A stretch of DNA of 64,000 bases, taken from Pontibacter arcticus (GTDB lineage Bacteria > Bacteroidota > Bacteroidia > Cytophagales > Hymenobacteraceae). The DNA is taken from assembly GCF_003284895.1 (NCBI RefSeq), contig NZ_QMDV01000001.1:275080-339079 (forward strand), given 5' to 3'. The notes under the pieces are model-generated. The model did not search any database, had not been told where the DNA came from, and saw only the letters and a list, made by a program, of their open reading frames with translations. The translations under genes were made by a program, and so were the position numbers. Within the stretch, counting starts at the first letter, position 1. Each line of letters starts with the position of its first letter. Below are positions 1 through 64,000 of this stretch, in pieces.

Positions 1-602
1 TTGGCGGTATTGCCGTGGCGCTGGCTGCCCAGAATATCTTAGGCGACCTTTTCAATTACTTCGTTATCTTTTTAGATAAGCCATTTGAAGTTGGTGATTA
101 TATTGCAGTAGGGGATAAAAGCGGAACGATCGAGCACATCGGTGTAAAAACCACCCGCCTTAAAAGCCTGACCGGCGAGCAACTGATTATTGCCAACAGC
201 GATCTAACCAGTTCACGCATCCATAACTTTAAGCGCATGGAAAAGCGGCGTATAGTTTTCAAAATCGGTGTCACTTACCAGACCTCACACGAGGATCTGC
301 AGAAAATACCGGATCTCTTAAAATCTATTGTAGAATCTCAAAACCCGGTATTGTTCGATCGGGCGCACTTTGTTTCCTTCGGCGATTCCAGCCTTGATTT
401 TGAAGTGGTGTATAATGTGCTCAGTTCAGAGTATAACAAGTACATGGATATTCAGCAAGCCATAAACCTAGGCATATTTAAAAAGTTTGAACAGCTGGGC
501 ATCGAAATGGCTTATCCTACCCGAACACTTTTTGTAGTTAACCAGGAGCAGGAAACAGAAGAAGCAACTAACCTCAGGTCTTTCGGATCCCGGACTATGT
601 AA
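1..602 (+). CDS. MscS-family mechanosensitive ion channel, C-terminal part
   Basis: The reading frame is open from the first bases (frame begins at base 3, reading GGIAVALAAQ) and stops with TAA at 600-602, so the gene begins upstream of the window and about 200 residues are seen. The GGIAVALAAQNILGDL stretch is the glycine/alanine-rich pore helix (TM3) of MscS, and FEVGDYIAVGDKSGTIEHIG is the start of the beta domain that follows it. The family forms heptameric inner-membrane channels that open under membrane tension during osmotic downshock. The GTG at 15 is an internal codon, not a start. The last 25 residues are polar and poorly conserved in appearance. Family assignment is firm; which subfamily it is cannot be told without the N-terminus. 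Confidence 0.93.
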   Translation, partial: GGIAVALAAQNILGDLFNYFVIFLDKPFEVGDYIAVGDKSGTIEHIGVKTTRLKSLTGEQLIIANSDLTSSRIHNFKRMEKRRIVFKIGVTYQTSHEDLQKIPDLLKSIVESQNPVLFDRAHFVSFGDSSLDFEVVYNVLSSEYNKYMDIQQAINLGIFKKFEQLGIEMAYPTRTLFVVNQEQETEEATNLRSFGSRTM

Positions 603-842
603 GTATAAAGTAAACGATCCGTTAAGTATGGCAGCTTTATAACAAAGGCTGCCATACTTATTTTAAGCCTAACCCTGCGACTAATTTCAAGTTGATTTTG
701 TTCTCTCCGAAGCACTCGAATTGTTTGGGCAGCCGCCCGATTTTCCGTAATTTTAACATCCCGAAAACGACCGGCAAGTATAGATTTCAGCTAATACAAA
801 GGTCATTCGTAATTCATACTTTTAAATACGTAATTCCTCCAG

Positions 843-3800
843 ATGCCTGTATTTTCGCATTTACATACCCATACCCAGTATTCGCTTTTAGATGGCGCGG
901 CCAGCATTGGTGCCCTCATGAAAAAAGCGCAGGCCGATGGCATGCCAGCCGTAGCCATGACCGACCACGGCAACATGTTCGGGGCGTTCAATTTTGTGGC
1001 CGAAGCAAACAAGTATAACATCAAACCGATTGTTGGCTGCGAGTTCTACCTGACTCTGGATCGCCACCAGAAAAACTTCACCAAAGAGCAGAAAGATGTG
1101 CGCCACCACCAGTTGCTGCTCGCCAAAGACCAGGACGGCTACAAAAACCTGTCGAAGCTTTGCTCGCTTTCTTACATTGAGGGCGTGTATAGTAAATGGC
1201 CCCGCATCGATAAAGAACTGCTGGTAAAGTATAGTAAAGGCTTAATTGCGACCAGTTGCTGTATTGGCGCCGAAGTGCCGCAAGCCATACTTTGGAAAAC
1301 CGAGGAAGAAGCCGAAGAAATATTTAAGTGGTGGCTCGATCTTTTTGGCGAAGATTATTACATCGAAATACAGCGCCACGGGCTGCAGAACATAGATGGC
1401 ACCGGCAAAAGCCAGGAGGACATCAACCAGGTTTTGCTGAAGTGGGCCAAAAAGTATAATGTAAAAGTTATCTGCACCAACGACTCGCACTACGTGAACC
1501 AGGACGACTGGAATGCGCATGACATTTTGCTGTGCGTAAACACTGGCGAAGATCAAAGCACACCAGTAGGAGATTTCCAGACGCGTTATTACCGTTTTTT
1601 GTCTGATGACCAAAAAGTAATCTATGATACGGTAGAGAATGTGCGGAACAAGTATGGCAACAGCCCAGGCATACGCCATATGCTGAACCGCATTGAGGAA
1701 GCAGGGCCACGGACACGCTTTGGTTTCCCGAACGACCAGTTCTACTTTAAAACACAGGCCGAAATGAACGTACTGTACAGCGATGTACCAGAGGCTGTAG
1801 ACAATACAAACGAAATTGTAGATAAAATTACGCCTCCGGTGCTTAAGCGCGACATTCTACTGCCAAACTTCCCGATTCCGCCGGAGTTTGCCAATGCCGA
1901 TGATTACCTGCGCCATTTAACGTTTAAGGGTGCTGCTAAGCGCTATTCGGAAGTAACCGCTGAGATTGAAGAACGCCTGGATTATGAGCTGCGCATTGTA
2001 CAAACGATGGGCTTTGCCGGTTACTTCCTCATCGTGCAGGATTTTATCAACAAAGGCCGTGATATGGGTGTGGCTGTTGGTCCGGGCCGTGGTTCGGCGG
2101 CCGGTTCTGCAGTAGCGTATTGCATCGGTATTACTAACATCGACCCTATAAAGTATAGCCTGCTGTTCGAGCGATTCCTGAACCCGGAGCGTGTGTCTAT
2201 GCCCGATATTGATATTGACTTTGACGACGTGAACCGGCAACGCGTGATCGATTACGTGGTAGATAAGTATGGCAAAAACCAGGTAGCGCAGATTATTACC
2301 TTCGGTACGATGGCTGCCAAATCATCTATCAAAGATGTGGCCCGCTCTACCTCATTGCCGCTTGCCGAGGCCAACGAACTGGCTAAAATGATACCAGACA
2401 CCCCAGGCACGACGCTGGCGAAAGCCTTCATCGAAAACCTGGAACTGGCCGCCATCCGCGAAGGCGACGACCACCGCGGGCAAACCCTGCGCCTCGCCGA
2501 AAAACTGGAAGGTTCTATCCGCAACACAGGTATTCACGCGGCCGGCATCATCATCGCCCCGGACGATATCACCGAATACATTCCGGTTTCCACATCCAAA
2601 GAGTCTGAGTTGCTGATTACGCAGTTTGATGGGAAAGTAGTAGAAAGTGCCGGCATGCTGAAAATGGACTTTCTGGGCCTTAAAACCCTGACCATTATTA
2701 AAGATGCGATTGAGCTGATCGAAAAAAACCACGGTGTTAAGATAGACATTGATGAGATTCCGATAGACGACGAGAAAACGTACCAGCTTTACCAGCGCGG
2801 CGATACCATTGGCACGTTCCAGTTCGAGTCGGAAGGGATGCGCATGTACTTGAAAGACCTGCAGCCAACCAACATCGAAGATCTGATCGCCATGAACGCC
2901 TTGTACCGCCCGGGCCCGATGCAGTTCATCCCGAACTTTATCAACCGGAAGCATGGCAAAGAGGAAGTAGAATACCCGCATGAGCTGCTCGAACCTATCC
3001 TGAATTACTCGTACGGGATCATGGTGTACCAGGAGCAGATCATGCAGACGGCCCAGATTCTGGCCGGTTACTCGCTGGGTGGTGCCGATTTGCTGCGCCG
3101 CGCGATGGGTAAAAAGGACATGAAGAAGATGGCCGAAGAGCGCGAGAAGTTTATTGCCGGAGCCGCAGAAATGCATAAGATTCCCGCGAAAAAAGCCTCT
3201 GAGGTGTTTGACGTGATGGAGAAATTTGCCCAGTATGGCTTTAACCGCTCCCACTCTGCTGCTTACTCTGTTGTAGCCTACCAAACCGGTTACCTGAAAG
3301 CACATTACCCCGCTGAATACATGGCGGCGGTACTGACCAACAACATGAACGACATCAAGAAAGTAACCTTCTTTATTGAAGAAGCGCGCAAGCTTGGTGT
3401 TGCCGTTCTGGGTCCGGATGTAAACGAATCGTTGCTGAAATTTAATGTGAACGAACAAGGGCAGATCCGTTTCGGTCTGGCTGCCATAAAAGGAACCGGC
3501 GAAGCGGCTGTAGATGCCATTATTTCGGAGCGTGAAGCAAAAGGTCCTTACCAAGATCTGTTTGATTTCTCGAAGCGCATAAACCTGCGTGCTGTGAACA
3601 AGAAGACGTTTGAAAGTATGGCTTTGGCCGGTGCTTTTGATTCGTTTGGCTCGTACCACCGCGCGCAGTTTGTAGATATTCCGGTTGGCGAAAGTATAAG
3701 TTTACTGGAGAAAGCGGTGCGCTACGGCAACAGTTACCAGGCAGAGTTGCAGGCTGCGCAGCAATCGTTGTTCGGTGGCGGCGCTGCGGTGGCGGCACCA

Positions 3801-4466
3801 TTGCCTAAAGTACCGGAAGTTGCGCCCTGGACGCAGGCCGAAATGCTTCGCCGAGAAAAAGAAGTGGTAGGCTTTTACATTTCCGGGCACCCGCTCGATC
3901 AGTTTAAGCTGGAGATAGACTCGTACTGTACCTGCGCTTTAAACAACCTCGAAGAGTATAAAAACCGCGATGTGAACGTGGCCGGTATGGTTGCCGAGGT
4001 CGTGATCAGAACAGCAAAAAATGGGAATCCATTCGCGCTTTTCTCGATAGAAGATTACGACACTACATTGCAAATGGCGCTTTTCGGTGAAGATTATGTA
4101 AAGTTCTCGCCTTACCTGAAACAGGGCTTATACTTGTTTATCCGGGGCAAAGTACAGCTGCGGTATAAAACCGAAGACCAATGGGAACTGAAACCTACCA
4201 ACATCCAATTGTTAGGCGATGTGATGGATAAAATGGCACAGGGCGTTCATCTGCACATCAACATGAACACCTTTACACCGAACATGGCCGAAGCACTGGA
4301 AACCGCCATTGTCGCCAGCCCAGGCCAGAAACGCCTCGAAATGACACTGCACTTGCCCGAAGAAAAACTGGCCCTGCCTGCTTACTCCCGCAAGTATAGA
4401 ATCGATCCGAAGTTATTTCTGGGTTCGATTAAAGAGATTGGTTTAGGCGAGTGTAAACTCATTTAA
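843..4466 (+). CDS. dnaE: DNA polymerase III subunit alpha
   Basis: Replicative DNA polymerase catalytic subunit of 1207 residues, usual for the DnaE1 type in Bacteroidota. An N-terminal PHP domain begins with HTHTQYSLLDG (about residue 7). The polymerase core has PGRGSAAGS and the catalytic aspartate cluster PDIDIDFDD at about residues 454-462. A helix-hairpin-helix region and an OB-fold segment (about residues 990-1090) follow. The ATG at 843 places the PHP motif where the family expects it; there is no Shine-Dalgarno site, only the A/T-rich leader typical of this phylum. No epsilon-type exonuclease domain or intein is present. It stands alone, with about 240 bp of non-coding DNA upstream. 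The motif AAGTATA occurs in it in several reading frames (see findings). Confidence 0.98.
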   Translation: MPVFSHLHTHTQYSLLDGAASIGALMKKAQADGMPAVAMTDHGNMFGAFNFVAEANKYNIKPIVGCEFYLTLDRHQKNFTKEQKDVRHHQLLLAKDQDGYKNLSKLCSLSYIEGVYSKWPRIDKELLVKYSKGLIATSCCIGAEVPQAILWKTEEEAEEIFKWWLDLFGEDYYIEIQRHGLQNIDGTGKSQEDINQVLLKWAKKYNVKVICTNDSHYVNQDDWNAHDILLCVNTGEDQSTPVGDFQTRYYRFLSDDQKVIYDTVENVRNKYGNSPGIRHMLNRIEEAGPRTRFGFPNDQFYFKTQAEMNVLYSDVPEAVDNTNEIVDKITPPVLKRDILLPNFPIPPEFANADDYLRHLTFKGAAKRYSEVTAEIEERLDYELRIVQTMGFAGYFLIVQDFINKGRDMGVAVGPGRGSAAGSAVAYCIGITNIDPIKYSLLFERFLNPERVSMPDIDIDFDDVNRQRVIDYVVDKYGKNQVAQIITFGTMAAKSSIKDVARSTSLPLAEANELAKMIPDTPGTTLAKAFIENLELAAIREGDDHRGQTLRLAEKLEGSIRNTGIHAAGIIIAPDDITEYIPVSTSKESELLITQFDGKVVESAGMLKMDFLGLKTLTIIKDAIELIEKNHGVKIDIDEIPIDDEKTYQLYQRGDTIGTFQFESEGMRMYLKDLQPTNIEDLIAMNALYRPGPMQFIPNFINRKHGKEEVEYPHELLEPILNYSYGIMVYQEQIMQTAQILAGYSLGGADLLRRAMGKKDMKKMAEEREKFIAGAAEMHKIPAKKASEVFDVMEKFAQYGFNRSHSAAYSVVAYQTGYLKAHYPAEYMAAVLTNNMNDIKKVTFFIEEARKLGVAVLGPDVNESLLKFNVNEQGQIRFGLAAIKGTGEAAVDAIISEREAKGPYQDLFDFSKRINLRAVNKKTFESMALAGAFDSFGSYHRAQFVDIPVGESISLLEKAVRYGNSYQAELQAAQQSLFGGGAAVAAPLPKVPEVAPWTQAEMLRREKEVVGFYISGHPLDQFKLEIDSYCTCALNNLEEYKNRDVNVAGMVAEVVIRTAKNGNPFALFSIEDYDTTLQMALFGEDYVKFSPYLKQGLYLFIRGKVQLRYKTEDQWELKPTNIQLLGDVMDKMAQGVHLHINMNTFTPNMAEALETAIVASPGQKRLEMTLHLPEEKLALPAYSRKYRIDPKLFLGSIKEIGLGECKLI

Positions 4467-4593
4467 GTTGATTTGAAGATTTGAAGATGAGGAGATTTGA
4501 AGATAATTCTTCTCCTTGTAATAAGTATGAAAGAGGTATGCTGCTACGGCGGCGTGCTTCTTTTTAGTTTTCCCTCCTTTTTTCTTACTGCTC

Positions 4594-4643
4594 TTTCGGA
4601 CATCCATGTCCGAAAGCACTCTGCTGGGGACATCCGTGTCCCC
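4594..4643. repeat. REP-like palindrome pair, distal side of the RAYT gene
   Basis: Two palindromes lie 11 bases apart just beyond the stop of the transposase-like gene. The first, 4594-4615, has 10-base arms (TTTCGGACAT and its complement) around CC. The second, 4626-4643, has 7-base arms GGGGACA/TGTCCCC around TCCG. The same pair occurs in opposite orientation on the other side of the gene at 5274-5320. Seen directly in the sequence; REP function is inferred from the adjacent RAYT gene. Confidence 0.85.
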
Positions 4644-4670
4644 GTATTACAATAATCCTCATCACAGCGA

Positions 4671-5237
4671 TTAATCCAGAAATTCTACTTGCAATTGCCC
4701 TCCCAAACCTGCATAGTTACCCGCAGAACTATAAAGGTAATGTTCAGGCTCTGCCACTATTTCGGTACGTACCGGGTTCTGATGGATATAATTTAGCTTT
4801 TGTTTTATAAACTCATTTGAAATTAGCTCTTTAGCTTCATTACCTTCCTGCCATAGTTTGTAATGTCTTACTTTTGAATTAAGCTTTGCATTGAACTCAA
4901 ACCGGTGCAGCATCCACTGCTTACGACTCTCCGACTCAGCTTGTATGGCCTTTATAAGCTGGCGGCTCGTAAAACCTTTAAAGTCGCGGAGTATATCTGA
5001 TAAGCTTTTACTTTCTTCTGCGGCGGCTATCCAATGAAGATGATTACTCATCAGGCACCATGCATATAGTTTCAGCCCTTTCTTTTCCTGACAGAATTTT
5101 AGTGCATCTACAATAATATGCTTGTACACAGGACGGATAAATACATCTACCCACTCTACCACCGTCATTGTCATAAAGTATAGGCCTCCGGGCACGATGC
5201 TATTTTTTATCCCCATATAATTTATACTTTGTTGCAC
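4671..5237 (-). CDS. REP-associated tyrosine transposase (RAYT, Y1 transposase family)
   Basis: A 188-residue single-strand DNA transposase-like protein of the Y1/HUH class (IS200-like, TnpA_REP group). The metal-binding HUH pair is in SNHLHW (His66, His68) and the nucleophilic tyrosine is probably Tyr150 in KLNYIHQNP. RAYTs cut and join single-stranded DNA at short palindromes (REPs) and are usually domesticated single copies rather than mobile IS elements. That fits here: the gene sits exactly between two inverted pairs of GGACAT palindromes. The start shown is GTG at 5237; ATG at 5216, seven codons in, is an alternative. The gene appears intact. It lies between dnaE and trxA and has no obvious link to either. 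Confidence 0.9.
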   Translation of the reverse strand: MQQSINYMGIKNSIVPGGLYFMTMTVVEWVDVFIRPVYKHIIVDALKFCQEKKGLKLYAWCLMSNHLHWIAAAEESKSLSDILRDFKGFTSRQLIKAIQAESESRKQWMLHRFEFNAKLNSKVRHYKLWQEGNEAKELISNEFIKQKLNYIHQNPVRTEIVAEPEHYLYSSAGNYAGLGGQLQVEFLD

Positions 5238-5273
5238 TTGCTACTGTTACGGCTATTATACTGTTTGTGGTAC

Positions 5274-5320
5274 GGGGACATGGATGTCCCAGACAGATTG
5301 CATCCGGACATGGATGTCCG
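5274..5320. repeat. REP-like palindrome pair, promoter side of the RAYT gene
   Basis: GGGGACATGGATGTCCC at 5274-5290 and CGGACATGGATGTCCG at 5305-5320 are both palindromes, 14 bases apart. Read on the minus strand they repeat the order of the pair at 4594-4643 (CGGACAT type first, GGGGACA type second) with a spacer that is similar but not identical. The gene is thus bracketed by inverted copies. Confidence 0.85.
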
Positions 5321-5511
5321 AATGAGCGGTATTGTTTTGATCAACTAACAATCCCAAACATCAGTTGTAAACACTGCCAAACTTTTCCCGGATTCACTTG
5401 TTTATACAAATCAGATAGACATTCTATAATAGCGCTCGTAAGTATAACGTGTTGCACATGTAGCAACACATAACACGACAGCTTGTCAGATAGCCTGGAT
5501 TTGGGTTAAAA

Positions 5512-5542
5512 TTTGACAAGCTTATTATAGTTCTTATATTTA
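5512..5542 (+). promoter_or_regulatory. Probable Bacteroidota-type promoter of trxA
   Basis: TTTG at 5512-5515, exactly 19 bases, then TATATTTA at 5535-5542. This matches the phylum consensus TTTG-N19-TAnnTTTG except for the last base. Transcription would start near 5549, leaving a leader of about 30 bases before trxA. Confidence 0.65.
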
Positions 5543-5577
5543 TAACACAAAATCGAACACAACAAAACGTTAAAGTT

Positions 5578-5904
5578 ATGGCTAACAAAGCATTAGAAAT
5601 CACTGACGCTAATTTTGATGAAATCATCAATTCAGATAAACCAGTATTAGTAGACTTTTGGGCAGAATGGTGCGGACCTTGCCGCATGGTGGGCCCAATT
5701 GTAGAAGAGCTGGCCGGCGAGTACGAAGGCAAAGTAATTATTGGTAAAGTTGATGTAGATGCTAACCCGCAGGTTTCTGCTAAGTTTGGTATCCGCAGCA
5801 TTCCAACTTTACTTGTTTTCAAGAACGGCGAAGTTGTAGACAAGCAGGTTGGTGCAGTTCCTAAAAACGCGCTGGCTTCTAAACTGGATGCGCAATTAGC
5901 ATAA
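5578..5904 (+). CDS. trxA: Thioredoxin
   Basis: A cytosolic protein-disulfide reductase of 108 residues, the normal length of a single-domain thioredoxin. The active site WCGPC (Cys32, Cys35) and the cis-proline loop SIPTLLVF are both present. There is no signal peptide. ATG at 5578 is supported by the promoter about 40 bases upstream. The gene is monocistronic: its own promoter lies before it and a bidirectional terminator lies 24 bases after the stop. Reduced by thioredoxin reductase, it serves ribonucleotide reductase, peroxiredoxins and similar partners (family knowledge). Confidence 0.98.
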
Positions 5905-5927
5905 GTTAAAGTATAAATCATACTTAG

Positions 5928-5966
5928 AAAAAAGGCCTCTCCTGCTATTGCGGAAGAGGCCTTTTT
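5928..5966. terminator. Bidirectional terminator between trxA and the DUF421 gene
   Basis: AAAAAGGCCTCT pairs with AAGAGGCCTTTTT around a short loop. A-run and T-run on the two sides allow it to end the converging transcripts from both genes. Confidence 0.9.
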
Positions 5967-5986
5967 ATGTCTTTTAAAGTATACTT

Positions 5987-6502
5987 CTACTCTTTGCAGA
6001 TAATACTGATATCGCCGTTACGCTCCAGGCAGGCGACAGCTATCGTACTAATATCGGGTTGATGACCAGCATGGCGCAAGGCTTCCAGTATGTCGTTTTC
6101 CGTTACGCTGTTGCTGCGCATAACATCCCATTGCAGTTGCCCGTCTTTTACCAGTTCCTGTGATTTGCCTTTGATCAGATTCCCAAAACCACTATTTGTT
6201 TTAAAAGCAAGTATGGCCAGCAGCTTATGCAACAAGACAAGGGTTAGTGCGGCAGCAATGGTAGGCCAGAAAGGAGAATTACCTGTAATAGCCCGGCTTA
6301 GTACAGAACCGTAAATAATACCAAGTACAATATCAAAAGCAGTATTCTTCCCAAAAATACGGTGGCTTCCCAGCCTTATCAAAGCAAGTGCAGCCATAAA
6401 TACAACTACAGCCCGCATCGCCATATGCCACCAGGTAAGCGAATCCTGGCTTACTCCTATACCCAATAAGGAGTTGAATGTATCTACAACAGTCTCTACC
6501 AT
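5987..6502 (-). CDS. DUF421 (YetF/YcaP-like) membrane protein
   Basis: 171 residues with two to three hydrophobic helices in the first half (WWHMAMRAVVVFMAALALI, FDIVLGIIYGSVLSRAI, WPTIAAALTLVLLHKLLAIL), then a small soluble domain containing KGKSQELVKDGQ and SVTENDILEALR. This order and the motif around GKNTAFDIVLGI are those of the DUF421 family, whose biochemical role is not established. The length matches short family members. It ends close to the terminator shared with trxA and lies 36 bases downstream of the next minus-strand gene, so the two may be co-transcribed. Confidence 0.85.
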   Translation of the reverse strand: MVETVVDTFNSLLGIGVSQDSLTWWHMAMRAVVVFMAALALIRLGSHRIFGKNTAFDIVLGIIYGSVLSRAITGNSPFWPTIAAALTLVLLHKLLAILAFKTNSGFGNLIKGKSQELVKDGQLQWDVMRSNSVTENDILEALRHAGHQPDISTIAVACLERNGDISIICKE

Positions 6503-6538
6503 ACTTTAACAAACGCACTGTTGGTAACAGAGTTTGCT

Positions 6539-8464
6539 TCAGCCTTCTTCCGGGCAATCGCAGAGGCTTTTATCCAGCGCTACAATCACCTGAAAATTGT
6601 CTTTTACTTCTTTTATCTGGTGTTGCAACCGGGCGTTGTATTCCTGCACAACTTGCGGGCCGGGGTTCTGTATCTCCAATTTGCTTAAATTATCGAGCGT
6701 TTTAATGGTATTGGCCAGGTCCTTGCTTTTTTCATGCAACCGGCTCAGGTACAGGTCTAGCCCTTCGTTAGCAGAGGCCACAGTCTGAAGGTTGCGCTCG
6801 ATGCAACTTTGCTGTTTCAGGTGTTGCAGCACCGTTTTTTCGGCAGTTAGCTGCAGTTCTTCTTTCAGTTTAAGTGCCTGTTTCAGTTTATAACTTTCGT
6901 AACGTTTATTATAAGCTGTTACGGCCTCGCGCACATTATCCCGGCAGGTTTTACATTTACTGCTGTTGGCTTTATCCAGTAATTTGTTTCGCTGGTCTAC
7001 TGTTTCGTCGGTGGCTGGCAGGTCTGATAGTTTCTTTACTTCCTGGTCAAACACATCTTTGTACTGCAGGTCTTCGAGCTTTGCGATCAGTTTCAGAACA
7101 GCTTCGCCTTCTACGGATGTAGCCAGAAACTCCTTTCGTGGTAACTCAATTGCATACAGTTTCGCTAAAGCTGCCTCGCGTTTATCCGGTGTGTTCCAGG
7201 TCTTGGGTTCGTTTTCCAGTTCGCGCATGGTGTTTACCAGTTCTTTTCCGCCTTTCAGGTTATGGTCCGCTTCCAGGTACAGATCGGCGTTGGCAAGTAT
7301 GGCTTTGTACTCGTTCCGGAAGATATTCTGATACGTACTATTCTTACTGAACTCCGTTTCGCGGGCATCAAATGTAGCTTTCAGGCGCTTGTATTCCTGT
7401 ACAATGCCGAACAGGTTTTTTGCGTTTATTTCGGAGCTGTTGTTGCGGTAGTTCAGGCGGTAGGTGTTCAGGTTCTGCTTCATTTCAGCAAAAACCCTTA
7501 AAAACTCCACGTATAACTTCTCCTGCCGAAACGTTTCGTCGTTTACCAGTTTCTGCTCGTAGGCGTTCTGTACTTTTTGCTTGCGTTTTTCGATCAGGTC
7601 CAGTGTTACTTCATCGCCGGTCAGCACATCCATCCTGTAAAGCGATTTGTAGTTGGCCACTACCATAAACGGATAATCTTTATACCCTGTCATTTCCTCA
7701 ATCATCCGGCGGTCGAGTTTGTTCGGGTTTTTAGAGAGGTAATCTGTTAGTTTGATAGATTTGATGGTAACCGTTTTAACAGTGCCCGGCACAAACACAT
7801 AAATGCGAACAGAGTGCAGGCGCGTATCAAAATCCTGGCCTTCGTAGAGGCGGATCGTGGAGTTGAATTTATACTCTTTCTTATTGTTGCGCGTGTTCAG
7901 CAGATTACCAAACTCACCCACCAAAGAGAGCATTGCCCCGGACGGGCTGGTCAGTTTCGAGATGTTTACAAGCTGGCTGGCCACCATCCCGAATATTTCG
8001 TCGCCCTGGCTATTGGTGATGGCTTTGGCATTTATAACAGCATCTATACTGCTTTGGGTAGAGGTAAGCGGCATTTTATCGATTACACGCACTACTTCCA
8101 AATGGTCGCTTACCTGGGTTTTATATTCTTTATTATCGGTGTTGATGTAGAAATTATAAAGCGGGTACACAATGCCATCGTTGCCGAACAGCTTCATGTT
8201 TTTGAGTTGCGCCGTTATAAAAAGATATTCCAGAGCGTTGCCATACTTTTTCTTGGGTTTTCGTACACCTTTTTCCAGCTCGTTGAGTACACGCGGAAAG
8301 CGGTTTCCATTAAAAAGGTAAATGTCCGTAGAAAGGTATTGCCATTCATCCGAAAACTTAAAATCGTCGTTATAACTATAGCCCAGGCGTGTTTCGATGT
8401 TGTTCTGGGCGCTAACCTGCTGGCCGAATAAAAGCAGCGAAAGTATAAAAACTATTTTTTTCAT
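6539..8464 (-). CDS. Secreted protein of unknown function, 641 residues
   Basis: No family is recognised with confidence. A clear Sec signal peptide is seen (MKKIVFILSLLLFGQQVSAQ, cleavage after about residue 19), so the protein is exported to the periplasm or beyond. The first 300 residues look like mixed alpha/beta with a putative beta-rich region near DTRLHSVRIYVFVPGTVKTVTIKSIKL. The last 300 are almost entirely charged helix with coiled-coil character. There is a CKTCRD pair at about residues 510-515 and a CDCPEEG tail, so four cysteines could form disulfides. There is no lipobox and no T9SS sorting domain. It is the upstream gene of a possible pair with the DUF421 gene. Confidence 0.8.
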   Translation of the reverse strand: MKKIVFILSLLLFGQQVSAQNNIETRLGYSYNDDFKFSDEWQYLSTDIYLFNGNRFPRVLNELEKGVRKPKKKYGNALEYLFITAQLKNMKLFGNDGIVYPLYNFYINTDNKEYKTQVSDHLEVVRVIDKMPLTSTQSSIDAVINAKAITNSQGDEIFGMVASQLVNISKLTSPSGAMLSLVGEFGNLLNTRNNKKEYKFNSTIRLYEGQDFDTRLHSVRIYVFVPGTVKTVTIKSIKLTDYLSKNPNKLDRRMIEEMTGYKDYPFMVVANYKSLYRMDVLTGDEVTLDLIEKRKQKVQNAYEQKLVNDETFRQEKLYVEFLRVFAEMKQNLNTYRLNYRNNSSEINAKNLFGIVQEYKRLKATFDARETEFSKNSTYQNIFRNEYKAILANADLYLEADHNLKGGKELVNTMRELENEPKTWNTPDKREAALAKLYAIELPRKEFLATSVEGEAVLKLIAKLEDLQYKDVFDQEVKKLSDLPATDETVDQRNKLLDKANSSKCKTCRDNVREAVTAYNKRYESYKLKQALKLKEELQLTAEKTVLQHLKQQSCIERNLQTVASANEGLDLYLSRLHEKSKDLANTIKTLDNLSKLEIQNPGPQVVQEYNARLQHQIKEVKDNFQVIVALDKSLCDCPEEG

Positions 8465-8585
8465 TATTTTGTTATAAACGCGAAATACCGGGCAAATAGG
8501 TTAAAGTCTGAACCTTAGCGCTTTCAGGCATACTGATTTAAATTACAAACTTAGTAAAACAACGGTTCATTTACAGTACCATTAT

Positions 8586-8990
8586 ATGTACAAGTTCTTA
8601 TTATCCGTAATATTTCTGATGGCTGCGTTGCAACCAACCCAGGCCGTTACTACACTACCTTTTGCTGCAAATGCAGTTTATACTTTGCCGCTGGATGATA
8701 AAGCCGAGAGCGCAAAAATCATGCAACTTATCACTTACATTAAAACCCTGGAGGGTGCCTCGTTTATCCGGAATGGCAGCAAGTATAGCTGCGAAGAAGC
8801 CGCCAAGCACTTGCAATCGAAATGGGAGAAGCACAACGATAAAATAAAAACGGCAGAAGAATTTATTCAGAAACTGGCCTCACATTCAGGCATGTCCGGG
8901 GAAGAGTATCAGATACAGTTTGCTGATGGCACCACAAAACCTACTGCACAGGTTTTGCTGCAGGAACTGAATCGCTTGCAAGGCAAATAA
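8586..8990 (+). CDS. Small exported protein, DUF5329-like
   Basis: 134 residues beginning with a signal peptide (MYKFLLSVIFLMAALQPTQA). The core FIRNGSKYSCEEAAKHLQSKWEKH matches the pattern I associate with DUF5329, short exported proteins of unknown role. The assignment rests on that motif only. It has its own terminator about 65 bases downstream and runs divergently from the 641-residue secreted protein, so it is probably a single-gene unit. Confidence 0.75.
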   Translation: MYKFLLSVIFLMAALQPTQAVTTLPFAANAVYTLPLDDKAESAKIMQLITYIKTLEGASFIRNGSKYSCEEAAKHLQSKWEKHNDKIKTAEEFIQKLASHSGMSGEEYQIQFADGTTKPTAQVLLQELNRLQGK

Positions 8991-9054
8991 CATGTGCTAT
9001 AACGCAGCAATTTTATACTTTGTAAGTATGGCCTGATGCCCGTTCGGAATAAAT

Positions 9055-9088
9055 AAAAAGCCCTGTATCTTCTGATGCAGGGCTTTTT
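9055..9088 (+). terminator. Terminator after the DUF5329-like gene
   Basis: AAAAAGCCCTG and CAGGGCTTTTT form a hairpin with a 12-base loop and a T-run. The remaining 230 bases to the next gene are AT-rich, show no gene, and must hold the promoter of the OmpA-family gene. Confidence 0.9.
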
Positions 9089-9321
9089 ATTTAGCTACTC
9101 TCTATCTATACTTGCTTTGTAGTTTGCTTTCAGAAGTATAAAACTAGAATTAACATCTAAAAATAGAAATAACGCAATATAGCAGTTCATGTTTCGTTTA
9201 GGAGAAAGATGTTAACAGATCAGCGTTAATTTCTGATAGTTTGTAGGTAAAAGGCTAGTTATTTTATCATATTTGTAAATCTTAATCTATTTAATTTTTT
9301 AGTCCACAAATCAAGTAAAAC

Positions 9322-10032
9322 ATGAAATTCAACTTTGTTAAAGCCTCCTCTTCGTTGGTGCTGTGCGCTGCCCTGCTGGCATCTTGTGTATCTTCTAAAA
9401 AGTATGAAGATTTAAAAGCCAGTAAAGAAGCGCTGGAGCGCGAGCAGGCTGCATCCAAACAAAAAGCAGACGAACTGGCAACCAGCTTAAAAGACCGCGA
9501 GCAGAAACTGGCCGAAATGGAACGTGCCATGAACGAGCAGCAGAAAATACTGGATAACCTGCGCAACGAAGTAAACAATGCCCTGAAAGGCTTTAACCAA
9601 GGCGACCTGAGCGTATCTGTGCGCGATGGCAAAGTATATGTATCGTTATCTGACAAGCTGCTTTTTGCAACAGGCAGCACCAAGGTAAACACTGAAGGAC
9701 AGCGCGCCCTGAACCAACTGGTAGATGTATTAAAGAAAAACCAGGAAGTTGGTATTATGGTAGAAGGCCACACAGATGATGTGCCGGTTGCCAAAGGTAC
9801 AGCAGGCATGCAGGACAACTGGGACCTGAGCGTACTGCGCGCTACTGAAATTACACGTCTGATGGCTAACAAAGGTTTATCGCCGGACAGAGTTACTTCT
9901 GCAGGCCGTTCGTTCTATCAGCCAGTTGATACAGGCCGCACGGCAACTGCCAAAGCCAAGAACCGCCGTACCGAGATCATCCTGACACCGGATTTCTCTG
10001 AACTGTACAAGATCCTAGGTATCAAATCGTAA
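9322..10032 (+). CDS. OmpA-family peptidoglycan-binding lipoprotein
   Basis: 236 residues: a lipoprotein signal ending in the lipobox LLASC (Cys22), a charged coiled coil at about residues 25-95, then an OmpA_C/MotB-like domain with the family signature EGHTDDVPV and the closing NRRTEIILTPD. Such proteins anchor the outer membrane non-covalently to peptidoglycan; the coiled coil sets the distance, much as in Pal. The domain is complete. Single gene with its own strong terminator starting 15 bases after the stop. Confidence 0.93.
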   Translation: MKFNFVKASSSLVLCAALLASCVSSKKYEDLKASKEALEREQAASKQKADELATSLKDREQKLAEMERAMNEQQKILDNLRNEVNNALKGFNQGDLSVSVRDGKVYVSLSDKLLFATGSTKVNTEGQRALNQLVDVLKKNQEVGIMVEGHTDDVPVAKGTAGMQDNWDLSVLRATEITRLMANKGLSPDRVTSAGRSFYQPVDTGRTATAKAKNRRTEIILTPDFSELYKILGIKS

Positions 10033-10046
10033 GTATAGTTTTTACA

Positions 10047-10092
10047 TAAAACAAAAGCCGATGATCAGCAATGGTCATCGGCTTTTGTTTTA
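10047..10092. terminator. Terminator after the OmpA-family gene
   Basis: A 17-base arm, AAAACAAAAGCCGATGA, pairs with TCATCGGCTTTTGTTTT around a 10-base loop. It is near symmetrical and could also serve the converging lipoprotein gene that ends at 10142. Confidence 0.92.
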
Positions 10093-10141
10093 TAGCTTGG
10101 GTAAACGGATTTTGTTTTAAGATAATAATTTTTTTAATGCA

Positions 10142-11416
10142 TCATAGGTTTACTTGAAATTTTAAGAATTGTCTTATTTTTTTCTTTTGCAACTCTTCAG
10201 AATCAAATACATAACCAAAAAAATCCTGATAGCCATATCCTGTTGCATCTGCTATAATCACTGTCTTAATATTAAAGCTATTTAGATTTTTATCCCGTAA
10301 TAACTTAGGATTCAGACTTTTGATAAAGTTATCAGCATTAAAACTTGTCATTTCTGCAGGAAGTTGTACCAGCCAATTACTATGAAGCACCTTCGCATCA
10401 GTTAATAAGTGCAAAGCATAATATGTAGGTTTTTCTTTTGAAAATTCGATTTTGAAGTTATTAAATGCTTTGCTTACTATATTATAGTTCGGTTTACTGA
10501 TAAAGCTAAGATCTGCAGGAATGTTTTTGACAACGCTATAATAGGAATATGCATTTTTGTCTGCATCTCCAAGCGTTGTTAAGAGTTCATATTCTTCAAA
10601 TATCTTTTCTGGATACATCAGGTGAGGAAGCGATGGTTTTTCAGCGGGTGGATAGAAAATATTAACCATTACTGTATGGTATATCTTTAAAGGATCCTGG
10701 TAAATGCCAGCTTTCTGATACCCGTCTAAATAAACCGAGTTAACTGTAAACTTCTCCGGCAAAATGAAATTATGCTTGGTGACATCCTTAGCTTCAGACT
10801 CCTCTACTCTCACATTGTCTGTAGTAACTTCTTTAAAAAAATATTTCCCTCGTTGAGGCAAAAGTAAATAGGTTAAGCTAGAAGGTAGCATTCTCTGATA
10901 GGTGATATCATAATTATCCGAGGAGTACGTTCCTCCAGAACCCGGATAATTAGTTGCTGAGAAGTAATGATCATAATAATTAAAATTCTTATTAAGCGTT
11001 GGAATATTATAGGTTATCTTACTTCTGGCTTGTGCAGTATGTGTGTAGGAAGCAGCACCATAAAAATTATCATAGGATTCGGTGATTTCCCATGTATCAG
11101 GATCAACCTGCATAAAAGTACTTATACCATAATAAGCTGGATCAATATCGGTGTACTTCGTTATTGTTGTGATGTTTAATTTAGCATCTTTAGAAGTTAT
11201 TTTCAATGGGTGATCATACGCGGCATTTAAAAGCGTATCCAGTAATACCTTACCATCCTGCTGCGAGATAAGTACCTCAAATTCAGCAGTGGCCAAATAC
11301 GGAGCTTTAAATGTGATGTTAAATTGATTAACCGGTTCAGGCGTAGGATCAGATTTTTTCTCGCAGCTAAATAAACAGAGAGTAGAAAGGGCTAATAGCA
11401 AAAGTTTGTGCTTCAT
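10142..11416 (-). CDS. Hypothetical lipoprotein, 424 residues
   Basis: The N-terminus is a lipoprotein signal with lipobox LFSC (MKHKLLLLALSTLCLFSCEKK), so the mature protein is a lipid-anchored surface or periplasmic protein. The next residues, KKSDPTPEPVNQ, are the flexible linker usual in Bacteroidota lipoproteins. The body is beta-rich with many Tyr, Asn and Thr residues and no motif I can name. Base composition is visibly more AT-rich than its neighbours, which may mean later acquisition. No partner gene is evident. Confidence 0.8.
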   Translation of the reverse strand: MKHKLLLLALSTLCLFSCEKKSDPTPEPVNQFNITFKAPYLATAEFEVLISQQDGKVLLDTLLNAAYDHPLKITSKDAKLNITTITKYTDIDPAYYGISTFMQVDPDTWEITESYDNFYGAASYTHTAQARSKITYNIPTLNKNFNYYDHYFSATNYPGSGGTYSSDNYDITYQRMLPSSLTYLLLPQRGKYFFKEVTTDNVRVEESEAKDVTKHNFILPEKFTVNSVYLDGYQKAGIYQDPLKIYHTVMVNIFYPPAEKPSLPHLMYPEKIFEEYELLTTLGDADKNAYSYYSVVKNIPADLSFISKPNYNIVSKAFNNFKIEFSKEKPTYYALHLLTDAKVLHSNWLVQLPAEMTSFNADNFIKSLNPKLLRDKNLNSFNIKTVIIADATGYGYQDFFGYVFDSEELQKKKIRQFLKFQVNL

Positions 11417-11482
11417 TGCAATAACATAAAGGGTCCAGAATGAAACCTTAAGTTACCACGAATATTGAAATAACAGTATAAA

Positions 11483-12010
11483 TTAATTTTCCTGGAGGCA
11501 GTAGGTGTTGTAAAATGTATCATACACGTACCGGAACCAGTAGGTATACTTTTCAGGATTTTCTTCTAAATCAGTTTTCAGGGAATCGAGGTTAACCCAA
11601 GCCCAGCTCTCTACTTCTTCGGGGTTTGGCGTTGGGTCTTGGTTATATCGGCCTACAAAAACGTGGTCCAGTTCGTGCTCGGTCAGGTTGTTATCGAAAG
11701 CGATTTTATACTTGAATTTAAACAACCAGATAAGCGGACAGGTAAAGCCCATTTCTTCCTGCAATCTTTTTTGTGCCGATGCCTGCAACTCTTCCCCGGG
11801 CGATGGGTGGCTGCAACAGGTATTGGTCCAGAGGCCCGGCGAATGGTACTTGCCGCTGGCACGCTGCTGCAACAGAAGTTCGCCTTTATCATTGAGAATA
11901 AAAACCGAAAAAGCCCGGTGCAACACCCCATCCAGGTGCGCTTTCAGCTTTTCTTCGCGCCCGATCTCGTTGTCCAGTTCATCTACCAATATAACTTCTT
12001 GTAAGGCCAT
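11483..12010 (-). CDS. idi: Isopentenyl-diphosphate delta-isomerase, type I
   Basis: Interconverts isopentenyl and dimethylallyl diphosphate for isoprenoid (quinone, carotenoid, undecaprenyl) synthesis. Nudix fold: TNTCCSHPSPGEE carries the active-site Cys and metal-binding His, followed by the Nudix-like RLQEEMG and later EHELDHVF with acidic catalytic residues. Starting at ATG 12010 (MALQEVILVDE) gives 176 residues, the normal size; the open frame extends 26 codons further to a TTG at 12088, but that extension has no resemblance to the family. Single cytosolic enzyme, lying behind the membrane-protein gene at 12107-12625 on the same strand. Confidence 0.93.
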   Translation of the reverse strand: MALQEVILVDELDNEIGREEKLKAHLDGVLHRAFSVFILNDKGELLLQQRASGKYHSPGLWTNTCCSHPSPGEELQASAQKRLQEEMGFTCPLIWLFKFKYKIAFDNNLTEHELDHVFVGRYNQDPTPNPEEVESWAWVNLDSLKTDLEENPEKYTYWFRYVYDTFYNTYCLQEN

Positions 12011-12106
12011 GCAGGGGTAAAGGTGTTGATTTGTGAAATTAGCTTCGTCTTTTTGTTGCCGCATTTTTAACAGCCTGACGGTGCACAATGTTTTAGTAAA
12101 GTATCG

Positions 12107-12625
12107 CTATACTTGTTTCATACTTCTGGCTGCCCGTATCGCTTCAAATAATGCGTCTGGTTCCTGCGACCCGATGAGTAGCGCCGGGTGGTTGTAAAAG
12201 TATAGCAGCACGCCCTCGGTCCCAGACATGTTGTAGGCTTTGCCTTTAACGCCCCACCGGATGCCCCAGCCGCCATAATCCTGTATGGGGTTATACGTTT
12301 TGCGCTCAAAATCCCGTACCAGGTGCAAGGGTATTTTTACTGGCCGCCTATGGAAAGGGTAAAAACGCACCTGCAGCTCGCCGGGCCATACTTCCGTTCG
12401 CAGCGAAATATGGTAAAAAAAGTAGGGCAGCCCGATTCCTATTACTATTGTAATGATAGTCAGCATTACGTCTGGCACCGGTCTGTTCCCGAAGGTTTCG
12501 CCTAAAAGTACTTGGTATACAAACCCAACCCAGAAAAGTAAGGCCACACCAAGTATAACCGCCCAAAGCCATACTTGCGTAAAGTGCTGCTTCTCCCTGA
12601 AAAGGATATGTTGTTCGGCGGTCAT
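12107..12625 (-). CDS. Membrane protein of unknown function, DUF6141-like
   Basis: 172 residues with two transmembrane helices near the start (VWLWAVILGVALLFWVGFVY and VMLTIITIVIGIGLPYFFY), then a cytosolic PH-like domain. The motif NPIQDYGGWGIRWGVKGKAYNMSG, followed by GVLLYF and LLIGSQEPDALFEAI, is typical of a family whose members are annotated as PH-domain or DUF6141 proteins. Function unknown. Gap to idi is about 100 bases on the same strand. Confidence 0.7.
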   Translation of the reverse strand: MTAEQHILFREKQHFTQVWLWAVILGVALLFWVGFVYQVLLGETFGNRPVPDVMLTIITIVIGIGLPYFFYHISLRTEVWPGELQVRFYPFHRRPVKIPLHLVRDFERKTYNPIQDYGGWGIRWGVKGKAYNMSGTEGVLLYFYNHPALLIGSQEPDALFEAIRAARSMKQV

Positions 12626-12673
12626 GTGCTGCTTCTTGGTTTATACTTTAAAGTTAAACCTAATATAATACAA

Positions 12674-12705
12674 AAAGACCGTTTGCCCTAAAACAAACGG
12701 TCTTT
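12674..12705 (-). terminator. Terminator of the cystathionine gamma-synthase-like gene
   Basis: AAAGACCGTTTG and CAAACGGTCTTT form a perfect 12-base-pair stem with an 8-base loop, flanked by A- and T-runs. Confidence 0.9.
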
Positions 12706-12730
12706 AAAACTGATTTATACTTCGGAAAGC

Positions 12731-13870
12731 TTAGCCAATTGCCTGCTCCAGGTCAGCGATCAGGTCTTCCACGTCTTCAATGCCTACGCTTAAACGAATC
12801 AGCGAATCGCTGAGGCCGGCTTTCAGGCGTTCTGCACTTGGGATGCTGGCATGCGTCATGGTAGCCGGGTGGCCGCACAACGACTCTACTCCGCCCAACG
12901 ACTCTGCCAAAGCAAAGTAATGCAGCTTTTCCAACACGGCTGTTGCATCTTCTATTTTATCGCCTTTCAGCACAAACGAAATCATGCCCCCGAAATCGCG
13001 CATCTGCTCTTTGGCAACCTGGTGGTTGTTGTGGTCTTCGAACCCAGGCCAGAATACTTTCTCTACTTTCGGATGATTTTTGAGGTACTCGGCTACTTTA
13101 CGGCCGTTCTGGCAATGGCGCTCCATGCGAAGGTGCAATGTTTTTATGCCGCGCAACACCAAAAAGCAATCCTGTGGGCCAGGCGTGCCGCCACAAGCAT
13201 TCTGGATAAAGCTCAGGCGCTCGTGCAGTTCATCGTCGTTTACAATAACAGCTCCCATCACCACATCCGAGTGGCCAGCCATATATTTAGTAAGCGAGTG
13301 CATCACAATATCAGCGCCCAGATCCAGCGGCGTTTGCAGGTATGGCGTTGCAAAGGTGTTATCGGCTACCAGCAGTACGTTGTGTTTTTTAGCAATAGCA
13401 GCGCAGCCTTTTATATCGATGATGTTCAGAAGCGGGTTTGTGGGCGTTTCTACCCAGATCATTTTGGTGTTTTCGTTTACCAGCGCTTCTACTTTACTCA
13501 GGTCGGCCATGTTGGTGAAATGGAACCGGATGCCGTAGTTCTGAAAGATCTTTGTAAAAATGCGGTAGCTTCCGCCGTACAGGTCGTTTGTTGAGATTAC
13601 CTCATCGCCTGGCTTCAGCATTTTAATGATCGCATCGATAGCAGCCATTCCGGAAGCAAAGCAAAGGCCGTGCTTGCCGTTCTCTAAAGCAGCCAGCGAG
13701 TTTTGCAGGGCAGTGCGGGTTGGGTTGTGCGTACGCGAGTATTCGTAACCTTTGTGGTCGCCCGGCGATTTTTGTACGTAGGTGGATGTCTGGTAAATCG
13801 GCGTCATGATCGCGCCTGTGGTTGGGTCTGGTTCTACACCAGCATGTATAGCTTTTGTTCCGAATTTCAT
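12731..13870 (-). CDS. Cystathionine gamma-synthase / beta-lyase family PLP enzyme
   Basis: A 379-residue cytosolic enzyme of the Cys/Met metabolism PLP family (MetB/MetC/CGL). The PLP lysine is in SLTKYMAGHSDV, the phosphate-cup region is FASGMAAIDA, and YEYSRTHNPTR is the tetramer-contact segment. The extended C-terminal motif ESLGGVESLCGHPATMTHAS is typical of gamma-synthases and gamma-lyases. It would act in transsulfuration or methionine synthesis. The split between MetB, MetC and cystathionine gamma-lyase cannot be made by eye, so no symbol is given. Single gene with its own terminator. Confidence 0.93.
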   Translation of the reverse strand: MKFGTKAIHAGVEPDPTTGAIMTPIYQTSTYVQKSPGDHKGYEYSRTHNPTRTALQNSLAALENGKHGLCFASGMAAIDAIIKMLKPGDEVISTNDLYGGSYRIFTKIFQNYGIRFHFTNMADLSKVEALVNENTKMIWVETPTNPLLNIIDIKGCAAIAKKHNVLLVADNTFATPYLQTPLDLGADIVMHSLTKYMAGHSDVVMGAVIVNDDELHERLSFIQNACGGTPGPQDCFLVLRGIKTLHLRMERHCQNGRKVAEYLKNHPKVEKVFWPGFEDHNNHQVAKEQMRDFGGMISFVLKGDKIEDATAVLEKLHYFALAESLGGVESLCGHPATMTHASIPSAERLKAGLSDSLIRLSVGIEDVEDLIADLEQAIG

Positions 13871-14024
13871 AGTGATGATTTAAAGTATAAACGAAGCGTG
13901 CAAGTTACTAAAAATACCTTTTACGAAAGCCCGCCTGCTGCGATGGAATAATACGGTTTTAAAAGCCGCTTAAATCTTTTGTACTTTGTACTTCGTCTAT
14001 ACGAGCTAACCTGTTATACTTTTT

Positions 14025-14747
14025 ATGAAGCAAATTACCCTGCTGCGTAACCTCATCCGCGAAAATGCTTTTACGTTTGTATCGATGCTGCTGCTGGTAG
14101 TGGTACCGGTGGTGGTAAGTTCTACGCTGGCTTTTTTATTGTATGAGCACCAAGATCTGCTGCAGGACCTGAGCGCCGGGCAAATGTTTTTATACTTTGT
14201 GGTGGTCTCTTTTACCATGGCGCTGGCCCTTACGCCTACTACTTTTGTGGCGCTGGTAAGCGGTTTCTACCTGGGCTGGCCAGGTTTTCCGGGCGTGGTG
14301 GTTTCGTATGGCATTGCGGCGCTGGTTGGGTATACGTTGGCCAAGCTTGTAGACCACGGCAAAATGATGAGTTTCCTGAACCGCTTCGAAAAAGCCAGGA
14401 ACCTGATGCAGGAATTGCGCAGCCAAAGCTGGAGCCTGATCTTTTTATGCCGCATCTCCCCTGTTCTGCCGTTCGCGCTCATGAACTTTGTACTGTCGTT
14501 GCTGCAGGTCACAAAGCAAAAATTCCTGATCGCAAGTGTGGTGGGCATGCTGCCCCGCACGCTTTTCTTCTTTTGGGTAGGCACACAGGCAAAAGATATC
14601 ATTCAATTATTGCAGGACCCGGACAGCGGTAAAGGTGGGCAACTGCTCATGATCGCACTGATTATCATTTCGATAGGTGGTTTATACTTCGTTTTTGACC
14701 GTGCCCTGAAGAAAGCGCTCAAAAAATCGGTAGTAAAAAACAGTTAA
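14025..14747 (+). CDS. TVP38/TMEM64 (VTT/DedA-like) family membrane protein
   Basis: 240 residues with about six hydrophobic segments. The VTT-domain core is recognisable: the re-entrant GFYLGWPGFPGVVVSYGIAA, then FLCRISPVLPFALMNFVLSLL and SVVGMLPRTLFFFWVG. The family includes lipid scramblase or undecaprenyl-phosphate and lipid-flipping proteins, but its exact substrate here cannot be stated. It ends 66 bases before tRNA-Arg. Confidence 0.88.
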   Translation: MKQITLLRNLIRENAFTFVSMLLLVVVPVVVSSTLAFLLYEHQDLLQDLSAGQMFLYFVVVSFTMALALTPTTFVALVSGFYLGWPGFPGVVVSYGIAALVGYTLAKLVDHGKMMSFLNRFEKARNLMQELRSQSWSLIFLCRISPVLPFALMNFVLSLLQVTKQKFLIASVVGMLPRTLFFFWVGTQAKDIIQLLQDPDSGKGGQLLMIALIIISIGGLYFVFDRALKKALKKSVVKNS

Positions 14748-14762
14748 AATTTTGCGCAGGCA

Positions 14763-14795
14763 CTTGCGTATAATCAAAAAACGCCGTTACTTTGC
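14763..14795 (+). promoter_or_regulatory. Possible promoter of tRNA-Arg
   Basis: CTTG at 14763-14766, 20 bases, then TTACTTTG at 14787-14794, close to the TAnnTTTG -7 element of this phylum. The predicted start lies about a dozen bases before the mature tRNA. Confidence 0.5.
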
Positions 14796-14813
14796 ATCAC
14801 AATAACGGAAAAC

Positions 14814-14887
14814 GGTCACGTAGCTCAACTGGATAGAGCATCTGACTACGAATCAGAAGGTTAGGGGTTCGACTCCCTTCGCGACCA
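14814..14887 (+). tRNA. tRNA-Arg (anticodon ACG)
   Basis: A 74-base cloverleaf: D arm GCTC/GAGC, anticodon stem TCTGA/TCAGA with loop CTACGAA (anticodon ACG, normally edited to ICG by TadA), T arm AGGGG-TTCGACT-CCCTT. CCA is not encoded (A then CTT). The acceptor stem GGTCACG/CGCGACC contains an A-C mismatch at the fifth pair; a GTGACC end would pair fully. tRNA genes are favoured integration sites, and an AT-rich accessory segment begins directly behind this one. Confidence 0.96.
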
Positions 14888-14897
14888 CTTGAAAATC

Positions 14898-14934
14898 AGC
14901 CACTTACAGATAAAACTGTTAAGTGGCTTTTTTT
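14898..14934 (+). terminator. Terminator after tRNA-Arg
   Basis: AGCCACTTA and TAAGTGGCT enclose a 13-base loop and are followed by seven T residues. Confidence 0.88.
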
Positions 14935-14935
14935 A

Positions 14936-14956
14936 TTTGCATACATTTTGCATACA
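14936..14956 (+). repeat. Direct repeat TTTGCATACA, two copies
   Basis: TTTGCATACA at 14936-14945 and again at 14947-14956, immediately after the tRNA terminator. Closely spaced repeats of this kind beside a tRNA resemble recombinase arm sites, but no integrase gene remains in the window, so the role is inference. Confidence 0.6.
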
Positions 14957-14999
14957 ATGCAGCCAATAATGCCATTTCTCATTATTGGCTGCATTGTAT
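14952..14999. repeat. Perfect 20-bp inverted repeat beside tRNA-Arg
   Basis: The 20 bases at 14952-14971 (ATACAATGCA...AATAATG) are the exact complement of 14980-14999, around the 8-base loop CCATTTCT. No T-run follows, so it is not an ordinary terminator. It could be an element end, an operator or a structured attachment site. From here to 15299 no gene is seen; the stretch is very AT-rich. Confidence 0.9.
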
Positions 15000-15080
15000 A
15001 TCATTCCATAGCCTCTCATTCTAATTACAGTAAAATTTAATTCAATCCAAGCATTAAACCTTCAAATTGATTAACTTGAC

Positions 15081-15226
15081 TTTAGTATAATAGAGCTATA
15101 CTTATTGATGTTTTTCTTCAGTCCAATTCCATCATATCTAAGCAAAATGTGGATAACTTATAATTGGCAAAAATAAGCATAGTGCAATTTAGTATAATTA
15201 GTTGATTATAAGATAGTTATACTAAA
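15081..15226. promoter_or_regulatory. Repeated TTTAGTATAA sites upstream of the Doc module (possible operators)
   Basis: TTTAGTATAA occurs at 15081-15090 and 15188-15197, and in reverse at 15217-15226. The last two form an inverted repeat with a 19-base spacer. At the first site AGTATA is mirrored by TATACT at 15097-15102. All lie 70-220 bases before the DNA-binding protein gene, where autoregulatory operators of toxin-antitoxin modules are usually found. The core AGTATA overlaps the motif scattered through the whole window, which weakens the case. Confidence 0.45.
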
Positions 15227-15299
15227 AAAAATGGCTACTTGAGAGCAACAAGATATTTTTTTAAGCAATATAAACAACTGATTATCAATAACTTATATT

Positions 15300-16355
15300 A
15301 TGTCACCTTCATCCATGAGGGGAACATTTCAAGTTATCCACATAATTTTTCTTATGAGAGACTTAACTGTTTCAGCAATAGACCGTCAGAATATTCTTAA
15401 TAATCTGAGTGCAGTCGCAGACATACAAGCCTATCTAGGCATAAGAGGTATGTTTTTTCAACATGAATATAGATTTACAAAAGCCCAAGTAGCTGAATTT
15501 TATGAGATAGATTATTCAACTATCGAAAGATATCTTTCACAGCATGAAGAAGAACTAAAACATAATGGATATGAGATTTTCAAAGGTAAAAGGCTAAAGG
15601 AGTTCAAAACTGAATTTGGCTGGTTATTAGGAGATGGTACAAAAGCTCCTCAACTAGGAGTTTTTAACTTTAGAGCATTTCTCAACTTAGGGATGGTTCT
15701 TTCTGAAAGCGAAAAAGCCAAAGCACTCCGTAGTGCTATGCTAAACATCGTAATCGATGGTTTAAATAAAAAACTTGGAGGAGCGACAAAATTTATCAAT
15801 CAACGGGATGAAGAGTTTTTAGTATCTATAGCACGTGAACCTGTTTATAGGAAAGAGTTTACAAGTGCCCTAAATAATTATTTAGATATGGGCCTTTATA
15901 AATACTCAGTTTATACTGACGCTATATACAAAGCAATATTCAATGAGAACTCATCGGAGTATAAACAGATACTTCAGCTAGAGGATAAAGAGAACCCTCG
16001 CGATACTATGTATGCAGAAGTGTTAAAACTGATAGCTTCTTTTGAAATTGGCATTGCAGATGCGATGAAAGAGAAGTTTGAGGAACTAGGCAGAAAACTT
16101 ACCCCCGGTGAACTTAACATATTAATAAAAAAATTCTCAGAACAACGTTTTTGGATTCCTCAGTTGGAGGATGCTAGAAGCAAAATGGCTAGTAGAGACT
16201 ATGGGTTGAGAAACATTATTCATGATAGATTGAAACCTTATCTTAAATGCTTATCTGTTGAAGACTATCAAAGATTCTTGGGAGACAAAAGCAAAGGCCT
16301 GCAAGACCGAATAGATGAAAGCATAGAAGTATTCAAGAGACTAAAGGATAGATAG
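15300..16355 (+). CDS. RhuM/BRO-like putative DNA-binding protein, partner of the Doc toxin
   Basis: About 351 residues, cytosolic. The segment FTKAQVAEFYEIDYSTIERYLSQH (about residues 57-80) reads as a helix-turn-helix, and the following part (FKTEFGWLL...FNFRAFLNLGMVLSESEKAKALRSAMLNIVIDG) has the layout of RhuM/BRO-type N-terminal domains. The C-terminal half is helical with no motif I know. Its stop codon (TAG, 16353-16355) is followed at once by the GTG of the doc gene, so the two are translationally coupled. The likely role is antitoxin and repressor, although it is far larger than the usual Phd partner. The start is uncertain: ATG 15300, 15315 or 15354 (MRDLTVSAID). Base composition is much more AT-rich than the core genes. 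Confidence 0.7.
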   Translation: MSPSSMRGTFQVIHIIFLMRDLTVSAIDRQNILNNLSAVADIQAYLGIRGMFFQHEYRFTKAQVAEFYEIDYSTIERYLSQHEEELKHNGYEIFKGKRLKEFKTEFGWLLGDGTKAPQLGVFNFRAFLNLGMVLSESEKAKALRSAMLNIVIDGLNKKLGGATKFINQRDEEFLVSIAREPVYRKEFTSALNNYLDMGLYKYSVYTDAIYKAIFNENSSEYKQILQLEDKENPRDTMYAEVLKLIASFEIGIADAMKEKFEELGRKLTPGELNILIKKFSEQRFWIPQLEDARSKMASRDYGLRNIIHDRLKPYLKCLSVEDYQRFLGDKSKGLQDRIDESIEVFKRLKDR

Positions 16356-16784
16356 GTGGATTTGATTTATTTCGACATACAGCATGCCATCGAAGTACAT
16401 GATGAAATAATCCGCAAATCAGGGGGAGTTATGGGCTTATTAAATATAGGTCTACTAGAGGCATCATTAGAGCACATTAAAAATGATGTTTACTACCCTA
16501 CGATACAAGAAAAACTTACACACCTATTTTATTCAGTTAACAAGAATCACAGTTTCAATGATGGAAATAAAAGAGCATCTATTGCCCTTTCTGCATACTT
16601 TTTAGAAATCAATAATTTAGATTTTTTAGTCCTGAAGTTCATAAAGCGAATGGAAGATGTAACAGTTCATGTTGCTTCTAATCTTATATCTAAAGATTTA
16701 CTATATGAGATCATTTCATCCATACTATATGAGGAAGACTATAACGAAGAGCTAAAACTTAAAATTTATTATGCTTTAAGTTGA
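16356..16784 (+). CDS. Doc/Fic-family toxin (death-on-curing type)
   Basis: 142 residues, close to phage P1 Doc in size. The catalytic Fic/Doc loop HSFNDGNKRAS is complete (His65 to Arg73 and on), which argues for an active enzyme. Doc phosphorylates EF-Tu, whereas most Fic proteins AMPylate; the short loop and small size favour the Doc branch. It starts with GTG at 16356, directly after the stop of its upstream partner, as in a toxin-antitoxin pair. No Phd-type antitoxin is nearby. AT-rich and part of the tRNA-Arg-linked island. Confidence 0.88.
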   Translation: MDLIYFDIQHAIEVHDEIIRKSGGVMGLLNIGLLEASLEHIKNDVYYPTIQEKLTHLFYSVNKNHSFNDGNKRASIALSAYFLEINNLDFLVLKFIKRMEDVTVHVASNLISKDLLYEIISSILYEEDYNEELKLKIYYALS

Positions 16785-16820
16785 AACCTATGTAATAATT
16801 AGTTTAAGGTAATGGCACCC

Positions 16821-17321
16821 TTAGATACCAGACAAAGAAGATTGCTTACTTTTCTTTACCTTCTCTTTCGCAAATAATCCGGTTGTGTAGCGCTCATATA
16901 GTTCAAATAAGTATTCTATGCGCTTTGCTTCGGAAATGAACGCCTGGGGTCTGTAACACAGGTCCACAGCTTTGTCTAGTTCTTGATGCGCTTTCACTAA
17001 AACTGAAGGCATCGTAAGCGGGTCGTAGAGATCAGCTAGTGAGCTTCCGGGATATTGTAGCCGTGCATCCAATACTTTTTGTGACGCTGTTTCTATAGCT
17101 TTTACCTGTTTATCTGTAGGGGCTTCCGGCCACGGGAAATTGTTATAAACAATAGTATTAGAGTAGCTATAACGACTTTCTAATCTACCACAAGTATACC
17201 GCATCCATGTCATATGCATTAATGATGTAAGAATGCCAAAATGAAACGGTGTAGTATTTGGGACTATAAATGTTTTATCTGATACGATATTATCTTTAGT
17301 TAAGTAGGCAATAGGAATATC
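16821..17321 (-). pseudogene. C-terminal remnant of an MmeI-like DNA methyltransferase / type II RM enzyme
   Basis: The frame is open from codon 17319-17321 to the stop at 16821 and reads DIPIAYLTKDNIVSDKTFIV, then HFGILTSLMHMTWMR, SNTIVYNNFPWPEAPT and SSLADLYDPLTMP. This is the end of the large class I SAM-dependent methyltransferases related to MmeI (fused nuclease-methyltransferase-specificity proteins of about 900 residues or more). Everything upstream, including the catalytic NPPF region, is missing, and a TAG stop lies directly before the fragment at 17322-17324. It is therefore a decayed restriction-modification gene, and evidence that the segment is a defence-type island. Confidence 0.85.
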
Positions 17322-17520
17322 CTATTCTTAAAAGCTTAAGCAGTTTGCAGGAAAGGTATCATAATAAGAAAAGTAGTGAGAGTAGTTGTAGTTACAGACT
17401 GATATGAACATCAATAACTTTGCTATTAGCATAATACACTTACTATAATTTAATTGCAGCTACCATAATTAGATGTAACACTTTTCCTGAATTATGTAAC
17501 AAGATTAACTACTTACTTTA

Positions 17521-17528
17521 TACTTTTG
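17521..17528 (+). promoter_or_regulatory. Possible -7 element of the efflux operon
   Basis: TACTTTTG, a match to TAnnTTTG, lies 20 bases before the HYC_CC_PP start. No TTTG is found at the expected distance upstream, so a regulator may be needed. Confidence 0.45.
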
Positions 17529-17547
17529 CCGTAGTATTACACAAGAC

Positions 17548-17979
17548 ATGAAATTTTTAAAGCAAATCATACTTCTTACCTTAACACTGCTGGTGCTTTT
17601 CTCTTCGACAGGCATTTCGGTAGGGATGCACTTGTGCGGAGGTGAGGTAGCAGATCTTGCTTTATTCGGTGAAGTGGCTGATTGCCCGATGGAGCAGCAG
17701 AAAGAACCACTACCTTCTTGCCACAAAGTTCCTGTTTCAGATAGTACAGCTGATTGCTGCGACGACCAGACCTTCGTTTTCGATCATTCGGATGCTACTT
17801 CAAGTTCTAAGGCACTTATACTTAGTAAAACTTCAGAAATCAAATTCATAGCTGCCATGAAGGTAGTTATACTTCAGCTTTTCGCTCCTGAGGCTGATCC
17901 TAAACCGACTTATGCTTTCTACGAGTCGCCTCCATTAGCACGAGACATTCCGGTGCTGGTGCAAGCCTTCCTGCTTTAA
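17548..17979 (+). CDS. HYC_CC_PP family protein
   Basis: 143 residues with an N-terminal hydrophobic segment (signal peptide or anchor). The three signatures that name the family are all present: HLC (His28, Cys30), the double cysteine in DCCDD (Cys70-71), and SPPLARD near residue 126. Further cysteines (CPMEQ, SCHK) make it cysteine-rich. Family members are found next to heavy-metal RND efflux genes in Bacteroidota and are thought to handle or sense metals in the envelope, but the role is not proven. It is the first gene of the efflux cluster; about 155 bases of non-coding DNA follow before cusA. Confidence 0.85.
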   Translation: MKFLKQIILLTLTLLVLFSSTGISVGMHLCGGEVADLALFGEVADCPMEQQKEPLPSCHKVPVSDSTADCCDDQTFVFDHSDATSSSKALILSKTSEIKFIAAMKVVILQLFAPEADPKPTYAFYESPPLARDIPVLVQAFLL

Positions 17980-18135
17980 CTTTACAGATTTCCTGATGCC
18001 TTTGGTTGGCTGGCGCAGCTGTGTCTTTATCTAAAGAGATCTGCTGCTCAGTTTTCCTTTTCATTTAGGCATCACCCCTGCTGGCCACTTTCCTGTGGCG
18101 CTTAAATTTCCTGTTAAGGTTAATCCTATACTTAC

Positions 18136-19422
18136 ATGATTGCGAAATTAATTTCTCTTTCGCTCCGTAACCGATACATCGTGCTGCTTATTGCGGCAGC
18201 GCTGTTTGGCTGGGGCTTATATGCTGTACAGACAAACAAGGTAGATGCCATCCCTGATCTGTCTGAAAACCAGGTTATCGTTTTTACTGAATGGATGGGA
18301 CGCAGCCCCCAGATCATTGAAGACCAGGTGACCTACCCGCTTGTCACTAACCTGCAGGGCTTGCCTGAGGTGAAGTATGTACGCGGCAGCTCGATGTTTG
18401 GCATGAGCTTTATATACGTCATTTTCGAAGATCAAACGGATGTATACTGGGCCCGTGAGCGGGTGCTGGAACGCCTTAGCTCTGTTGGTAATATGTTACC
18501 CGAAGGCGTTACACCAACCCTTGGCCCGGACGGAACCGGTGTAGGCCATATCCTGTGGTATACTTTGGATGCACCCGGCATGGATCTGGGTGAGCAACGC
18601 GCGCTGCAGGACTGGTATGTAAAATTTGGCTTACAGAACGTGAAAGGCGTGAGCGAAGTAGCTTCTTTCGGCGGATTCCAGAAGCAATACCAGATCACGC
18701 TGGATCCTACCAAACTTACCTATTATAAGCTTTCTGTGCCGCAGGTTATCCAATCTATCCGGTCTAATAACAATGAAGCGGGCGGGCGCAAGTTCGAGCT
18801 TTCCGATATTGGCTATATCATCAAAACAACCGGCTACCTGCAATCAGCAGAAGAAATACAAAATATAGCCATTGCTACCAACAACAGCATTCCCGTGCGG
18901 GTGCGTGATGTAGGGTCCGTGCAGATGACGGGAGAAAGCCGCTTGGGTATATTTGATCTGAATGGAGAAGGTGAAGCGGTTGGAGGCATTGTAGTGATGC
19001 GCTATGGAGAAAATGCTGATGAGGTGATCGACAACGTGAAAGTAAAGATGGAAGAAGTTGCAAAGGGGCTTCCGAAAGGTGTGAAGTTCAACATCGTCTA
19101 TGATCGCAGCGGTCTCATCAACGAGTCAGTAAATTCCATTAAATCCACGCTGATTGAAGAAATGCTCGTGGCTTCTGTAATCGTTTTCCTTTTCCTGTTT
19201 CACTGGCGCAGTGCTTTGGTGATCCTGATCCAACTGCCCCTTTCGATTGCCATCGGTTTTATCCTGCTCAACGCTTTTGGCATCTCTTCCAACATTATGT
19301 CCCTAACCGGTATTGCCCTTTCTATAGGCGTGATTGTGGATGATGCTATTGTGATGGTCGAGAACGCCTACCGTCATCTGGCAGATGCCACGAAAGGCAA
19401 ACAGTGGATGGAGGAAGAATAG
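18136..19422 (+). CDS. CusA/CzcA-type heavy-metal RND pump, N-terminal part (gene split)
   Basis: 428 residues corresponding to TM1-TM4 and the first periplasmic loop of an HME-type RND exporter. TM1 is at about 15-33 and the typical FTEWMGRSPQIIEDQVTYPL follows. TM4 contains the proton-relay acidic pair in IGVIVDDAIVMVENAYRHL. Full-length family members are about 1040 residues or more. This frame ends in TAG at 19420-19422 within what should be the cytosolic loop between TM4 and TM5, and the rest of the protein resumes at 19867 after an inserted four-helix-bundle gene. No frameshift or decay is seen within this half. Whether the halves assemble into a working trimeric pump is unknown. Confidence 0.93.
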   Translation: MIAKLISLSLRNRYIVLLIAAALFGWGLYAVQTNKVDAIPDLSENQVIVFTEWMGRSPQIIEDQVTYPLVTNLQGLPEVKYVRGSSMFGMSFIYVIFEDQTDVYWARERVLERLSSVGNMLPEGVTPTLGPDGTGVGHILWYTLDAPGMDLGEQRALQDWYVKFGLQNVKGVSEVASFGGFQKQYQITLDPTKLTYYKLSVPQVIQSIRSNNNEAGGRKFELSDIGYIIKTTGYLQSAEEIQNIAIATNNSIPVRVRDVGSVQMTGESRLGIFDLNGEGEAVGGIVVMRYGENADEVIDNVKVKMEEVAKGLPKGVKFNIVYDRSGLINESVNSIKSTLIEEMLVASVIVFLFLFHWRSALVILIQLPLSIAIGFILLNAFGISSNIMSLTGIALSIGVIVDDAIVMVENAYRHLADATKGKQWMEEE

Positions 19423-19438
19423 AGTTCTGAATAAACGG

Positions 19439-19842
19439 ATTTTGAATAACTGAATAAGATGAACACAGAAAGAAAAGAATTTATTGAGCAGTTTCAGAAT
19501 AGGACAAAAAAACTGGCTATTGATGTCATTCTCTTTTCAAAACTGCTCCCCAAAACGGAAGAAGCGACTATCATGAAGCGACAGTTGTTGCGCTCAGCTA
19601 CTTCTGTCGCTGCCAACTATAGAGCAGCCTGCAGAGCCAGGTCATCTGCCGAGTTTCACTCCAAAATCAGCATTGTGATAGAGGAAGCCGACGAAACACT
19701 TTTTTGGCTGGAGCTGCTTGAAGAGTCAGGTACCACATCAAGAGAAACAGCAAGCCATCTGATGAAAGAAGCGACAGAAATACTATCTGTAATGGCAAAA
19801 GCCCGAAAGAATACGACCCGGTAGCACTCAGTTATTCAAAAT
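19439..19842 (+). mobile_element. Inserted segment with inverted-repeat ends carrying a four-helix-bundle gene
   Basis: ATTTTGAATAACTGA at 19439-19453 is the exact complement of 19828-19842, with a second partial copy (ATTATTCAAAATTAG) at 19846-19860. Between them lies one gene of the S23/IVP family. The whole block interrupts the cusA-like gene, whose conserved sequence continues on both sides. A 7-base repeat AGAATAG flanks the block (19416-19422 and 19859-19865); collapsing it does not restore one reading frame, so it may be chance or the junction may have changed since insertion. The layout copies that of intervening sequences in 23S rRNA genes, which encode the same protein family inside an inverted-repeat stem. 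Confidence 0.75.
19459..19824 (+). CDS. Four-helix bundle protein (S23 / 23S rRNA intervening-sequence protein family)
   Basis: 121 residues, all helical. The family signature is clear: LLRSATSVAANYRAACRARS in helix 2, then EFHSKISIVIEEADETLFWLELL in helix 3. Members are encoded in intervening sequences of bacterial 23S rRNA (Leptospira, Coxiella) and are related to the Avd accessory protein of diversity-generating retroelements; a pentameric, basic, nucleic-acid-binding form is known for that group. No catalytic residues are known. Here it sits on the coding strand inside a split RND pump gene, between inverted repeats, and no reverse transcriptase is present. Its role is unknown, and a part in its own spread is inference only. 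Confidence 0.92.
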   Translation: MNTERKEFIEQFQNRTKKLAIDVILFSKLLPKTEEATIMKRQLLRSATSVAANYRAACRARSSAEFHSKISIVIEEADETLFWLELLEESGTTSRETASHLMKEATEILSVMAKARKNTTR

Positions 19843-19866
19843 TCAATTATTCAAAATTAGAATAGT

Positions 19867-21765
19867 ATGAACTTATCACATGAAGATAGAATCCGGATCA
19901 TCGAAAAGGCTGCCAAGCAGGTAGGCCCCAGCGTGTTCTGGAGTACCATAATCGTAATTACTTCCTTCCTTCCGGTGTTCCTACTTACAGGGCAGGAAGG
20001 AAAATTATTCGGTCCACTGGCCTGGACCAAGACGTTTATACTTATTGTAGATGCCATCGTGGCAATCACGCTGACACCTGTACTTATTTCTTTTTTACTT
20101 AAAGGCAAATTCAAAAATGAAAATGCCAACCCGATTAACCGGGCCTTGGAACGGGTTTACGGACCTGTATTACGTTGGTGCCTGAACTGGCGCAAAACTA
20201 CGATTGGCGTAAACATCCTGGCTTTGCTGGTAGCTATACCTATGCTCTTTAGCTTGGGCACAGAGTTTATGCCGCCGCTTGATGAAGGCTCCATCCTGTT
20301 TATGCCGGTAACCTTGCCTGATATCTCCAATGCCGAAGCTAAGCGCATATTGCAGGTACAGGATAAAATCATCAAGTCGGTGCCCGAAGTAGAAAGTGTG
20401 TTGGGTAAAGCAGGCCGGGCTAGCACCGCCACTGACAACTCCCCTATCAGCATGATCGAGACCATTATCATGCTCAAGCCGCAGTCAGAGTGGCGGGAAG
20501 GTATAACCAAACAGGATATTATCCGGGAACTGGATACGAAGCTACAAATTCCAGGCGTAGTGAATGGCTGGACACAACCGATCATCAACCGGATTAATAT
20601 GCTGGCCACCGGCATCCGAACTGATGTGGGCGTGAAAGTATACGGCCAGAATCTGGACTCTATCGCTTCTGTTTCTGAAAAAGTACGGACTGCCTTGCGC
20701 GATGTGCCAGGCGTGAATGATCTGTATGTAGAGCCGATAACAGGTGGTAAATACCTGGAGATAGACATTAACCGTGACGCGCTGAGCCGCTATGGTTTGA
20801 CGGTAGATGATGTGAATCTGATTGTGGAGTCTGCCCTGGGCGGTACACCGATCGGTAATACCATTGAAGGCCGACAGCGCTTCTCTATCAACGTACGCCT
20901 GGCGCAGGAGTATCGCAATAGTGTAGAGCGAATACAGCGCATCCCGATTCAGACTGCTTCGGCAGGTACTATCCCGCTTTCTTCAGTTGCTGCTATACGC
21001 TTTACGGATGGCCCTCCTATGATCAACTCTGAAAATGCACAGCTGCGTGGTGCCGTGCTCTTTAACGTGCGCGACCGCGACCTGGGCAGTACCGTGGAGG
21101 AGGCGATGGAAAAGATTAACAGTGAAGTAACGGGCTTACCAAACGGCTATTACCTGGAATGGAGCGGGCAATGGGAAAACCAGGTACGTGCCACGCAAAC
21201 CCTAAAGCTTATTATTCCGCTGGTAGTCCTCATTATTTTCCTGATTTTATACTTCTCTTTTAACTCTCTGAAAGAAGCATTCTTTAGTCTGATCACGATT
21301 CCATTTGCGCTGATTGGAGGAGTGTTTATCGTCTACTTCTATGGCGTGAACCTATCAGTGGCAGTGGCAGTGGGCTTTATTGCCTTGTTTGGTATGGCAG
21401 TAGAAACAGGCATGCTGATGGTTGTTTACCTGAATGAGGCTATGAAAGAACTGGTTGAACTGAAAGGGAATTCTTCTGAAACAATCACCAAGCAGGACAT
21501 TCGTGACTTTGTATTTAAAGGAGCAGTAAAACGTCTGCGCCCTAAGATCATGACCGTATCGGTATCGCTGTTTGGCCTGATCCCGGTACTTTGGGCGACA
21601 GGAGTAGGTACAGATGTGATGCTACCTATCGTGCTTCCCTTGATAGGAGGCGTTTTTACTTCCTCTATCCACATCCTGCTGGTAACACCTGTTGTGTTTG
21701 AAATAATAAAAGAGTACGAACTTAAAAAACACGGTAAACTAGATCTATACCATGTCGAGCATTAA
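19867..21765 (+). CDS. CusA/CzcA-type heavy-metal RND pump, C-terminal part (gene split)
   Basis: 632 residues beginning at ATG 19867 and matching the rest of the pump: KAAKQVGPSVFWSTIIVITS (TM5), FLLTGQEGKLFGPLAWTKTF (TM6 region), the second periplasmic loop, and TM7-TM12 at about residues 450-625. Two of the methionines that bind Cu/Ag in E. coli CusA appear to be kept (ISMIETI and INMLATGI). An in-frame stop (TAG 19858-19860) lies just before the start, so this half must be initiated separately; the A/T-rich leader supplied by the insert could serve. The two halves total 1060 residues, the normal full length, so nothing conserved is lost. It overlaps the TolC-like gene by 14 bases. Confidence 0.92.
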   Translation: MNLSHEDRIRIIEKAAKQVGPSVFWSTIIVITSFLPVFLLTGQEGKLFGPLAWTKTFILIVDAIVAITLTPVLISFLLKGKFKNENANPINRALERVYGPVLRWCLNWRKTTIGVNILALLVAIPMLFSLGTEFMPPLDEGSILFMPVTLPDISNAEAKRILQVQDKIIKSVPEVESVLGKAGRASTATDNSPISMIETIIMLKPQSEWREGITKQDIIRELDTKLQIPGVVNGWTQPIINRINMLATGIRTDVGVKVYGQNLDSIASVSEKVRTALRDVPGVNDLYVEPITGGKYLEIDINRDALSRYGLTVDDVNLIVESALGGTPIGNTIEGRQRFSINVRLAQEYRNSVERIQRIPIQTASAGTIPLSSVAAIRFTDGPPMINSENAQLRGAVLFNVRDRDLGSTVEEAMEKINSEVTGLPNGYYLEWSGQWENQVRATQTLKLIIPLVVLIIFLILYFSFNSLKEAFFSLITIPFALIGGVFIVYFYGVNLSVAVAVGFIALFGMAVETGMLMVVYLNEAMKELVELKGNSSETITKQDIRDFVFKGAVKRLRPKIMTVSVSLFGLIPVLWATGVGTDVMLPIVLPLIGGVFTSSIHILLVTPVVFEIIKEYELKKHGKLDLYHVEH

Positions 21766-23020
21766 GAAAGTAAAGTGGTTGTTTGTATTTGTAATGTTAC
21801 TGGCAGGCACTCCGGTACTGGCACAGCAGCAGCAAATTTTAACCCTGGATAGTGTACTGCAACGGATCAGTACCAGCAACCCCATGTTGCAAATGTATAC
21901 TTCTAAGGCTGACGCAGCTAACACGTATGCGGAAGGCGCTAAAAGCTGGATGGCGCCTATGGTTGGTGGTGGCGTGTTTATGGCGCCCTATCCTGGAACT
22001 GAGGTAATGGAAGAGCGGGATAAAGGGGCCTGGATGATTTCTGCAGAGCAGGAGATTCCCAATCCCATCAAACTACGCACCCGCGAAAAATACATGAAAT
22101 CAAGAGCAGGCATTGAGCAGGCTACCAAAGAGGTAACTTATAACCAGCTGCGTGCGCAGGCCAAAACTGCTTATTACAACTGGGTAGTGCTGGAGAAAAA
22201 ACAGCAGGTACTCAAAGATAATGAGCGCATCATGGAGTTCATGCTCAAGCTGGCCCGTATCCGTTATCCCTATAGCCAGGGCAAACTAGGCAGTATTTAT
22301 AAAGCAGAGGCGCGGCTGCATGAAGTAAAGAACATGCAGGAAATGACTGCCACACAGATCAGGCAGCAGAATGTGCAGCTTAACATCCTGATGAATATGC
22401 CCAAAGACTTGCAGTACCGAATTGATACTACTGTAGCCCTTATGGACCCAGCGCATCAGCACACAAACCTGGATACTACTTACCTTACCAGTGCCCGAAG
22501 CGACGTTCGCAGGCTTGACAAAACGATAGAATCCATGCGCCTGAACGTGGAATTGGAAAAACAGCAGCGTCTCCCGGATTTTAAATTGCGCTTTGACCAT
22601 ATGTACCCACGCGATAACATGATGCCGCAGCAGTTTACAGCAATGGGCATGGTTTCGATACCAATTGCTCCCTGGTCTTCCAGAATGTACAAAGCCAATA
22701 CAAAGGCAATGAACCTGGAGATAGCGGCGATCCAGCAGGAACGGGAGGCTGTCCTGAACGAAGCCGAGGGCATGATGCAAAGTATGCTTCTTGAGCTAAG
22801 CGCCTTGCACCATCATGTAGAAAATTATAAAGCTAAAATTTTACCGGCCCTGCAAAAGAATTACGATGTAACCATGCTGTCTTATGAACAGAACAGCGCA
22901 CAGCTTCCCGAGGTGATCGATGCATGGGAAGCGCTGAACATGGCGCAGATGGAATACCTGAATAACCTGCAGGAGCTTTACTTAATGGTGGTAAATTATG
23001 AGAAAGAAATTGAGAAATAA
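21752..23020 (+). CDS. TolC/CusC-like outer membrane efflux protein
   Basis: 422 residues with a signal peptide (VFVMLLAGTPVLAQ), so mature export to the outer membrane is expected. Two outer-membrane-efflux repeats of long helices are seen, beginning with LTLDSVLQRISTSNPMLQMY and, in the second half, MSIPIAPWSSRMYKANTK-like helices. These form the trimeric channel through which the RND pump exports its substrate. Methionine content is high (MAPMVGGGVFMAPYP, DNMMPQQFTAMGM), in keeping with a soft-metal substrate. No lipobox. The ATG lies within the last codons of the pump gene and the adaptor gene starts before its stop, so translation is coupled. Confidence 0.92.
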   Translation: MSSIKKVKWLFVFVMLLAGTPVLAQQQQILTLDSVLQRISTSNPMLQMYTSKADAANTYAEGAKSWMAPMVGGGVFMAPYPGTEVMEERDKGAWMISAEQEIPNPIKLRTREKYMKSRAGIEQATKEVTYNQLRAQAKTAYYNWVVLEKKQQVLKDNERIMEFMLKLARIRYPYSQGKLGSIYKAEARLHEVKNMQEMTATQIRQQNVQLNILMNMPKDLQYRIDTTVALMDPAHQHTNLDTTYLTSARSDVRRLDKTIESMRLNVELEKQQRLPDFKLRFDHMYPRDNMMPQQFTAMGMVSIPIAPWSSRMYKANTKAMNLEIAAIQQEREAVLNEAEGMMQSMLLELSALHHHVENYKAKILPALQKNYDVTMLSYEQNSAQLPEVIDAWEALNMAQMEYLNNLQELYLMVVNYEKEIEK

Positions 23021-24323
23021 TATCCTGCCGCTGTTGGCCTTGCTTATAATGATCACACTGGGGGCATGCAGGGATAATGAGCAAGAGCAGGCAGCAGGCA
23101 GCACCGCATATACCTGCCCTATGCACTCGCAAATTGTGCAGACCGAGCCAGGCTCCTGCCCTGTCTGCGGCATGGACCTGGTAGCCAAAGCTGCGCAAGG
23201 TAATGGCATTACTGTAACCGAAGATCTTGCTTTCCTGATAAGGCCGACAAATACTTCCGTTGTTGCTTCTATTGCCACTGTTTCCCCTATAAAGAAAAAC
23301 GGGCAGGCAAGTATAAAAATGGATGGCATCATTACCTACGACCCGCGCCGTGTTTATGCCGTGCCTGCACGTGTGAGTGGGCGTATTGAGAAGCTGTTTG
23401 TGAAGTATAATTTCCAGCCGGTCCGAAAGGGTCAGAAACTGATGGAAGTATACAGCCCGGATCTGATCACCGCACAGAAAGAGCTTTTATACTTAGTAAA
23501 ATCTGCTCCGGAAGATAAAAATCTGATCGCTGCTGCCAGGCAAAAGCTACAGTACCTGGGCGCAACAAGCGAGCAAATAAACCGCCTGCTCCGCAAGGGA
23601 GAAGAGACCTATACCTTCGCACTTTACAGTCCTTACAATGGTTATGTTATTGATTTAAACACTTCGGCACCGGCATCAACAGCAAGTATGGCTGCAGCTC
23701 CTATAGCAAGCGCAGGCACTATGGATGCCATGGGTAGCAGTAGTGCTACAACTACCCCAACTTCAGTACCAACAACCGCAACCGGGCAGCAGGGCATCCA
23801 ACTCCGTGAAGGCATGTATCTGAATGCAGGGCAACAGCTTTTACGGGTAATTAATACAGCACAGCTTTGGGCCGAGTTTAACGCATCTGCTAGTGAAATT
23901 ACTGCCCTTATTACCAAGGGTACTCCGTTGCAGATCACGTTTCCACAACTTCCTGAAGAAACACTGGCTGCAAAGATCGATTTCGTTCAGCCATACTTTG
24001 ATGAAGGACAAAACTTCGCAAAAGTGCGGGCTTATATACCGGGTAGCCAGAAGCTAGCCATGATAGGGCAACTGGTAACAGCGGAAGCAACTTATAGCAC
24101 TGCCCCTGCTCTCTGGGTACCAAAAGCTGCTGTACTAGATATTGGCAACAAATCAGTGGCCTTTAAAAAGATAAAAGGAGTTTTTGAGCCGGTTGCAGTT
24201 TCAACGGGTATAGTGTCAGGCAATATGATCGAGCTCGTAACGGGCCTGCAACAGGCTGATACAATTGCGGCCAACGCACAATTCTTGATCGACAGCGAAA
24301 GCTTTATTAAAGTTAAAAACTAG
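22998..24323 (+). CDS. Efflux RND periplasmic adaptor with heavy-metal-binding domain (CusB-like), first copy
   Basis: 441-residue lipoprotein (lipobox LGAC). A heavy-metal-binding domain of the YHS-like type follows: YTCPMHSQIVQTEPGSCPVC, then GMDL. The membrane-fusion (HlyD/CusB) core comes next: IKMDGIITYDPRRVYAVPARVSGRIEKLFV and beta-barrel strands up to the C-terminus. A stretch of about 45 Ala/Ser/Thr/Met residues (about 219-265) is inserted in the barrel-sandwich/hairpin region where most homologues are compact. The adaptor links the pump to the TolC-like channel and in CusB also hands over the metal. It overlaps the TolC-like gene by 23 bases. Confidence 0.92.
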   Translation: MRKKLRNNILPLLALLIMITLGACRDNEQEQAAGSTAYTCPMHSQIVQTEPGSCPVCGMDLVAKAAQGNGITVTEDLAFLIRPTNTSVVASIATVSPIKKNGQASIKMDGIITYDPRRVYAVPARVSGRIEKLFVKYNFQPVRKGQKLMEVYSPDLITAQKELLYLVKSAPEDKNLIAAARQKLQYLGATSEQINRLLRKGEETYTFALYSPYNGYVIDLNTSAPASTASMAAAPIASAGTMDAMGSSSATTTPTSVPTTATGQQGIQLREGMYLNAGQQLLRVINTAQLWAEFNASASEITALITKGTPLQITFPQLPEETLAAKIDFVQPYFDEGQNFAKVRAYIPGSQKLAMIGQLVTAEATYSTAPALWVPKAAVLDIGNKSVAFKKIKGVFEPVAVSTGIVSGNMIELVTGLQQADTIAANAQFLIDSESFIKVKN

Positions 24324-24334
24324 CAGGGCAGATT

Positions 24335-25534
24335 ATGAAACGATACAAAAACATCCTTTTTCTGCTATTGGCCATACTTACAGTTGCCTGTTCCAGCGAA
24401 GAGAAAACACACGCAGCAGGAGAAACTACAAGCTATACGTGCCCGATGCACCCGCAAATAGTACAGGACAAGCCGGGCACCTGCCCCATCTGTTTTATGG
24501 ATCTGGTATTGGTATCACAGTCAGGGAAAGAAAGCGGTGAACTTGTCCTTATGGAAAGCCAGGTAAAATTGGGCAACATCACCACAAAGCGAATCAAGTC
24601 TGGTTCTATTGGCAGCAACTCCATCCTGACGGGTAAGCTGGTACTGGATGAAACCCAGACGGACGTTGTGAGTAGCCGCGCTGCCGGACGTATCGAAAAA
24701 CTGTACCTCAAAGAACCCGGACAAACAATACAGAAAGGCCAGCCACTTTATGAGCTATATTCCGAAGTGTTATTAACACTGCAGCGCGAATACCTGCTGG
24801 CTTTGGCGCAGCATAGGGAGTTAGGAAAGGAGAATCCACGTTTTGCATCCTTTCTGGAAGCAGCTGAAAAAAAGCTCCTGCTGTATGGCTTAACCCAGGG
24901 CCAGGTCCGCAACCTGGCTCTAAAGCAACAGTTAAGCTCCCGCATCACGTTTGTAGCGCCTGCCGGTGGTGTAGTAACTGAAGTTGCCGCAGTTGAAGGC
25001 CAGTATGTGGCGGAAGGCGCTGTATTGTACCGTTTAGGCAAGCTGGGCAAAATCTGGGTAGAAGCTGAGTTATACCCCCAGGAAGCAGCAAATGTTAAAG
25101 AAGGCGATGCCATCAATGTTTCGGTAGCAGGTTTTGGACAGGAGCTGGCTTCAGCAAAAGTTACTTTCATCAGCCCTGAGTTAAGAGCCGGTAGCCAGGT
25201 AGTAGTGCTGCGCGCTGAACTGCCAAACCCGAATGAGAAGTACCTGCCCGGCATGCAGGCCAATGTTATACTTCCCGGCTCAGGCAATGCGACTTTAACT
25301 TTACCCACAGATGCCGTGATACGTGATGAAAAAGGAAGCCATGTCTGGGTGCAGTCAGGGAAAGACACCTTTAAGGCGCAGATGGTTACGCTCGGCCCGG
25401 AAAGTGCTGAAAACGTGGCTATACTTTCCGGATTAAAAGAAAACGATAAAGTAGTGGTTACAGGTGCTTATCTACTTTATAGTGAATACATTCTTAAAAA
25501 AGGTTCTCATCCTGTGCCAGGCCATAACCATTAA
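24335..25534 (+). CDS. Efflux RND periplasmic adaptor with heavy-metal-binding domain (CusB-like), second copy
   Basis: 399-residue lipoprotein (lipobox TVAC). The metal-binding domain reads YTCPMHPQIVQDKPGTCPIC followed by FMDL, so the usual Gly after the last Cys is replaced by Phe. The HlyD/CusB core follows (LDETQTDVVSSRAAGRIEKLYL and a lipoyl-like barrel to PTDAVIRDEKGSHVWV). It begins 11 bases after the first adaptor. Two adaptors side by side for one pump are unusual: they may alternate in one hexameric ring or serve different pumps. It is a divergent paralogue rather than a fresh duplicate. Confidence 0.92.
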   Translation: MKRYKNILFLLLAILTVACSSEEKTHAAGETTSYTCPMHPQIVQDKPGTCPICFMDLVLVSQSGKESGELVLMESQVKLGNITTKRIKSGSIGSNSILTGKLVLDETQTDVVSSRAAGRIEKLYLKEPGQTIQKGQPLYELYSEVLLTLQREYLLALAQHRELGKENPRFASFLEAAEKKLLLYGLTQGQVRNLALKQQLSSRITFVAPAGGVVTEVAAVEGQYVAEGAVLYRLGKLGKIWVEAELYPQEAANVKEGDAINVSVAGFGQELASAKVTFISPELRAGSQVVVLRAELPNPNEKYLPGMQANVILPGSGNATLTLPTDAVIRDEKGSHVWVQSGKDTFKAQMVTLGPESAENVAILSGLKENDKVVVTGAYLLYSEYILKKGSHPVPGHNH

Positions 25535-25546
25535 CTTATACTTTGC

Positions 25547-25675
25547 ATGAAAGATTGTTGCAAAACCGGCGATGAAGAACCAGATACTAAATGGCGCAAA
25601 TGGTTCATGCGGACTCTGGTTAGCATCTTAATAGTGCTGATTCTTTTAGTTCTTTATTTCCCAGTTGACTTTTAA
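25547..25675 (+). CDS. Small membrane peptide, 42 residues
   Basis: A short frame, ATG 25547 to TAA 25675, 12 bases after the second adaptor and 33 bases before the DUF3347 gene, on the same strand. It reads MKDCCKTGDEEPDTKWRKWF and then a single hydrophobic helix of about 17 residues (LVSILIVLILLVLYFPV). The paired cysteines near the N-terminus could bind a metal ion. Its place and spacing inside the operon and its clear one-helix design argue that it is a real gene. I know no named family for it. Confidence 0.7.
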   Translation: MKDCCKTGDEEPDTKWRKWFMRTLVSILIVLILLVLYFPVDF

Positions 25676-25708
25676 ATAAATCTTCTACACAATAACCTAA
25701 TACCAATC

Positions 25709-26344
25709 ATGAAAAAGACACTTCTAACCGCTGCCCTGGCAGTTTTCATTTTCACTTCCTGCTCAGAGAATAAGCAGGAAACAAGCACGACTGCTGAAAC
25801 AGAAAACCACGAGCACCACGAAGGCATGGCACATGGCGATAACATGCCGGCAACAGGTAAAACTGTAGTCGAAACGCCTGATTATACTTCTGTGGAGGGT
25901 CCTGTGAAAGAACAATTAGCTGCTTTGCTGGATAGTTACCTCCAGCTAAAAGATGACCTGGTAGCCTCTGATGCCAAAAAAGTGCAAACTGATGCGCAGG
26001 CTGTTATGGCCACCGCAGATAAAATAGAATTTTCTGCTTTACAGGGAGAGCAAAAATCATTTGCTGAGGAAAAGCTTAACGAAGTAAAACAGAGCGCTGC
26101 TAACATGGGAGAGTCGGCAGATCTTGCTGCCCAGCGTGGCCAACTGGAATTGCTTTCTGAAGCAACATTTGCCTTATCAAAAGCCTTTGGCGCTGCCGGT
26201 CAGACGCTTTATTACCAGCACTGCCCTATGGCCAACAACGATAAGGGGGCTTACTGGCTGAGTTCGAATGAAGAGATCCGAAACCCATACTTTGGTGAAA
26301 AGATGCTTAAATGCGGCAGCAACGAAGAAGTACATAAAAACTAA
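25709..26344 (+). CDS. DUF3347 domain lipoprotein
   Basis: 211 residues: lipobox FTSC, then a His/Met-rich linker (NHEHHEGMAHGDNMPATG), a helical bundle (DUF3347, about residues 65-160) and a conserved C-terminal metal-site motif, YYQHCPMANNDKGAYWLS followed by NPYFGEKMLKCG. The cysteines, histidines and methionines suggest periplasmic Cu(I)/Ag(I) binding. The family is frequently fused to, or next to, CusB-like adaptors, so a metallochaperone or buffer role for the efflux system is likely. Last gene of the cluster; a terminator lies about 170 bases downstream, with no gene in between. Confidence 0.9.
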   Translation: MKKTLLTAALAVFIFTSCSENKQETSTTAETENHEHHEGMAHGDNMPATGKTVVETPDYTSVEGPVKEQLAALLDSYLQLKDDLVASDAKKVQTDAQAVMATADKIEFSALQGEQKSFAEEKLNEVKQSAANMGESADLAAQRGQLELLSEATFALSKAFGAAGQTLYYQHCPMANNDKGAYWLSSNEEIRNPYFGEKMLKCGSNEEVHKN

Positions 26345-26513
26345 CAGTCCGCAGGTAATGTAGAAATAAGTACCCAGGGCTACCTACTTTAAAGTATCTC
26401 ACAGGACAATAGTTTTATTATCCACAATCAAAGACTTAGTCAACCATCCGAACCCAGTTCTAATGATTAGCAAGGACTCATTACTGAGATTGGGGTAATG
26501 CCCTATCAGCCAA

Positions 26514-26549
26514 AAAAAAGCCTCTCATATTTCAAGGAGAGGCTTTTTT
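26514..26549. terminator. Bidirectional terminator at the end of the efflux cluster
   Basis: AAAAAAGCCTCTC pairs with GAGAGGCTTTTTT around a 10-base loop. It lies 10 bases from the end of the converging gene and can serve both. Confidence 0.9.
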
Positions 26550-26558
26550 ATTTTTAGC

Positions 26559-26978
26559 TTAATATGCTTCTACTTCTCTACGAATATCCAGGTGTCTGGT
26601 ATAGTTACTTAGGGCATGGAGCATGGTTTCTGAAACACCAGCCTGCTGATGATCTTCTTCCAGTTCCTGCCACGAGAAAAACACTTTCCAGACAGGCGTT
26701 TTGCTGCCAGCAGTTAGTTCTGGTTCTGTTGCGTTGCGCTGGTAAAAACTTTCTAATTCGATGTCTTCTTCGCGGGTGGGTACCAGTATAAACCGTGACG
26801 GGTTGTTAATGATCATGATAATTTCAGCAGGCTTGCCCTGCCGCTCCGGCATAAAAAAGTAATCCACTTTTATGGATTGCGTTAATGAAAAGCTTTTCTT
26901 CATTGCACTAAGGGTGTGGTAGCCTGGGTAGCAATTCGCAAATGACGTGTTCAGCACAAGTTTGTTTGTAGGGATCAT
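26559..26978 (-). CDS. Hypothetical protein, about 139 residues
   Basis: No family recognised. Starting from ATG 26978 the protein begins MIPTNKLVLNTSFANCYPGY and has no signal peptide. The body alternates strands and helices (KVDYFFMPERQGKPAEIIMIINNPSRFILVPTREEDIELE, WKVFFSWQELEEDHQ), consistent with a small cytosolic alpha/beta domain. The frame remains open for 24 more codons upstream to 27050, but that extension looks unstructured. Converges on the efflux cluster; no partner gene. About 360 bases without a gene separate it from the bacilliredoxin; they are AT-rich and hold the divergent promoters. Confidence 0.6.
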   Translation of the reverse strand: MIPTNKLVLNTSFANCYPGYHTLSAMKKSFSLTQSIKVDYFFMPERQGKPAEIIMIINNPSRFILVPTREEDIELESFYQRNATEPELTAGSKTPVWKVFFSWQELEEDHQQAGVSETMLHALSNYTRHLDIRREVEAY

Positions 26979-27338
26979 AGTGTCGTCATTGGGGCAAGTT
27001 AATGCACCGGCTAAGTAGGTATAAGTAGGTAGTAGTTTGCAGCGGTCCAATCAAAATAAAGGGGTTTAAAAAATTGTACCTTTTTTGTCTGACTTCAGAA
27101 TTACGGTCTGGGAAAAAACTTCTTCCGGCATTGGCTGTTCTGTGCTACAAGCGGTGTTTACTGATTATGGAGTAACGGAGTTTTCCGAAATCAAAAGTTC
27201 ATTAAACTGTACCACAAATTGTTTTTTAAGTCTACTTTGTGCGAAAAAGCAAAAACCAGAAGTATATTTTGACACCTTTTTATGCTATAATTTTGTTACT
27301 TTTGCAGCAACTAATTTTTTAATTTAAATTGATCTGTT

Positions 27339-27758
27339 ATGGGAATGTATCCTGAATATATGGTAGCTCCGATTCGCGAAGATTTGACATCTGTCGGGTT
27401 TGAGCAACTGGCAACTGCCGAAGAAGTAGAGCAGGCGCTGAAAGGCGAAGGCACTGTGTTACTGGCTGTAAATTCTGTATGTGGTTGTGCGGCTTCTAAA
27501 GCGCGCCCTGCCCTTAAAATGGCGGTAGCCGCTTCTGATAAAAAGCCTGCAAAAATGGTAACCGTATTTGCTGGTATGGAGCAGGATGCTGTAGCCAAAG
27601 CCCGCGAGTTTATGCTGCCTTACCCGCCATCATCTCCATCTATCGCTTTATTTAAAGACGGTGAGCTGGTGCACATGATCGAGCGCTACCACATTGAAGG
27701 CAACGAACTGCAGCGCATTGTAGATAACCTGCAGGGTGCTTTCGAAGCTTATTGCTAG
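27339..27758 (+). CDS. Bacilliredoxin, BrxA/BrxB family
   Basis: 139 residues, the normal length of the YphP/YqiW (BrxA/BrxB) family. The redox motif CGC (Cys48, Cys50) is in NSVCGCAASKARP, and PPSSPSIALFKDGELVHMIERYHIEG is the conserved C-terminal half. In Bacillus these cytosolic proteins remove bacillithiol from oxidised protein cysteines, and Bacteroidota also make bacillithiol-type thiols, so the same role is likely. Stretches resembling TAnnTTTG (27285-27292, 27297-27304) lie upstream, but no well-spaced -33 partner is seen. Confidence 0.93.
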   Translation: MGMYPEYMVAPIREDLTSVGFEQLATAEEVEQALKGEGTVLLAVNSVCGCAASKARPALKMAVAASDKKPAKMVTVFAGMEQDAVAKAREFMLPYPPSSPSIALFKDGELVHMIERYHIEGNELQRIVDNLQGAFEAYC

Positions 27759-27773
27759 TACTTCATAAAGTAT

Positions 27774-27815
27774 AAAACAGAAAAAGCCGGTACTGCTACC
27801 GGCTTTTTCTGTTTT
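27774..27815. terminator. Bidirectional terminator between bacilliredoxin and purD
   Basis: A 19-base-pair perfect stem (AAAACAGAAAAAGCCGGTA and complement) around CTGC, ending the two converging genes. Confidence 0.95.
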
Positions 27816-27825
27816 ATACTTTATA

Positions 27826-29118
27826 TTATTTAACTGATACCTGTGTTAAATCGAAGCCTATGTCGTGGCGATAGTAGCGGCCTTTCCAGTTAATAGTTTC
27901 GGCGGCTTTATTAGCTTTAGCCAGTGCTTCTTCGATCGTATTGCCAAGTGCCGTAATGGCAATCACACGGCCTCCGTTATTTACTACTTTCCCGTTCAGT
28001 TCTTTTGTACCTGCATGGAAAACCAGCACATCACTTTCTACCTGGTCCAGGCCGGTAATTTCTTTGCCATTCTCATACCCTTCCGGATACCCGCCGGATA
28101 CCAGGAAAATAGTAGTGGCTGCTCTCGGGTCAATTTCCAGTTTATAGTCGGCGAGCTTATGTTCGTGCAGTGCCCTGAATAACTCAAACAGGTCCGATGA
28201 TATGCGTGGGATGATCGCTTCTGTTTCCGGATCGCCGAGGCGTACGTTATACTCTATTACATAAGGCTCACCGTTCACATTCATTAACCCGATAAACAGG
28301 AAGCCGCTGTAATCAAGGTTATCATTCTGCATGCCTTGCAGCGTAGGCATAATAACGCGTTCTTTCACTTTCTGCATAAATACGTCATCGGCAAAAGGCA
28401 CCGGCGAAACCGCTCCCATACCGCCTGTATTTAAGCCAGTATCCCCTTCCCCGATGCGCTTGTAATCTTTCGCTTCGGGCAGCATCACGTATTCTTTGCT
28501 ATCGGTAAGTATAAATACAGATACTTCGATGCCCTGCAAGAATTCTTCGATCACGACAGTACTGCCGGCATTTCCGAATTTCTTGTTACGCAGCATATCT
28601 TCCAGTGCATCCAATGCCTCTTCAAATGTCTGGGCTATGATTACGCCTTTCCCTGCTGCCAGCCCGTCGGCTTTCAGTACGGCAGGGTATGAATGCGTAC
28701 GCAAGTAATCTACAGCTTCGCCATACTTAGCTTCTGTAAAAGTTTGGTAACGCGCCGTCGGGATGTTATTTTTCTGAAGGAAAGCTTTGCAGTATTCTTT
28801 GCTGCCTTCCAGCATAGCGCCGGCTTTTTTAGGACCAACTACCAGCACGTGCTTCAGAAACTCGGAGTTCTGGAAATAATCGTGGATGCCTTCCACCAAC
28901 ACGTTTTCCGGGCCTACCACTACCATCATAATATTAAAGTCGCAGACAAACTTGGCTACTTCCTCAAAGTTATAAATATCGATGGCTGCATTTGTATGGA
29001 ACTCAGAAGTACCTGCATTGCCGGGCGCTACAAATACCTTGTCGCAATATTCACTTTGTTTCAGCTTCCAGGCGATGGCGTGCTCCCGGCCTCCGGATCC
29101 TATAATCAGTATATTCAT
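27826..29118 (-). CDS. purD: Phosphoribosylamine--glycine ligase
   Basis: 430 residues, normal for PurD (GAR synthetase), the second step of de novo purine synthesis: phosphoribosylamine plus glycine plus ATP gives GAR. MNILIIGSGGREHAIAWKLKQS is the N-terminal Rossmann-like loop, KADGLAAGKGVIIA the ATP-grasp nucleotide site, and YNVRLGDPETEAIIPRI the metal-binding end of the ATP-grasp domain. ATG at 29118 places the glycine-rich loop at the usual position. Not clustered with other pur genes. Confidence 0.98.
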   Translation of the reverse strand: MNILIIGSGGREHAIAWKLKQSEYCDKVFVAPGNAGTSEFHTNAAIDIYNFEEVAKFVCDFNIMMVVVGPENVLVEGIHDYFQNSEFLKHVLVVGPKKAGAMLEGSKEYCKAFLQKNNIPTARYQTFTEAKYGEAVDYLRTHSYPAVLKADGLAAGKGVIIAQTFEEALDALEDMLRNKKFGNAGSTVVIEEFLQGIEVSVFILTDSKEYVMLPEAKDYKRIGEGDTGLNTGGMGAVSPVPFADDVFMQKVKERVIMPTLQGMQNDNLDYSGFLFIGLMNVNGEPYVIEYNVRLGDPETEAIIPRISSDLFELFRALHEHKLADYKLEIDPRAATTIFLVSGGYPEGYENGKEITGLDQVESDVLVFHAGTKELNGKVVNNGGRVIAITALGNTIEEALAKANKAAETINWKGRYYRHDIGFDLTQVSVK

Positions 29119-29242
29119 AAGGTTAATGCTCTTACTGGTTGTTTGGTTGTGTTATACTTGGCTGTATGCCGCGAAGTTAAAAATTTATACTTGCGCTTGT
29201 GTCTTCCACTATAAATTATACGATTTTCTAAACTAGTAAAAC

Positions 29243-29276
29243 AAAAAAAGCCGTCGCAATTCGGCAACGGCTTTTT
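29243..29276 (-). terminator. Terminator after recQ
   Basis: AAAAAGCCGT and ACGGCTTTTT, 12-base loop, with A-run and T-run on the sides. It lies between the end of recQ (29326) and the start of purD. Confidence 0.88.
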
Positions 29277-29325
29277 ATACTTTGGGTTTTATACTTGTAC
29301 AGTGATCATCTGCTGCAGTTTATAC

Positions 29326-31506
29326 TTAATTGGCATACTCCGATAAGAATTTGATACGCATCAGGCGCAGGTCTTCTTCGGTGTAGTTATCGGTTCCCAG
29401 TTCTTTTACAGCTTCGCCGATGTTATCGGTGCTGGCCTGCATAAAGTAATCGTAGATCTCGTCCTGCCGCTCATCATCCAAAATGCTATTGATGTAATAG
29501 TTCAGGTTAAGCTTGGTGCCGGAGTAGCAGATATGCTCGATCTCTTCGATCAGTTCGCGCATGGTCAGGTCTTTAGACGAGGCGATTTCTTCGAGGTCCA
29601 CTTTTTTATCGATCTGCTGGATGATGTAGATCTTGATCTTTGATTTGTTGACCGTTGTTTTTACAACCACATCGGCTGCCGTTACAATATCATTCTCCTC
29701 AACATACTTTACGATCAGGTCCAGGAACGGCTTTCCGAACTTCTGTACTTTACCCATACCTACACCGCCAATGTGAGCCATGTCTTCTTTGGTGGTTGGG
29801 TAAACAGTAGCCATTTCTTTCAGAGACGGGTCCTGAAACAGCACGTAAGGCGGCAGGTTCTTTTCTTTGGCCAGTTTTTTACGCAAGTTCTTCAGTAGGT
29901 CGAACAGCACTTCATCGTGGCCAGCAGCAGCTTGCGTGCCTTCTTTCTCCTCGTCTTCTTTTACTTCCTGCTCAAAGTTATGATCCTTGGTGATTTTTAT
30001 ACTTTGCGGGTTCTGAATAAAATCAAGGCCCTTCTGTGTAAGCTTTACTACACCAAAGTTCTCGATATCTTTCTCTAAATACTCCGATAGTAATATCTGG
30101 CGCAGCAACGAGCTCCAGAACTGTACGTCGTGCTCTTTGCCTGCTCCAAATACTTCCAGCTTGTCGTGGTCGTAGCTGGTGGTGTACTGGTTTTTAAGGC
30201 CTGTAAGTACGGCTGTAATATGTTCTATGGTAAAGCGCTGGTTGGTTAGCTGCACTGCTCTCAGGCCAAGCTGTACTTCGTGCTGTGCTTCGAAACGCTC
30301 TTTCGGGTGCAGGCAGTTATCGCAGAAACCACAGTCTTTTTCGTAAGCCTCGCCAAAATAATGAAGTAATTGCTTCCGTCGGCATACAGCCGAATCAGCA
30401 TAAGAGGCCATCTCCTGTAGCAACAGTTTGGAGTTATCGCGCTCTGTTACAGGTTTATCTTTGTTGAATTTCTCGAGCTTTACAATATCCTCGTAGCTAT
30501 AAAACATCAGACAGTTGCCCTCCAGACCATCGCGGCCAGCACGACCGGTTTCCTGGTAATAGCCTTCAATGGATTTCGGCGTATCATAGTGGATAACGAA
30601 GCGCACATCCGGCTTATCAATTCCCATCCCGAAGGCAATGGTCGCCACAATCACATCCGCATCTTCGTTCAGGAACGCGTCCTGGTTTTTCATGCGTACG
30701 TTTGGCTCCAGACCTGCATGGTAAGGCAATGCTTTCACATCGTTTACCCGTAACAATTCGGCAATTTCTTCTACTTTTTTGCGGCTCAGGCAATATACAA
30801 TACCGCTTTTGCCTTTGTGCTTTTTAACGTACTGGATCAGCTGCTTTTTGGTGTTATGCTTTGGCCGAACCTCATAGTATAAATTGGTGCGGTTAAACGA
30901 TGATTTAAATACCGATGCTTCGTCCATCTGCAAATTTCGCTGGATATCGAGTTGTACTTTAGGCGTAGCTGTAGCGGTAAGCGCAATAATAGGCAGTTTC
31001 CCGATCTGGTCGATAATGCCCCGTATGCGGCGGTATTCTGGTCTGAAATCGTGGCCCCACTCCGAAATACAGTGTGCTTCATCTATGGCTACAAACGAGA
31101 TATTAGCCCCGCGCAGAAATTCTACAGTTTCTTCTTTTGTAAGGGATTCCGGTGCTACATAAAGCAACTTTACTTCGCCAGCCATTATTTCCTTCTTCAC
31201 TTTATTTATTTCTGATTTAGATAAAGTTGAGTTGAGGAAATGGGCATTCACGCCAAACGCATTCAGCTGGTCTACCTGGTTTTTCATCAGGGCGATGAGC
31301 GGCGAGATCACAATGGCGGTACCCGGTAATGATAAAGCAGGCAGTTGATAACACAACGACTTGCCCGCGCCTGTAGGCATAATCACAAAGGTGTTACGGT
31401 CGTTGATAATGTTATTTATTATCAGTTCCTGATTTCCTCTGAATTGATTATACCCAAAAACTTCCTTTAATTTGTTCTTGAGATTTATCTCTGGTTTGGC
31501 TGGCAT
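29326..31506 (-). CDS. recQ: ATP-dependent DNA helicase RecQ
   Basis: 726 residues, longer than E. coli RecQ (about 610). Superfamily 2 motifs are in order: Walker A PTGAGKSLCYQ (about residue 44), the DEAH box in AIDEAHCISEWGHDF, TATATPKVQ, and motif VI with QETGRAGRDG. The RQC zinc-binding cysteines lie around CRRKQLLHYFGEAYEKDCGFCDNC. A winged helix, an HRDC domain (about residues 520-610) and an extra C-terminal helix-turn-helix tail follow. It unwinds 3'-5' in recombination repair and fork rescue. Divergent from kdsD with about 70 bases between. Confidence 0.97.
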   Translation of the reverse strand: MPAKPEINLKNKLKEVFGYNQFRGNQELIINNIINDRNTFVIMPTGAGKSLCYQLPALSLPGTAIVISPLIALMKNQVDQLNAFGVNAHFLNSTLSKSEINKVKKEIMAGEVKLLYVAPESLTKEETVEFLRGANISFVAIDEAHCISEWGHDFRPEYRRIRGIIDQIGKLPIIALTATATPKVQLDIQRNLQMDEASVFKSSFNRTNLYYEVRPKHNTKKQLIQYVKKHKGKSGIVYCLSRKKVEEIAELLRVNDVKALPYHAGLEPNVRMKNQDAFLNEDADVIVATIAFGMGIDKPDVRFVIHYDTPKSIEGYYQETGRAGRDGLEGNCLMFYSYEDIVKLEKFNKDKPVTERDNSKLLLQEMASYADSAVCRRKQLLHYFGEAYEKDCGFCDNCLHPKERFEAQHEVQLGLRAVQLTNQRFTIEHITAVLTGLKNQYTTSYDHDKLEVFGAGKEHDVQFWSSLLRQILLSEYLEKDIENFGVVKLTQKGLDFIQNPQSIKITKDHNFEQEVKEDEEKEGTQAAAGHDEVLFDLLKNLRKKLAKEKNLPPYVLFQDPSLKEMATVYPTTKEDMAHIGGVGMGKVQKFGKPFLDLIVKYVEENDIVTAADVVVKTTVNKSKIKIYIIQQIDKKVDLEEIASSKDLTMRELIEEIEHICYSGTKLNLNYYINSILDDERQDEIYDYFMQASTDNIGEAVKELGTDNYTEEDLRLMRIKFLSEYAN

Positions 31507-31575
31507 GAAATTTTAAAGAAAAAGTAATCTTATTGTAACATATCCTTTTACGGGATGCTCTAACACAAATTTAAT

Positions 31576-32547
31576 TTGAATATAGTTAATAATATAGTCC
31601 TTTCTGCAAAAAAAGTATTGCACGCGGAATCCGAAGCAATCGGCAGACTGGCAGATTTTATCGACGAAAGCTTTGTTGGCTGCGTCGAAGCCATTTTGAA
31701 GATTAAAGGTCGTGTAGTGGTAACCGGTATCGGCAAGAGCGCCAACATCGCCTCTAAAATTGTGGCTACGCTTAACTCGACCGGTACGCCTGCCTTGTTT
31801 ATGCATGCCGCCGATGCCATCCATGGAGACCTGGGCATGATACAAGCCGAGGATTTTGTGATCTGTATTTCTAAAAGCGGCAATACTCCCGAAATAAAAG
31901 TGCTTGTACCATTGCTTAAGCGCAAAGGCTCTCAGTTAGCTGCCATGGTATCGAGCACGGATTCATATTTGGCTACCAGCGCCGATTTTATATTGAACGC
32001 CAACGTAGAGCGCGAAGCCTGCCCTAACAACCTTGCCCCTACTACCAGTACTACCGCAGCTTTAGCTTTAGGCGATGCGCTGGCCGTTTGTTTGTTGGAA
32101 GCACGTGGTTTCAGCAGCACTGATTTTGCCAAGCTGCACCCGGGTGGCTCTCTCGGAAAAAGACTATATTTGCAAGTGGGCGATATTTACCTCCAAAACC
32201 AGGCACCGGTTGTGGAAGAAAACGCCAGTTTAAAAGAAATTATTATAGAAATTTCCTCTAAACGCTTGGGCGCCACTGCCGTAGTAAAGGAAAATTCGAA
32301 AGAGCTGATAGGAATAATCACTGATGGCGACCTGCGCCGCATGCTTACTAATTTTGATTCTATTGAACGTATAAAGGCAGCCGATATCATGACTCCTTCC
32401 CCCCTGACGATAGAACCTGAGCAATATGCAGCCGAAGCACTCGCTATTATGCAGGAGAAAAGTATAACACAACTGATTGTAACTAAATCAGGAAACTTCG
32501 AAGGCTTTGTGCACCTTCACGATCTACTTAAGGAAGGATTAGTTTAA
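31576..32547 (+). CDS. kdsD: Arabinose-5-phosphate isomerase (KpsF/GutQ/KdsD family)
   Basis: 323 residues: an SIS sugar-phosphate isomerase domain (VVVTGIGKSANIASKIVATL, FMHAADAIHGDLGMI, ISKSGNTPEIKVL, KLHPGGSLGKRL) and two C-terminal CBS domains. It converts ribulose 5-phosphate to arabinose 5-phosphate, the first step to Kdo for lipopolysaccharide. The start appears to be TTG at 31576; no ATG fits the family N-terminus better. It lies 4 bases before manC, so the two form an operon feeding surface-sugar synthesis. Confidence 0.93.
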   Translation: MNIVNNIVLSAKKVLHAESEAIGRLADFIDESFVGCVEAILKIKGRVVVTGIGKSANIASKIVATLNSTGTPALFMHAADAIHGDLGMIQAEDFVICISKSGNTPEIKVLVPLLKRKGSQLAAMVSSTDSYLATSADFILNANVEREACPNNLAPTTSTTAALALGDALAVCLLEARGFSSTDFAKLHPGGSLGKRLYLQVGDIYLQNQAPVVEENASLKEIIIEISSKRLGATAVVKENSKELIGIITDGDLRRMLTNFDSIERIKAADIMTPSPLTIEPEQYAAEALAIMQEKSITQLIVTKSGNFEGFVHLHDLLKEGLV

Positions 32548-32551
32548 TCAC

Positions 32552-33628
32552 ATGGAAAACAACACGTATGTGGTAATTATGGCAGGTGGCATCGGAAGCC
32601 GCTTCTGGCCTTTTAGCCGGACCAATTACCCAAAGCAGTTCCACGATGTGCTGGGCACAGGCGAAAGTATGCTACAAATGACCGTAAGGCGCTTTAAGGA
32701 TATCTGTCCTCCTGAAAACATCTTTATTGTTACAAACAAGGATTACGAGCACCTGGTAAAAAAGCAACTTCCGCAGCTGAGCGATAACCAGATCCTGCTG
32801 GAGCCTGTTGGCCGTAATACGGCACCTTGTGTGGCTTATGCTTCCTACAAAATTGCACAGATCAACCCGAACGCTAACCTGGTAGTTACCCCATCAGACC
32901 ACGTTGTTTTAAAAGAGCAGGTATTTACGGATGTGATAAAAGAAGCCGTAGCTGCTGCCGATAAAGATGATGTGCTGATAACACTGGGCATTACGCCCAG
33001 CCGCCCTGATACCGGTTATGGCTACATCCAGTACATCTCAGACGAGGCACAAAGTATAAAAAAGGTAAAAACCTTTACCGAGAAACCGAACCTGGAACTG
33101 GCCGAGATGTTCCTGAACAGCGGCGACTTTGTCTGGAACTCCGGCATCTTTATCTGGAATGTGAAAAGTATACTGAAGGCTTTCCGGCAGCATTTACCCG
33201 AGATCAGTGAGATCTTTGATGAAGGCACAACAGACTTTAACACCGAGACCGAAAAGAACTTTATCACGAGAGCCTACTCCCATTGCCGCAACGTATCCAT
33301 CGATTATGGCATTATGGAGAAAGTGGACAACGTATTTGTATTACTCAGCGACATCGGCTGGTCGGACCTGGGCACCTGGAACTCGCTTTATACCATCGGC
33401 GAAAAAGACGAACATGACAACGTAGTAGACGGCGAAGTTATACTTTACGACACAAAAAACACGATCATCAAAACGCCGAAAGAGCGCTTGGTTGTAGTGC
33501 AGGGTCTGGAGGGCTACATTGTAGCAGAACACGACAATGTATTGATGATCTGCAAACTGGAAGAAGAGCAGAAAGTAAAAGAATTTATGGCCGACGCAAA
33601 AAACAGAAAAGGCCCAGACTTTATTTAA
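32552..33628 (+). CDS. manC: Mannose-1-phosphate guanylyltransferase
   Basis: 358 residues, single-domain form lacking the C-terminal isomerase domain of bifunctional ManC/AlgA. MAGGIGSRFWPFSRTNYPKQ is the nucleotidyltransferase signature, followed by EPVGRNTAPC, VTPSDH and the sugar-binding FTEKP. It makes GDP-mannose from GTP and mannose 1-phosphate, for O-antigen, capsule or protein glycans. It starts 4 bases after kdsD and ends 20 bases before a strong terminator. Confidence 0.95.
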   Translation: MENNTYVVIMAGGIGSRFWPFSRTNYPKQFHDVLGTGESMLQMTVRRFKDICPPENIFIVTNKDYEHLVKKQLPQLSDNQILLEPVGRNTAPCVAYASYKIAQINPNANLVVTPSDHVVLKEQVFTDVIKEAVAAADKDDVLITLGITPSRPDTGYGYIQYISDEAQSIKKVKTFTEKPNLELAEMFLNSGDFVWNSGIFIWNVKSILKAFRQHLPEISEIFDEGTTDFNTETEKNFITRAYSHCRNVSIDYGIMEKVDNVFVLLSDIGWSDLGTWNSLYTIGEKDEHDNVVDGEVILYDTKNTIIKTPKERLVVVQGLEGYIVAEHDNVLMICKLEEEQKVKEFMADAKNRKGPDFI

Positions 33629-33647
33629 AGTATAAAATCCAAAGTAT

Positions 33648-33687
33648 AAAAAGAAAAGGCGCCGTAGTTACAGCGCCTTTTCTTTTT
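33648..33687. terminator. Bidirectional terminator after manC
   Basis: AAAAAGAAAAGGCGC pairs with GCGCCTTTTCTTTTT around a 10-base loop, between converging manC and rlmB. Confidence 0.94.
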
Positions 33688-33732
33688 ATACTTTCTGAAA
33701 TGATCTTCTTCCTGCAGAGTATAATACATCAG

Positions 33733-34548
33733 TTATACTTTGGCTTCGCGCAAACGCTGGCTCATGGCTTCGTAAAGTATGATACCGGTAGCTACCGAAA
33801 CGTTTAAAGAACCAATCTGCCCCATTAACGGAATACGCAAACGGGCATCGGCACGCTTCAGGTACTCCGGTGAAATACCATCTTCTTCGCTACCCATTAA
33901 AATAGCGGTCGGCCCGGTCATGTCTACTTTGTTATCAGTTAGCGTATCGTCGGTTTTCTCGGTACAGGCCACGATCTGGAAGCCGTAATTTTGCAGGTAA
34001 TCGATAGTTTCTTTCAGGTTCGCTTCGCGGCAAACAGGGACTAAGTGTAACGCACCGGCAGATGTTTTAATCGCATCCGGATTAATTTGCGCACCGCCAC
34101 GGCTCGGAATTATAATGGCATCCACGCCCATACACTCTGCGTTACGGGCAATCGACCCGAAGTTACGCACATCGGTTATCCTATCCAGTATAAGTACGAG
34201 CGGGTTTTTCCCTTTTTCGAACAAAGACGTAATAATCTCATCTAAAGGCGAATAAGAGATAGCCGAAAGGTAAGCAACAGCGCCCTGGTGGTTTTTACGC
34301 GTCAGGTTATCGAGTTTCTCTACCGGCACCGTTGCGATAGGCACTTCGCGGTGGCGGGCCAGCGTTACTATTTCATCTACAGTCGGGTTTTTAGCTCCTT
34401 TTTGCAGAAATATTTTTTCCAATGTTTTTCCGGCCAGCATCGCTTCCAAGATGGGGCGCGACCCGAAAATCATTTCCATTCTATCTTCTTTTGGCTTTCT
34501 GGGGCTACCGTAGCGGTCGCCTACAAATTTGTTATTCCTGCTCTCCAT
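33733..34548 (-). CDS. rlmB: 23S rRNA (guanosine-2251-2'-O)-methyltransferase RlmB (TrmH/SpoU family)
   Basis: From ATG 34548 the protein has 271 residues. An N-terminal substrate-binding domain (MIFGSRPILEAMLAGKTLEKIFLQKG) is followed by a SPOUT knot with the three family motifs: DRITDVRNFGSIARNAECMG, ILMGSEEDGIS and IPLMGQIGSLNVSVATGIILYE. It methylates the peptidyl-transferase-loop guanosine of 23S rRNA. The frame extends to a TTG at 34569, but the ATG is preferred. The first residues overlap the end of the upstream GWxTD gene by 28 bases, so the two are probably co-transcribed. Confidence 0.95.
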   Translation of the reverse strand: MESRNNKFVGDRYGSPRKPKEDRMEMIFGSRPILEAMLAGKTLEKIFLQKGAKNPTVDEIVTLARHREVPIATVPVEKLDNLTRKNHQGAVAYLSAISYSPLDEIITSLFEKGKNPLVLILDRITDVRNFGSIARNAECMGVDAIIIPSRGGAQINPDAIKTSAGALHLVPVCREANLKETIDYLQNYGFQIVACTEKTDDTLTDNKVDMTGPTAILMGSEEDGISPEYLKRADARLRIPLMGQIGSLNVSVATGIILYEAMSQRLREAKV

Positions 34549-35771
34549 TTTGCGACTGTGTTGTACCAACTCTCCTCGTATTCGCGGCGCCGTACCAACT
34601 CATAATTATTTTCGGTAAAGTTATCTTCTTTTTTGGTAAAAACGAACCGCATGTTTGGCGATGTCTCAGATTGGCGGTAGACCCACGTGGTGTTCGCGCC
34701 GGCGTAACTGATGTTGGCAGGCTTCCCGAAAATAATGTAGATCATGCCTTGGTCGGTGGCCCAGCCTGGCTTGTGCGAAGTATAAAGTCTGTTAGCAGCT
34801 TCTACGCGCAGATAAAACTCCCGGATCAGTTCACGTGCCTGTGCTTTATTTTCGCTTATCCCCAACCAGAATTCGTCTATCGCTTTTTTGGTATTGGTGG
34901 CTTGCAATAGTTTTTGCCGTTCTGCGCTGGTAGTTAAATAAATTAGCGGCTCCAGCATTTCTTTGGAGGTTGTTAATTGCGGGTAAGCAGCTGCTTTTAC
35001 AAGTATGGCTTTTGAAAACCCGGAACCAGGTGCAAGCACGTATAAGCCTTCTTCCGAAAACTGGAGTGTGTCGTTTGTAGCTGCAAACAATGTATCCAAG
35101 GCGACTTTTTTAGGCAATGCTGCCGGCTGCTTTGCAGACATGGGTGGCAGGGCCGTGGCAAAATCAGAAGCAAACCGGTGTATCTGCATCGTATCCGTAC
35201 TCTCTGAAAAACGTCGAACCTGTAATTTGTCTGTACTTCTGATGTAAGGCTTAAAAACCGGCTTGCCATCTTTTGCAAACGTGAGCAGGTAATTTTTCCG
35301 CAGCATAGCCACTTTTAACGCCACCTTCTGCTTCATGCCGAGTTGGTCTTGGGTGCCCTGCTTCTGCCAAAGCCTTACGTGCAATACGTTGGGCTCTTTT
35401 ATATACTGTTTCTCTAAAGCAATTTGCACATAAAGCTGCCCTTCTGCGTCGGTAAGCTTTTTACCAAGTATAACCGAATCCTGAAACAAGAGCGGATCCC
35501 GTTCTGCCTGCCCGCTTCGCACATCAAACGTGAGCATCGCTGCTGATTTTGCTACCTCAACAGCCTGTTGTATATCCTCGAAACGAAGGAAGAAATGCAG
35601 ACTATCCTGTGTGGCATAGAACTCGGGTTGCATCACAATCTCTGGTGTTCTTTGCTGTGCTGTGTAAGCAGTGGTTACGACCGGCTGTATCTGCCTCGAA
35701 GTGTTGTTTGGCTGCCCGCAAGCACTTACGAGCAACACAAGTATAAAGTACGCGATTGGGAATTGCCTCAT
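34521..35771 (-). CDS. GWxTD domain lipoprotein
   Basis: From ATG 35771 (MRQFPIAYFILVLLVSACGQ) the protein is a 416-residue lipoprotein. The family motif is near the C-terminus: HKPGWATDQGMIYIIFGKPANISY, followed by TTWVYRQSE and the closing WYNTVAKWRAGI. The domain is nearly confined to Bacteroidota and relatives and its function is not established. Most members carry a beta-rich N-terminal half, as here. An alternative start at 35792 adds seven residues. Confidence 0.9.
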   Translation of the reverse strand: MRQFPIAYFILVLLVSACGQPNNTSRQIQPVVTTAYTAQQRTPEIVMQPEFYATQDSLHFFLRFEDIQQAVEVAKSAAMLTFDVRSGQAERDPLLFQDSVILGKKLTDAEGQLYVQIALEKQYIKEPNVLHVRLWQKQGTQDQLGMKQKVALKVAMLRKNYLLTFAKDGKPVFKPYIRSTDKLQVRRFSESTDTMQIHRFASDFATALPPMSAKQPAALPKKVALDTLFAATNDTLQFSEEGLYVLAPGSGFSKAILVKAAAYPQLTTSKEMLEPLIYLTTSAERQKLLQATNTKKAIDEFWLGISENKAQARELIREFYLRVEAANRLYTSHKPGWATDQGMIYIIFGKPANISYAGANTTWVYRQSETSPNMRFVFTKKEDNFTENNYELVRRREYEESWYNTVAKWRAGITNL

Positions 35772-35803
35772 CTGTAAAAAATTAAAGCTCATACAAAAAG
35801 TAT

Positions 35804-35838
35804 AAAAGCCGGACTACATTCCTGATAGCCCGGCTTTT
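35804..35838. terminator. Terminator between the DUF2723 and GWxTD genes
   Basis: AAAAGCCGG and CCGGCTTTT enclose a 17-base loop; T-run follows on the minus strand as well. Confidence 0.85.
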
Positions 35839-35863
35839 ATTACTGTATACTATTGTTTTTTGT

Positions 35864-38812
35864 TTAGCGGCGCATGCGTTGCATGTACTGCATAAACTGT
35901 TCCTGCAGTTGGGCGGCACGCTGGTCTTTGCCTATTTGCTGTGCTACCCCGATCAGTTGCTGCAACATAACCATGTTCGTCTGGATCTCCATATCGAACA
36001 AAGGGCCTTTCGTAAAATAGTAATCCAGGGCCTCCTGCGAGTCTTTTGCCATTTTCTCGAGCATCTGATCTGCTTTCTGAGTTTCGCCCAGTTCAGCATA
36101 AATTGCTATAAAAGGAGGCGTAAAATAATCGTAAGGGATAGTAGACACAGGCATTACCTTAAAGCAATAATCTGCTATTTCCTTGGCGCGGGCTTTGTTG
36201 CCATCTTCTAAATAAGCTGCAGCCAGTATCGCATATTTTTCGCGCGCCTGGGCCGAGAAACGGTAATAATTCTCATCATAGAAGATGCCTTCTTTATCGA
36301 AGTTCCTGAATCTGAATTTCTTCATCAGGTTCTCATACATTACTTCTTTGTTGATGTTCTCGCTTTCCTCGCTCGCCTTAACAGGCACTATGCGGTAAGC
36401 CAGGCCTTCTAACTGGAAGTATTCTGATAAGCCCATAAAATCAGCTCTGTTTACCGTAGAGGCAAAGTATACCGGGCGCTCCCAATTATTCGTAGCCAGC
36501 AGATCAAGTATGATCAGGTGCTTTTTCTCGAGCATTGATTTATTAATCGTCCACTGCATGCGGTCTGTTATTTCCGTTTGCCTGTCTTTCGAAACGAAGC
36601 CCATATTCTGCACTTTCGCCTTATCCACATTCAGGAAATAATTTTTGGTTGGCATGGTAAGCAAGGTTGTTCCTGCACCATACTGTACCTTCAGTGCCGG
36701 ATGGTCGTCTTTCACCAATTGTACAAACTGCTTCAGGTCGATGCCTGCCGTTACCTGTTCGCGCTCTACAAAAGGGAGGTAATCGTTTGTGCCCTGGCGG
36801 TAATCTTCGTTTTCAAGCGACAATGGCCACGGATCAGATTTATAGGCCTGGCGTTTCATCTGGTCGATGTACCAGTCGGTGTTCAGGTAACTCAACACAG
36901 ATACACGCACATCGGTACGGTAACCTTCTACTTCCTGTGCATACCACAGCGGGAAAGTATCGTTATCGCCATTCGTGAAAAGTATACCATTCGGCGCAAC
37001 AGAATCCAAGAGGTTTTTAGCGGAGTCTACAGACTGGTAACGCTCAGAGCGGTCATGGTCATCCCAACCTTCAGCAGCCATAATGCCTGGCACAGCCAAA
37101 CATACAACAGTTGCGACAGCGGCTCTGGCTTGCTGGCTCTGGATAATTTTACCCAGCAACTCCGCAAGGCCGAGTACGCCCAATCCGATCCAGATACAGA
37201 ACGAGTAGAACGAGCCTGCAAACGTATAATCGCGCTCGCGTGGTTCAATGGGTGGCTGGTTCAGGTAGAGTGCAATGGCAATACCTGTAAAGAAGAACAG
37301 CAACCCAATCACAAAAGCATCGCGCTCATTTTTACGCACCTGATAGATCAGGCCAAGTATACCCACCAGCAGCGGCAACAGGAAAAAAGAATTACGCGCT
37401 TTGCTGTTGGCAACACTTGGCGGTAAACTATCCTTGTTTCCGTCAAACCAAAGTACGCCGGATTGCTGCACATCGCTTTCGCGGCCTATAAAGTTCCAGC
37501 CGAAATAACGCCAGTACATATGGCCTAATTGGTAACGCAGCAAAAAGCTCATGTTCTGCCCAAAAGACGGTGTCTGGCCTTCTTTCAGATCAACCCACTT
37601 GCGGTACTCATCTAAATGCTGCGGTGCATCGCTGTAGATACGTGGCAGCAGCACTTTATCCTTGCTTTCGTAGATCGGCTCTATTTTAGGGCTGCTGGCT
37701 ACATACTTGTCTTTACCTTTTACATAGCGCACTTCGCCTTCTTCCTGACCAATTGGTTGCGCGTTATACTGCGGACCATACAATAAAGGACGATCGCCGT
37801 ACTGCTCACGTTTCAGGTAAGACACAAAGCTCAGGATATCGTCCGGGTCGTTTTCATCGATTGTAGGATCGTAAGAAGAGCGGATCGGAATCATCATATA
37901 AGAAGAATAACCAATCAGAACGAAGATAAAACTAAGTATAACGGTATTAAGAATGCGGTTATTTGTTTTGATAGAGTAGCGTAAACCGAACCCGATAGCT
38001 GCAATAACCAACGCTACAAAAACCAAGATACCCGAGCTGAATGGCAAACCGAGTGAGTTTACAAAGAACACCTCGAAGTTACCGGCAATGGTTGGCAAGC
38101 CCGGTATAACGCCCCAAAGTATGGAAACCACAATTACGGCACTGATCATAAACGCGATTACGCCACCCCAAAAACTTGGCTTGTATAAACGGAAATAATA
38201 GATAAACGCAATGGCCGGAATGGCAACCAGGTTCAGTAAGTGAGCACCGATGGAAAGGCCTACCAAATAAGCAATCAAAATGAGCCACTTATCAGAATAC
38301 GCCTCGCCTGCTTTAGCTTCCCAGCGCAGTATAGCCCAGAAAACAATAGCGGTAAAGAAAGACGACATCGCGTATACTTCGGCTTCTACGGCAGAGAACC
38401 ACGCAGAATCAGAGAAAGTATAAGCCAATGCACCAACCGCGCCACTGCCCATTATAAGCAAGGTATTTCCGGTTGTTGGAGCTTCGCCGGCTTTGGTCAG
38501 TAAACGGCGGGCAAGTATGGTGATCGTCCAGAAGAGGAATAACACGGTAAACGAGCTGCACAGCGCCGAAAGTAAGTTTACCCACCAGGCAACCTGCGTA
38601 GGGTCTGAGGCGAACATCGAGAACAGGCGGCCCATCAGCAAATAGAAAGGGGCCCCCGGCGGGTGCGGCACTAATAACTTATACGAACAGGCGATAAACT
38701 CTCCTGCATCCCAGAAACTGGCTGTTGGCTCTAAAGTAAGCACATAAACAATAGTCGCGATCAGGAACACGACCCAGCCAACGAGGTTATTGATCTTCCG
38801 ATAATCTGTCAT
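35864..38812 (-). CDS. DUF2723 multi-spanning membrane protein (GT-C-like glycosyltransferase)
   Basis: 982 residues. The first 560 hold about 12 membrane helices. The first periplasmic loop has the acidic GT-C signature region (TASFWDAGEFIACSYKLLVPHPPGAPFYLLMGR), and PRERDYTFAGSFYSFCIWIGLG lies near the end of the membrane part. The C-terminal 400 residues are soluble and end in helical TPR-like repeats (YAILAAAYLEDGNKARAKEIADYCF). The family is widespread in Bacteroidota and resembles protein O-mannosyltransferases; transfer of a sugar from a lipid carrier to exported proteins is plausible but inferred. A single gene with terminators on both sides. Confidence 0.9.
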   Translation of the reverse strand: MTDYRKINNLVGWVVFLIATIVYVLTLEPTASFWDAGEFIACSYKLLVPHPPGAPFYLLMGRLFSMFASDPTQVAWWVNLLSALCSSFTVLFLFWTITILARRLLTKAGEAPTTGNTLLIMGSGAVGALAYTFSDSAWFSAVEAEVYAMSSFFTAIVFWAILRWEAKAGEAYSDKWLILIAYLVGLSIGAHLLNLVAIPAIAFIYYFRLYKPSFWGGVIAFMISAVIVVSILWGVIPGLPTIAGNFEVFFVNSLGLPFSSGILVFVALVIAAIGFGLRYSIKTNNRILNTVILSFIFVLIGYSSYMMIPIRSSYDPTIDENDPDDILSFVSYLKREQYGDRPLLYGPQYNAQPIGQEEGEVRYVKGKDKYVASSPKIEPIYESKDKVLLPRIYSDAPQHLDEYRKWVDLKEGQTPSFGQNMSFLLRYQLGHMYWRYFGWNFIGRESDVQQSGVLWFDGNKDSLPPSVANSKARNSFFLLPLLVGILGLIYQVRKNERDAFVIGLLFFFTGIAIALYLNQPPIEPRERDYTFAGSFYSFCIWIGLGVLGLAELLGKIIQSQQARAAVATVVCLAVPGIMAAEGWDDHDRSERYQSVDSAKNLLDSVAPNGILFTNGDNDTFPLWYAQEVEGYRTDVRVSVLSYLNTDWYIDQMKRQAYKSDPWPLSLENEDYRQGTNDYLPFVEREQVTAGIDLKQFVQLVKDDHPALKVQYGAGTTLLTMPTKNYFLNVDKAKVQNMGFVSKDRQTEITDRMQWTINKSMLEKKHLIILDLLATNNWERPVYFASTVNRADFMGLSEYFQLEGLAYRIVPVKASEESENINKEVMYENLMKKFRFRNFDKEGIFYDENYYRFSAQAREKYAILAAAYLEDGNKARAKEIADYCFKVMPVSTIPYDYFTPPFIAIYAELGETQKADQMLEKMAKDSQEALDYYFTKGPLFDMEIQTNMVMLQQLIGVAQQIGKDQRAAQLQEQFMQYMQRMRR

Positions 38813-38883
38813 AGCGGTTGTTGATTCAGCCCCGAAAATACTAAATAATGTAAAGCGGCTGCTTAAAATTAGAACTTTATACT

Positions 38884-38910
38884 AAAAAAGCCGACCATTG
38901 GGCCGGCTTT
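38884..38910. terminator. Terminator after the T9SS cargo gene
   Basis: AAAGCCG and CGGCTTT with a 10-base loop, A-run before and T-rich after. The T9SS gene ends at 38938 on the minus strand. Confidence 0.75.
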
Positions 38911-38937
38911 ATACTTTAGAACTGGTTTTAGCAGTTA

Positions 38938-39552
38938 TTATTTCTGAAGAATCAGTCTTTTTGTTTCGATGGTCTTATCGTTTACCAACAGGCTGTAAAA
39001 GTAGATACCCGACGGCAAAGTGCTCAGGTCGAACTCATACATATTGGTAGCACCGGATGCCGGCAGATCAGCGCTTTGTACCACTTTACCGATCGTGTTT
39101 GAGATACGGATGCGGTAGTTATCCTGGCTGTTCTGGTTTAACGTAAAGCGCGTTACACCATGCGACGGATTTGGGTATGCATTGATCGTAGGGTTCTTAA
39201 TATCACGGCCCGGCGCAAACGATGCCATTGCAACTGCTTTATACATGCTCTTATTGGCTTTCAGCTCCATCGTATGAAAGATATCGCTTACTGCTGATGC
39301 ATAAATGGTAGAGCAGGTATGTTTCTCAGAAGTGAAAAAAGCATCTAGCTTCGCGTTGGTAGCCGACACGGTTAAGGTTGATTTTGGTTCCTGTTGCTGC
39401 AGTTTCCAGAGCGTAGCACCACCTTTGTAAGCGGGTGCAACCCCAGCAGCAGCTTCGTCTGCAATTGCATTGCAACGCGCATCCAGAGCAGTGCCCAGTA
39501 GTTGCGTGCTTAGCAGCGTGACCATTAAAAATATTTTTGTAGAAATTTTCAT
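38938..39552 (-). CDS. Secreted protein with type IX secretion C-terminal sorting domain
   Basis: From ATG 39552 (MKISTKIFLMVTLLSTQLLG) about 204 residues: a signal peptide, a 100-residue region of unknown type with few features, then a type A T9SS sorting domain. It shows the usual order PTINAYPNPSHGVTRFTL, YRIRISNTIGKVVQS, YEFDLSTLPSGIYFYSLL and the closing KRLILQK. Such proteins cross the outer membrane through the type IX system and are often bound to the cell surface. Cargo function is unknown. Upstream 39553-39786 is AT-rich with no gene. Confidence 0.9.
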   Translation of the reverse strand: MKISTKIFLMVTLLSTQLLGTALDARCNAIADEAAAGVAPAYKGGATLWKLQQQEPKSTLTVSATNAKLDAFFTSEKHTCSTIYASAVSDIFHTMELKANKSMYKAVAMASFAPGRDIKNPTINAYPNPSHGVTRFTLNQNSQDNYRIRISNTIGKVVQSADLPASGATNMYEFDLSTLPSGIYFYSLLVNDKTIETKRLILQK

Positions 39553-39786
39553 AGCATCTGGTTTCGGTTTCGAAGGCAATCCGCCTATATGGTAAACCTA
39601 TTCAAAGGTAACCCAAAAAAGCAATTTTAAAATATAATTTTTAAAATATTTCGAAAGGATTTATACTTTTTGTCAGTATAGAAATTCAATATATACCTGT
39701 GCTGGCCTATTTCAACAACCGTGCCTGCAATTGTTACTTTTTAACCCGGTAGCAGCAAAGCAAGTATAAATTACAGTTCAAGGCTA

Positions 39787-40536
39787 TCAGATAACAAACC
39801 CGATTTCCTTAAAAGCGAAATACTGCAGTTCATTTGCGATCTCTACGGCAAGGCGGCCATCTTCGTCCACTCCTACAATCTGGCCTTCTACCTGCTTGTT
39901 AGCTACCAAAAAATGGTGCGTTTCCTGGTAGCGGTACAATGCCTGCAGGTACTCATATTTCAGCCTGGCCGTTTTATTACTCCGGAGCTCCAAGTATCTT
40001 TTTTCAAGCAGTTCCAGCAGGCGGTTCTGCATTACTTCTACACTCATTTCCTGCCCAAGCAATAAGCTCACAGAAGTAGCCGTTGGAAACGTAAACTGTG
40101 TCTGGTTAATATTTAAACCAATTCCGATAATACTATGTTGAATAGCATAACTGTTTATCGTATTTTCTATTAGTATTCCGCCAAGTTTTTTATCTTTAAA
40201 GTATAAATCGTTTGGCCACTTTACCTGCGCCTCTGCCAAACCTTGCTCACGTAAGAGATCAAGCACTGCCAGCGATACGATGATATTCAGGTAAAACTGT
40301 TGCCTGACAGGCAGGAAAGTTGGTGAGAGCACAACAGACAAGGTTATATTACAGCCAGGCGCCGCCTCCCAAACATTGCCACGCTGGCCGCGGCCATGGG
40401 TTTGTTGGGCAGTGTAAACTACGCAGCCTTCTATGGCTTCATTTTTGATAAGAAGCTGTTGCGCCTCTGAGTTGGTAGATTCACAAACTGGCAGAAAAAT
40501 CTGCTTTTGGCCAATAAACAGCGTATTAGGCAACAT
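39787..40536 (-). CDS. birA: Biotin--[acetyl-CoA carboxylase] ligase
   Basis: 249 residues, the short form without the N-terminal DNA-binding domain, so it is an enzyme only and not the biotin repressor. The catalytic domain has STNSEAQQLL, the biotinyl-AMP loop GRGQRGN, WPNDLYFKDKKLGGILIE and GIGLNIN. A small C-terminal SH3-like domain follows. It attaches biotin to carrier proteins of carboxylases. Divergent from rsfS with about 50 bases between, so their promoters overlap or abut. Confidence 0.96.
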   Translation of the reverse strand: MLPNTLFIGQKQIFLPVCESTNSEAQQLLIKNEAIEGCVVYTAQQTHGRGQRGNVWEAAPGCNITLSVVLSPTFLPVRQQFYLNIIVSLAVLDLLREQGLAEAQVKWPNDLYFKDKKLGGILIENTINSYAIQHSIIGIGLNINQTQFTFPTATSVSLLLGQEMSVEVMQNRLLELLEKRYLELRSNKTARLKYEYLQALYRYQETHHFLVANKQVEGQIVGVDEDGRLAVEIANELQYFAFKEIGFVI

Positions 40537-40555
40537 ACTTTAACTCAGAATTTAA

Positions 40556-40563
40556 TACTTTTG
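40556..40563 (+). promoter_or_regulatory. Possible -7 element of rsfS-ftsH
   Basis: TACTTTTG matches TAnnTTTG 23 bases before the rsfS start. No clear -33 element at the correct distance. Confidence 0.4.
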
Positions 40564-40586
40564 TACCTCAAATTTAAGTAGCACAA

Positions 40587-40961
40587 ATGAAACAACCCAA
40601 GATTGAGGCTAATTCAGACAAATTGGCAGAACTGATCGTGCGAGGCATGCAGGAAAAGAAAGCCATAGATATTGTTGTAATTGACCTTAAATCACTCAAA
40701 AACGCCGTCTCTGATTACTTTGTAATAGCATCAGCAAGTTCCGACACCCAATTAGACGCCATCGCCACTTCTATTGAAGAAGAGGTTTTTAAGGCCGTTC
40801 GCCAAAACCCGTGGCAAAGCGAAGGCCGCCAAAACAAGGAGTGGGCCTTATTGGATTATGTAGATGTAGTAGCACACGTTTTCCTGAAAGATAAACGTGA
40901 CTTCTACGCACTGGAAGAGCTCTGGGGCGATGCCGGCATTCAGCATATAGAATCTGTTTAA
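40587..40961 (+). CDS. rsfS: Ribosome silencing factor RsfS
   Basis: 124 residues, normal for the RsfS/Iojap family: KAIDIVVIDLKSLKNAVSDYFVIASASSDTQLDAIA, EGRQNKEWALLDYVDVVAHVFL and YALEELWGDA. It binds ribosomal protein uL14 and blocks joining of the subunits when nutrients are short. It is the first gene of a run with ftsH (80 bases apart), a frequent arrangement in Bacteroidota. Confidence 0.97.
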   Translation: MKQPKIEANSDKLAELIVRGMQEKKAIDIVVIDLKSLKNAVSDYFVIASASSDTQLDAIATSIEEEVFKAVRQNPWQSEGRQNKEWALLDYVDVVAHVFLKDKRDFYALEELWGDAGIQHIESV

Positions 40962-41041
40962 ACAATTTAACACGGGTACCGTCTGTTTCTTAAACAAATA
41001 GCTGGCACCCGTGTTTTCCGTGTATCCGAAACAAACTATTC

Positions 41042-43168
41042 ATGGCAGAAAATAATAATAAAGGGACTAAAAAGAAAAAACCCATCATCCCGACTACGCC
41101 TCCACGGCCTACAATGCAACTGTGGATGCTGGCCGCACTGATTCTTTTAATATTCGGACTTGCCTGGTTAAACAAAAGCAGTGCTTCCATCGAAACTACC
41201 CAACAGGATTTTGAAGAAATGCTGGTGAGTGGCGATGTAAACAAACTCGCTATTGTGAATGGCAAGGTGGTAGAAGTATACCTGAAAGAAGAAGCCCTGC
41301 AGAACGATAAGTATAAAGCAGAACTTCAGAACCGTGGCAACTGGGCAATGGATGCCGGGCCACAATACCATTTCCAGATCATCTCACCGGAGGTATTTAA
41401 AGAAGACCTGGAGAAATTACAGGCAAACGTGCCTAAAGAACAACAGATCGGCTACTCCTTGCAGGATAGAACCGGCCTGATGGACTTTTTTGCAACCTGG
41501 GGCTTTGTAATTCTGATGTTATTTGGTTTCTGGTTCCTGATGCGCCGCGTTACAGCTGGTGGTGCAGGTGGTCAGATCTTTAACATCGGCAAATCTAAGG
41601 CCGCTCTTTTTGATGCAGAGAACAAGGTAAAGATCACGTTTAAGGATGTGGCTGGCCTGGAAGAAGCCAAAGAAGAAGTACAGGAGATTGTAGAATTCCT
41701 GAAGACACCTTCTAAATTCACGATTTTAGGTGGTAAAATACCGAAAGGTGCGTTGTTGGTTGGCCCTCCGGGTACAGGTAAAACCTTATTGGCAAAAGCT
41801 GTTGCCGGCGAAGCAGATGTTCCGTTCTTCTCCCTTTCAGGTTCCGACTTTGTGGAGATGTTCGTGGGTGTGGGCGCTGCCCGTGTGCGCGACTTGTTTA
41901 AGCAGGCCAAAGCAAAAGCACCGTGTATTATCTTTATTGATGAGATTGATGCCATTGGCCGTCACCGTAGCCGTGGCACTTCTCCGGGCGGTAACGATGA
42001 GCGCGAAAACACACTGAACTCCCTGTTAGTGGAGATGGATGGTTTCGCTACCGATTCTGGTGTAATCATACTTGCAGCTACCAACCGACCTGATACTTTA
42101 GACTCCGCTTTACTTCGTCCGGGCCGTTTCGACCGCCAGATAAGTATAGATAAGCCGGATATCAACGGCCGTACCGAAATATTCCGCGTTCACCTGGGCC
42201 CTATTACCCTGGCACCAGATGTAGATGCCCGTAAACTTGCTGCTCAGACGCCAGGCTTTGCCGGTGCCGAGATTGCTAACGTTTGTAACGAAGCCGCCCT
42301 GATTGCTGCTCGCCGTAACAAGAAAGCAGTAGACCAGCAGGACTTTAACGATGCTGTTGACCGTGTGATTGGTGGCCTTGAAAAGAAAAACAAGATCATT
42401 TCTCCGGAAGAGAAAAAGATTGTTGCTTACCACGAAGCCGGCCACGCTATTGCAGGCTGGTTCCTGGAGCACGCTGACCCATTGGTAAAAGTAAGTATCG
42501 TGCCGCGTGGTGTTGCTGCGTTGGGTTATGCACAATATTTACCAAAAGAGCAGTTCCTCTATAATACAGAGCAGCTGATTGATGAAATGTGTATGGCGCT
42601 TGGTGGCCGTGCTGCAGAAGAGATCGTGTTTGGTAAGATATCAACAGGCGCTTTAAGCGATCTAGAACGCATCACTAAAATTGCTTACAGCATTGTAACC
42701 ATGTATGGTATGAATGCCAAAATCGGTAATGTTTCGTTCTACGATTCGAAGCAGACAGAGATGACATTTAACAAACCATACTCGGAAGCAACTGCCGAAA
42801 CAATCGATAACGAAGTAAGGGCTATCATTGACTCTGCTTACAGACGTACTATTCAGCTTTTAACCGATAAAGGCCGCGAACTGGAGTTGGTAGCACAAGA
42901 GTTGCTTGAGAAGGAGATACTGTTCCAGAATGATCTGGAGCGTATAGTGGGGCCACGCCCGTTTGATACACTGACTGCGTACCAGGCACACACTGCCGGT
43001 ACAGACCGTAGCCAGACCAAAAGCGAAGTAGAAGGCTTGCATGTTCCGTTAGATCAGGAAAACTCAGAAGTTGCCGACCAGAACGGACAAGGCACTTTGC
43101 CGGGTATGCCGATTCAGAACAATGCCCCCGACCAACTGGACGACACCTTTAACTCGAGAACGGCTTGA
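41042..43168 (+). CDS. ftsH: ATP-dependent zinc metalloprotease FtsH
   Basis: 708 residues in family order: two membrane helices (about residues 22-40 and 138-157) around a periplasmic domain, an AAA+ module with Walker [18 protein letters not shown] (about residue 241), Walker B and SRH region ([12 protein letters not shown]), and the zinc protease motif HEAGH (about residue 463). The C-terminal 60 residues are acidic and polar, as is usual. It degrades misfolded membrane proteins and short-lived regulators such as LpxC; lpxH lies two genes downstream. The ATG at 41042 is 80 bases after rsfS. Confidence 0.98.
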
Positions 43169-43180
43169 TCTTAAACAGGC

Positions 43181-43831
43181 ATGTACGAAGCTAAAACAAA
43201 AGAAATAGTACTAAGAAGAGTAAGAGAGGCGCTGGCTATGTCGGCGCCTTTTCTGCCTCCTACCCCAGACTTCACCTCGCCGCTGCACGAACCCATTTCG
43301 GAAGACATGACGGTACAGTTTGCAGAAAACTTTATTCGCAACAGCGGCACCTTTGTGTATTGCGAAAACGAGGAGAGCTTCTTCGACCAGCTTTACGTTT
43401 TTAAGAAGGAACAGCAGATCGATCATCTTTTTGTCTGGAATAAAAACCTGCAGCACATCCTTTACCACGCCGGCATTGAGTACACCGGCGATGAAGAAAA
43501 ATTCCTGACCAACGCGCAAGCTAGTCTTACTACCTGCGAATCTCTTGTAACACGTACTGGTAGTTTACTGGTTAGTTCTGCCAATGCAGGTGGCCGCCGC
43601 CTGAATATCTATCCGGAAGTAAGTCTGGTGGTTGCTAAAGCCAGTCAGTTGGTGCCCGATATTAAAGACGGATTACAAAAGCTGCGTGATAAGTATAAAA
43701 CAGGGTTCCCGTCCATGGTTTCGTTGGTAAGCGGGCCAAGCCGTACAGCAGATATAGAAAAAACATTAGTAATGGGTGCCCACGGGCCTAAACAATTAGT
43801 TCTTTTTCTGATTGATGACCTTCCGCATTAA
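43181..43831 (+). CDS. LUD-domain protein (LutC/YkgG-like)
   Basis: 216 residues with the LUD fold (LVTRTGSLLVSSANAGGRRLNIYPEVSLVVAKASQLVPDI and MVSLVSGPSRTADIEKTLVMGAHGPKQLVLFLI), the signature of LutC-type proteins. In full lactate-oxidation systems it works with LutA and LutB, but neither is here, so its role next to ftsH is open. This ftsH-LUD order is common in Bacteroidota. It starts 12 bases after ftsH and overlaps the start of lpxH by 17 bases. Confidence 0.9.
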   Translation: MYEAKTKEIVLRRVREALAMSAPFLPPTPDFTSPLHEPISEDMTVQFAENFIRNSGTFVYCENEESFFDQLYVFKKEQQIDHLFVWNKNLQHILYHAGIEYTGDEEKFLTNAQASLTTCESLVTRTGSLLVSSANAGGRRLNIYPEVSLVVAKASQLVPDIKDGLQKLRDKYKTGFPSMVSLVSGPSRTADIEKTLVMGAHGPKQLVLFLIDDLPH

Positions 43832-44585
43832 CGAGCTACAGCCCGGCAAAAAAGTATACTTTGCTTCTGATTTCCATTTAGGTGTGCCCGATGCTGCCAC
43901 CAGCCGTGCCCGCGAACAGAAAATTGTACGCTGGCTCGAAATGGCACAACAAGATGCAGCTGCCGTTTTTCTGGTAGGCGATATTTTCGATTTCTGGTTT
44001 GAGTACAAACACGCTATCCCCAAAGGTTTTATTCGCCTGCAAGGCAAACTTGCCGAACTGACAGATGCCGGCATTCCGGTTATGTTCTTCACCGGCAACC
44101 ACGATATGTGGATGTTTGATTACTTTACCGAAGAACTTAATATCCCCATTTACCGCAAGCCAATTTCTACTTCCATCAATGGTCATACTTTTTACATTGG
44201 CCACGGCGATGGCTTAGGCCCCGGCGACCATACCTATAAACTGCTCAAAAAAGTATTCGATAATAAAGTATGCCAGTGGCTGTTTGCCAGGCTGCACCCT
44301 AATTTTGGTATAGGCATGGCTAATATGTGGTCGCGTAAAAGCCGCATCAGCAATGTTAAAAAAGACGAACAGTTTTTAGGCGACGACGAATGGCTGGTGC
44401 ATTACAGCAAAGAAGTTGAAGCCAAACAACACCACGATTTTTACGTTTTCGGACACCGGCATTTGCCCCTCGATCTGCCCATCGGCGATAAAAGCCGTTA
44501 TGTGAATTTAGGAGAATGGGTTAATTTTTGTACATATGCCGTATACGATGGCAAAACCCTTAACCTGGAAACTTTTGAAGGCTAA
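43815..44585 (+). CDS. lpxH: UDP-2,3-diacylglucosamine diphosphatase
   Basis: From ATG 43815 (MTFRINELQPGKKVYFASDFHLG) 256 residues. Calcineurin-like metallophosphatase motifs are in order: SDFHLG, GDIFDFWFEY, GNHD, and FGHRHLPLDLP with the metal-binding His pair. This is the LpxH form of the lipid A enzyme that yields lipid X and UMP. The frame opens one codon earlier with TTG at 43812. It overlaps the LUD gene and the start of the next gene, so the run is one operon. Confidence 0.95.
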   Translation: MTFRINELQPGKKVYFASDFHLGVPDAATSRAREQKIVRWLEMAQQDAAAVFLVGDIFDFWFEYKHAIPKGFIRLQGKLAELTDAGIPVMFFTGNHDMWMFDYFTEELNIPIYRKPISTSINGHTFYIGHGDGLGPGDHTYKLLKKVFDNKVCQWLFARLHPNFGIGMANMWSRKSRISNVKKDEQFLGDDEWLVHYSKEVEAKQHHDFYVFGHRHLPLDLPIGDKSRYVNLGEWVNFCTYAVYDGKTLNLETFEG

Positions 44586-45390
44586 TTTATACTTTATACT
44601 TGGCTTACTGCTGATTATAGTAACATTAACTGCAGCTGCACAGCCGCAGTTAACCTTCAGCCATAGTATACCTGTAAGCTCTGCCACTGCTATTTCAGAA
44701 GATCAGAACGGCAATATTTATTTGCTGGATACTAAACAAAACCTGCTCCGACTCGACTCGCTGGGCAAACCGCTCGATACCTTTTCGCCTCCTACCCGTG
44801 GCCGTATAACATCCATTTCGGCCTGGAACTCCATGAAGGTGCTGCTTTTTTACCAGGACCGGCAGGAGCTTTTATTACTTGACAGGTTTCTGCGACCCAT
44901 CGGAACAACCCGCTTACTTGATCTGGATTACCTGAACACAGTACGTGCGGCAACGCTTGCTTCCGATGAAGGATTCTGGCTTTTTAACGAAACCAATTTT
45001 TCGCTTGATAAACTGGATTTGCGCTTAGGAAAGATCACATCAGAAACACCTTTAAATTTAATTTTAGAGCGCGAGCGATTTGATGTGCGTATGGTACGCG
45101 AGTATCAGAACATGATCTACCTGCTTGATTTCAACAATGGCATTTACGTGTTCGATAACCTGGGGAATTATAAAAGCAAGCTGCCTTTTACGGGGGTTAG
45201 TTACATAAACTTCCGGAAGAACGAGTTATACTTTGTAAAGCAGGACAAACTGATTTTCCATCAACTTTATACTTCGCAGCAAAGAGAAATACTGCTTCCA
45301 GCAGATAAAAAGTATACTTCCGGTTTGGTAAGCGATCGTAACATTTACCTCTTCTCGGCTAAAAAGCTGGACGTTTATACTTTGGAGTAA
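44548..45390 (+). CDS. Secreted or anchored beta-propeller-like protein of unknown function
   Basis: About 280 residues from ATG 44548 (44536 is an alternative). An N-terminal hydrophobic segment (LYFILGLLLIIVTLTAAAQ) ends in a signal-peptidase-like site. The rest is a series of four to five strand repeats of NHL or propeller type, for example NGNIYLLDTKQNLLRLDSLGKPLDTF and NMIYLLDFNNGIYVFDNLGNYKSKL. No enzyme motif. Its first codons lie inside the lpxH gene, so expression is coupled to lipid A synthesis genes. Typical annotation in relatives is hypothetical protein. Confidence 0.85.
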   Translation: MAKPLTWKLLKANLYFILGLLLIIVTLTAAAQPQLTFSHSIPVSSATAISEDQNGNIYLLDTKQNLLRLDSLGKPLDTFSPPTRGRITSISAWNSMKVLLFYQDRQELLLLDRFLRPIGTTRLLDLDYLNTVRAATLASDEGFWLFNETNFSLDKLDLRLGKITSETPLNLILERERFDVRMVREYQNMIYLLDFNNGIYVFDNLGNYKSKLPFTGVSYINFRKNELYFVKQDKLIFHQLYTSQQREILLPADKKYTSGLVSDRNIYLFSAKKLDVYTLE

Positions 45391-45403
45391 AGGTTTATAC
45401 TTT

Positions 45404-45554
45404 GAAGCTGTTCAGCGTTTTTTAATAAATCAAAGGCCGCTGCCCTTGCTGTGTGTTTTCACCAGCAAGCTCCTATTGGTGAAAGTATAATTGTTGGTGG
45501 TTCCACCAACAACGGTGGGTTAAGGCGCTGTAATTGGAAACGCTAAACAGCTTC
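45404..45554. repeat. Structured intergenic element with terminal inverted repeats
   Basis: GAAGCTGTTCAGCGTTTT at 45404-45421 is nearly the complement of 45537-45554 (16 of 18 bases). Two further hairpins lie inside: TTTCACCA/TGGTGAAA (45457-45464 with 45477-45484) and TTGTTGGTGG/CCACCAACAA (45491-45500 with 45503-45512). No coding frame of note. The closed outer stem with inner hairpins suggests either a small non-autonomous mobile element (MITE type) or a structured RNA. The region lies between two converging genes. Confidence 0.7.
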
Positions 45555-45608
45555 TTTGATTAAATAGTAATGCCAGCAAAAGTATAAATTTATACTTTGT
45601 AAGATGCG

Positions 45609-46478
45609 CTAAACAAGTGGCAGTAACATTTCATACTGGCTCAACACTTTCGAGAAATGCTTGCGCTCCAGAAACATCAGCATTTGTTCGGCTTTGGTAT
45701 CAATATTAAGCAACATGAGCGCTTTATGGTCTGTATGTTCGCAAACCTGCCGCAGCAATGCCGTCCCGATTCCTTTGCAACGCGCATTGCTATCTACTGC
45801 CAGTTGCGCTATTGCCCCGTTATCCGGGAAAAAAACGGTGTACCCGATCAGATCCTGGTGTTCGTCATAAGCTTCAATAATTGTTTTCTTATTTGGGCTG
45901 CGCGTGATGGCCCACGAAGTATTCTGCCAGCCAGGCTTTACATCTCCAAAACAACCATACGATTTCCAATCCGGTTTAAGTACCGTTTTAAAACTAATAG
46001 CATACGGTGTCTTGCTTTGTACTAACAGCTCTTTCTTTAAACTCCTGAAGCAGTCGAACGTGCGGGTTATGCTAAAGCCGAGGCGTTTGTAAATTTTTAT
46101 GGCGGCAGCGTTTTCAGTTATTACTTCCAGGAGGCATTGTTCAATTCCGGCTTCTTTAAATTTAGGCTGCATAAAGGTATAAAGCTGCTCTGTAATGCGG
46201 TTACCCCGGTACGTTGGTATTACGCCAGTTCCGGCATTGTATGCTGTTGGCTTGCCCTCCCACTCACCTAGGCCGGTTAGTATAAACCCTACCATCAGGT
46301 CGCCGCTGTAAGCTGCCGCGCTAAAACTAAGCTCCACTCCTTCCCGTTTCAGTTTGCTCCTGAACTGGTTTGTATCCAGTTGTATCGGCACCAGGTAATC
46401 CGAAAAAGCTTCCAGAAAGGTAGCATGCAGCTTCGGAATGTTTTTTTCAGTGAGAAAAGTGAAATGTAAATTTTCCAT
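45609..46478 (-). CDS. GNAT-family N-acetyltransferase with two GNAT domains
   Basis: 289 residues. The first GNAT domain (about residues 1-150) has the acetyl-CoA loop TGVIPTYRGNRITEQL and ENAAAIKIYKRLGF. The second (about 155-289) has IAQLAVDSNARCKGIGTALL and ERKHFSKVLSQYEM. Both CoA-binding Q/R-x-x-G-x-G/A-type loops are kept. Substrate unknown: the family acylates small amines, amino acids or protein N-termini. A single cytosolic gene; the 190 bases upstream hold no gene. Confidence 0.9.
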   Translation of the reverse strand: MENLHFTFLTEKNIPKLHATFLEAFSDYLVPIQLDTNQFRSKLKREGVELSFSAAAYSGDLMVGFILTGLGEWEGKPTAYNAGTGVIPTYRGNRITEQLYTFMQPKFKEAGIEQCLLEVITENAAAIKIYKRLGFSITRTFDCFRSLKKELLVQSKTPYAISFKTVLKPDWKSYGCFGDVKPGWQNTSWAITRSPNKKTIIEAYDEHQDLIGYTVFFPDNGAIAQLAVDSNARCKGIGTALLRQVCEHTDHKALMLLNIDTKAEQMLMFLERKHFSKVLSQYEMLLPLV

Positions 46479-46670
46479 CTGTGCCGGGTAAGTATAAAGT
46501 ATAACAATTGCGCCTTTTCTTATACGCCTGTTTCGTGTTTGTTTCTGTTGTAAATTAATACGTTGGATATTTTTCTACAACTCGTACTGCACTAAGCCGT
46601 TAGAGTTATGTACTATTCCGCTTCGGTTTCCGGAGCCACGATCATATTATATACCTACTAAAAACAAGCT

Positions 46671-47828
46671 ATGAAAGCAGCAGTATTTCACAATCCAAAA
46701 GATATCCGAGTTGATACAGTTGAAGACCCGATAATTGAAGAATCGCGCGATGCCATACTTCGTGTAACTTCTACTGCTATTTGTGGGTCAGATCTTCACA
46801 TATACAATGGTATGTTTCCGCAGCCCCGCAACATGGTATTAGGCCACGAGTTTATGGGCATTGTAGAAGAAGTAGGCAGAGGGGTTAAAAACCTGAAAGT
46901 AGGCGACCGCGTGGTAGTTCCGTTTCCGATTTCGTGCGGCACCTGCCACTTTTGCAACATGAGCCTGCCAACTCACTGCGAAAACTCCAATACCGAACAT
47001 TATGGCCCGGAAGGCGGCTTATTAAAAGGTAAAGGGGCGGCCTTATTTGGTTATACTGATTTGTATGGTGGCTACAACGGCGGCCAGGCAGAACTAGTAC
47101 GCGTACCTTATGCAGATTATGGCCCGCGCAAAGTGCCCGAAAATTTAACAGATGAACAGGTACTTTTTCTGACTGATATTTTCCCGACGGGCTGGGCCGG
47201 TATAGATTGGGCTGATATGAAAGGCGGTGAAACGGTTGTAGTATGGGGTTGCGGCCCGGTAGGTATTATGGCCATGAAATCGGCGTGGCTGCGTGGCGCA
47301 AAACGTGTCATTGGCGTTGATATCCAGCGTTACCGACTCGAAATAGCCCGCAAAAGTGCCAATGCAGAAACCATAAATGCCGGTGATGTGGATGCCGTAG
47401 AACTGATCAGGGAACTGACAGGCGGCTATGGTGCCGATGTTTGTGTGGATGCAGTAGGGATGGAAGCAGACCGAAATGCTTTGGAAAAAGCCATGAACGT
47501 GCTGCAAATGGAAAAAGGAAGTATGAAAGTGCTGGAGAAGTGCTTTGACTCGGTTCGTAGAGGCGGTACAGTGAGCGTATTAGGCGTTTATGGTACGCCT
47601 TATAACAACTTCCCGCTGCACCAGTGGTTCGATAAAGGCATTATCCTGAAAGGTGGCCAGGCTTGGGTACATAATTACATCGATCACCTGCTTGACCTTG
47701 TTAAAACCGGAAAAGTGGTGTTGGATGATATTATTACACACTCTGTTCCGTTAGCCGATGCAGCCAAGATGTATGATATCTTCAACAAAAAAGAAGACAA
47801 CTGCCTGAAAGTAATTTTGAAACCGTAA
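46671..47828 (+). CDS. Zinc-dependent alcohol dehydrogenase (MDR superfamily)
   Basis: 385 residues. The catalytic zinc site is in CGSDLHIYNGMFPQPRNMVLGHEFMG and the structural zinc site CGTCHFCNMSLPTHC is complete with four cysteines. The NAD-binding loop is VWGCGPVGIMAMKSAWLRGAKRVIGVDIQ with an aspartate that favours NAD. The length and the insertion after the structural zinc site resemble glutathione-independent formaldehyde dehydrogenase-type members, but the substrate cannot be assigned. Single gene with its own terminator. Confidence 0.9.
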   Translation: MKAAVFHNPKDIRVDTVEDPIIEESRDAILRVTSTAICGSDLHIYNGMFPQPRNMVLGHEFMGIVEEVGRGVKNLKVGDRVVVPFPISCGTCHFCNMSLPTHCENSNTEHYGPEGGLLKGKGAALFGYTDLYGGYNGGQAELVRVPYADYGPRKVPENLTDEQVLFLTDIFPTGWAGIDWADMKGGETVVVWGCGPVGIMAMKSAWLRGAKRVIGVDIQRYRLEIARKSANAETINAGDVDAVELIRELTGGYGADVCVDAVGMEADRNALEKAMNVLQMEKGSMKVLEKCFDSVRRGGTVSVLGVYGTPYNNFPLHQWFDKGIILKGGQAWVHNYIDHLLDLVKTGKVVLDDIITHSVPLADAAKMYDIFNKKEDNCLKVILKP

Positions 47829-47848
47829 CCGTAACAGATTTATACTTT

Positions 47849-47878
47849 AAAAAGGAGGACTTTGGTTCTCCTTTTTTT
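47849..47878. terminator. Terminator between the dehydrogenase and flippase genes
   Basis: AAAAAGGAG and CTCCTTTTT around a 10-base loop, 20 bases after the dehydrogenase stop and touching the end of the converging gene. Confidence 0.82.
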
Positions 47879-49301
47879 ATGCCTTCAACTTTTTATTGGC
47901 ATACAGAAAACCCACTCCGGCTACCAAACCTATACCTGCCGTAAGCCATACTTTGCTACTAATCGCACTATCAGCCAGGCTGTAAACTAACAATAAACTT
48001 AGTACCGTTACCGATAGCCAGAACAATGGCCAGTAATTAACCTGCGTAATCTGCTTGTATTCTTTCAAAAGATAGCCCGAGTAGCCCATGTACATCAGTG
48101 CTGCAAATGTAGTAAACGCCGCCGCCTGAATCCCGAAAACAGGGACCAGCGCAAAATTAAGCACCAGATTCCCGACACCAGCCACGGTCGATACTTTCCA
48201 GAGCACTTTTGTATGTTCTTTGTAAACCAGTTGGTTAATAGCACCTAAATACATCGGCCTGAAGTTATACCCCATCAGCATAATAATCGCCAGCTGATAA
48301 GCTTGTTGCAGTTCATCGTTCCGGATCAGAAGTATAAATATCTCTTTCAGCCAAAGCCCGATCAGAAAAGTGATAACCAGGAAGAACGCCTGCATGGCAA
48401 AGGTCATGGCGCGGGCTTTAAGCGCTGCACTTCTATCAGCTGATTCCCTGGAATAATACTGCATGTAAAAAGGCGCAGAAGCTTGCACAACGGCATTGGA
48501 GGCTGCCATAAAATATAATCCAAAACTACTGGCCAGGTTGTAAAAACCAATGCGCGGCAGCGGCACATGCAGGATATCCAGCACCAGTTTATCAGAAGTA
48601 TCCAGCAGAAAAAAAGAAAAATTATGCGGAACTACAGGCAAAGCCGTACGCAACGAACTTTTAATGCGGTGCCACTTAAACCGGAAAATCGGCCACATCT
48701 GCTCTTTCAGGAAATAGGAAGAGCCATAAAGTATAAACCCAAGCAAGGCACCGATAAAATTACTGTAGAACCAGCCCATATACCCCATTTTGAGGTAGGC
48801 GATGGTATAAATATTGAGCAACACGACAACGGTGCCAACTATAAACGAGCGTATGGCAATCCGGAATGGCTGTTGCTTCATTTGGTAAAAAAGCATGGCC
48901 TGCAGATCGGTGCTGTTAAAAAGTATGGCTGGCAATACGCAAAGCCAGATTATAGCCCAACGGTTTTGGGCAGCTTCTTGGGGTATGCCCAGGTATAAAG
49001 TTACGCCCAATATCAACCCGAACACCAACCCCCAGAGCAGTAAAAAACCATGCAGCTGCCGCCAGATCCACTTATAACGTGTTGGGAAGCGGGCAAAACT
49101 GTTTACCATAATGGTAGATAAGCCCAACGACTGCATAATGCCCAAACCCCAGGTATAAGCTCCCACAATGGCAGCAACTCCATAGTCGGCAGTGGTAACG
49201 TGCTGCGTTATAACAGGCAATGCCAACACACCCGCAAAACGGGGAATCTGGGCTGCCAATCCGTAAATGGCTGCATGAGAAAGTAATTTCCGGAGCATCA
49301 C
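47877..49301 (-). CDS. Polysaccharide biosynthesis / oligosaccharide flippase (Wzx-like, MATE/MOP fold)
   Basis: 474 residues with 12-14 hydrophobic segments and short loops, the profile of a Wzx or MurJ-type lipid-linked oligosaccharide flippase in the inner membrane. The start ILRKLLSHAAIYGLAAQIPRFAGVLALPVIT, followed by YGVAAIVGAYTW, is the typical first helix pair and loop. It would move undecaprenyl-linked sugars to the periplasm. No glycosyltransferase cluster surrounds it here. The 370 bases upstream (49302-49671) are AT-rich with no gene; a TATATTTG (-7-like) lies at 49443-49450. Confidence 0.85.
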   Translation of the reverse strand: MMLRKLLSHAAIYGLAAQIPRFAGVLALPVITQHVTTADYGVAAIVGAYTWGLGIMQSLGLSTIMVNSFARFPTRYKWIWRQLHGFLLLWGLVFGLILGVTLYLGIPQEAAQNRWAIIWLCVLPAILFNSTDLQAMLFYQMKQQPFRIAIRSFIVGTVVVLLNIYTIAYLKMGYMGWFYSNFIGALLGFILYGSSYFLKEQMWPIFRFKWHRIKSSLRTALPVVPHNFSFFLLDTSDKLVLDILHVPLPRIGFYNLASSFGLYFMAASNAVVQASAPFYMQYYSRESADRSAALKARAMTFAMQAFFLVITFLIGLWLKEIFILLIRNDELQQAYQLAIIMLMGYNFRPMYLGAINQLVYKEHTKVLWKVSTVAGVGNLVLNFALVPVFGIQAAAFTTFAALMYMGYSGYLLKEYKQITQVNYWPLFWLSVTVLSLLLVYSLADSAISSKVWLTAGIGLVAGVGFLYANKKLKA

Positions 49302-49671
49302 CCAAAATTATACTTTAATTTCCAGCAGATTGTCAGGTAACTAAATAATTCGTACACATGGCTTCGTGCACTAAAATGAGCAATGGCTTGTTAGGGAACA
49401 GGCACATTTCAGGGTTACAGCACAAAAAGCTCGAAAAATTAGTATATTTGTTACTGAGAGAATGTTGATAATTCATTTTTTTAGCTACAAATTGTTTAAA
49501 AGGCAACTTGGCTTCATACCGTTTTCGCTTGATTGTATTTGCTATTAAGCGTTAAAATTATTTTGTTAAGCTGCTTTATTCAGAACTTTTGCCTGCTAAA
49601 ATGATACCTGACATGCTCAGATCATATTTTGAAAACAAGAATAGCCCAGGCTATATAAGGAGATATAAAAA

Positions 49672-51354
49672 GTGGGATGTAGTTCATGTTCTAGTGGCGG
49701 TTGCGGCACCAAAAAAACCAGTGCAGATGGCACAGAGGTGGTTGGTGGCTGCAAAAGCAACGGCGGTTGCAGCACGGGAGGCTGTAATCGTTTAAATGTA
49801 TTTGATTGGCTTAGCGACATGGAAATTCCGGTGTCGTTTGAGGAATTTGATATTGTAGAAGTAAGATTTAAGGGTGGTCGTAAAGACTTTTTCCGAAACA
49901 TAAACAGAATAGACCTGACTACGGGCGATGCCGTGGTGGTAGATGTGCCAAATGGCCATCACATCGGGTTTGTATCGCTTAAAGGTGAGCTGGTACGCTT
50001 GCAGATGCTGAAAAAGAAGGTGGATAACAACGAGGAGATCCGCACGATTTACCGTATCGCCAATGAGCGCGACATGGAGAAATTCAACGAAGTGCGCGAC
50101 CTGGACAGCGGCACCATGTACCGTGGCCGTGAGATCATTCAGCAACTCGGCCTCCGTATGAAGCTTTCTGATGTGGAGTACCAGGCTGATAAATCGAAAG
50201 CTACGTTTTATTATTCTGCTGATGATCGCGTTGATTTTCGTGACCTGATCAAAAAACTGGCAGAAGAGTTTAAAGTACGCATTGAGATGCGCCAGATCAG
50301 CCTTCGCCACGAAGCAGGGCGTTTGGGTGGCATTGGCTCTTGCGGCCGTGAACTTTGCTGCTCTACCTGGCTCACCGATTTTAAAAGCGTATCTACTACA
50401 GCGGCCCGTTACCAGAATTTGTCGCTTAACCCAAGTAAACTTTCCGGACAGTGCGGCCGCTTAAAATGCTGCCTTAATTATGAGCTGGAAACTTACATGG
50501 ATGCGCTCAAAGATATACCAACTGTAAACAGGCCATTACAGACCCGCCAAGGCGATGCCATACTTCAGAAAACGGATATCTTTAAGAAGATGATGTGGTT
50601 TGGCTACAAAGGCGATAATAACTGGTACCCGGTTCCGGTAGAGCGTGTGCACGAGATCATCCGTGAAAACCTGAAAGGTGTAGCGGTGGATAGCCTGATG
50701 CCGGTTGTGGTAGAAGAGCCGAAACAAAATGAGTTTGTAGCGCAGGTAGAGGGCAGTCTCGAACGCCTGGACGATAAATTCAAGAACAAGAAAAAGAAGA
50801 AAAAGAAGAAAAAGCCAGGCGAAGGCGGTACAGCAGCTCAATTTGAGCAGGCACTGGAAGCTGGTACGCAGGAAGCTGTAAGAACTACAGACGCACCTCG
50901 TACGGAACGGGAACAACGCCCGCGCAGGCCACGCCCTGAACGCAGCAATAACACGAACAATAACAGGAACAGAGAAGGCGCCGAACCAAGAGAACGCAGG
51001 CCGGACAGGCCACCGCGCGACCGACAGGAACGCCCGGAAAGAGTAGACAGGCCTGAAAGAGCTGAACGCACCGACCGTCCGGAAAGAGCGCCACGCCCTG
51101 AGCAAACTGCCAGACCGGAGCGCATTGAAAGACGTGAACGCCCGGAACGAAACGAGCGAAGAGAACGTGGTCCGCGCCCTGAAAGAGCCGATAATGCTGT
51201 ACGTGCCGCCAATCCGCCGAAAGCTGCTGCGCCTGCAAACGGGCCGCAACCTACCGGCGACCAGCCTGCACAACCAGCCAACAGGCAGCGTTCCAGAAAA
51301 CCGTTCAGAGGCAAAAAACCAGATCAGAATAAACCGCCACGTACCGATGCGTAA
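49672..51354 (+). CDS. ricT: RicT-like PSP1-domain protein with long basic low-complexity tail
   Basis: 560 residues from GTG 49672, which has AAGGAG nine bases before it. Residues 1-40 are cysteine-rich (MGCSSCSSGGCGT...GGCKSNGGCSTGGC), as in Bacteroidota RicT. The PSP1 domain follows, with FKSVSTTAARYQNLSLNPSK, GSCGRELCCSTWL and SGQCGRLKCCLNYE carrying the conserved cysteines. In Bacillus RicT belongs to a Fe-S complex (Y-complex) that stimulates RNase Y and RNA processing. After about residue 370 comes a Lys run and then nearly 190 residues of Arg/Pro/Glu repeats (RPERxxRPERAERTDRPE style), probably disordered and RNA-binding. It overlaps gldH by 8 bases, a conserved pairing. Confidence 0.9.
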   Translation: MGCSSCSSGGCGTKKTSADGTEVVGGCKSNGGCSTGGCNRLNVFDWLSDMEIPVSFEEFDIVEVRFKGGRKDFFRNINRIDLTTGDAVVVDVPNGHHIGFVSLKGELVRLQMLKKKVDNNEEIRTIYRIANERDMEKFNEVRDLDSGTMYRGREIIQQLGLRMKLSDVEYQADKSKATFYYSADDRVDFRDLIKKLAEEFKVRIEMRQISLRHEAGRLGGIGSCGRELCCSTWLTDFKSVSTTAARYQNLSLNPSKLSGQCGRLKCCLNYELETYMDALKDIPTVNRPLQTRQGDAILQKTDIFKKMMWFGYKGDNNWYPVPVERVHEIIRENLKGVAVDSLMPVVVEEPKQNEFVAQVEGSLERLDDKFKNKKKKKKKKKPGEGGTAAQFEQALEAGTQEAVRTTDAPRTEREQRPRRPRPERSNNTNNNRNREGAEPRERRPDRPPRDRQERPERVDRPERAERTDRPERAPRPEQTARPERIERRERPERNERRERGPRPERADNAVRAANPPKAAAPANGPQPTGDQPAQPANRQRSRKPFRGKKPDQNKPPRTDA

Positions 51355-51823
51355 ATCCGTTATTTTATTATCGGCTATACTTTTAATGCTGCTTACAGCC
51401 TGCGAGCCGGGCCGTATCTACGAGCAAAATGCAGACTTCGAATCTCAGAACTGGGAAATTGATAACGCCCCTGTTTTTAGCTTCGAAATTACGGATACTA
51501 CCAAAGTATACGATGTATACTTTAATGTGCGTTACAACCTGCAGTATGAGTTTTATAACCTGTATGTGCGCCACCAGCTAACCGGCCCGGATAATACCAT
51601 GCTATCTGCAGCACAACACGAATTGCTGCTGCTGGATGCCAAAACCGGGAAGCCCCTGGGCAAAGGCTCCAGCGATATTTATGATCTGCAGGTGCTGGCG
51701 TTAAAGGATGTAAAGTTCGAAAAAGTTGGAAAGCATACGTTAACATTAACGCAGTACATGCGCCGCGATCCGTTGCCTCATATACTGGCAGTAGGCATTA
51801 AAGTAACCGAAAAGTCTAATTAG
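51347..51823 (+). CDS. gldH: Gliding motility lipoprotein GldH
   Basis: 158 residues from ATG 51347, which overlaps the ricT stop. Lipoprotein signal MRKSVILLSAILLMLLTACEPG, then a beta-sandwich-like domain (SFEITDTTKVYDVYFNVRYNLQYEFYNLYV) and the typical ending YMRRDPLPHILAVGIKVTEK. GldH is one of the lipoproteins needed for gliding in Flavobacterium; in non-gliding relatives it is kept and may support the type IX secretion envelope complex. Position directly behind ricT is the usual one in the phylum. An in-frame extension upstream within ricT is not real coding sequence. Confidence 0.93.
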   Translation: MRKSVILLSAILLMLLTACEPGRIYEQNADFESQNWEIDNAPVFSFEITDTTKVYDVYFNVRYNLQYEFYNLYVRHQLTGPDNTMLSAAQHELLLLDAKTGKPLGKGSSDIYDLQVLALKDVKFEKVGKHTLTLTQYMRRDPLPHILAVGIKVTEKSN

Positions 51824-51847
51824 CAGGCAGTCATACTTTTAATATTA

Positions 51848-51890
51848 TAACCCCTCTTGCAGTAAATGCCTGCAAGAGGGGTTATTTTTT
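51848..51890 (+). terminator. Terminator after gldH
   Basis: AACCCCTCTTGCAG and CTGCAAGAGGGGTT around a 7-base loop, followed by a T-run. Confidence 0.93.
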
Positions 51891-52009
51891 TGATATGCGA
51901 GCATCCCTATCTGCTTTACGTTAAATACGTAGTATAGCTATGTTTCCAGCTAACCGTATCGGAAATATTACGTTCCATACGTTCGCCCTTATTAAACTTA
52001 TTCTTTTCT

Positions 52010-53107
52010 ATGAAAGATACCTTATTAGTGCTGGGATGTATCCTGGCCCTTTTCTCTTTTTTGCCATTGATAAAAAGTCCGCTCTGGTGGATCAGAGTAT
52101 TAGACTTTCCGAGGTTGCATGTGGCCATACTTCTTACAGCCGTACTCATTTTTTATGTAAGCAAGTATGATGTTACAAGCCTTTCAGAAATAAGTATGAT
52201 CGTGCTGTGGGCAGCTGCTATTCTGAATGAGATAAGGTATATTATTCATTTTACGCCACTTGTAAAAGTAGAAGCACTCAAAACAGAAAAAGCCGTTCCG
52301 GAAAATGCTCTAACTGTCGTGATCTCTAATGTGCGCATGGTAAACCGTAAGTACCAGAAATTCCTGGATGTAGTGCTGGCCGAAGACCCGGACATTCTGA
52401 TTATGAACGAACCCGACGAGAAATGGCATGAGCAGGTGCGCCCCAAACTGGAAAAGCGCTATCCTTATAGCATTAAAAAACCGCTTTCCAACACGTATGG
52501 CATGATGCTGTGGAGCAGGTTTAAACTACACGACAGCGAAGTGAGATACCTGGTGGAAGATGGAATTCCTTCTTTTTATACCTTGGTAGAGTTACCTAGC
52601 GGCCATAAGTTCAGCTTTTTTACGGTGCACCCGCAACCTCCGAGGTTACTTAAAAATACCGAAACCAGGGAGGCAGAACTACTATTGGTGGCAAAGATGG
52701 CAAAAGCATCACCTTACCCAAGTATAGTGGCCGGCGATATGAATGATGTGGCCTGGTCTAAAACTACGAAGTTGTTTAAGCAGATAAGCGGCCACATTGA
52801 TCCGCGTGTGGGGCGTGGTTTTTACAACACGTACAATGCCTATATCCCTTTGTTCCGCTACCCCCTCGACCACGTTTTTTACGATCCCGTTTTCCGGTTG
52901 GTCGGCTTAAAGCGCCTTCCTAAATTTGGCTCTGACCACTTCCCTATTTCTATTACTTTAAACTACGAGCCGCAAAACCAACACGAGCAGGAACACCCGA
53001 AAGCCGACCAGGAAGACAAGCAGGAAGCAAACGAACTGATACAGGAAGGGCTGGAGAAAGGCGAAGAACGCAATAGCGAGAAGAAGCAGGAAAACACAAA
53101 AGAATAA
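52010..53107 (+). CDS. Endonuclease/exonuclease/phosphatase (EEP) family protein, membrane-anchored
   Basis: 365 residues. Two or three hydrophobic helices at the N-terminus (about residues 3-22, 33-52, 60-75) anchor it, then an EEP domain with the active-site elements in order: LTVVISNVRMVN, ILIMNEPDE, FFTVHPQPP, VAGDMNDVAWS and DHVFYDPVFRLVG-KFGSDHFPIS. The catalytic Asp/Asn/His set is present. Related bacterial proteins of this layout are uncharacterised; the domain could be a phosphodiesterase or nuclease outside the cell membrane. The last 45 residues are a charged Glu/Gln/Lys tail. Confidence 0.88.
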   Translation: MKDTLLVLGCILALFSFLPLIKSPLWWIRVLDFPRLHVAILLTAVLIFYVSKYDVTSLSEISMIVLWAAAILNEIRYIIHFTPLVKVEALKTEKAVPENALTVVISNVRMVNRKYQKFLDVVLAEDPDILIMNEPDEKWHEQVRPKLEKRYPYSIKKPLSNTYGMMLWSRFKLHDSEVRYLVEDGIPSFYTLVELPSGHKFSFFTVHPQPPRLLKNTETREAELLLVAKMAKASPYPSIVAGDMNDVAWSKTTKLFKQISGHIDPRVGRGFYNTYNAYIPLFRYPLDHVFYDPVFRLVGLKRLPKFGSDHFPISITLNYEPQNQHEQEHPKADQEDKQEANELIQEGLEKGEERNSEKKQENTKE

Positions 53108-53112
53108 AGTAT

Positions 53113-53150
53113 AAAAAAACCCGCTCAGTTAAAACTGGACGGGTTTTTTT
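53113..53150. terminator. Bidirectional terminator after the EEP gene
   Basis: AAAAAAACCCG pairs with CGGGTTTTTTT around a loop that itself can pair (CAGTT/AACTG). Shared with the converging cold-shock gene. Confidence 0.9.
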
Positions 53151-53185
53151 TAGACTAGTCTTGCCCGAAGGCATTATATGTCTAC

Positions 53186-53377
53186 TTAGATTTTTTCTAC
53201 GTTAATAGCGTTCAATCCTTTTTTGCCATCTTTCACTTCGAAAGATACACGGTCATTCTCACGAATTTCGTTGATCAAACCAGTCTGATGAACGAAGATG
53301 TCTTGGTTGGTATCATCAGCAACGATAAAACCGAAGCCTTTAGATACATTGTAAAACTTAACTTTACCTGTTTTCAT
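53186..53377 (-). CDS. Cold-shock protein (CspA family)
   Basis: 63 residues from ATG 53377 (MKTGKVKFYNVSKGFGFI). Single OB-fold cold-shock domain with RNP1 KGFGFI and RNP2 DIFVH, both complete. A single-strand RNA/DNA chaperone. The frame opens nine codons earlier, but the CSD family begins at this methionine. The 400 bases between it and the next gene (53378-53783) hold its leader and the leader of the low-complexity gene; no further gene is seen there. Confidence 0.95.
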   Translation of the reverse strand: MKTGKVKFYNVSKGFGFIVADDTNQDIFVHQTGLINEIRENDRVSFEVKDGKKGLNAINVEKI

Positions 53378-53783
53378 TATAATAAATTTTAAATAATGGC
53401 TCAAAGTTAACTATTTCAACCGATATAACAGCAGGTAAGCTAAAATATTAGCAAAAATAGGAGTATCAGCTTCAGGCATCTGCAGTTAAATAAGTTACCG
53501 TTTATGGTTTTATACTTTTCTCCAATCTCCGAAATCCGAGCTGCAGCTTTTCATAAGCTTCAAAATCGGCCGGATCGTATATAAGTAAAGTCCTAAGGCA
53601 ATAACCCTTGCACTTGCTGTTCGTATAGTTAAAGCGTTCTGTTACACTAAATAAAAAGGTGTGATCACCATTTCAAAAACAGTAACAGCAACAAAATACA
53701 AACCCCATTTGCTGCCTTCCTTATTTAAAAGCAGGTAGCTTTTGAAAACTAACTTATCTAAAATAACACAAGGAGAACAAACT

Positions 53784-55700
53784 ATGAAAGACTCAGAAAA
53801 AAACCAGGATTCGAATCAGTCATCAAACTATTCGAGTGACAGTTCAAACAACGCATCTTCCTCATCAGGTAATACATCAGGTGGCCAGAGTTCATCAGGC
53901 TCTTCGTTAAGTTCAGGATCAGGCTCTACTTCTGCCTTATCAGGTTCGGGATCTTCCTCATCAGGTTCAGGCTCACAGGATAGCAACAGCTCATCTTCTA
54001 TGTCTGGCTCAGGATCATCTATGTTATCATCCGGTTCCGGCTCCTCTACTTCGGGATCTGGTTCTAAATCATCAGGCACTAAAGCAAAATCGGACTCTTC
54101 TTCCTCAGCGAAAAAAATAACGAAAACACCTGATGCCAAAAGCTCAAAATCATCTGGTAGCTCAAGCAGTTCCTCTTCTAAGAAAAGTAGCAGCAATAGC
54201 AGTAACAGCAACAGTAACCAGGATTCTGACAATAGCTATGGCTCTATGAGCAGCAGCTCACAGCAAAACCAAGGCGATAACTATGGTAGCCAGGGTGGTT
54301 ACGGTTCATCGTCTCAGGGTGGCAGCAATTCTGATTATTCGCAGGGTGGCTCTTCGCAAGGCTATGGCTCGCAGCAGCAAGGTAACCAAAGCGGATACGG
54401 CTCGCAGGGCGGCTATGGCTATGGTTCACAGAACAGCAACTACGGTGGCCAGAGTGGCTATGGTTATCAGGGCGATTATGGCTCATCACAACACCAGGGC
54501 GGCTACGGTTCGCAAGGCAGCAGCCAGCGCAGCTACGGAAGCCAGAGTGGCCAGAGCAGCAGCGGTTCTTCTAACTATGGCGGTAACCAGGGAGGCTATA
54601 ATTATGGCAACCAGGGCGGCATGGAAGGAAACAGAATGCGTGCGCAGGATAACTATTCGCAAGGTTCTTACGGCGGCTATGGCGGCATGCAAGGCGGATA
54701 CGCTGACAGAGAAGGCGATGAGCAAGGCAGCTACGGCGTAATGAACGACCAAGGCGGCATGGGCAGCTACAACCAGCAGAGTGGCTCACAAGGCAGCAAT
54801 TATGGTAGCCAAGGTAATTATGGCTCACAAGGCAGTTCTGGCTCACAGTCTGGCTATAACTCCGGCAGAAGCAATTATGGCTCGCAAGGTGGTAACCAGG
54901 GTAATTATGGTTCTGGTTCGTCTTCACAAGGCAATTACCAGCAAAACTACGGACAAGGCGATTACGGCTCACGCAGTGGTAATTACCAGGGTGGCTACGA
55001 GCAAGGCAACTACGGCAGCCAGGGTTCGCAAGGCCGCTCTTCTTACGGATCATCTCAGCAGGGAGGTTACGGTTCTTCTTCGCAGGGTGGTTACGGATCG
55101 CAGTCTGGTTATGGCTCGCAAGGCACGCACAGCGGAAGCCACGGCGGTTATGGCTCTAATGTAAGCGGATCAGGAATGGGTAACTCCGGCAGATCATCTT
55201 CTAATTCTAACTATGGTGATTCTGATCGTTACAGTTCACAAGGTTCTTCATCCAGAGGCATGAGCGAATACGACAGAGATAACCGTGGTTCGCAGCGTGG
55301 CTGGGACTCTCAGAACTCGATGCAGGGCGGTTATGGCTCGCAAGGCGGATACGGCTCAAGAGGCGGTTCTTACAACGATGAGTACCGTTCGCAGAGCAGC
55401 AACAGAAACAGCAGCTACGGACAAGGCCAGGGTAACTATGGTTCCGGTTCGCAGGGTTCTGGCATGAGCGGTGGCTACAGCCAGGGCGGTTACGGCCAGG
55501 GTGGCCGGGGCGGCGACCAAAGCCAGTACGGTTCTATGGATAGCAGAACGTCTTTCTATAGCGATAATCAGGGCTCTAACTCCCGCGATAACTACCGTTA
55601 CGGACAGGAAAACCAGGGTGGCCGTTCTTCATCATCACGTAACAACGATGATTACGAAACGCGCCGCAGCAACCGCTACCGCGATTTAGATAGCGAATAA
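53784..55700 (+). CDS. FUS-like Ser/Gly/Gln/Tyr low-complexity protein
   Basis: 638 residues from ATG 53784, which has AAGGAG nine bases before it; a TTG at 53742 is a poorer start. There is no signal peptide, no membrane helix and no folded domain. Residues about 10-160 are Ser/Gly-rich with scattered Lys and Asp. From about 165 to 560 the protein is built of degenerate YGSQG, GGYGS and SQGGYGS units, with at least a dozen YGSQ copies. The last 80 residues mix Arg, Asp and Tyr (for example YETRRSNRYRDLDSE). It contains almost no aliphatic residues. This composition is that of the prion-like domains of animal FUS/EWS, so a phase-separating or stress-related protein is plausible, but nothing here proves it. 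No family recognised. Confidence 0.85.
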   Translation: MKDSEKNQDSNQSSNYSSDSSNNASSSSGNTSGGQSSSGSSLSSGSGSTSALSGSGSSSSGSGSQDSNSSSSMSGSGSSMLSSGSGSSTSGSGSKSSGTKAKSDSSSSAKKITKTPDAKSSKSSGSSSSSSSKKSSSNSSNSNSNQDSDNSYGSMSSSSQQNQGDNYGSQGGYGSSSQGGSNSDYSQGGSSQGYGSQQQGNQSGYGSQGGYGYGSQNSNYGGQSGYGYQGDYGSSQHQGGYGSQGSSQRSYGSQSGQSSSGSSNYGGNQGGYNYGNQGGMEGNRMRAQDNYSQGSYGGYGGMQGGYADREGDEQGSYGVMNDQGGMGSYNQQSGSQGSNYGSQGNYGSQGSSGSQSGYNSGRSNYGSQGGNQGNYGSGSSSQGNYQQNYGQGDYGSRSGNYQGGYEQGNYGSQGSQGRSSYGSSQQGGYGSSSQGGYGSQSGYGSQGTHSGSHGGYGSNVSGSGMGNSGRSSSNSNYGDSDRYSSQGSSSRGMSEYDRDNRGSQRGWDSQNSMQGGYGSQGGYGSRGGSYNDEYRSQSSNRNSSYGQGQGNYGSGSQGSGMSGGYSQGGYGQGGRGGDQSQYGSMDSRTSFYSDNQGSNSRDNYRYGQENQGGRSSSSRNNDDYETRRSNRYRDLDSE

Positions 55701-55719
55701 TTTAAAACAGACCTATAGC

Positions 55720-55754
55720 AAAAGCCACTCCCGCAAAGGAGTGGCTTTTCTTTT
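55720..55754. terminator. Terminator after the low-complexity gene
   Basis: AAAAGCCACTCC and GGAGTGGCTTTT with a 6-base loop, T-rich after; A-run before also permits use by the converging gene. Confidence 0.92.
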
Positions 55755-55785
55755 GGCAAAGCAGTAAGTTATACTTTAAAAGTAC

Positions 55786-56658
55786 TTAGCAGAAAGCACT
55801 TTTGTGCGTTAAAGCAAAATCCCGGAAAGTGTTAGGTTTGTCGCCTGTTACTATTTCTATTGTATTATCTACAGTGCTTGCTTGTCCGGCTCTCTGCAAA
55901 GCATAAAGCTCGAGCATCGCATCAGCCATCCAGCCGGGCATTTGCTCCACCATAACCTGGCGTGCAGCATCTTCCGGTACATCAACAAAGCTCACTTCGT
56001 TGTTCGTTACCTCACTTAAGATCTGGGCAATTTCTGCGTTTGAGAGTGCTTCAGGGCCGGTTAAAGTATAAATTTTGTTTTCATGGCCTTCGGTTAACAG
56101 TACCTGCACAGCTACTTTGGCAATATCGTTCACATCGACATAACCAGCTTTGCCCTCGCCGGTGGGCTGGTAAAATTTGCCCTGCTGCTTTATACTTTCG
56201 CCACTGTAATTACTGAAATTCTGCATAAAAGAAGCTGGCCGCAGGAAAGTATACGGTATGCCGCTCTCCTCGATATATTGTTCCATTTCGCGGTGCCAGT
56301 TGCCTAATGTAATGCCTGGCTCCGATCCTGCACCCAACGCCGAAAGTTTCACGATGTGTTTTACGCCGGAGCTTTTGGCTTTATCTACCAGCGTTTTGCA
56401 CCAGGCTACCTGGTTTTCGGTAAAGGGTGTTATCAGGAAAAGTTTATCGATGTGCGTAAAAGCGGCTTCAAGCGATTCGGGTTCGTCAAACTCCACCTCT
56501 ACCAGTTCCACGCCCGGCAAGCGTTTCAGGTTTTCGCCTTTTACCACCGAGTGTACGCCTGCTCTTATTCTCACATCTTCGCCCAGCACCGAAAGTTCTT
56601 TTACCACTTCGCGGCCTACTGTACCTGTAGCTCCGGTAATTAATATAGTTGTCTGCAT
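55786..56658 (-). CDS. NmrA-like / atypical SDR NAD(P)-binding oxidoreductase
   Basis: 290 residues from ATG 56658 (MQTTILITGATGTVGREVVKEL), where the Rossmann loop TGATGTVG sits at the very start as in the family. Other parts: FDEPESLEAAFTHIDKLFLITPF, VKHIVKLSALGAG, PYTFLRPASFMQNFSNY and YTLTGPEALSNAEIAQILSEVTN. Members include QOR2-type quinone reductases and redox-sensing NmrA proteins. Catalytic Tyr-x-x-x-Lys of classic SDRs is absent, as expected. The open frame extends 72 codons upstream across the neighbouring intergenic and coding DNA and is not real. Confidence 0.9.
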   Translation of the reverse strand: MQTTILITGATGTVGREVVKELSVLGEDVRIRAGVHSVVKGENLKRLPGVELVEVEFDEPESLEAAFTHIDKLFLITPFTENQVAWCKTLVDKAKSSGVKHIVKLSALGAGSEPGITLGNWHREMEQYIEESGIPYTFLRPASFMQNFSNYSGESIKQQGKFYQPTGEGKAGYVDVNDIAKVAVQVLLTEGHENKIYTLTGPEALSNAEIAQILSEVTNNEVSFVDVPEDAARQVMVEQMPGWMADAMLELYALQRAGQASTVDNTIEIVTGDKPNTFRDFALTHKSAFC

Positions 56659-56753
56659 TTTAAGTCTGTTAAGTTTATACTTTTCTACGGTTTTAGCTCT
56701 GCCAAGGCTGATATGCTGTGTTGCTTTCTTTCCGTAGGTTGGAAGTATAAACC

Positions 56754-57608
56754 TTAATTTTTCGGCGAGATCGTTACCAAGTATAACTTGCCTCTTTCGT
56801 TTGTGATGAGCAGTGTGGTTGGGTTCAGGTAAAGCATGGCTTCGGCCTGACCGGTACGGCCAAGTGGCAGGCAATAGCGTTTGCCTGTTAAGTTTATGTT
56901 TTTAGCTTGATGATCGAAAATGTAAAGCCTGCCATAACCCAGCAAAGCAAACTGGTTTTGTGCCGGAGAGATAGCCGCCGCCGTGATCGGTGATTTTAAA
57001 CGGAGACGATATTGGGGCGTTAACGTATAATTCCCTTGCCTTGCCGCCAATGTATAAAGTTGGGTTATAGGTTTGGCAGCGCGGCTTTTGGTAAAAAGGT
57101 AGAGACTATCGGCGTAGTAAAAAAATGCTTCCAGATCGTAATGGCGGTTACGGCGCGCCGGCGGAAATGCCAGCTGGTCAGCATAACGGAACCTGATCGT
57201 ATCCTGTACCTGTGCCAAATTTTGCTGTAATTTGTAAATCCGGAGGTTTTGCCGTGTATTAAAGTTATTCCCAAAATCGCCAATAAAAAGCTGCCCGTTC
57301 TCGGCCTGAGCCAGGTCTTCCCAATCGTTATTTTTCAGGGGTAATTTTATTGTATGCAGGAGTCCGCCTCTCAGGTTAAACTCGTATAGTTCGTTCAGCG
57401 GCCCGCCGTCGGCATGTGTCCGGAAAGTTGTATCTGACGCAAAGGCCAGCCCCGAACTTTCGCTAATACGCTTGTCTAATTTTCCTATCCGTTCAATTTT
57501 TATGTTATACTCCGATCGCAGCGTTGCAAAATCGCTGTTGCGTTTATCCGGGCCACAGCCGCAAAGCAGGGTTTCGAGGTAGATATAAAGTGTGAAGAGT
57601 TTCAGCAT
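56754..57608 (-). CDS. Lipoprotein with SdiA-regulated/phytase-like beta-propeller
   Basis: 284 residues; lipobox LLCGC near residue 18. The propeller-type repeats begin ISESSGLAFASDTTFRTHADG and NDWEDLAQAENGQLFIGDFGNNFNTRQNLRIYKL, a pattern common to a Bacteroidota family of exported six-bladed propellers of unknown function. No catalytic residues are evident. It lies 14 bases downstream of the large helicase gene on the same strand, so the two are probably co-transcribed. Confidence 0.82.
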   Translation of the reverse strand: MLKLFTLYIYLETLLCGCGPDKRNSDFATLRSEYNIKIERIGKLDKRISESSGLAFASDTTFRTHADGGPLNELYEFNLRGGLLHTIKLPLKNNDWEDLAQAENGQLFIGDFGNNFNTRQNLRIYKLQQNLAQVQDTIRFRYADQLAFPPARRNRHYDLEAFFYYADSLYLFTKSRAAKPITQLYTLAARQGNYTLTPQYRLRLKSPITAAAISPAQNQFALLGYGRLYIFDHQAKNINLTGKRYCLPLGRTGQAEAMLYLNPTTLLITNERGKLYLVTISPKN

Positions 57609-57622
57609 AAAAGCAGCCGGAT

Positions 57623-60600
57623 TTATACTTCGGATTTATACGTGGCAGCCATACGTTGCAAACTATCATAAAAAGCTTCCTTATCTTCCCAGAACTGGCG
57701 GCTGTATACTTTCCTGTAAGGCCAGTGGCGCTGCTGCAAGCGTACCGGCACATCGGCATGCGATTGGCGCACCGAAAGGTGGCTGTAGTACAGATCATCG
57801 TCCGTTAAAATCAGCCCGTTTATACTTTCACCCTGCGAAAGTGTAAGGTCTGCAAAAGGAACTTTCGGTGCAAAGTATGGCAACGCTTGTTCAATTTCGG
57901 ATTTGAGCAAGGGCATGTGGCCGGGCAGTTGCGCTTGTTTAGGCATAAAACTGAAGTTGCCGGCACTAACCTGTTGCGCATATTGCAGATAGGCTTTTAA
58001 TAGTTTAGGGCCTTCGTGCATCGTATTTTCTACCTGCAATAGTTCGGGGCGCAAACTGCAAAGTATAACAATCTCTTTTCGGGCGCGGGTAATGGCCACG
58101 TTCAGGCGGTTTTCGCCACCTGCCTGGTTCAGGCTGCCAAACTGCATGGCCAGTTTGCCCTTTGCATCCGGCGCATAGCCCACCGAAAGTATGATTACAT
58201 CGCGTTCATCGCCCTGCATGTTCTCGATGTTCTTCACAAGTATGGCAGGCGGCAAAACTATACTTTGCTGTGCGGCTTTTTGCTCCAGTATATCCTGTAC
58301 CAGTTGCTGCTGGTTATAGTTAAATGTGATGACGCCGATATCCTGCTGGCCTTTTTTTAGCAAGTCAAAAATTGTTTCAACTACTTTTTGGGCTTCTGTC
58401 GGGTTGGTGTTATCCTGCCAGGTGCCTTGTACGGGTATAAATCTGATGGCCGGTTTACGGTGTTGCAGGTGCTTGAGATCGGGAATTAACTCGAGTTTAC
58501 CGTTGTAAAAATGTTTGTTCGAGAAATCGATCAGTTCCGGGTATAAGCTGCGGTAATGCTGCGTCAGCATGGTTTGCGGCAAGTATAACGTGCACAGCTG
58601 CAACAACGATTCTGCCAGTAACTCTTCGGCTTCGTCGTCTGCAGCGGTGCTCCAGCGGGTGCGGTACAAGTCGGATGGTTTTAGTTGCTGCGCATCGCCG
58701 GCTACTACTACCTGCTGCCCGCGCAAAATGCCGGGTATGCCCACTTCGGAAAAGCACTGCGATGCCTCATCAAAAATAACCAGGTCGAAGCATTGCTCGA
58801 GTGGCAGCACCGCCGAAACTGTTTCAGGAGAGGCCAGCCAGCACGGGATCAGGTCCAGCATCTCTTTCCGGAATAACGAGAACAATTTACGGATCGGATA
58901 TAAACTGCGCTTTTTGCTGACCTGTGCCTGTAGTTTCCGGTAGGTAACGGGGTTGCCGAGGCGGTTGTGTTCCAGGTTCCGGTAGGTTTGCTCGCGCAGT
59001 TTAGATGTAACTATTTCCTGTGTCAGGATTTCTTTCTGAGCCAGCAACAGCTGCAATTCGCTTTCCAGCAGCTCCATTTCGCCGTTAGACGGGATGCGCA
59101 AAACCGGATGCTGGGCTTCCAGTTCGTGGAGCCAGGCCAGGTACAAACTGTTAATAAACAACTGCTCACTTTCTTCGGCTTTGATGCGTTGGTCAGCGAG
59201 TTGTGCAGCAATTTCCCGTTCCGGTTCGGTAAAGGAATTAGATAAGGTATCGAAAGCAACAAGCAACTCGAAGTGCTGGCGCAGGGCTGCTAACATTGCA
59301 GTAGCTTTTTCCTCTTCTTCCAGCAACTGCTGCATCTGCGGTTCAGTCAGCCACATTTCCCATTTGGCAGTGGCCGTAACGGCTGCATGTATACTTTGAA
59401 TAAGCTCCTGTAACTGCTGCGTTAGGTCAGTGTTAAGCAGATGTTTTTCGTGGAACACTTGATTTCTATGCAGCTCTTTCAGCAACGTATAAGTAGCCAT
59501 GGCCTGCTCGGTTACGGCCAGTTCGTGGGTTAACCTTTCCGGCGAAATGGTGTTATCTAGCTGTCTGTTTATACTTTTGCCGATACTTTGCAGCAGCTTT
59601 TCGGTTTCCTGTTGTTCTTTAAAATGTTGCCGCAGTTTCTGGATACCATCTTTGCTCAGCTCCAGCCCGTAGGTTTCTGCTACCAGCGTAAGCGCTTTCT
59701 TTTCTTCGGAAAAACTCCACTTCAGGCGTTTAAAAAAGTTGTTGTATTGCTGTTCGTAGTGTCTAACTGCTTTTTCTGCTTCCCGTATCTGATCTTCAGG
59801 TAACGTTATGGCAAAAGCTTGCCGGGCAAAGTATAAACTTCTTACTTTTCTGATGTTTTGCTGCAGCTCGCTGAGGTCTGTTTTCTGTTCAAAAAAGGCT
59901 TGTATCACGTTTAAAACTTCCTCCTCAGCTACTTCACTTTTCAGTTTCGCAAGATTCGGAATCGCAGCTTTATACTTTGCCAGCACATCGCGCGTAAATG
60001 TGAAGCCGCTAAGTTTATTTATACTTTGCTGCACCTGCCTGTACTGCTCCGGAAAATGCTGGATAGTACTTTCGAGTTCGTGGCGCTGCTGCCAGCTGAA
60101 GCCTTCCATACTTTTGCGGCCTGCCAACACCTGGTTTGCCTGCACCAACTTTTCGCTGAGCTGCAGATAATGCCGTAGGCGCGGCATAAAAGCGGCCACC
60201 GTATCAGCAGTTAAACTTTTAAAACTGGCCGGCAACATCACAAAAGGCTGTTTTAAACTGCTGCGCAAGTATAACTCCTTCGCCGACCACCCACACCGGC
60301 TGGTATCAAACAAGGCCTTTTTAAACGCTTCCAGCTTCTGAAGATGCTGGTTTATGCTTCGGCTTACCTCTAAAAAAGTACGGTCAGTGTAGATGCTGTT
60401 AAGCGCGAGGTTCTGTTTCTTATAAGCATCGAGGTGCGTGATCTGGTGCAATAACTGCGCGTAAACGGCTTTTTTATCTGTATTAAAATCATGCACCACG
60501 GCTGCAAAATGGCCAAGCCCTTTGGATGCCAAGCGTTGGTAAACCACATCCAGCGCTGCGCGTTTCTGGCTCACGACCAATACTTTTTTGCCACGCGCCG

Positions 60601-61579
60601 TGAAATCCGACACCAGGTTACAGATCAGCTGTGATTTGCCTGTACCGGGTGGCCCCTGCACCACAATCGACTTGCCTGCTTTTACTTCCTGCAAAGCCAG
60701 CTCCTGCGAGGCATCCAGCTCAAACATTGTAAACGTATGCTGCGCCTGTGTGGTGTTGGTTATACTTTGCTCCGGGGCCTGAAACAGTTCTTCCAGCTGC
60801 AGCAACTCGTCCTGAGCAAGCAACGCATCGTAATCTGCTACCAAAAAAGAAGATGCCTGCGGAAATAGACCTAGTACTGCTTCCTGCTCCAGGTATAGTT
60901 GCCCGGGTTTTACCAGCTCCTCGAAGTCAGCTTTTTTATAATCCCTGAATGATCTTAGCTTCTCTGCAAAAAAATCGGTACCGGCATTTATCGTAAGCTG
61001 ATGCTCTTTTAACAGCTCATAAATCTGCGTCCGGAACTCCAGGGGATGATTGGAAAGTGTGCTTAGATCGAGTTCGGTGAGTGGCTCGGCCAGCGGCGTT
61101 TGCATGTAATGGGCATACGCCAGCAAAAAGCTTTGGTTAAACTGCGCTGTGCGGGCATCGTCTGGCCTTAATTCCCATTCCTGGGCTATGTTAATATGTA
61201 GCTGCACCGGGAAAAAAAGTAAAGGACAACGCACCGTGGTTCCATCCGGAAACTGCCCATGTACAAATGGCCACCCCACATACAACTCCTGGCTGCCGCG
61301 CTCTTCCAGCACCATTTCGGTTTTGCGCTTAATGGTACGCAGGCGCTGGCTCACAGGCGCAACGGGTGCAAAACGACTGTCGGCAAGCGGGCTGAGTACG
61401 ATCTTTTTTTTGCCGATGATCAGTTTCTGAATTATAGAAAAAGCCGGCTCACTGATGAGATAATCCATCTCCTGCACATCCAGGTGCCACTCTTTAGAGA
61501 GGCGAAGCAACAGCAGCGCCCGGTTACTGGAGCTAAGGTTAAGAAGTCTGCGCTGGTAGTTTTTAAGGATATTTCTCAT
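57623..61579 (-). CDS. Large superfamily 1 helicase (AAA_11/AAA_12, Upf1-like)
   Basis: 1318 residues. Walker A VVQGPPGTGKSQLICNLVSDF at about 303, then KVLVVSQKRAALDVVYQRLASKGL. A long coiled-coil insertion (about 420-900) comes before the DEAx box FDEASQCFSEVGIPGILRGQQVVVAGDAQQLKPS (about 932). Later motifs are GDERDVIILSVGYAP (about 1119) and NRLNVAITRARKEIVIL (about 1155). The C-terminal 120 residues resemble the MTES-1575/Vsr-like fold but lack an evident catalytic triad. Proteins of this design are found in housekeeping and in defence settings; here the surroundings are housekeeping and no partner gene is seen. The motif AAGTATA is frequent in it. Confidence 0.9.
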   Translation of the reverse strand: MRNILKNYQRRLLNLSSSNRALLLLRLSKEWHLDVQEMDYLISEPAFSIIQKLIIGKKKIVLSPLADSRFAPVAPVSQRLRTIKRKTEMVLEERGSQELYVGWPFVHGQFPDGTTVRCPLLFFPVQLHINIAQEWELRPDDARTAQFNQSFLLAYAHYMQTPLAEPLTELDLSTLSNHPLEFRTQIYELLKEHQLTINAGTDFFAEKLRSFRDYKKADFEELVKPGQLYLEQEAVLGLFPQASSFLVADYDALLAQDELLQLEELFQAPEQSITNTTQAQHTFTMFELDASQELALQEVKAGKSIVVQGPPGTGKSQLICNLVSDFTARGKKVLVVSQKRAALDVVYQRLASKGLGHFAAVVHDFNTDKKAVYAQLLHQITHLDAYKKQNLALNSIYTDRTFLEVSRSINQHLQKLEAFKKALFDTSRCGWSAKELYLRSSLKQPFVMLPASFKSLTADTVAAFMPRLRHYLQLSEKLVQANQVLAGRKSMEGFSWQQRHELESTIQHFPEQYRQVQQSINKLSGFTFTRDVLAKYKAAIPNLAKLKSEVAEEEVLNVIQAFFEQKTDLSELQQNIRKVRSLYFARQAFAITLPEDQIREAEKAVRHYEQQYNNFFKRLKWSFSEEKKALTLVAETYGLELSKDGIQKLRQHFKEQQETEKLLQSIGKSINRQLDNTISPERLTHELAVTEQAMATYTLLKELHRNQVFHEKHLLNTDLTQQLQELIQSIHAAVTATAKWEMWLTEPQMQQLLEEEEKATAMLAALRQHFELLVAFDTLSNSFTEPEREIAAQLADQRIKAEESEQLFINSLYLAWLHELEAQHPVLRIPSNGEMELLESELQLLLAQKEILTQEIVTSKLREQTYRNLEHNRLGNPVTYRKLQAQVSKKRSLYPIRKLFSLFRKEMLDLIPCWLASPETVSAVLPLEQCFDLVIFDEASQCFSEVGIPGILRGQQVVVAGDAQQLKPSDLYRTRWSTAADDEAEELLAESLLQLCTLYLPQTMLTQHYRSLYPELIDFSNKHFYNGKLELIPDLKHLQHRKPAIRFIPVQGTWQDNTNPTEAQKVVETIFDLLKKGQQDIGVITFNYNQQQLVQDILEQKAAQQSIVLPPAILVKNIENMQGDERDVIILSVGYAPDAKGKLAMQFGSLNQAGGENRLNVAITRARKEIVILCSLRPELLQVENTMHEGPKLLKAYLQYAQQVSAGNFSFMPKQAQLPGHMPLLKSEIEQALPYFAPKVPFADLTLSQGESINGLILTDDDLYYSHLSVRQSHADVPVRLQQRHWPYRKVYSRQFWEDKEAFYDSLQRMAATYKSEV

Positions 61580-61636
61580 GAGGTAAAATAGATAAACGGG
61601 CTACCGCGTATCTTGTTGGGTTACCTGGCAGGCAAG

Positions 61637-61771
61637 TTAGCAGGTTTTATGTATACTTTTAAACTTACCGGAAAGGGCGCTGCAGGCAAACAATAAAGCA
61701 AAAGTAAGAAGCGTTCCTATAAAGGCAGCCCGCAGAAAATGTTTATTTTTCTTTGCTATCCGGTTCATCAT
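61637..61771 (-). CDS. Possible small membrane peptide, 44 residues
   Basis: A short frame on the minus strand, ATG 61771 (or 61768) to TAA 61637, about 60 bases after the helicase start and reading toward that gene. It reads MMNRIAKKNKHFLRAAFIGT and then LLTFALLFACSALSG, a basic start with one hydrophobic helix. It is the only reasonable coding frame in the 335 bases between the helicase and hydrolase genes; it could be chance. Confidence 0.35.
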   Translation of the reverse strand: MMNRIAKKNKHFLRAAFIGTLLTFALLFACSALSGKFKSIHKTC

Positions 61772-61914
61772 CTCACTGCAAGTTCGCGTAGTATAATTCG
61801 TTCGGTTTCAGAAAAAGTATGGACGGAAATTCCCGTAAAAAAACTTTTCTTTCGGGAAGGTGTTTTGAAGCTATACAACTCCTGCGTAAGTTTAAACCCG
61901 ATACCAGAATAATT

Positions 61915-63021
61915 ATGCCCTATACGCTCAGACATACGAAAACAGGTACTTTCTTTTTCCTGGCGATGCTGTGTGTTTGGCTAACAGGCTGTACAAACCA
62001 GGAGGCAAACGGGCAAACCGAAACGTATCCGAAAACGGTGAGCCGCATGGACGAGTTCAGCACCACAAAGAAGTACACCAAATTCGGCGACGAAAGTATA
62101 AAAGTCTGGAACGAGAAAATCCCGGAAGTTGAACAGGTGGAGATCACCTCTACTTACGATGGCAAAAAAGAGCCTGCGCTTATTTACACTTCTAACACAC
62201 CCAAAAAGAAGCCTTTACTTGTTATTTTACACAGCTGGAGCAGCGGGTATCTGCAGCAGGCCAGTATTCCGTATGCTTTGTGGGCCAAAAAGTATGACTG
62301 GGTTTTTCTGCAGCCAAACTATCGCGGCAAGTTCGATCATCCGGAGTCTACTGGTTCCGAAATGGCGATACAGGATATTGTGGATGCTGTAAATTTTGCC
62401 AAGGGAAATGCTGAAATAGATCCGTCACGCATTTACGTGGTTGGTTCGTCGGGAGGGGCTATGTCGGCTTTGCTGGTGGCGGCGCGGCACCCGAACATTT
62501 GGGCGGGCGTGGTGGCCTGGGTACCAATTTATGACTTAGCTGACTGGTATACTTTCAATAAACAATACCCGCACCGTAACTACAACAACCAATTGCTTTC
62601 GTCTATCTGCGGCGAACCCTTGCCGGGCACCAAAGCAGGCCGGGAAGCTATCCGCCGCAGCCCAAGCACCTATATGCATTTAGCTAAAGATGTACCGATA
62701 TTTATAGCACAAGGCAACATCGATCCGTTGGTATCGCCGGCCCACGCGGTACGTGCCTACAACGCCCTGGCCGATACGGCAGACCAGATTTCCGGAGAGC
62801 AGATCATGCACCTGCTTGTGGAAAAAACAACTCCACCCGATTTGGTAACCGATAACCCGGACAGCACTTTTTTTGGCCCGAAAGACCCGAAGGTGATCTT
62901 TATGAAAGAATCCGGGAACGTACGGCTGGTGATGTTCGAAGGCGTACACGATATGGCCTATAACCCTACCTTGCTCTGGCTAAACCAGCAACGCAAAAAA
63001 CTACAGGAAAATACGCAGTAA
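61915..63021 (+). CDS. Alpha/beta-hydrolase lipoprotein (prolyl-oligopeptidase/PHB-depolymerase-like)
   Basis: 368 residues from ATG 61915 (MPYTLRHTKTGTFFFLAMLC). Lipobox WLTGC, so the protein is lipid-anchored in the periplasm or on the surface. The hydrolase fold has the oxyanion region LLVILHSWSSGYLQQ, the nucleophile elbow GSSGGAM, an acidic residue in GNIDPLVSP, and His in GVHDMAYN. Substrate unknown; S9-type peptidase or esterase of a surface polymer. The open frame reaches back to 61819, but that extension is not lipoprotein-like. Confidence 0.88.
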   Translation: MPYTLRHTKTGTFFFLAMLCVWLTGCTNQEANGQTETYPKTVSRMDEFSTTKKYTKFGDESIKVWNEKIPEVEQVEITSTYDGKKEPALIYTSNTPKKKPLLVILHSWSSGYLQQASIPYALWAKKYDWVFLQPNYRGKFDHPESTGSEMAIQDIVDAVNFAKGNAEIDPSRIYVVGSSGGAMSALLVAARHPNIWAGVVAWVPIYDLADWYTFNKQYPHRNYNNQLLSSICGEPLPGTKAGREAIRRSPSTYMHLAKDVPIFIAQGNIDPLVSPAHAVRAYNALADTADQISGEQIMHLLVEKTTPPDLVTDNPDSTFFGPKDPKVIFMKESGNVRLVMFEGVHDMAYNPTLLWLNQQRKKLQENTQ

Positions 63022-63044
63022 GTATAAATGCAGTAAAACAGCAT

Positions 63045-63092
63045 AAACATAAATGCCCGGGGAACGCGAATTCTTCGGGCATTTATGTTTTC
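63045..63092 (+). terminator. Terminator after the hydrolase gene
   Basis: AAACATAAATGCCCG and CGGGCATTTATGTTT form a 15-base-pair stem with a 16-base loop, then T residues. Confidence 0.92.
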
Positions 63093-63319
63093 GGTAATAT
63101 AGAGCAGCCTTTTAATTAACAATTTCATCTCATACAAAAGCCTGGTAAATTGCAAATTTTCAAGAGATTTGTTAAAACAGTTACCATACTAATACATATT
63201 CGAAACGCGTTATACTTCAAATTGCTAATGTATTGCTCAACACAAATGAGGTTTTTACAGCCTGCTACTAAAAATTCTAAGCAGCCTGTTCTCCTACCCG
63301 ACTCCGCTTTATCCAAACT

Positions 63320-63511
63320 ATGAAAACGATCATCTTCTTTATTTTATTGGTGATTTTGCTTTTTACAGCAGAAGCCATTTTATCTCTGGAAACCACCATA
63401 CACCCAGAACAAGACAATGACAACCTGATACACGAGTTTATCGTGCTGGTGCTTTGCATGGGAGGCCTTCTTGTAACTGGCAAAAGTATATTCCGGAAGT
63501 ATTCCCGGTAA
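63320..63511 (+). CDS. Small membrane protein, 63 residues
   Basis: MKTIIFFILLVILLFTAEAI is one membrane helix or signal anchor, followed by an acidic loop (TIHPEQDNDNLIHE) and a second helix (FIVLVLCMGGLLVTG), then a basic tail (KSIFRKYSR). Two helices with loops of opposite charge fit a hairpin in the inner membrane. No family recognised. The gap before it (63093-63319) has no other gene. Confidence 0.6.
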   Translation: MKTIIFFILLVILLFTAEAILSLETTIHPEQDNDNLIHEFIVLVLCMGGLLVTGKSIFRKYSR

Positions 63512-63524
63512 AGGGTTTTATACT

Positions 63525-64000
63525 TTACAGCGCTAGGTAAGGCTCCAGTTTTGTGTACAATTCTGATGAGATCAGCTTTATGTTCCTGATTTCGGCCACC
63601 TGCTGATACGGGCCGTGCTGTTCGCGGTAAGCTACAATGGCGCGCGCCACATTAGACGAGATGTAAGGGTGCAGCCTGAGTTCTTCGGCTGTAGCTTTGT
63701 TCAGATCAATCTGAGTTACAGCATTTGCTTTTGGTACGAACGTATACTTTTGCAGGCTATCTACCACCTCCGGGCTAAGGCCGAAAACTTCCTGCACCTG
63801 TGCCATACTCCTGAAACCTCCTAAGCTATTGCGGTACTTAATAATGCGTGCCGAAAGTTTGCTACCGATGCCTCTTATCTGTTTTAGCTGTGTTGTATCG
63901 GCTGTATTAATGTTGAAAGGGGCCAGTACAAATCGTTCTTTTGGTTTGGATTCCCAGTTGGGTGTCGGCCTGGTGCGGGCATCATACTGGTTCCGGTTAT
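63525..64000 (-). CDS. Helix-hairpin-helix protein (ComEA-like), partial at window edge
   Basis: The frame is open from the stop at 63525 to the window end (64000), about 158 residues, so the N-terminus lies outside the window. Two helix-hairpin-helix units are seen: NINTADTTQLKQIRGIGSKLSARIIKYR and, after GGFRSMAQVQEVFGLSP, IDLNKATAEELRLHPYISSNVARAIVAYREQHGPY. Repeated units of this kind bind DNA non-specifically, as in ComEA, where they serve DNA uptake; the type with several repeats is common in Bacteroidota and may be exported. The methionine at 63806 is internal. Confidence 0.88.
   Translation of the reverse strand, partial: NRNQYDARTRPTPNWESKPKERFVLAPFNINTADTTQLKQIRGIGSKLSARIIKYRNSLGGFRSMAQVQEVFGLSPEVVDSLQKYTFVPKANAVTQIDLNKATAEELRLHPYISSNVARAIVAYREQHGPYQQVAEIRNIKLISSELYTKLEPYLAL

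Follow-up and report, generated by a model that had tools for sequence, protein, structure and literature searches.

The gene studied here lies in a window of 64,000 nucleotides of the Pontibacter arcticus genome, by which we mean the whole stretch of DNA that was analysed. It encodes a long, disordered, low-complexity protein, and the features at the locus are as follows.

53186..53404, minus strand: cold-shock-domain protein (csp), divergent neighbour, syntenic but not constant
53600..53628, plus strand: ECF-type promoter, AATAAC at 53600-53605, 16 nt, CGTATAG at 53622-53628
53629..53652, plus strand: TAAAACGTTCTGTTACACT-like stretch directly 3' of the -10 box, conserved across most of the genus
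53770..53775, plus strand: Shine-Dalgarno AAGGAG, 8 nt 5' of the ATG, read from sequence
53784..55700, plus strand: coding sequence of the 638-aa disordered low-complexity protein, ATG at 53784, stop included
53784..53807, plus strand: residues 1-8, the N-terminal tag, reading MK[DE]xEKNQ across most of the genus, pN/pS 0.08
54075..54158, plus strand: Lys-containing linker, residues 98-125, loosely conserved, pN/pS 0.50
54393..54485, plus strand: conserved island 1, residues 204-234, pN/pS 0.12
54585..54731, plus strand: conserved island 2, residues 268-316, pN/pS 0.28
55212..55391, plus strand: conserved island 3, residues 477-536, contains the core, pN/pS 0.14
55347..55385, plus strand: family-wide core GYGSRGGSYNDEY, residues 522-534
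55476..55595, plus strand: conserved island 4, residues 565-604, pN/pS 0.14
55659..55685, plus strand: C-terminal Arg/Tyr tail, residues 626-634, pN/pS 0.20
55724..55749, plus strand: terminator-like hairpin GCCACTCC/GGAGTGGC with T residues after it, read directly

The composition of the protein changes along its length, from 49% Ser, 8% Lys and 1% Tyr in residues 1-150, through 30% Gly, 24% Ser, 15% Gln and 12% Tyr in residues 151-480, to 11% Arg and 10% Tyr in residues 481-638, and all 638 residues are free of Cys; these counts bear out the Ser-rich N-terminal segment and the Arg/Tyr-containing end described in an initial annotation of this DNA. The description there of some 640 residues without a folded domain is likewise upheld: no Pfam domain was found in the window protein, neither Pfam nor NCBIfam matched any of 35 orthologues (0/35 each), and no PDB chain matched it in a sequence search at E ≤ 0.01. 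With a 35-row alignment as input, AlphaFold2 reached an average pLDDT of 39.2, and 615 of the 638 residues scored below 50; DSSP returned nothing. Such low confidence is as would be expected of a disordered chain. The longest hydrophobic run is 2 residues and the highest 19-residue hydropathy mean is -0.07, which supports the cytosolic location first proposed; an export signal, named beforehand as a finding that would tell against it, was looked for and none was seen.

The description of FUS/EWS-like repeats needs one correction. In the window protein [GS]YGSQ (8, against 0.24 in shuffles), QGGYG (8 against 0.08) and YG (37 against 13.3) are enriched, whereas for the literal [GS]Y[GS]Q a count of 3 is no enrichment over the 1.7 that shuffles average. 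The spacing of its aromatic residues is more regular than in shuffled sequences (z -2.8; 0 of 200 shuffles equally even), as it is in 17 of 17 Tyr-rich members examined (z -2.3 to -4.8), although the same evenness in two of three Tyr-poor members means that it is not specific to the Tyr-rich ones.

A complete lack of homologues had also been named in advance as fatal to a stress role, and this is not what we found: by protein search the gene is present in 50 of 50 Pontibacter genomes, once in the window's own genome, and by profile and then synteny the family occurs in all six genera (g1 to g6, g1 being Pontibacter) sampled of one bacterial family. The 35 distinct genus-level orthologues, of which one is from Botryobacter ruber, range from 565 to 707 aa; all lack Cys, have 44-66 Tyr and carry a net charge of -10 to +5. 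Within the bacterial family a single-sequence search matched 53 of 200 genomes and a profile search 89 of 204, counts that understate the family since both searches miss g6 and g2, which were recovered via synteny. Run on 390 genomes from the order, a profile matched 71, all 71 of them within the one bacterial family (4 of 129 genera), and at eight RicT loci from eight other families no low-complexity ORF was seen within 7.7-9.7 kb. The apparent absence outside the bacterial family is drawn from these eight loci and from an order-wide profile that misses two member genera; so far, then, the family is seen in one bacterial family, as a single-copy gene. A plasmid search gave no match.

The reading frame also opens upstream at a TTG (53742), and it is the ATG start followed by MK[DE]xE that the 35 distinct orthologues have in common. 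The strong Shine-Dalgarno site noted at first annotation is present, and AGGAG precedes 35 of 35 genus-level genes as well as the g2 and g6 genes; it was not seen in the upstream DNA inspected before g3, g4 and g5 genes. Most of the 35 orthologues have a similar 3' hairpin, as judged by eye. The usual gene order is RicT, GldH, an EEP-family protein in some genera, often a divergent csp, the window gene and a convergent NmrA-like gene, which confirms both the csp and the RicT neighbours reported earlier. Where csp is present next door, it and the window gene have one intergenic region in common. The window RicT (49672-51354) bears a long Lys/Arg-rich tail, which looks like a local addition because 5 of 9 RicT matches outside the bacterial family stop at residues 381-387 of 560. 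Seven g5 loci (L131, L133, L134, L136, L137, L138 and L146) have none of the seven window neighbours within 8-8.5 kb, and the same seven keep the core and the promoter.

Within the genus, pN/pS is 0.08-0.28 in the islands, against 0.46-0.68 in the Ser-rich, Lys and low-complexity stretches between them (595 pairs each), values that serve as a ranking only because pS is near saturation (0.58-0.80) and the inter-island stretches align poorly. The core, [SN][RKQ]GGSYx[DE], occurs exactly once per protein in 64 of 64 proteins counted (35 genus-level, 20 from g3 and g5, and 9 from g2 and g6); this count omits 20 further proteins, each with a GGSY[ND]D core. In the g3, g4 and g5 proteins the core is there partly by construction, since the profiles that found them contain it. 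The independent test is provided by the g2 and g6 proteins, found by position, of which 9 of 9 carry it, at a shuffle rate of 0.05-0.45% each. Composition, in contrast, is unstable: 23 of 28 g5 relatives are 297-505 aa long, 3-6% Tyr, rich in Ala, Pro or Thr and strongly acidic (net charge -18 to -38), while the other 5 have 7-9% Tyr and a charge near neutral, so that a FUS-like make-up is a variable trait of the family. The suggestion that composition rather than sequence would prove conserved is thus contradicted, with constrained islands and a core in 64 of 64 proteins on one side and a shifted composition in 23 of 28 g5 relatives on the other.

Upstream of the gene, at 165-205 nt from the start, the genus shares a block of the form AATAACC-N15-CGTATAG with a further conserved stretch behind it, and the promoter listed above is the sole AATAAC-N15-17-CGTATA site in the window, where 0.04 would be expected. 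Across the six genera, AAC-N15-18-CGTAT[AG] lies within 260 nt upstream of 83 of 84 genes, which are related and not independent, compared with 0.7% of 8400 mononucleotide shuffles and 0 of 84 on the reverse strand; the one miss is locus L139, whose called start may be wrong. The promoter persists in loci that lack csp and in those that have been relocated. In an excerpt of a study of Flavobacterium psychrophilum (PMC9723704), a CGT box at -10 is assigned to an ECF sigma factor, and the AAC-ending -35 box and CGT -10 box at such a spacing fit the pattern of ECF sigma factors.

To see which other genes stand behind this promoter, we used a sequence-only model (R1) built from 33 promoters, of pattern-bearing genes only and with CGTATG variants excluded; because R1 was trained on promoters of the window gene family, its matches there are by construction. 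In the 50 genus genomes at E ≤ 1 it gave 84 sites in 49 genomes, 49 at the window gene and 35 elsewhere. Eighteen of these 35 precede SDR (12) or DUF892 (6) genes, with called starts 42-81 nt after the start of the site, the SDR targets being of the NF005214 subfamily. The 17 outside SDR and DUF892 comprise one before a small GNAT protein and 16 with single, other or no convincing targets. Six of the 35 are partial matches from model position 13 or 16, without a -35 box. Reversed, a step that was itself verified, and run on the same genomes with the same settings, R1 gave 28 sites, none before an SDR, DUF892, GNAT, YtxH-CsbD or DUF2382 gene, and 12 of these 28 lie within an open frame of at least 150 codons, compared with 8 of the 35 R1 sites. 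Applied to the other five genera (38 genomes, E ≤ 0.5), R1 found 37 sites, spread over 27 genomes; the window gene accounts for 23 of them. Of the 14 others, 8 precede DUF892 (3), DUF4142 (2) and YtxH-CsbD (1) genes and the gene of a second disordered Gly/Ser/Tyr protein (2). The last 6 are either doubtful or lead to small hydrophilic ORFs, to a lipoprotein-like ORF and to an unassigned one (4 of the 6 compared with Pfam). At E ≤ 10 in six genomes, one site lies before a DUF2382 gene, whose YsnF/AvaK domain falls below the NCBIfam cut-off. DUF892 and DUF4142 proteins are stress proteins, and the SDR subfamily presumably resembles B. subtilis YdaD. Taken together, these targets suggest that the window gene family very probably belongs to a general stress regulon.

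The second disordered protein, rich in Gly, Ser, Tyr, Asn and Arg and 432-433 aa long, was met in g6 (L266 293-1591 in genome G059; L267 292-1587 in genome G079), with the same ECF-type promoter upstream and a GFFERIGHGIKDAWNSIAGDDE-like stretch near its end; relatives of it occur in 5 of 5 g6 genomes searched, its C-terminal part is matched in one g2 and two g3 genomes, and 11 other genomes searched have no relative. Two g5 loci (L254 and L256) have hydrophilic ORFs of 61 and 82 aa, without a Pfam match, behind the same promoter; these are possible small stress proteins.

Because its promoter resembles a stress switch and its relatives have kept it, the window gene probably encodes a stress protectant and is not junk. 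The stress role guessed at in the initial annotation gains inferential support from the conserved ECF-type promoter, which is common to what appear to be general-stress-type genes. The reading that we favour, and consider reasonably probable, is of a single-copy, cytosolic, disordered stress protein under ECF control that acts as a hydrophilin-like protectant and condenses where it is rich in Tyr. One could envision an ECF sigma factor turning the gene on together with a general stress regulon of DUF892, SDR-subfamily, YtxH-CsbD, DUF4142 and YsnF-like proteins, after which the protein would accumulate under stress and work as a protectant of the hydrophilin type, a step whose chances we place slightly above even. 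In Tyr-rich members, the window protein among them, the evenly spaced Tyr residues and the C-terminal Arg residues could then serve as weak stickers and permit reversible condensation; phase separation of these members is plausible from their sequences, and condensates as a working part of the mechanism we put somewhat below an even chance. The islands and the core may dock a partner or client, and the core as a docking motif likewise seems to us a little less probable than its opposite. For the family as a whole, FUS-type condensation cannot be the function, since low Tyr and strong acidity mark 23 of the 28 g5 relatives examined.

Much of the evidence for protection would also suit a chain that remains dispersed, holding water or forming a glass in the manner of hydrophilins and LEA proteins without ever condensing, its richness in Tyr being incidental. 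All 64 family proteins are free of Cys, with 13.6-35.0% Gly (23.4% in the window protein) and a Kyte-Doolittle GRAVY of -1.06 to -1.98 (-1.52 in the window protein); hydrophilins are defined, in an excerpt of PMC4190154, by more than 6% Gly, a GRAVY below -1 and a mean hydrophilicity above 1, criteria that by the same source are not sufficient by themselves, and the 64 lie above the first threshold and below the second. That acidic, Tyr-poor relatives sit behind the same promoter is also what one would expect of a dispersed protectant. However, a pure space filler would have no need of conserved islands and a core kept at one per protein, nor is the even aromatic spacing in 17 of 17 Tyr-rich members in its favour, and we regard this alternative as a serious one, though less likely than not.

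An RNA-linked condensate acting with the divergent csp on mRNA at low temperature is unlikely. The cold-shock link was drawn from the neighbouring csp, and as synteny it stands, csp adjoining the gene in both g2 loci and, in a count that includes some genomes twice, in 74 of 86 loci; as a partnership it does not, since csp is absent beside the gene in 4 of 4 g4 and 7 of 7 g6 loci, in the seven g5 loci and in locus L083, where promoter and core persist, and Pfam finds no RNA-binding domain in a protein whose RGG count (2, against 1.4 expected) is unremarkable. We had considered such a partnership as the main reading and dropped it because g4 and g6 keep the gene without csp. Still less probable is a surface or secreted polymer, such as an adhesin or matrix protein. 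Ser/Gly-rich low complexity is common among matrix proteins, and gldH lies nearby, but there is no membrane or signal-like stretch, the N-terminus is polar and strictly kept, and NCBIfam, which includes export-tag models, gave no match. That the sequence is functionless and drifting is highly improbable, for while its inter-island stretches evolve fast (pN/pS 0.46-0.68), the gene is kept in 50 of 50 genomes at 565-707 aa, with islands at 0.08-0.28 and with its promoter and position retained.

The protectant reading with condensation in Tyr-rich members has a bolder extension, which we offer tentatively and do not think the likelier outcome: that the protein is a dedicated bacterial condensate scaffold, consisting solely of a FUS-like sticker-spacer chain with short docking motifs, ECF-induced and held at one locus across most of the family, and so a convergent stress-granule-like material. 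If this were true, nature would have run its own experiments in the relatives that trade Tyr for acidic residues, altering the physics while keeping promoter and docking core, and the second, unrelated disordered Gly/Ser/Tyr protein of g6 would make the scaffold multi-component. Stress-induced disordered protectants are already a known kind of protein; a long FUS-like protectant under a general-stress-type promoter in bacteria looks like a new version of that kind, and it would be categorically new only if condensates were shown. Word searches of open-licence papers returned, among the matches listed, no paper on the window protein and no description of a general stress regulon in these bacteria, and a word search of excerpts of PMC11132505 and PMC10534466 found no Bacteroidota named. 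Two questions become testable: whether FUS-like stress condensates have evolved in bacteria, and what sigma factor is in charge of general stress in this group. Tyr-rich and Tyr-poor orthologues offer a ready in vivo comparison of sticker physics.

Among known systems, hydrophilins and LEA-like proteins resemble this family in their high Gly, low hydropathy, lack of Cys, disorder and stress-type promoters. The family differs in its length and in reaching 35% Gly, the maximum being 16.8% in the set given in the excerpt of PMC4190154, and Pfam searches of 35 orthologues gave no LEA match. Some relatives contain a string G-S-K-G-G that resembles the motif of the KGG repeat proteins, such as B. 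subtilis GsiB and E. coli YciG. Kinship with them found no support, PF10685 having no match at E ≤ 1 in 30 members or in the window's genome. In searches of nine genomes, PF10685 had no match in five from g1, g3 and g6 (G000, G028, G035, G051, G063) and was present in four from g4 and g5 (G057, G077, G104, G126); ten loci around KGG genes, when scanned, yielded one promoter-like string.

The apparent regulon overlaps in its kinds of target genes with the SigB regulon of B. subtilis, whose gene list includes ydaD, csbD, ytxH and ysnF (PMC7824861, excerpt), and with the EcfG regulon of alphaproteobacteria, which includes csbD and has GGAAC-N16-CGTT as its promoter (PMC7083833, excerpt), likewise an AAC-ending -35 box and a CGT -10 box at N16. 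It differs from both in its CGTATAG -10 box and in its phylum.

The FET family (FUS, EWS and TAF15) is defined by an RRM, a zinc finger and RGG boxes beside the low-complexity domain, and the window protein, with no Pfam domain and with RGG near expectation, does not belong to it. The low-complexity, prion-like domains of FUS and EWS in animals presumably share with the window protein a disordered composition rich in Gly, Ser, Tyr and Gln, evenly spaced Tyr residues and an Arg/Tyr part. Unlike them, it has no folded domain at all and no PDB match, its literal [GS]Y[GS]Q is unenriched, and it belongs to a family with conserved islands in which richness in Tyr does not extend to every relative.
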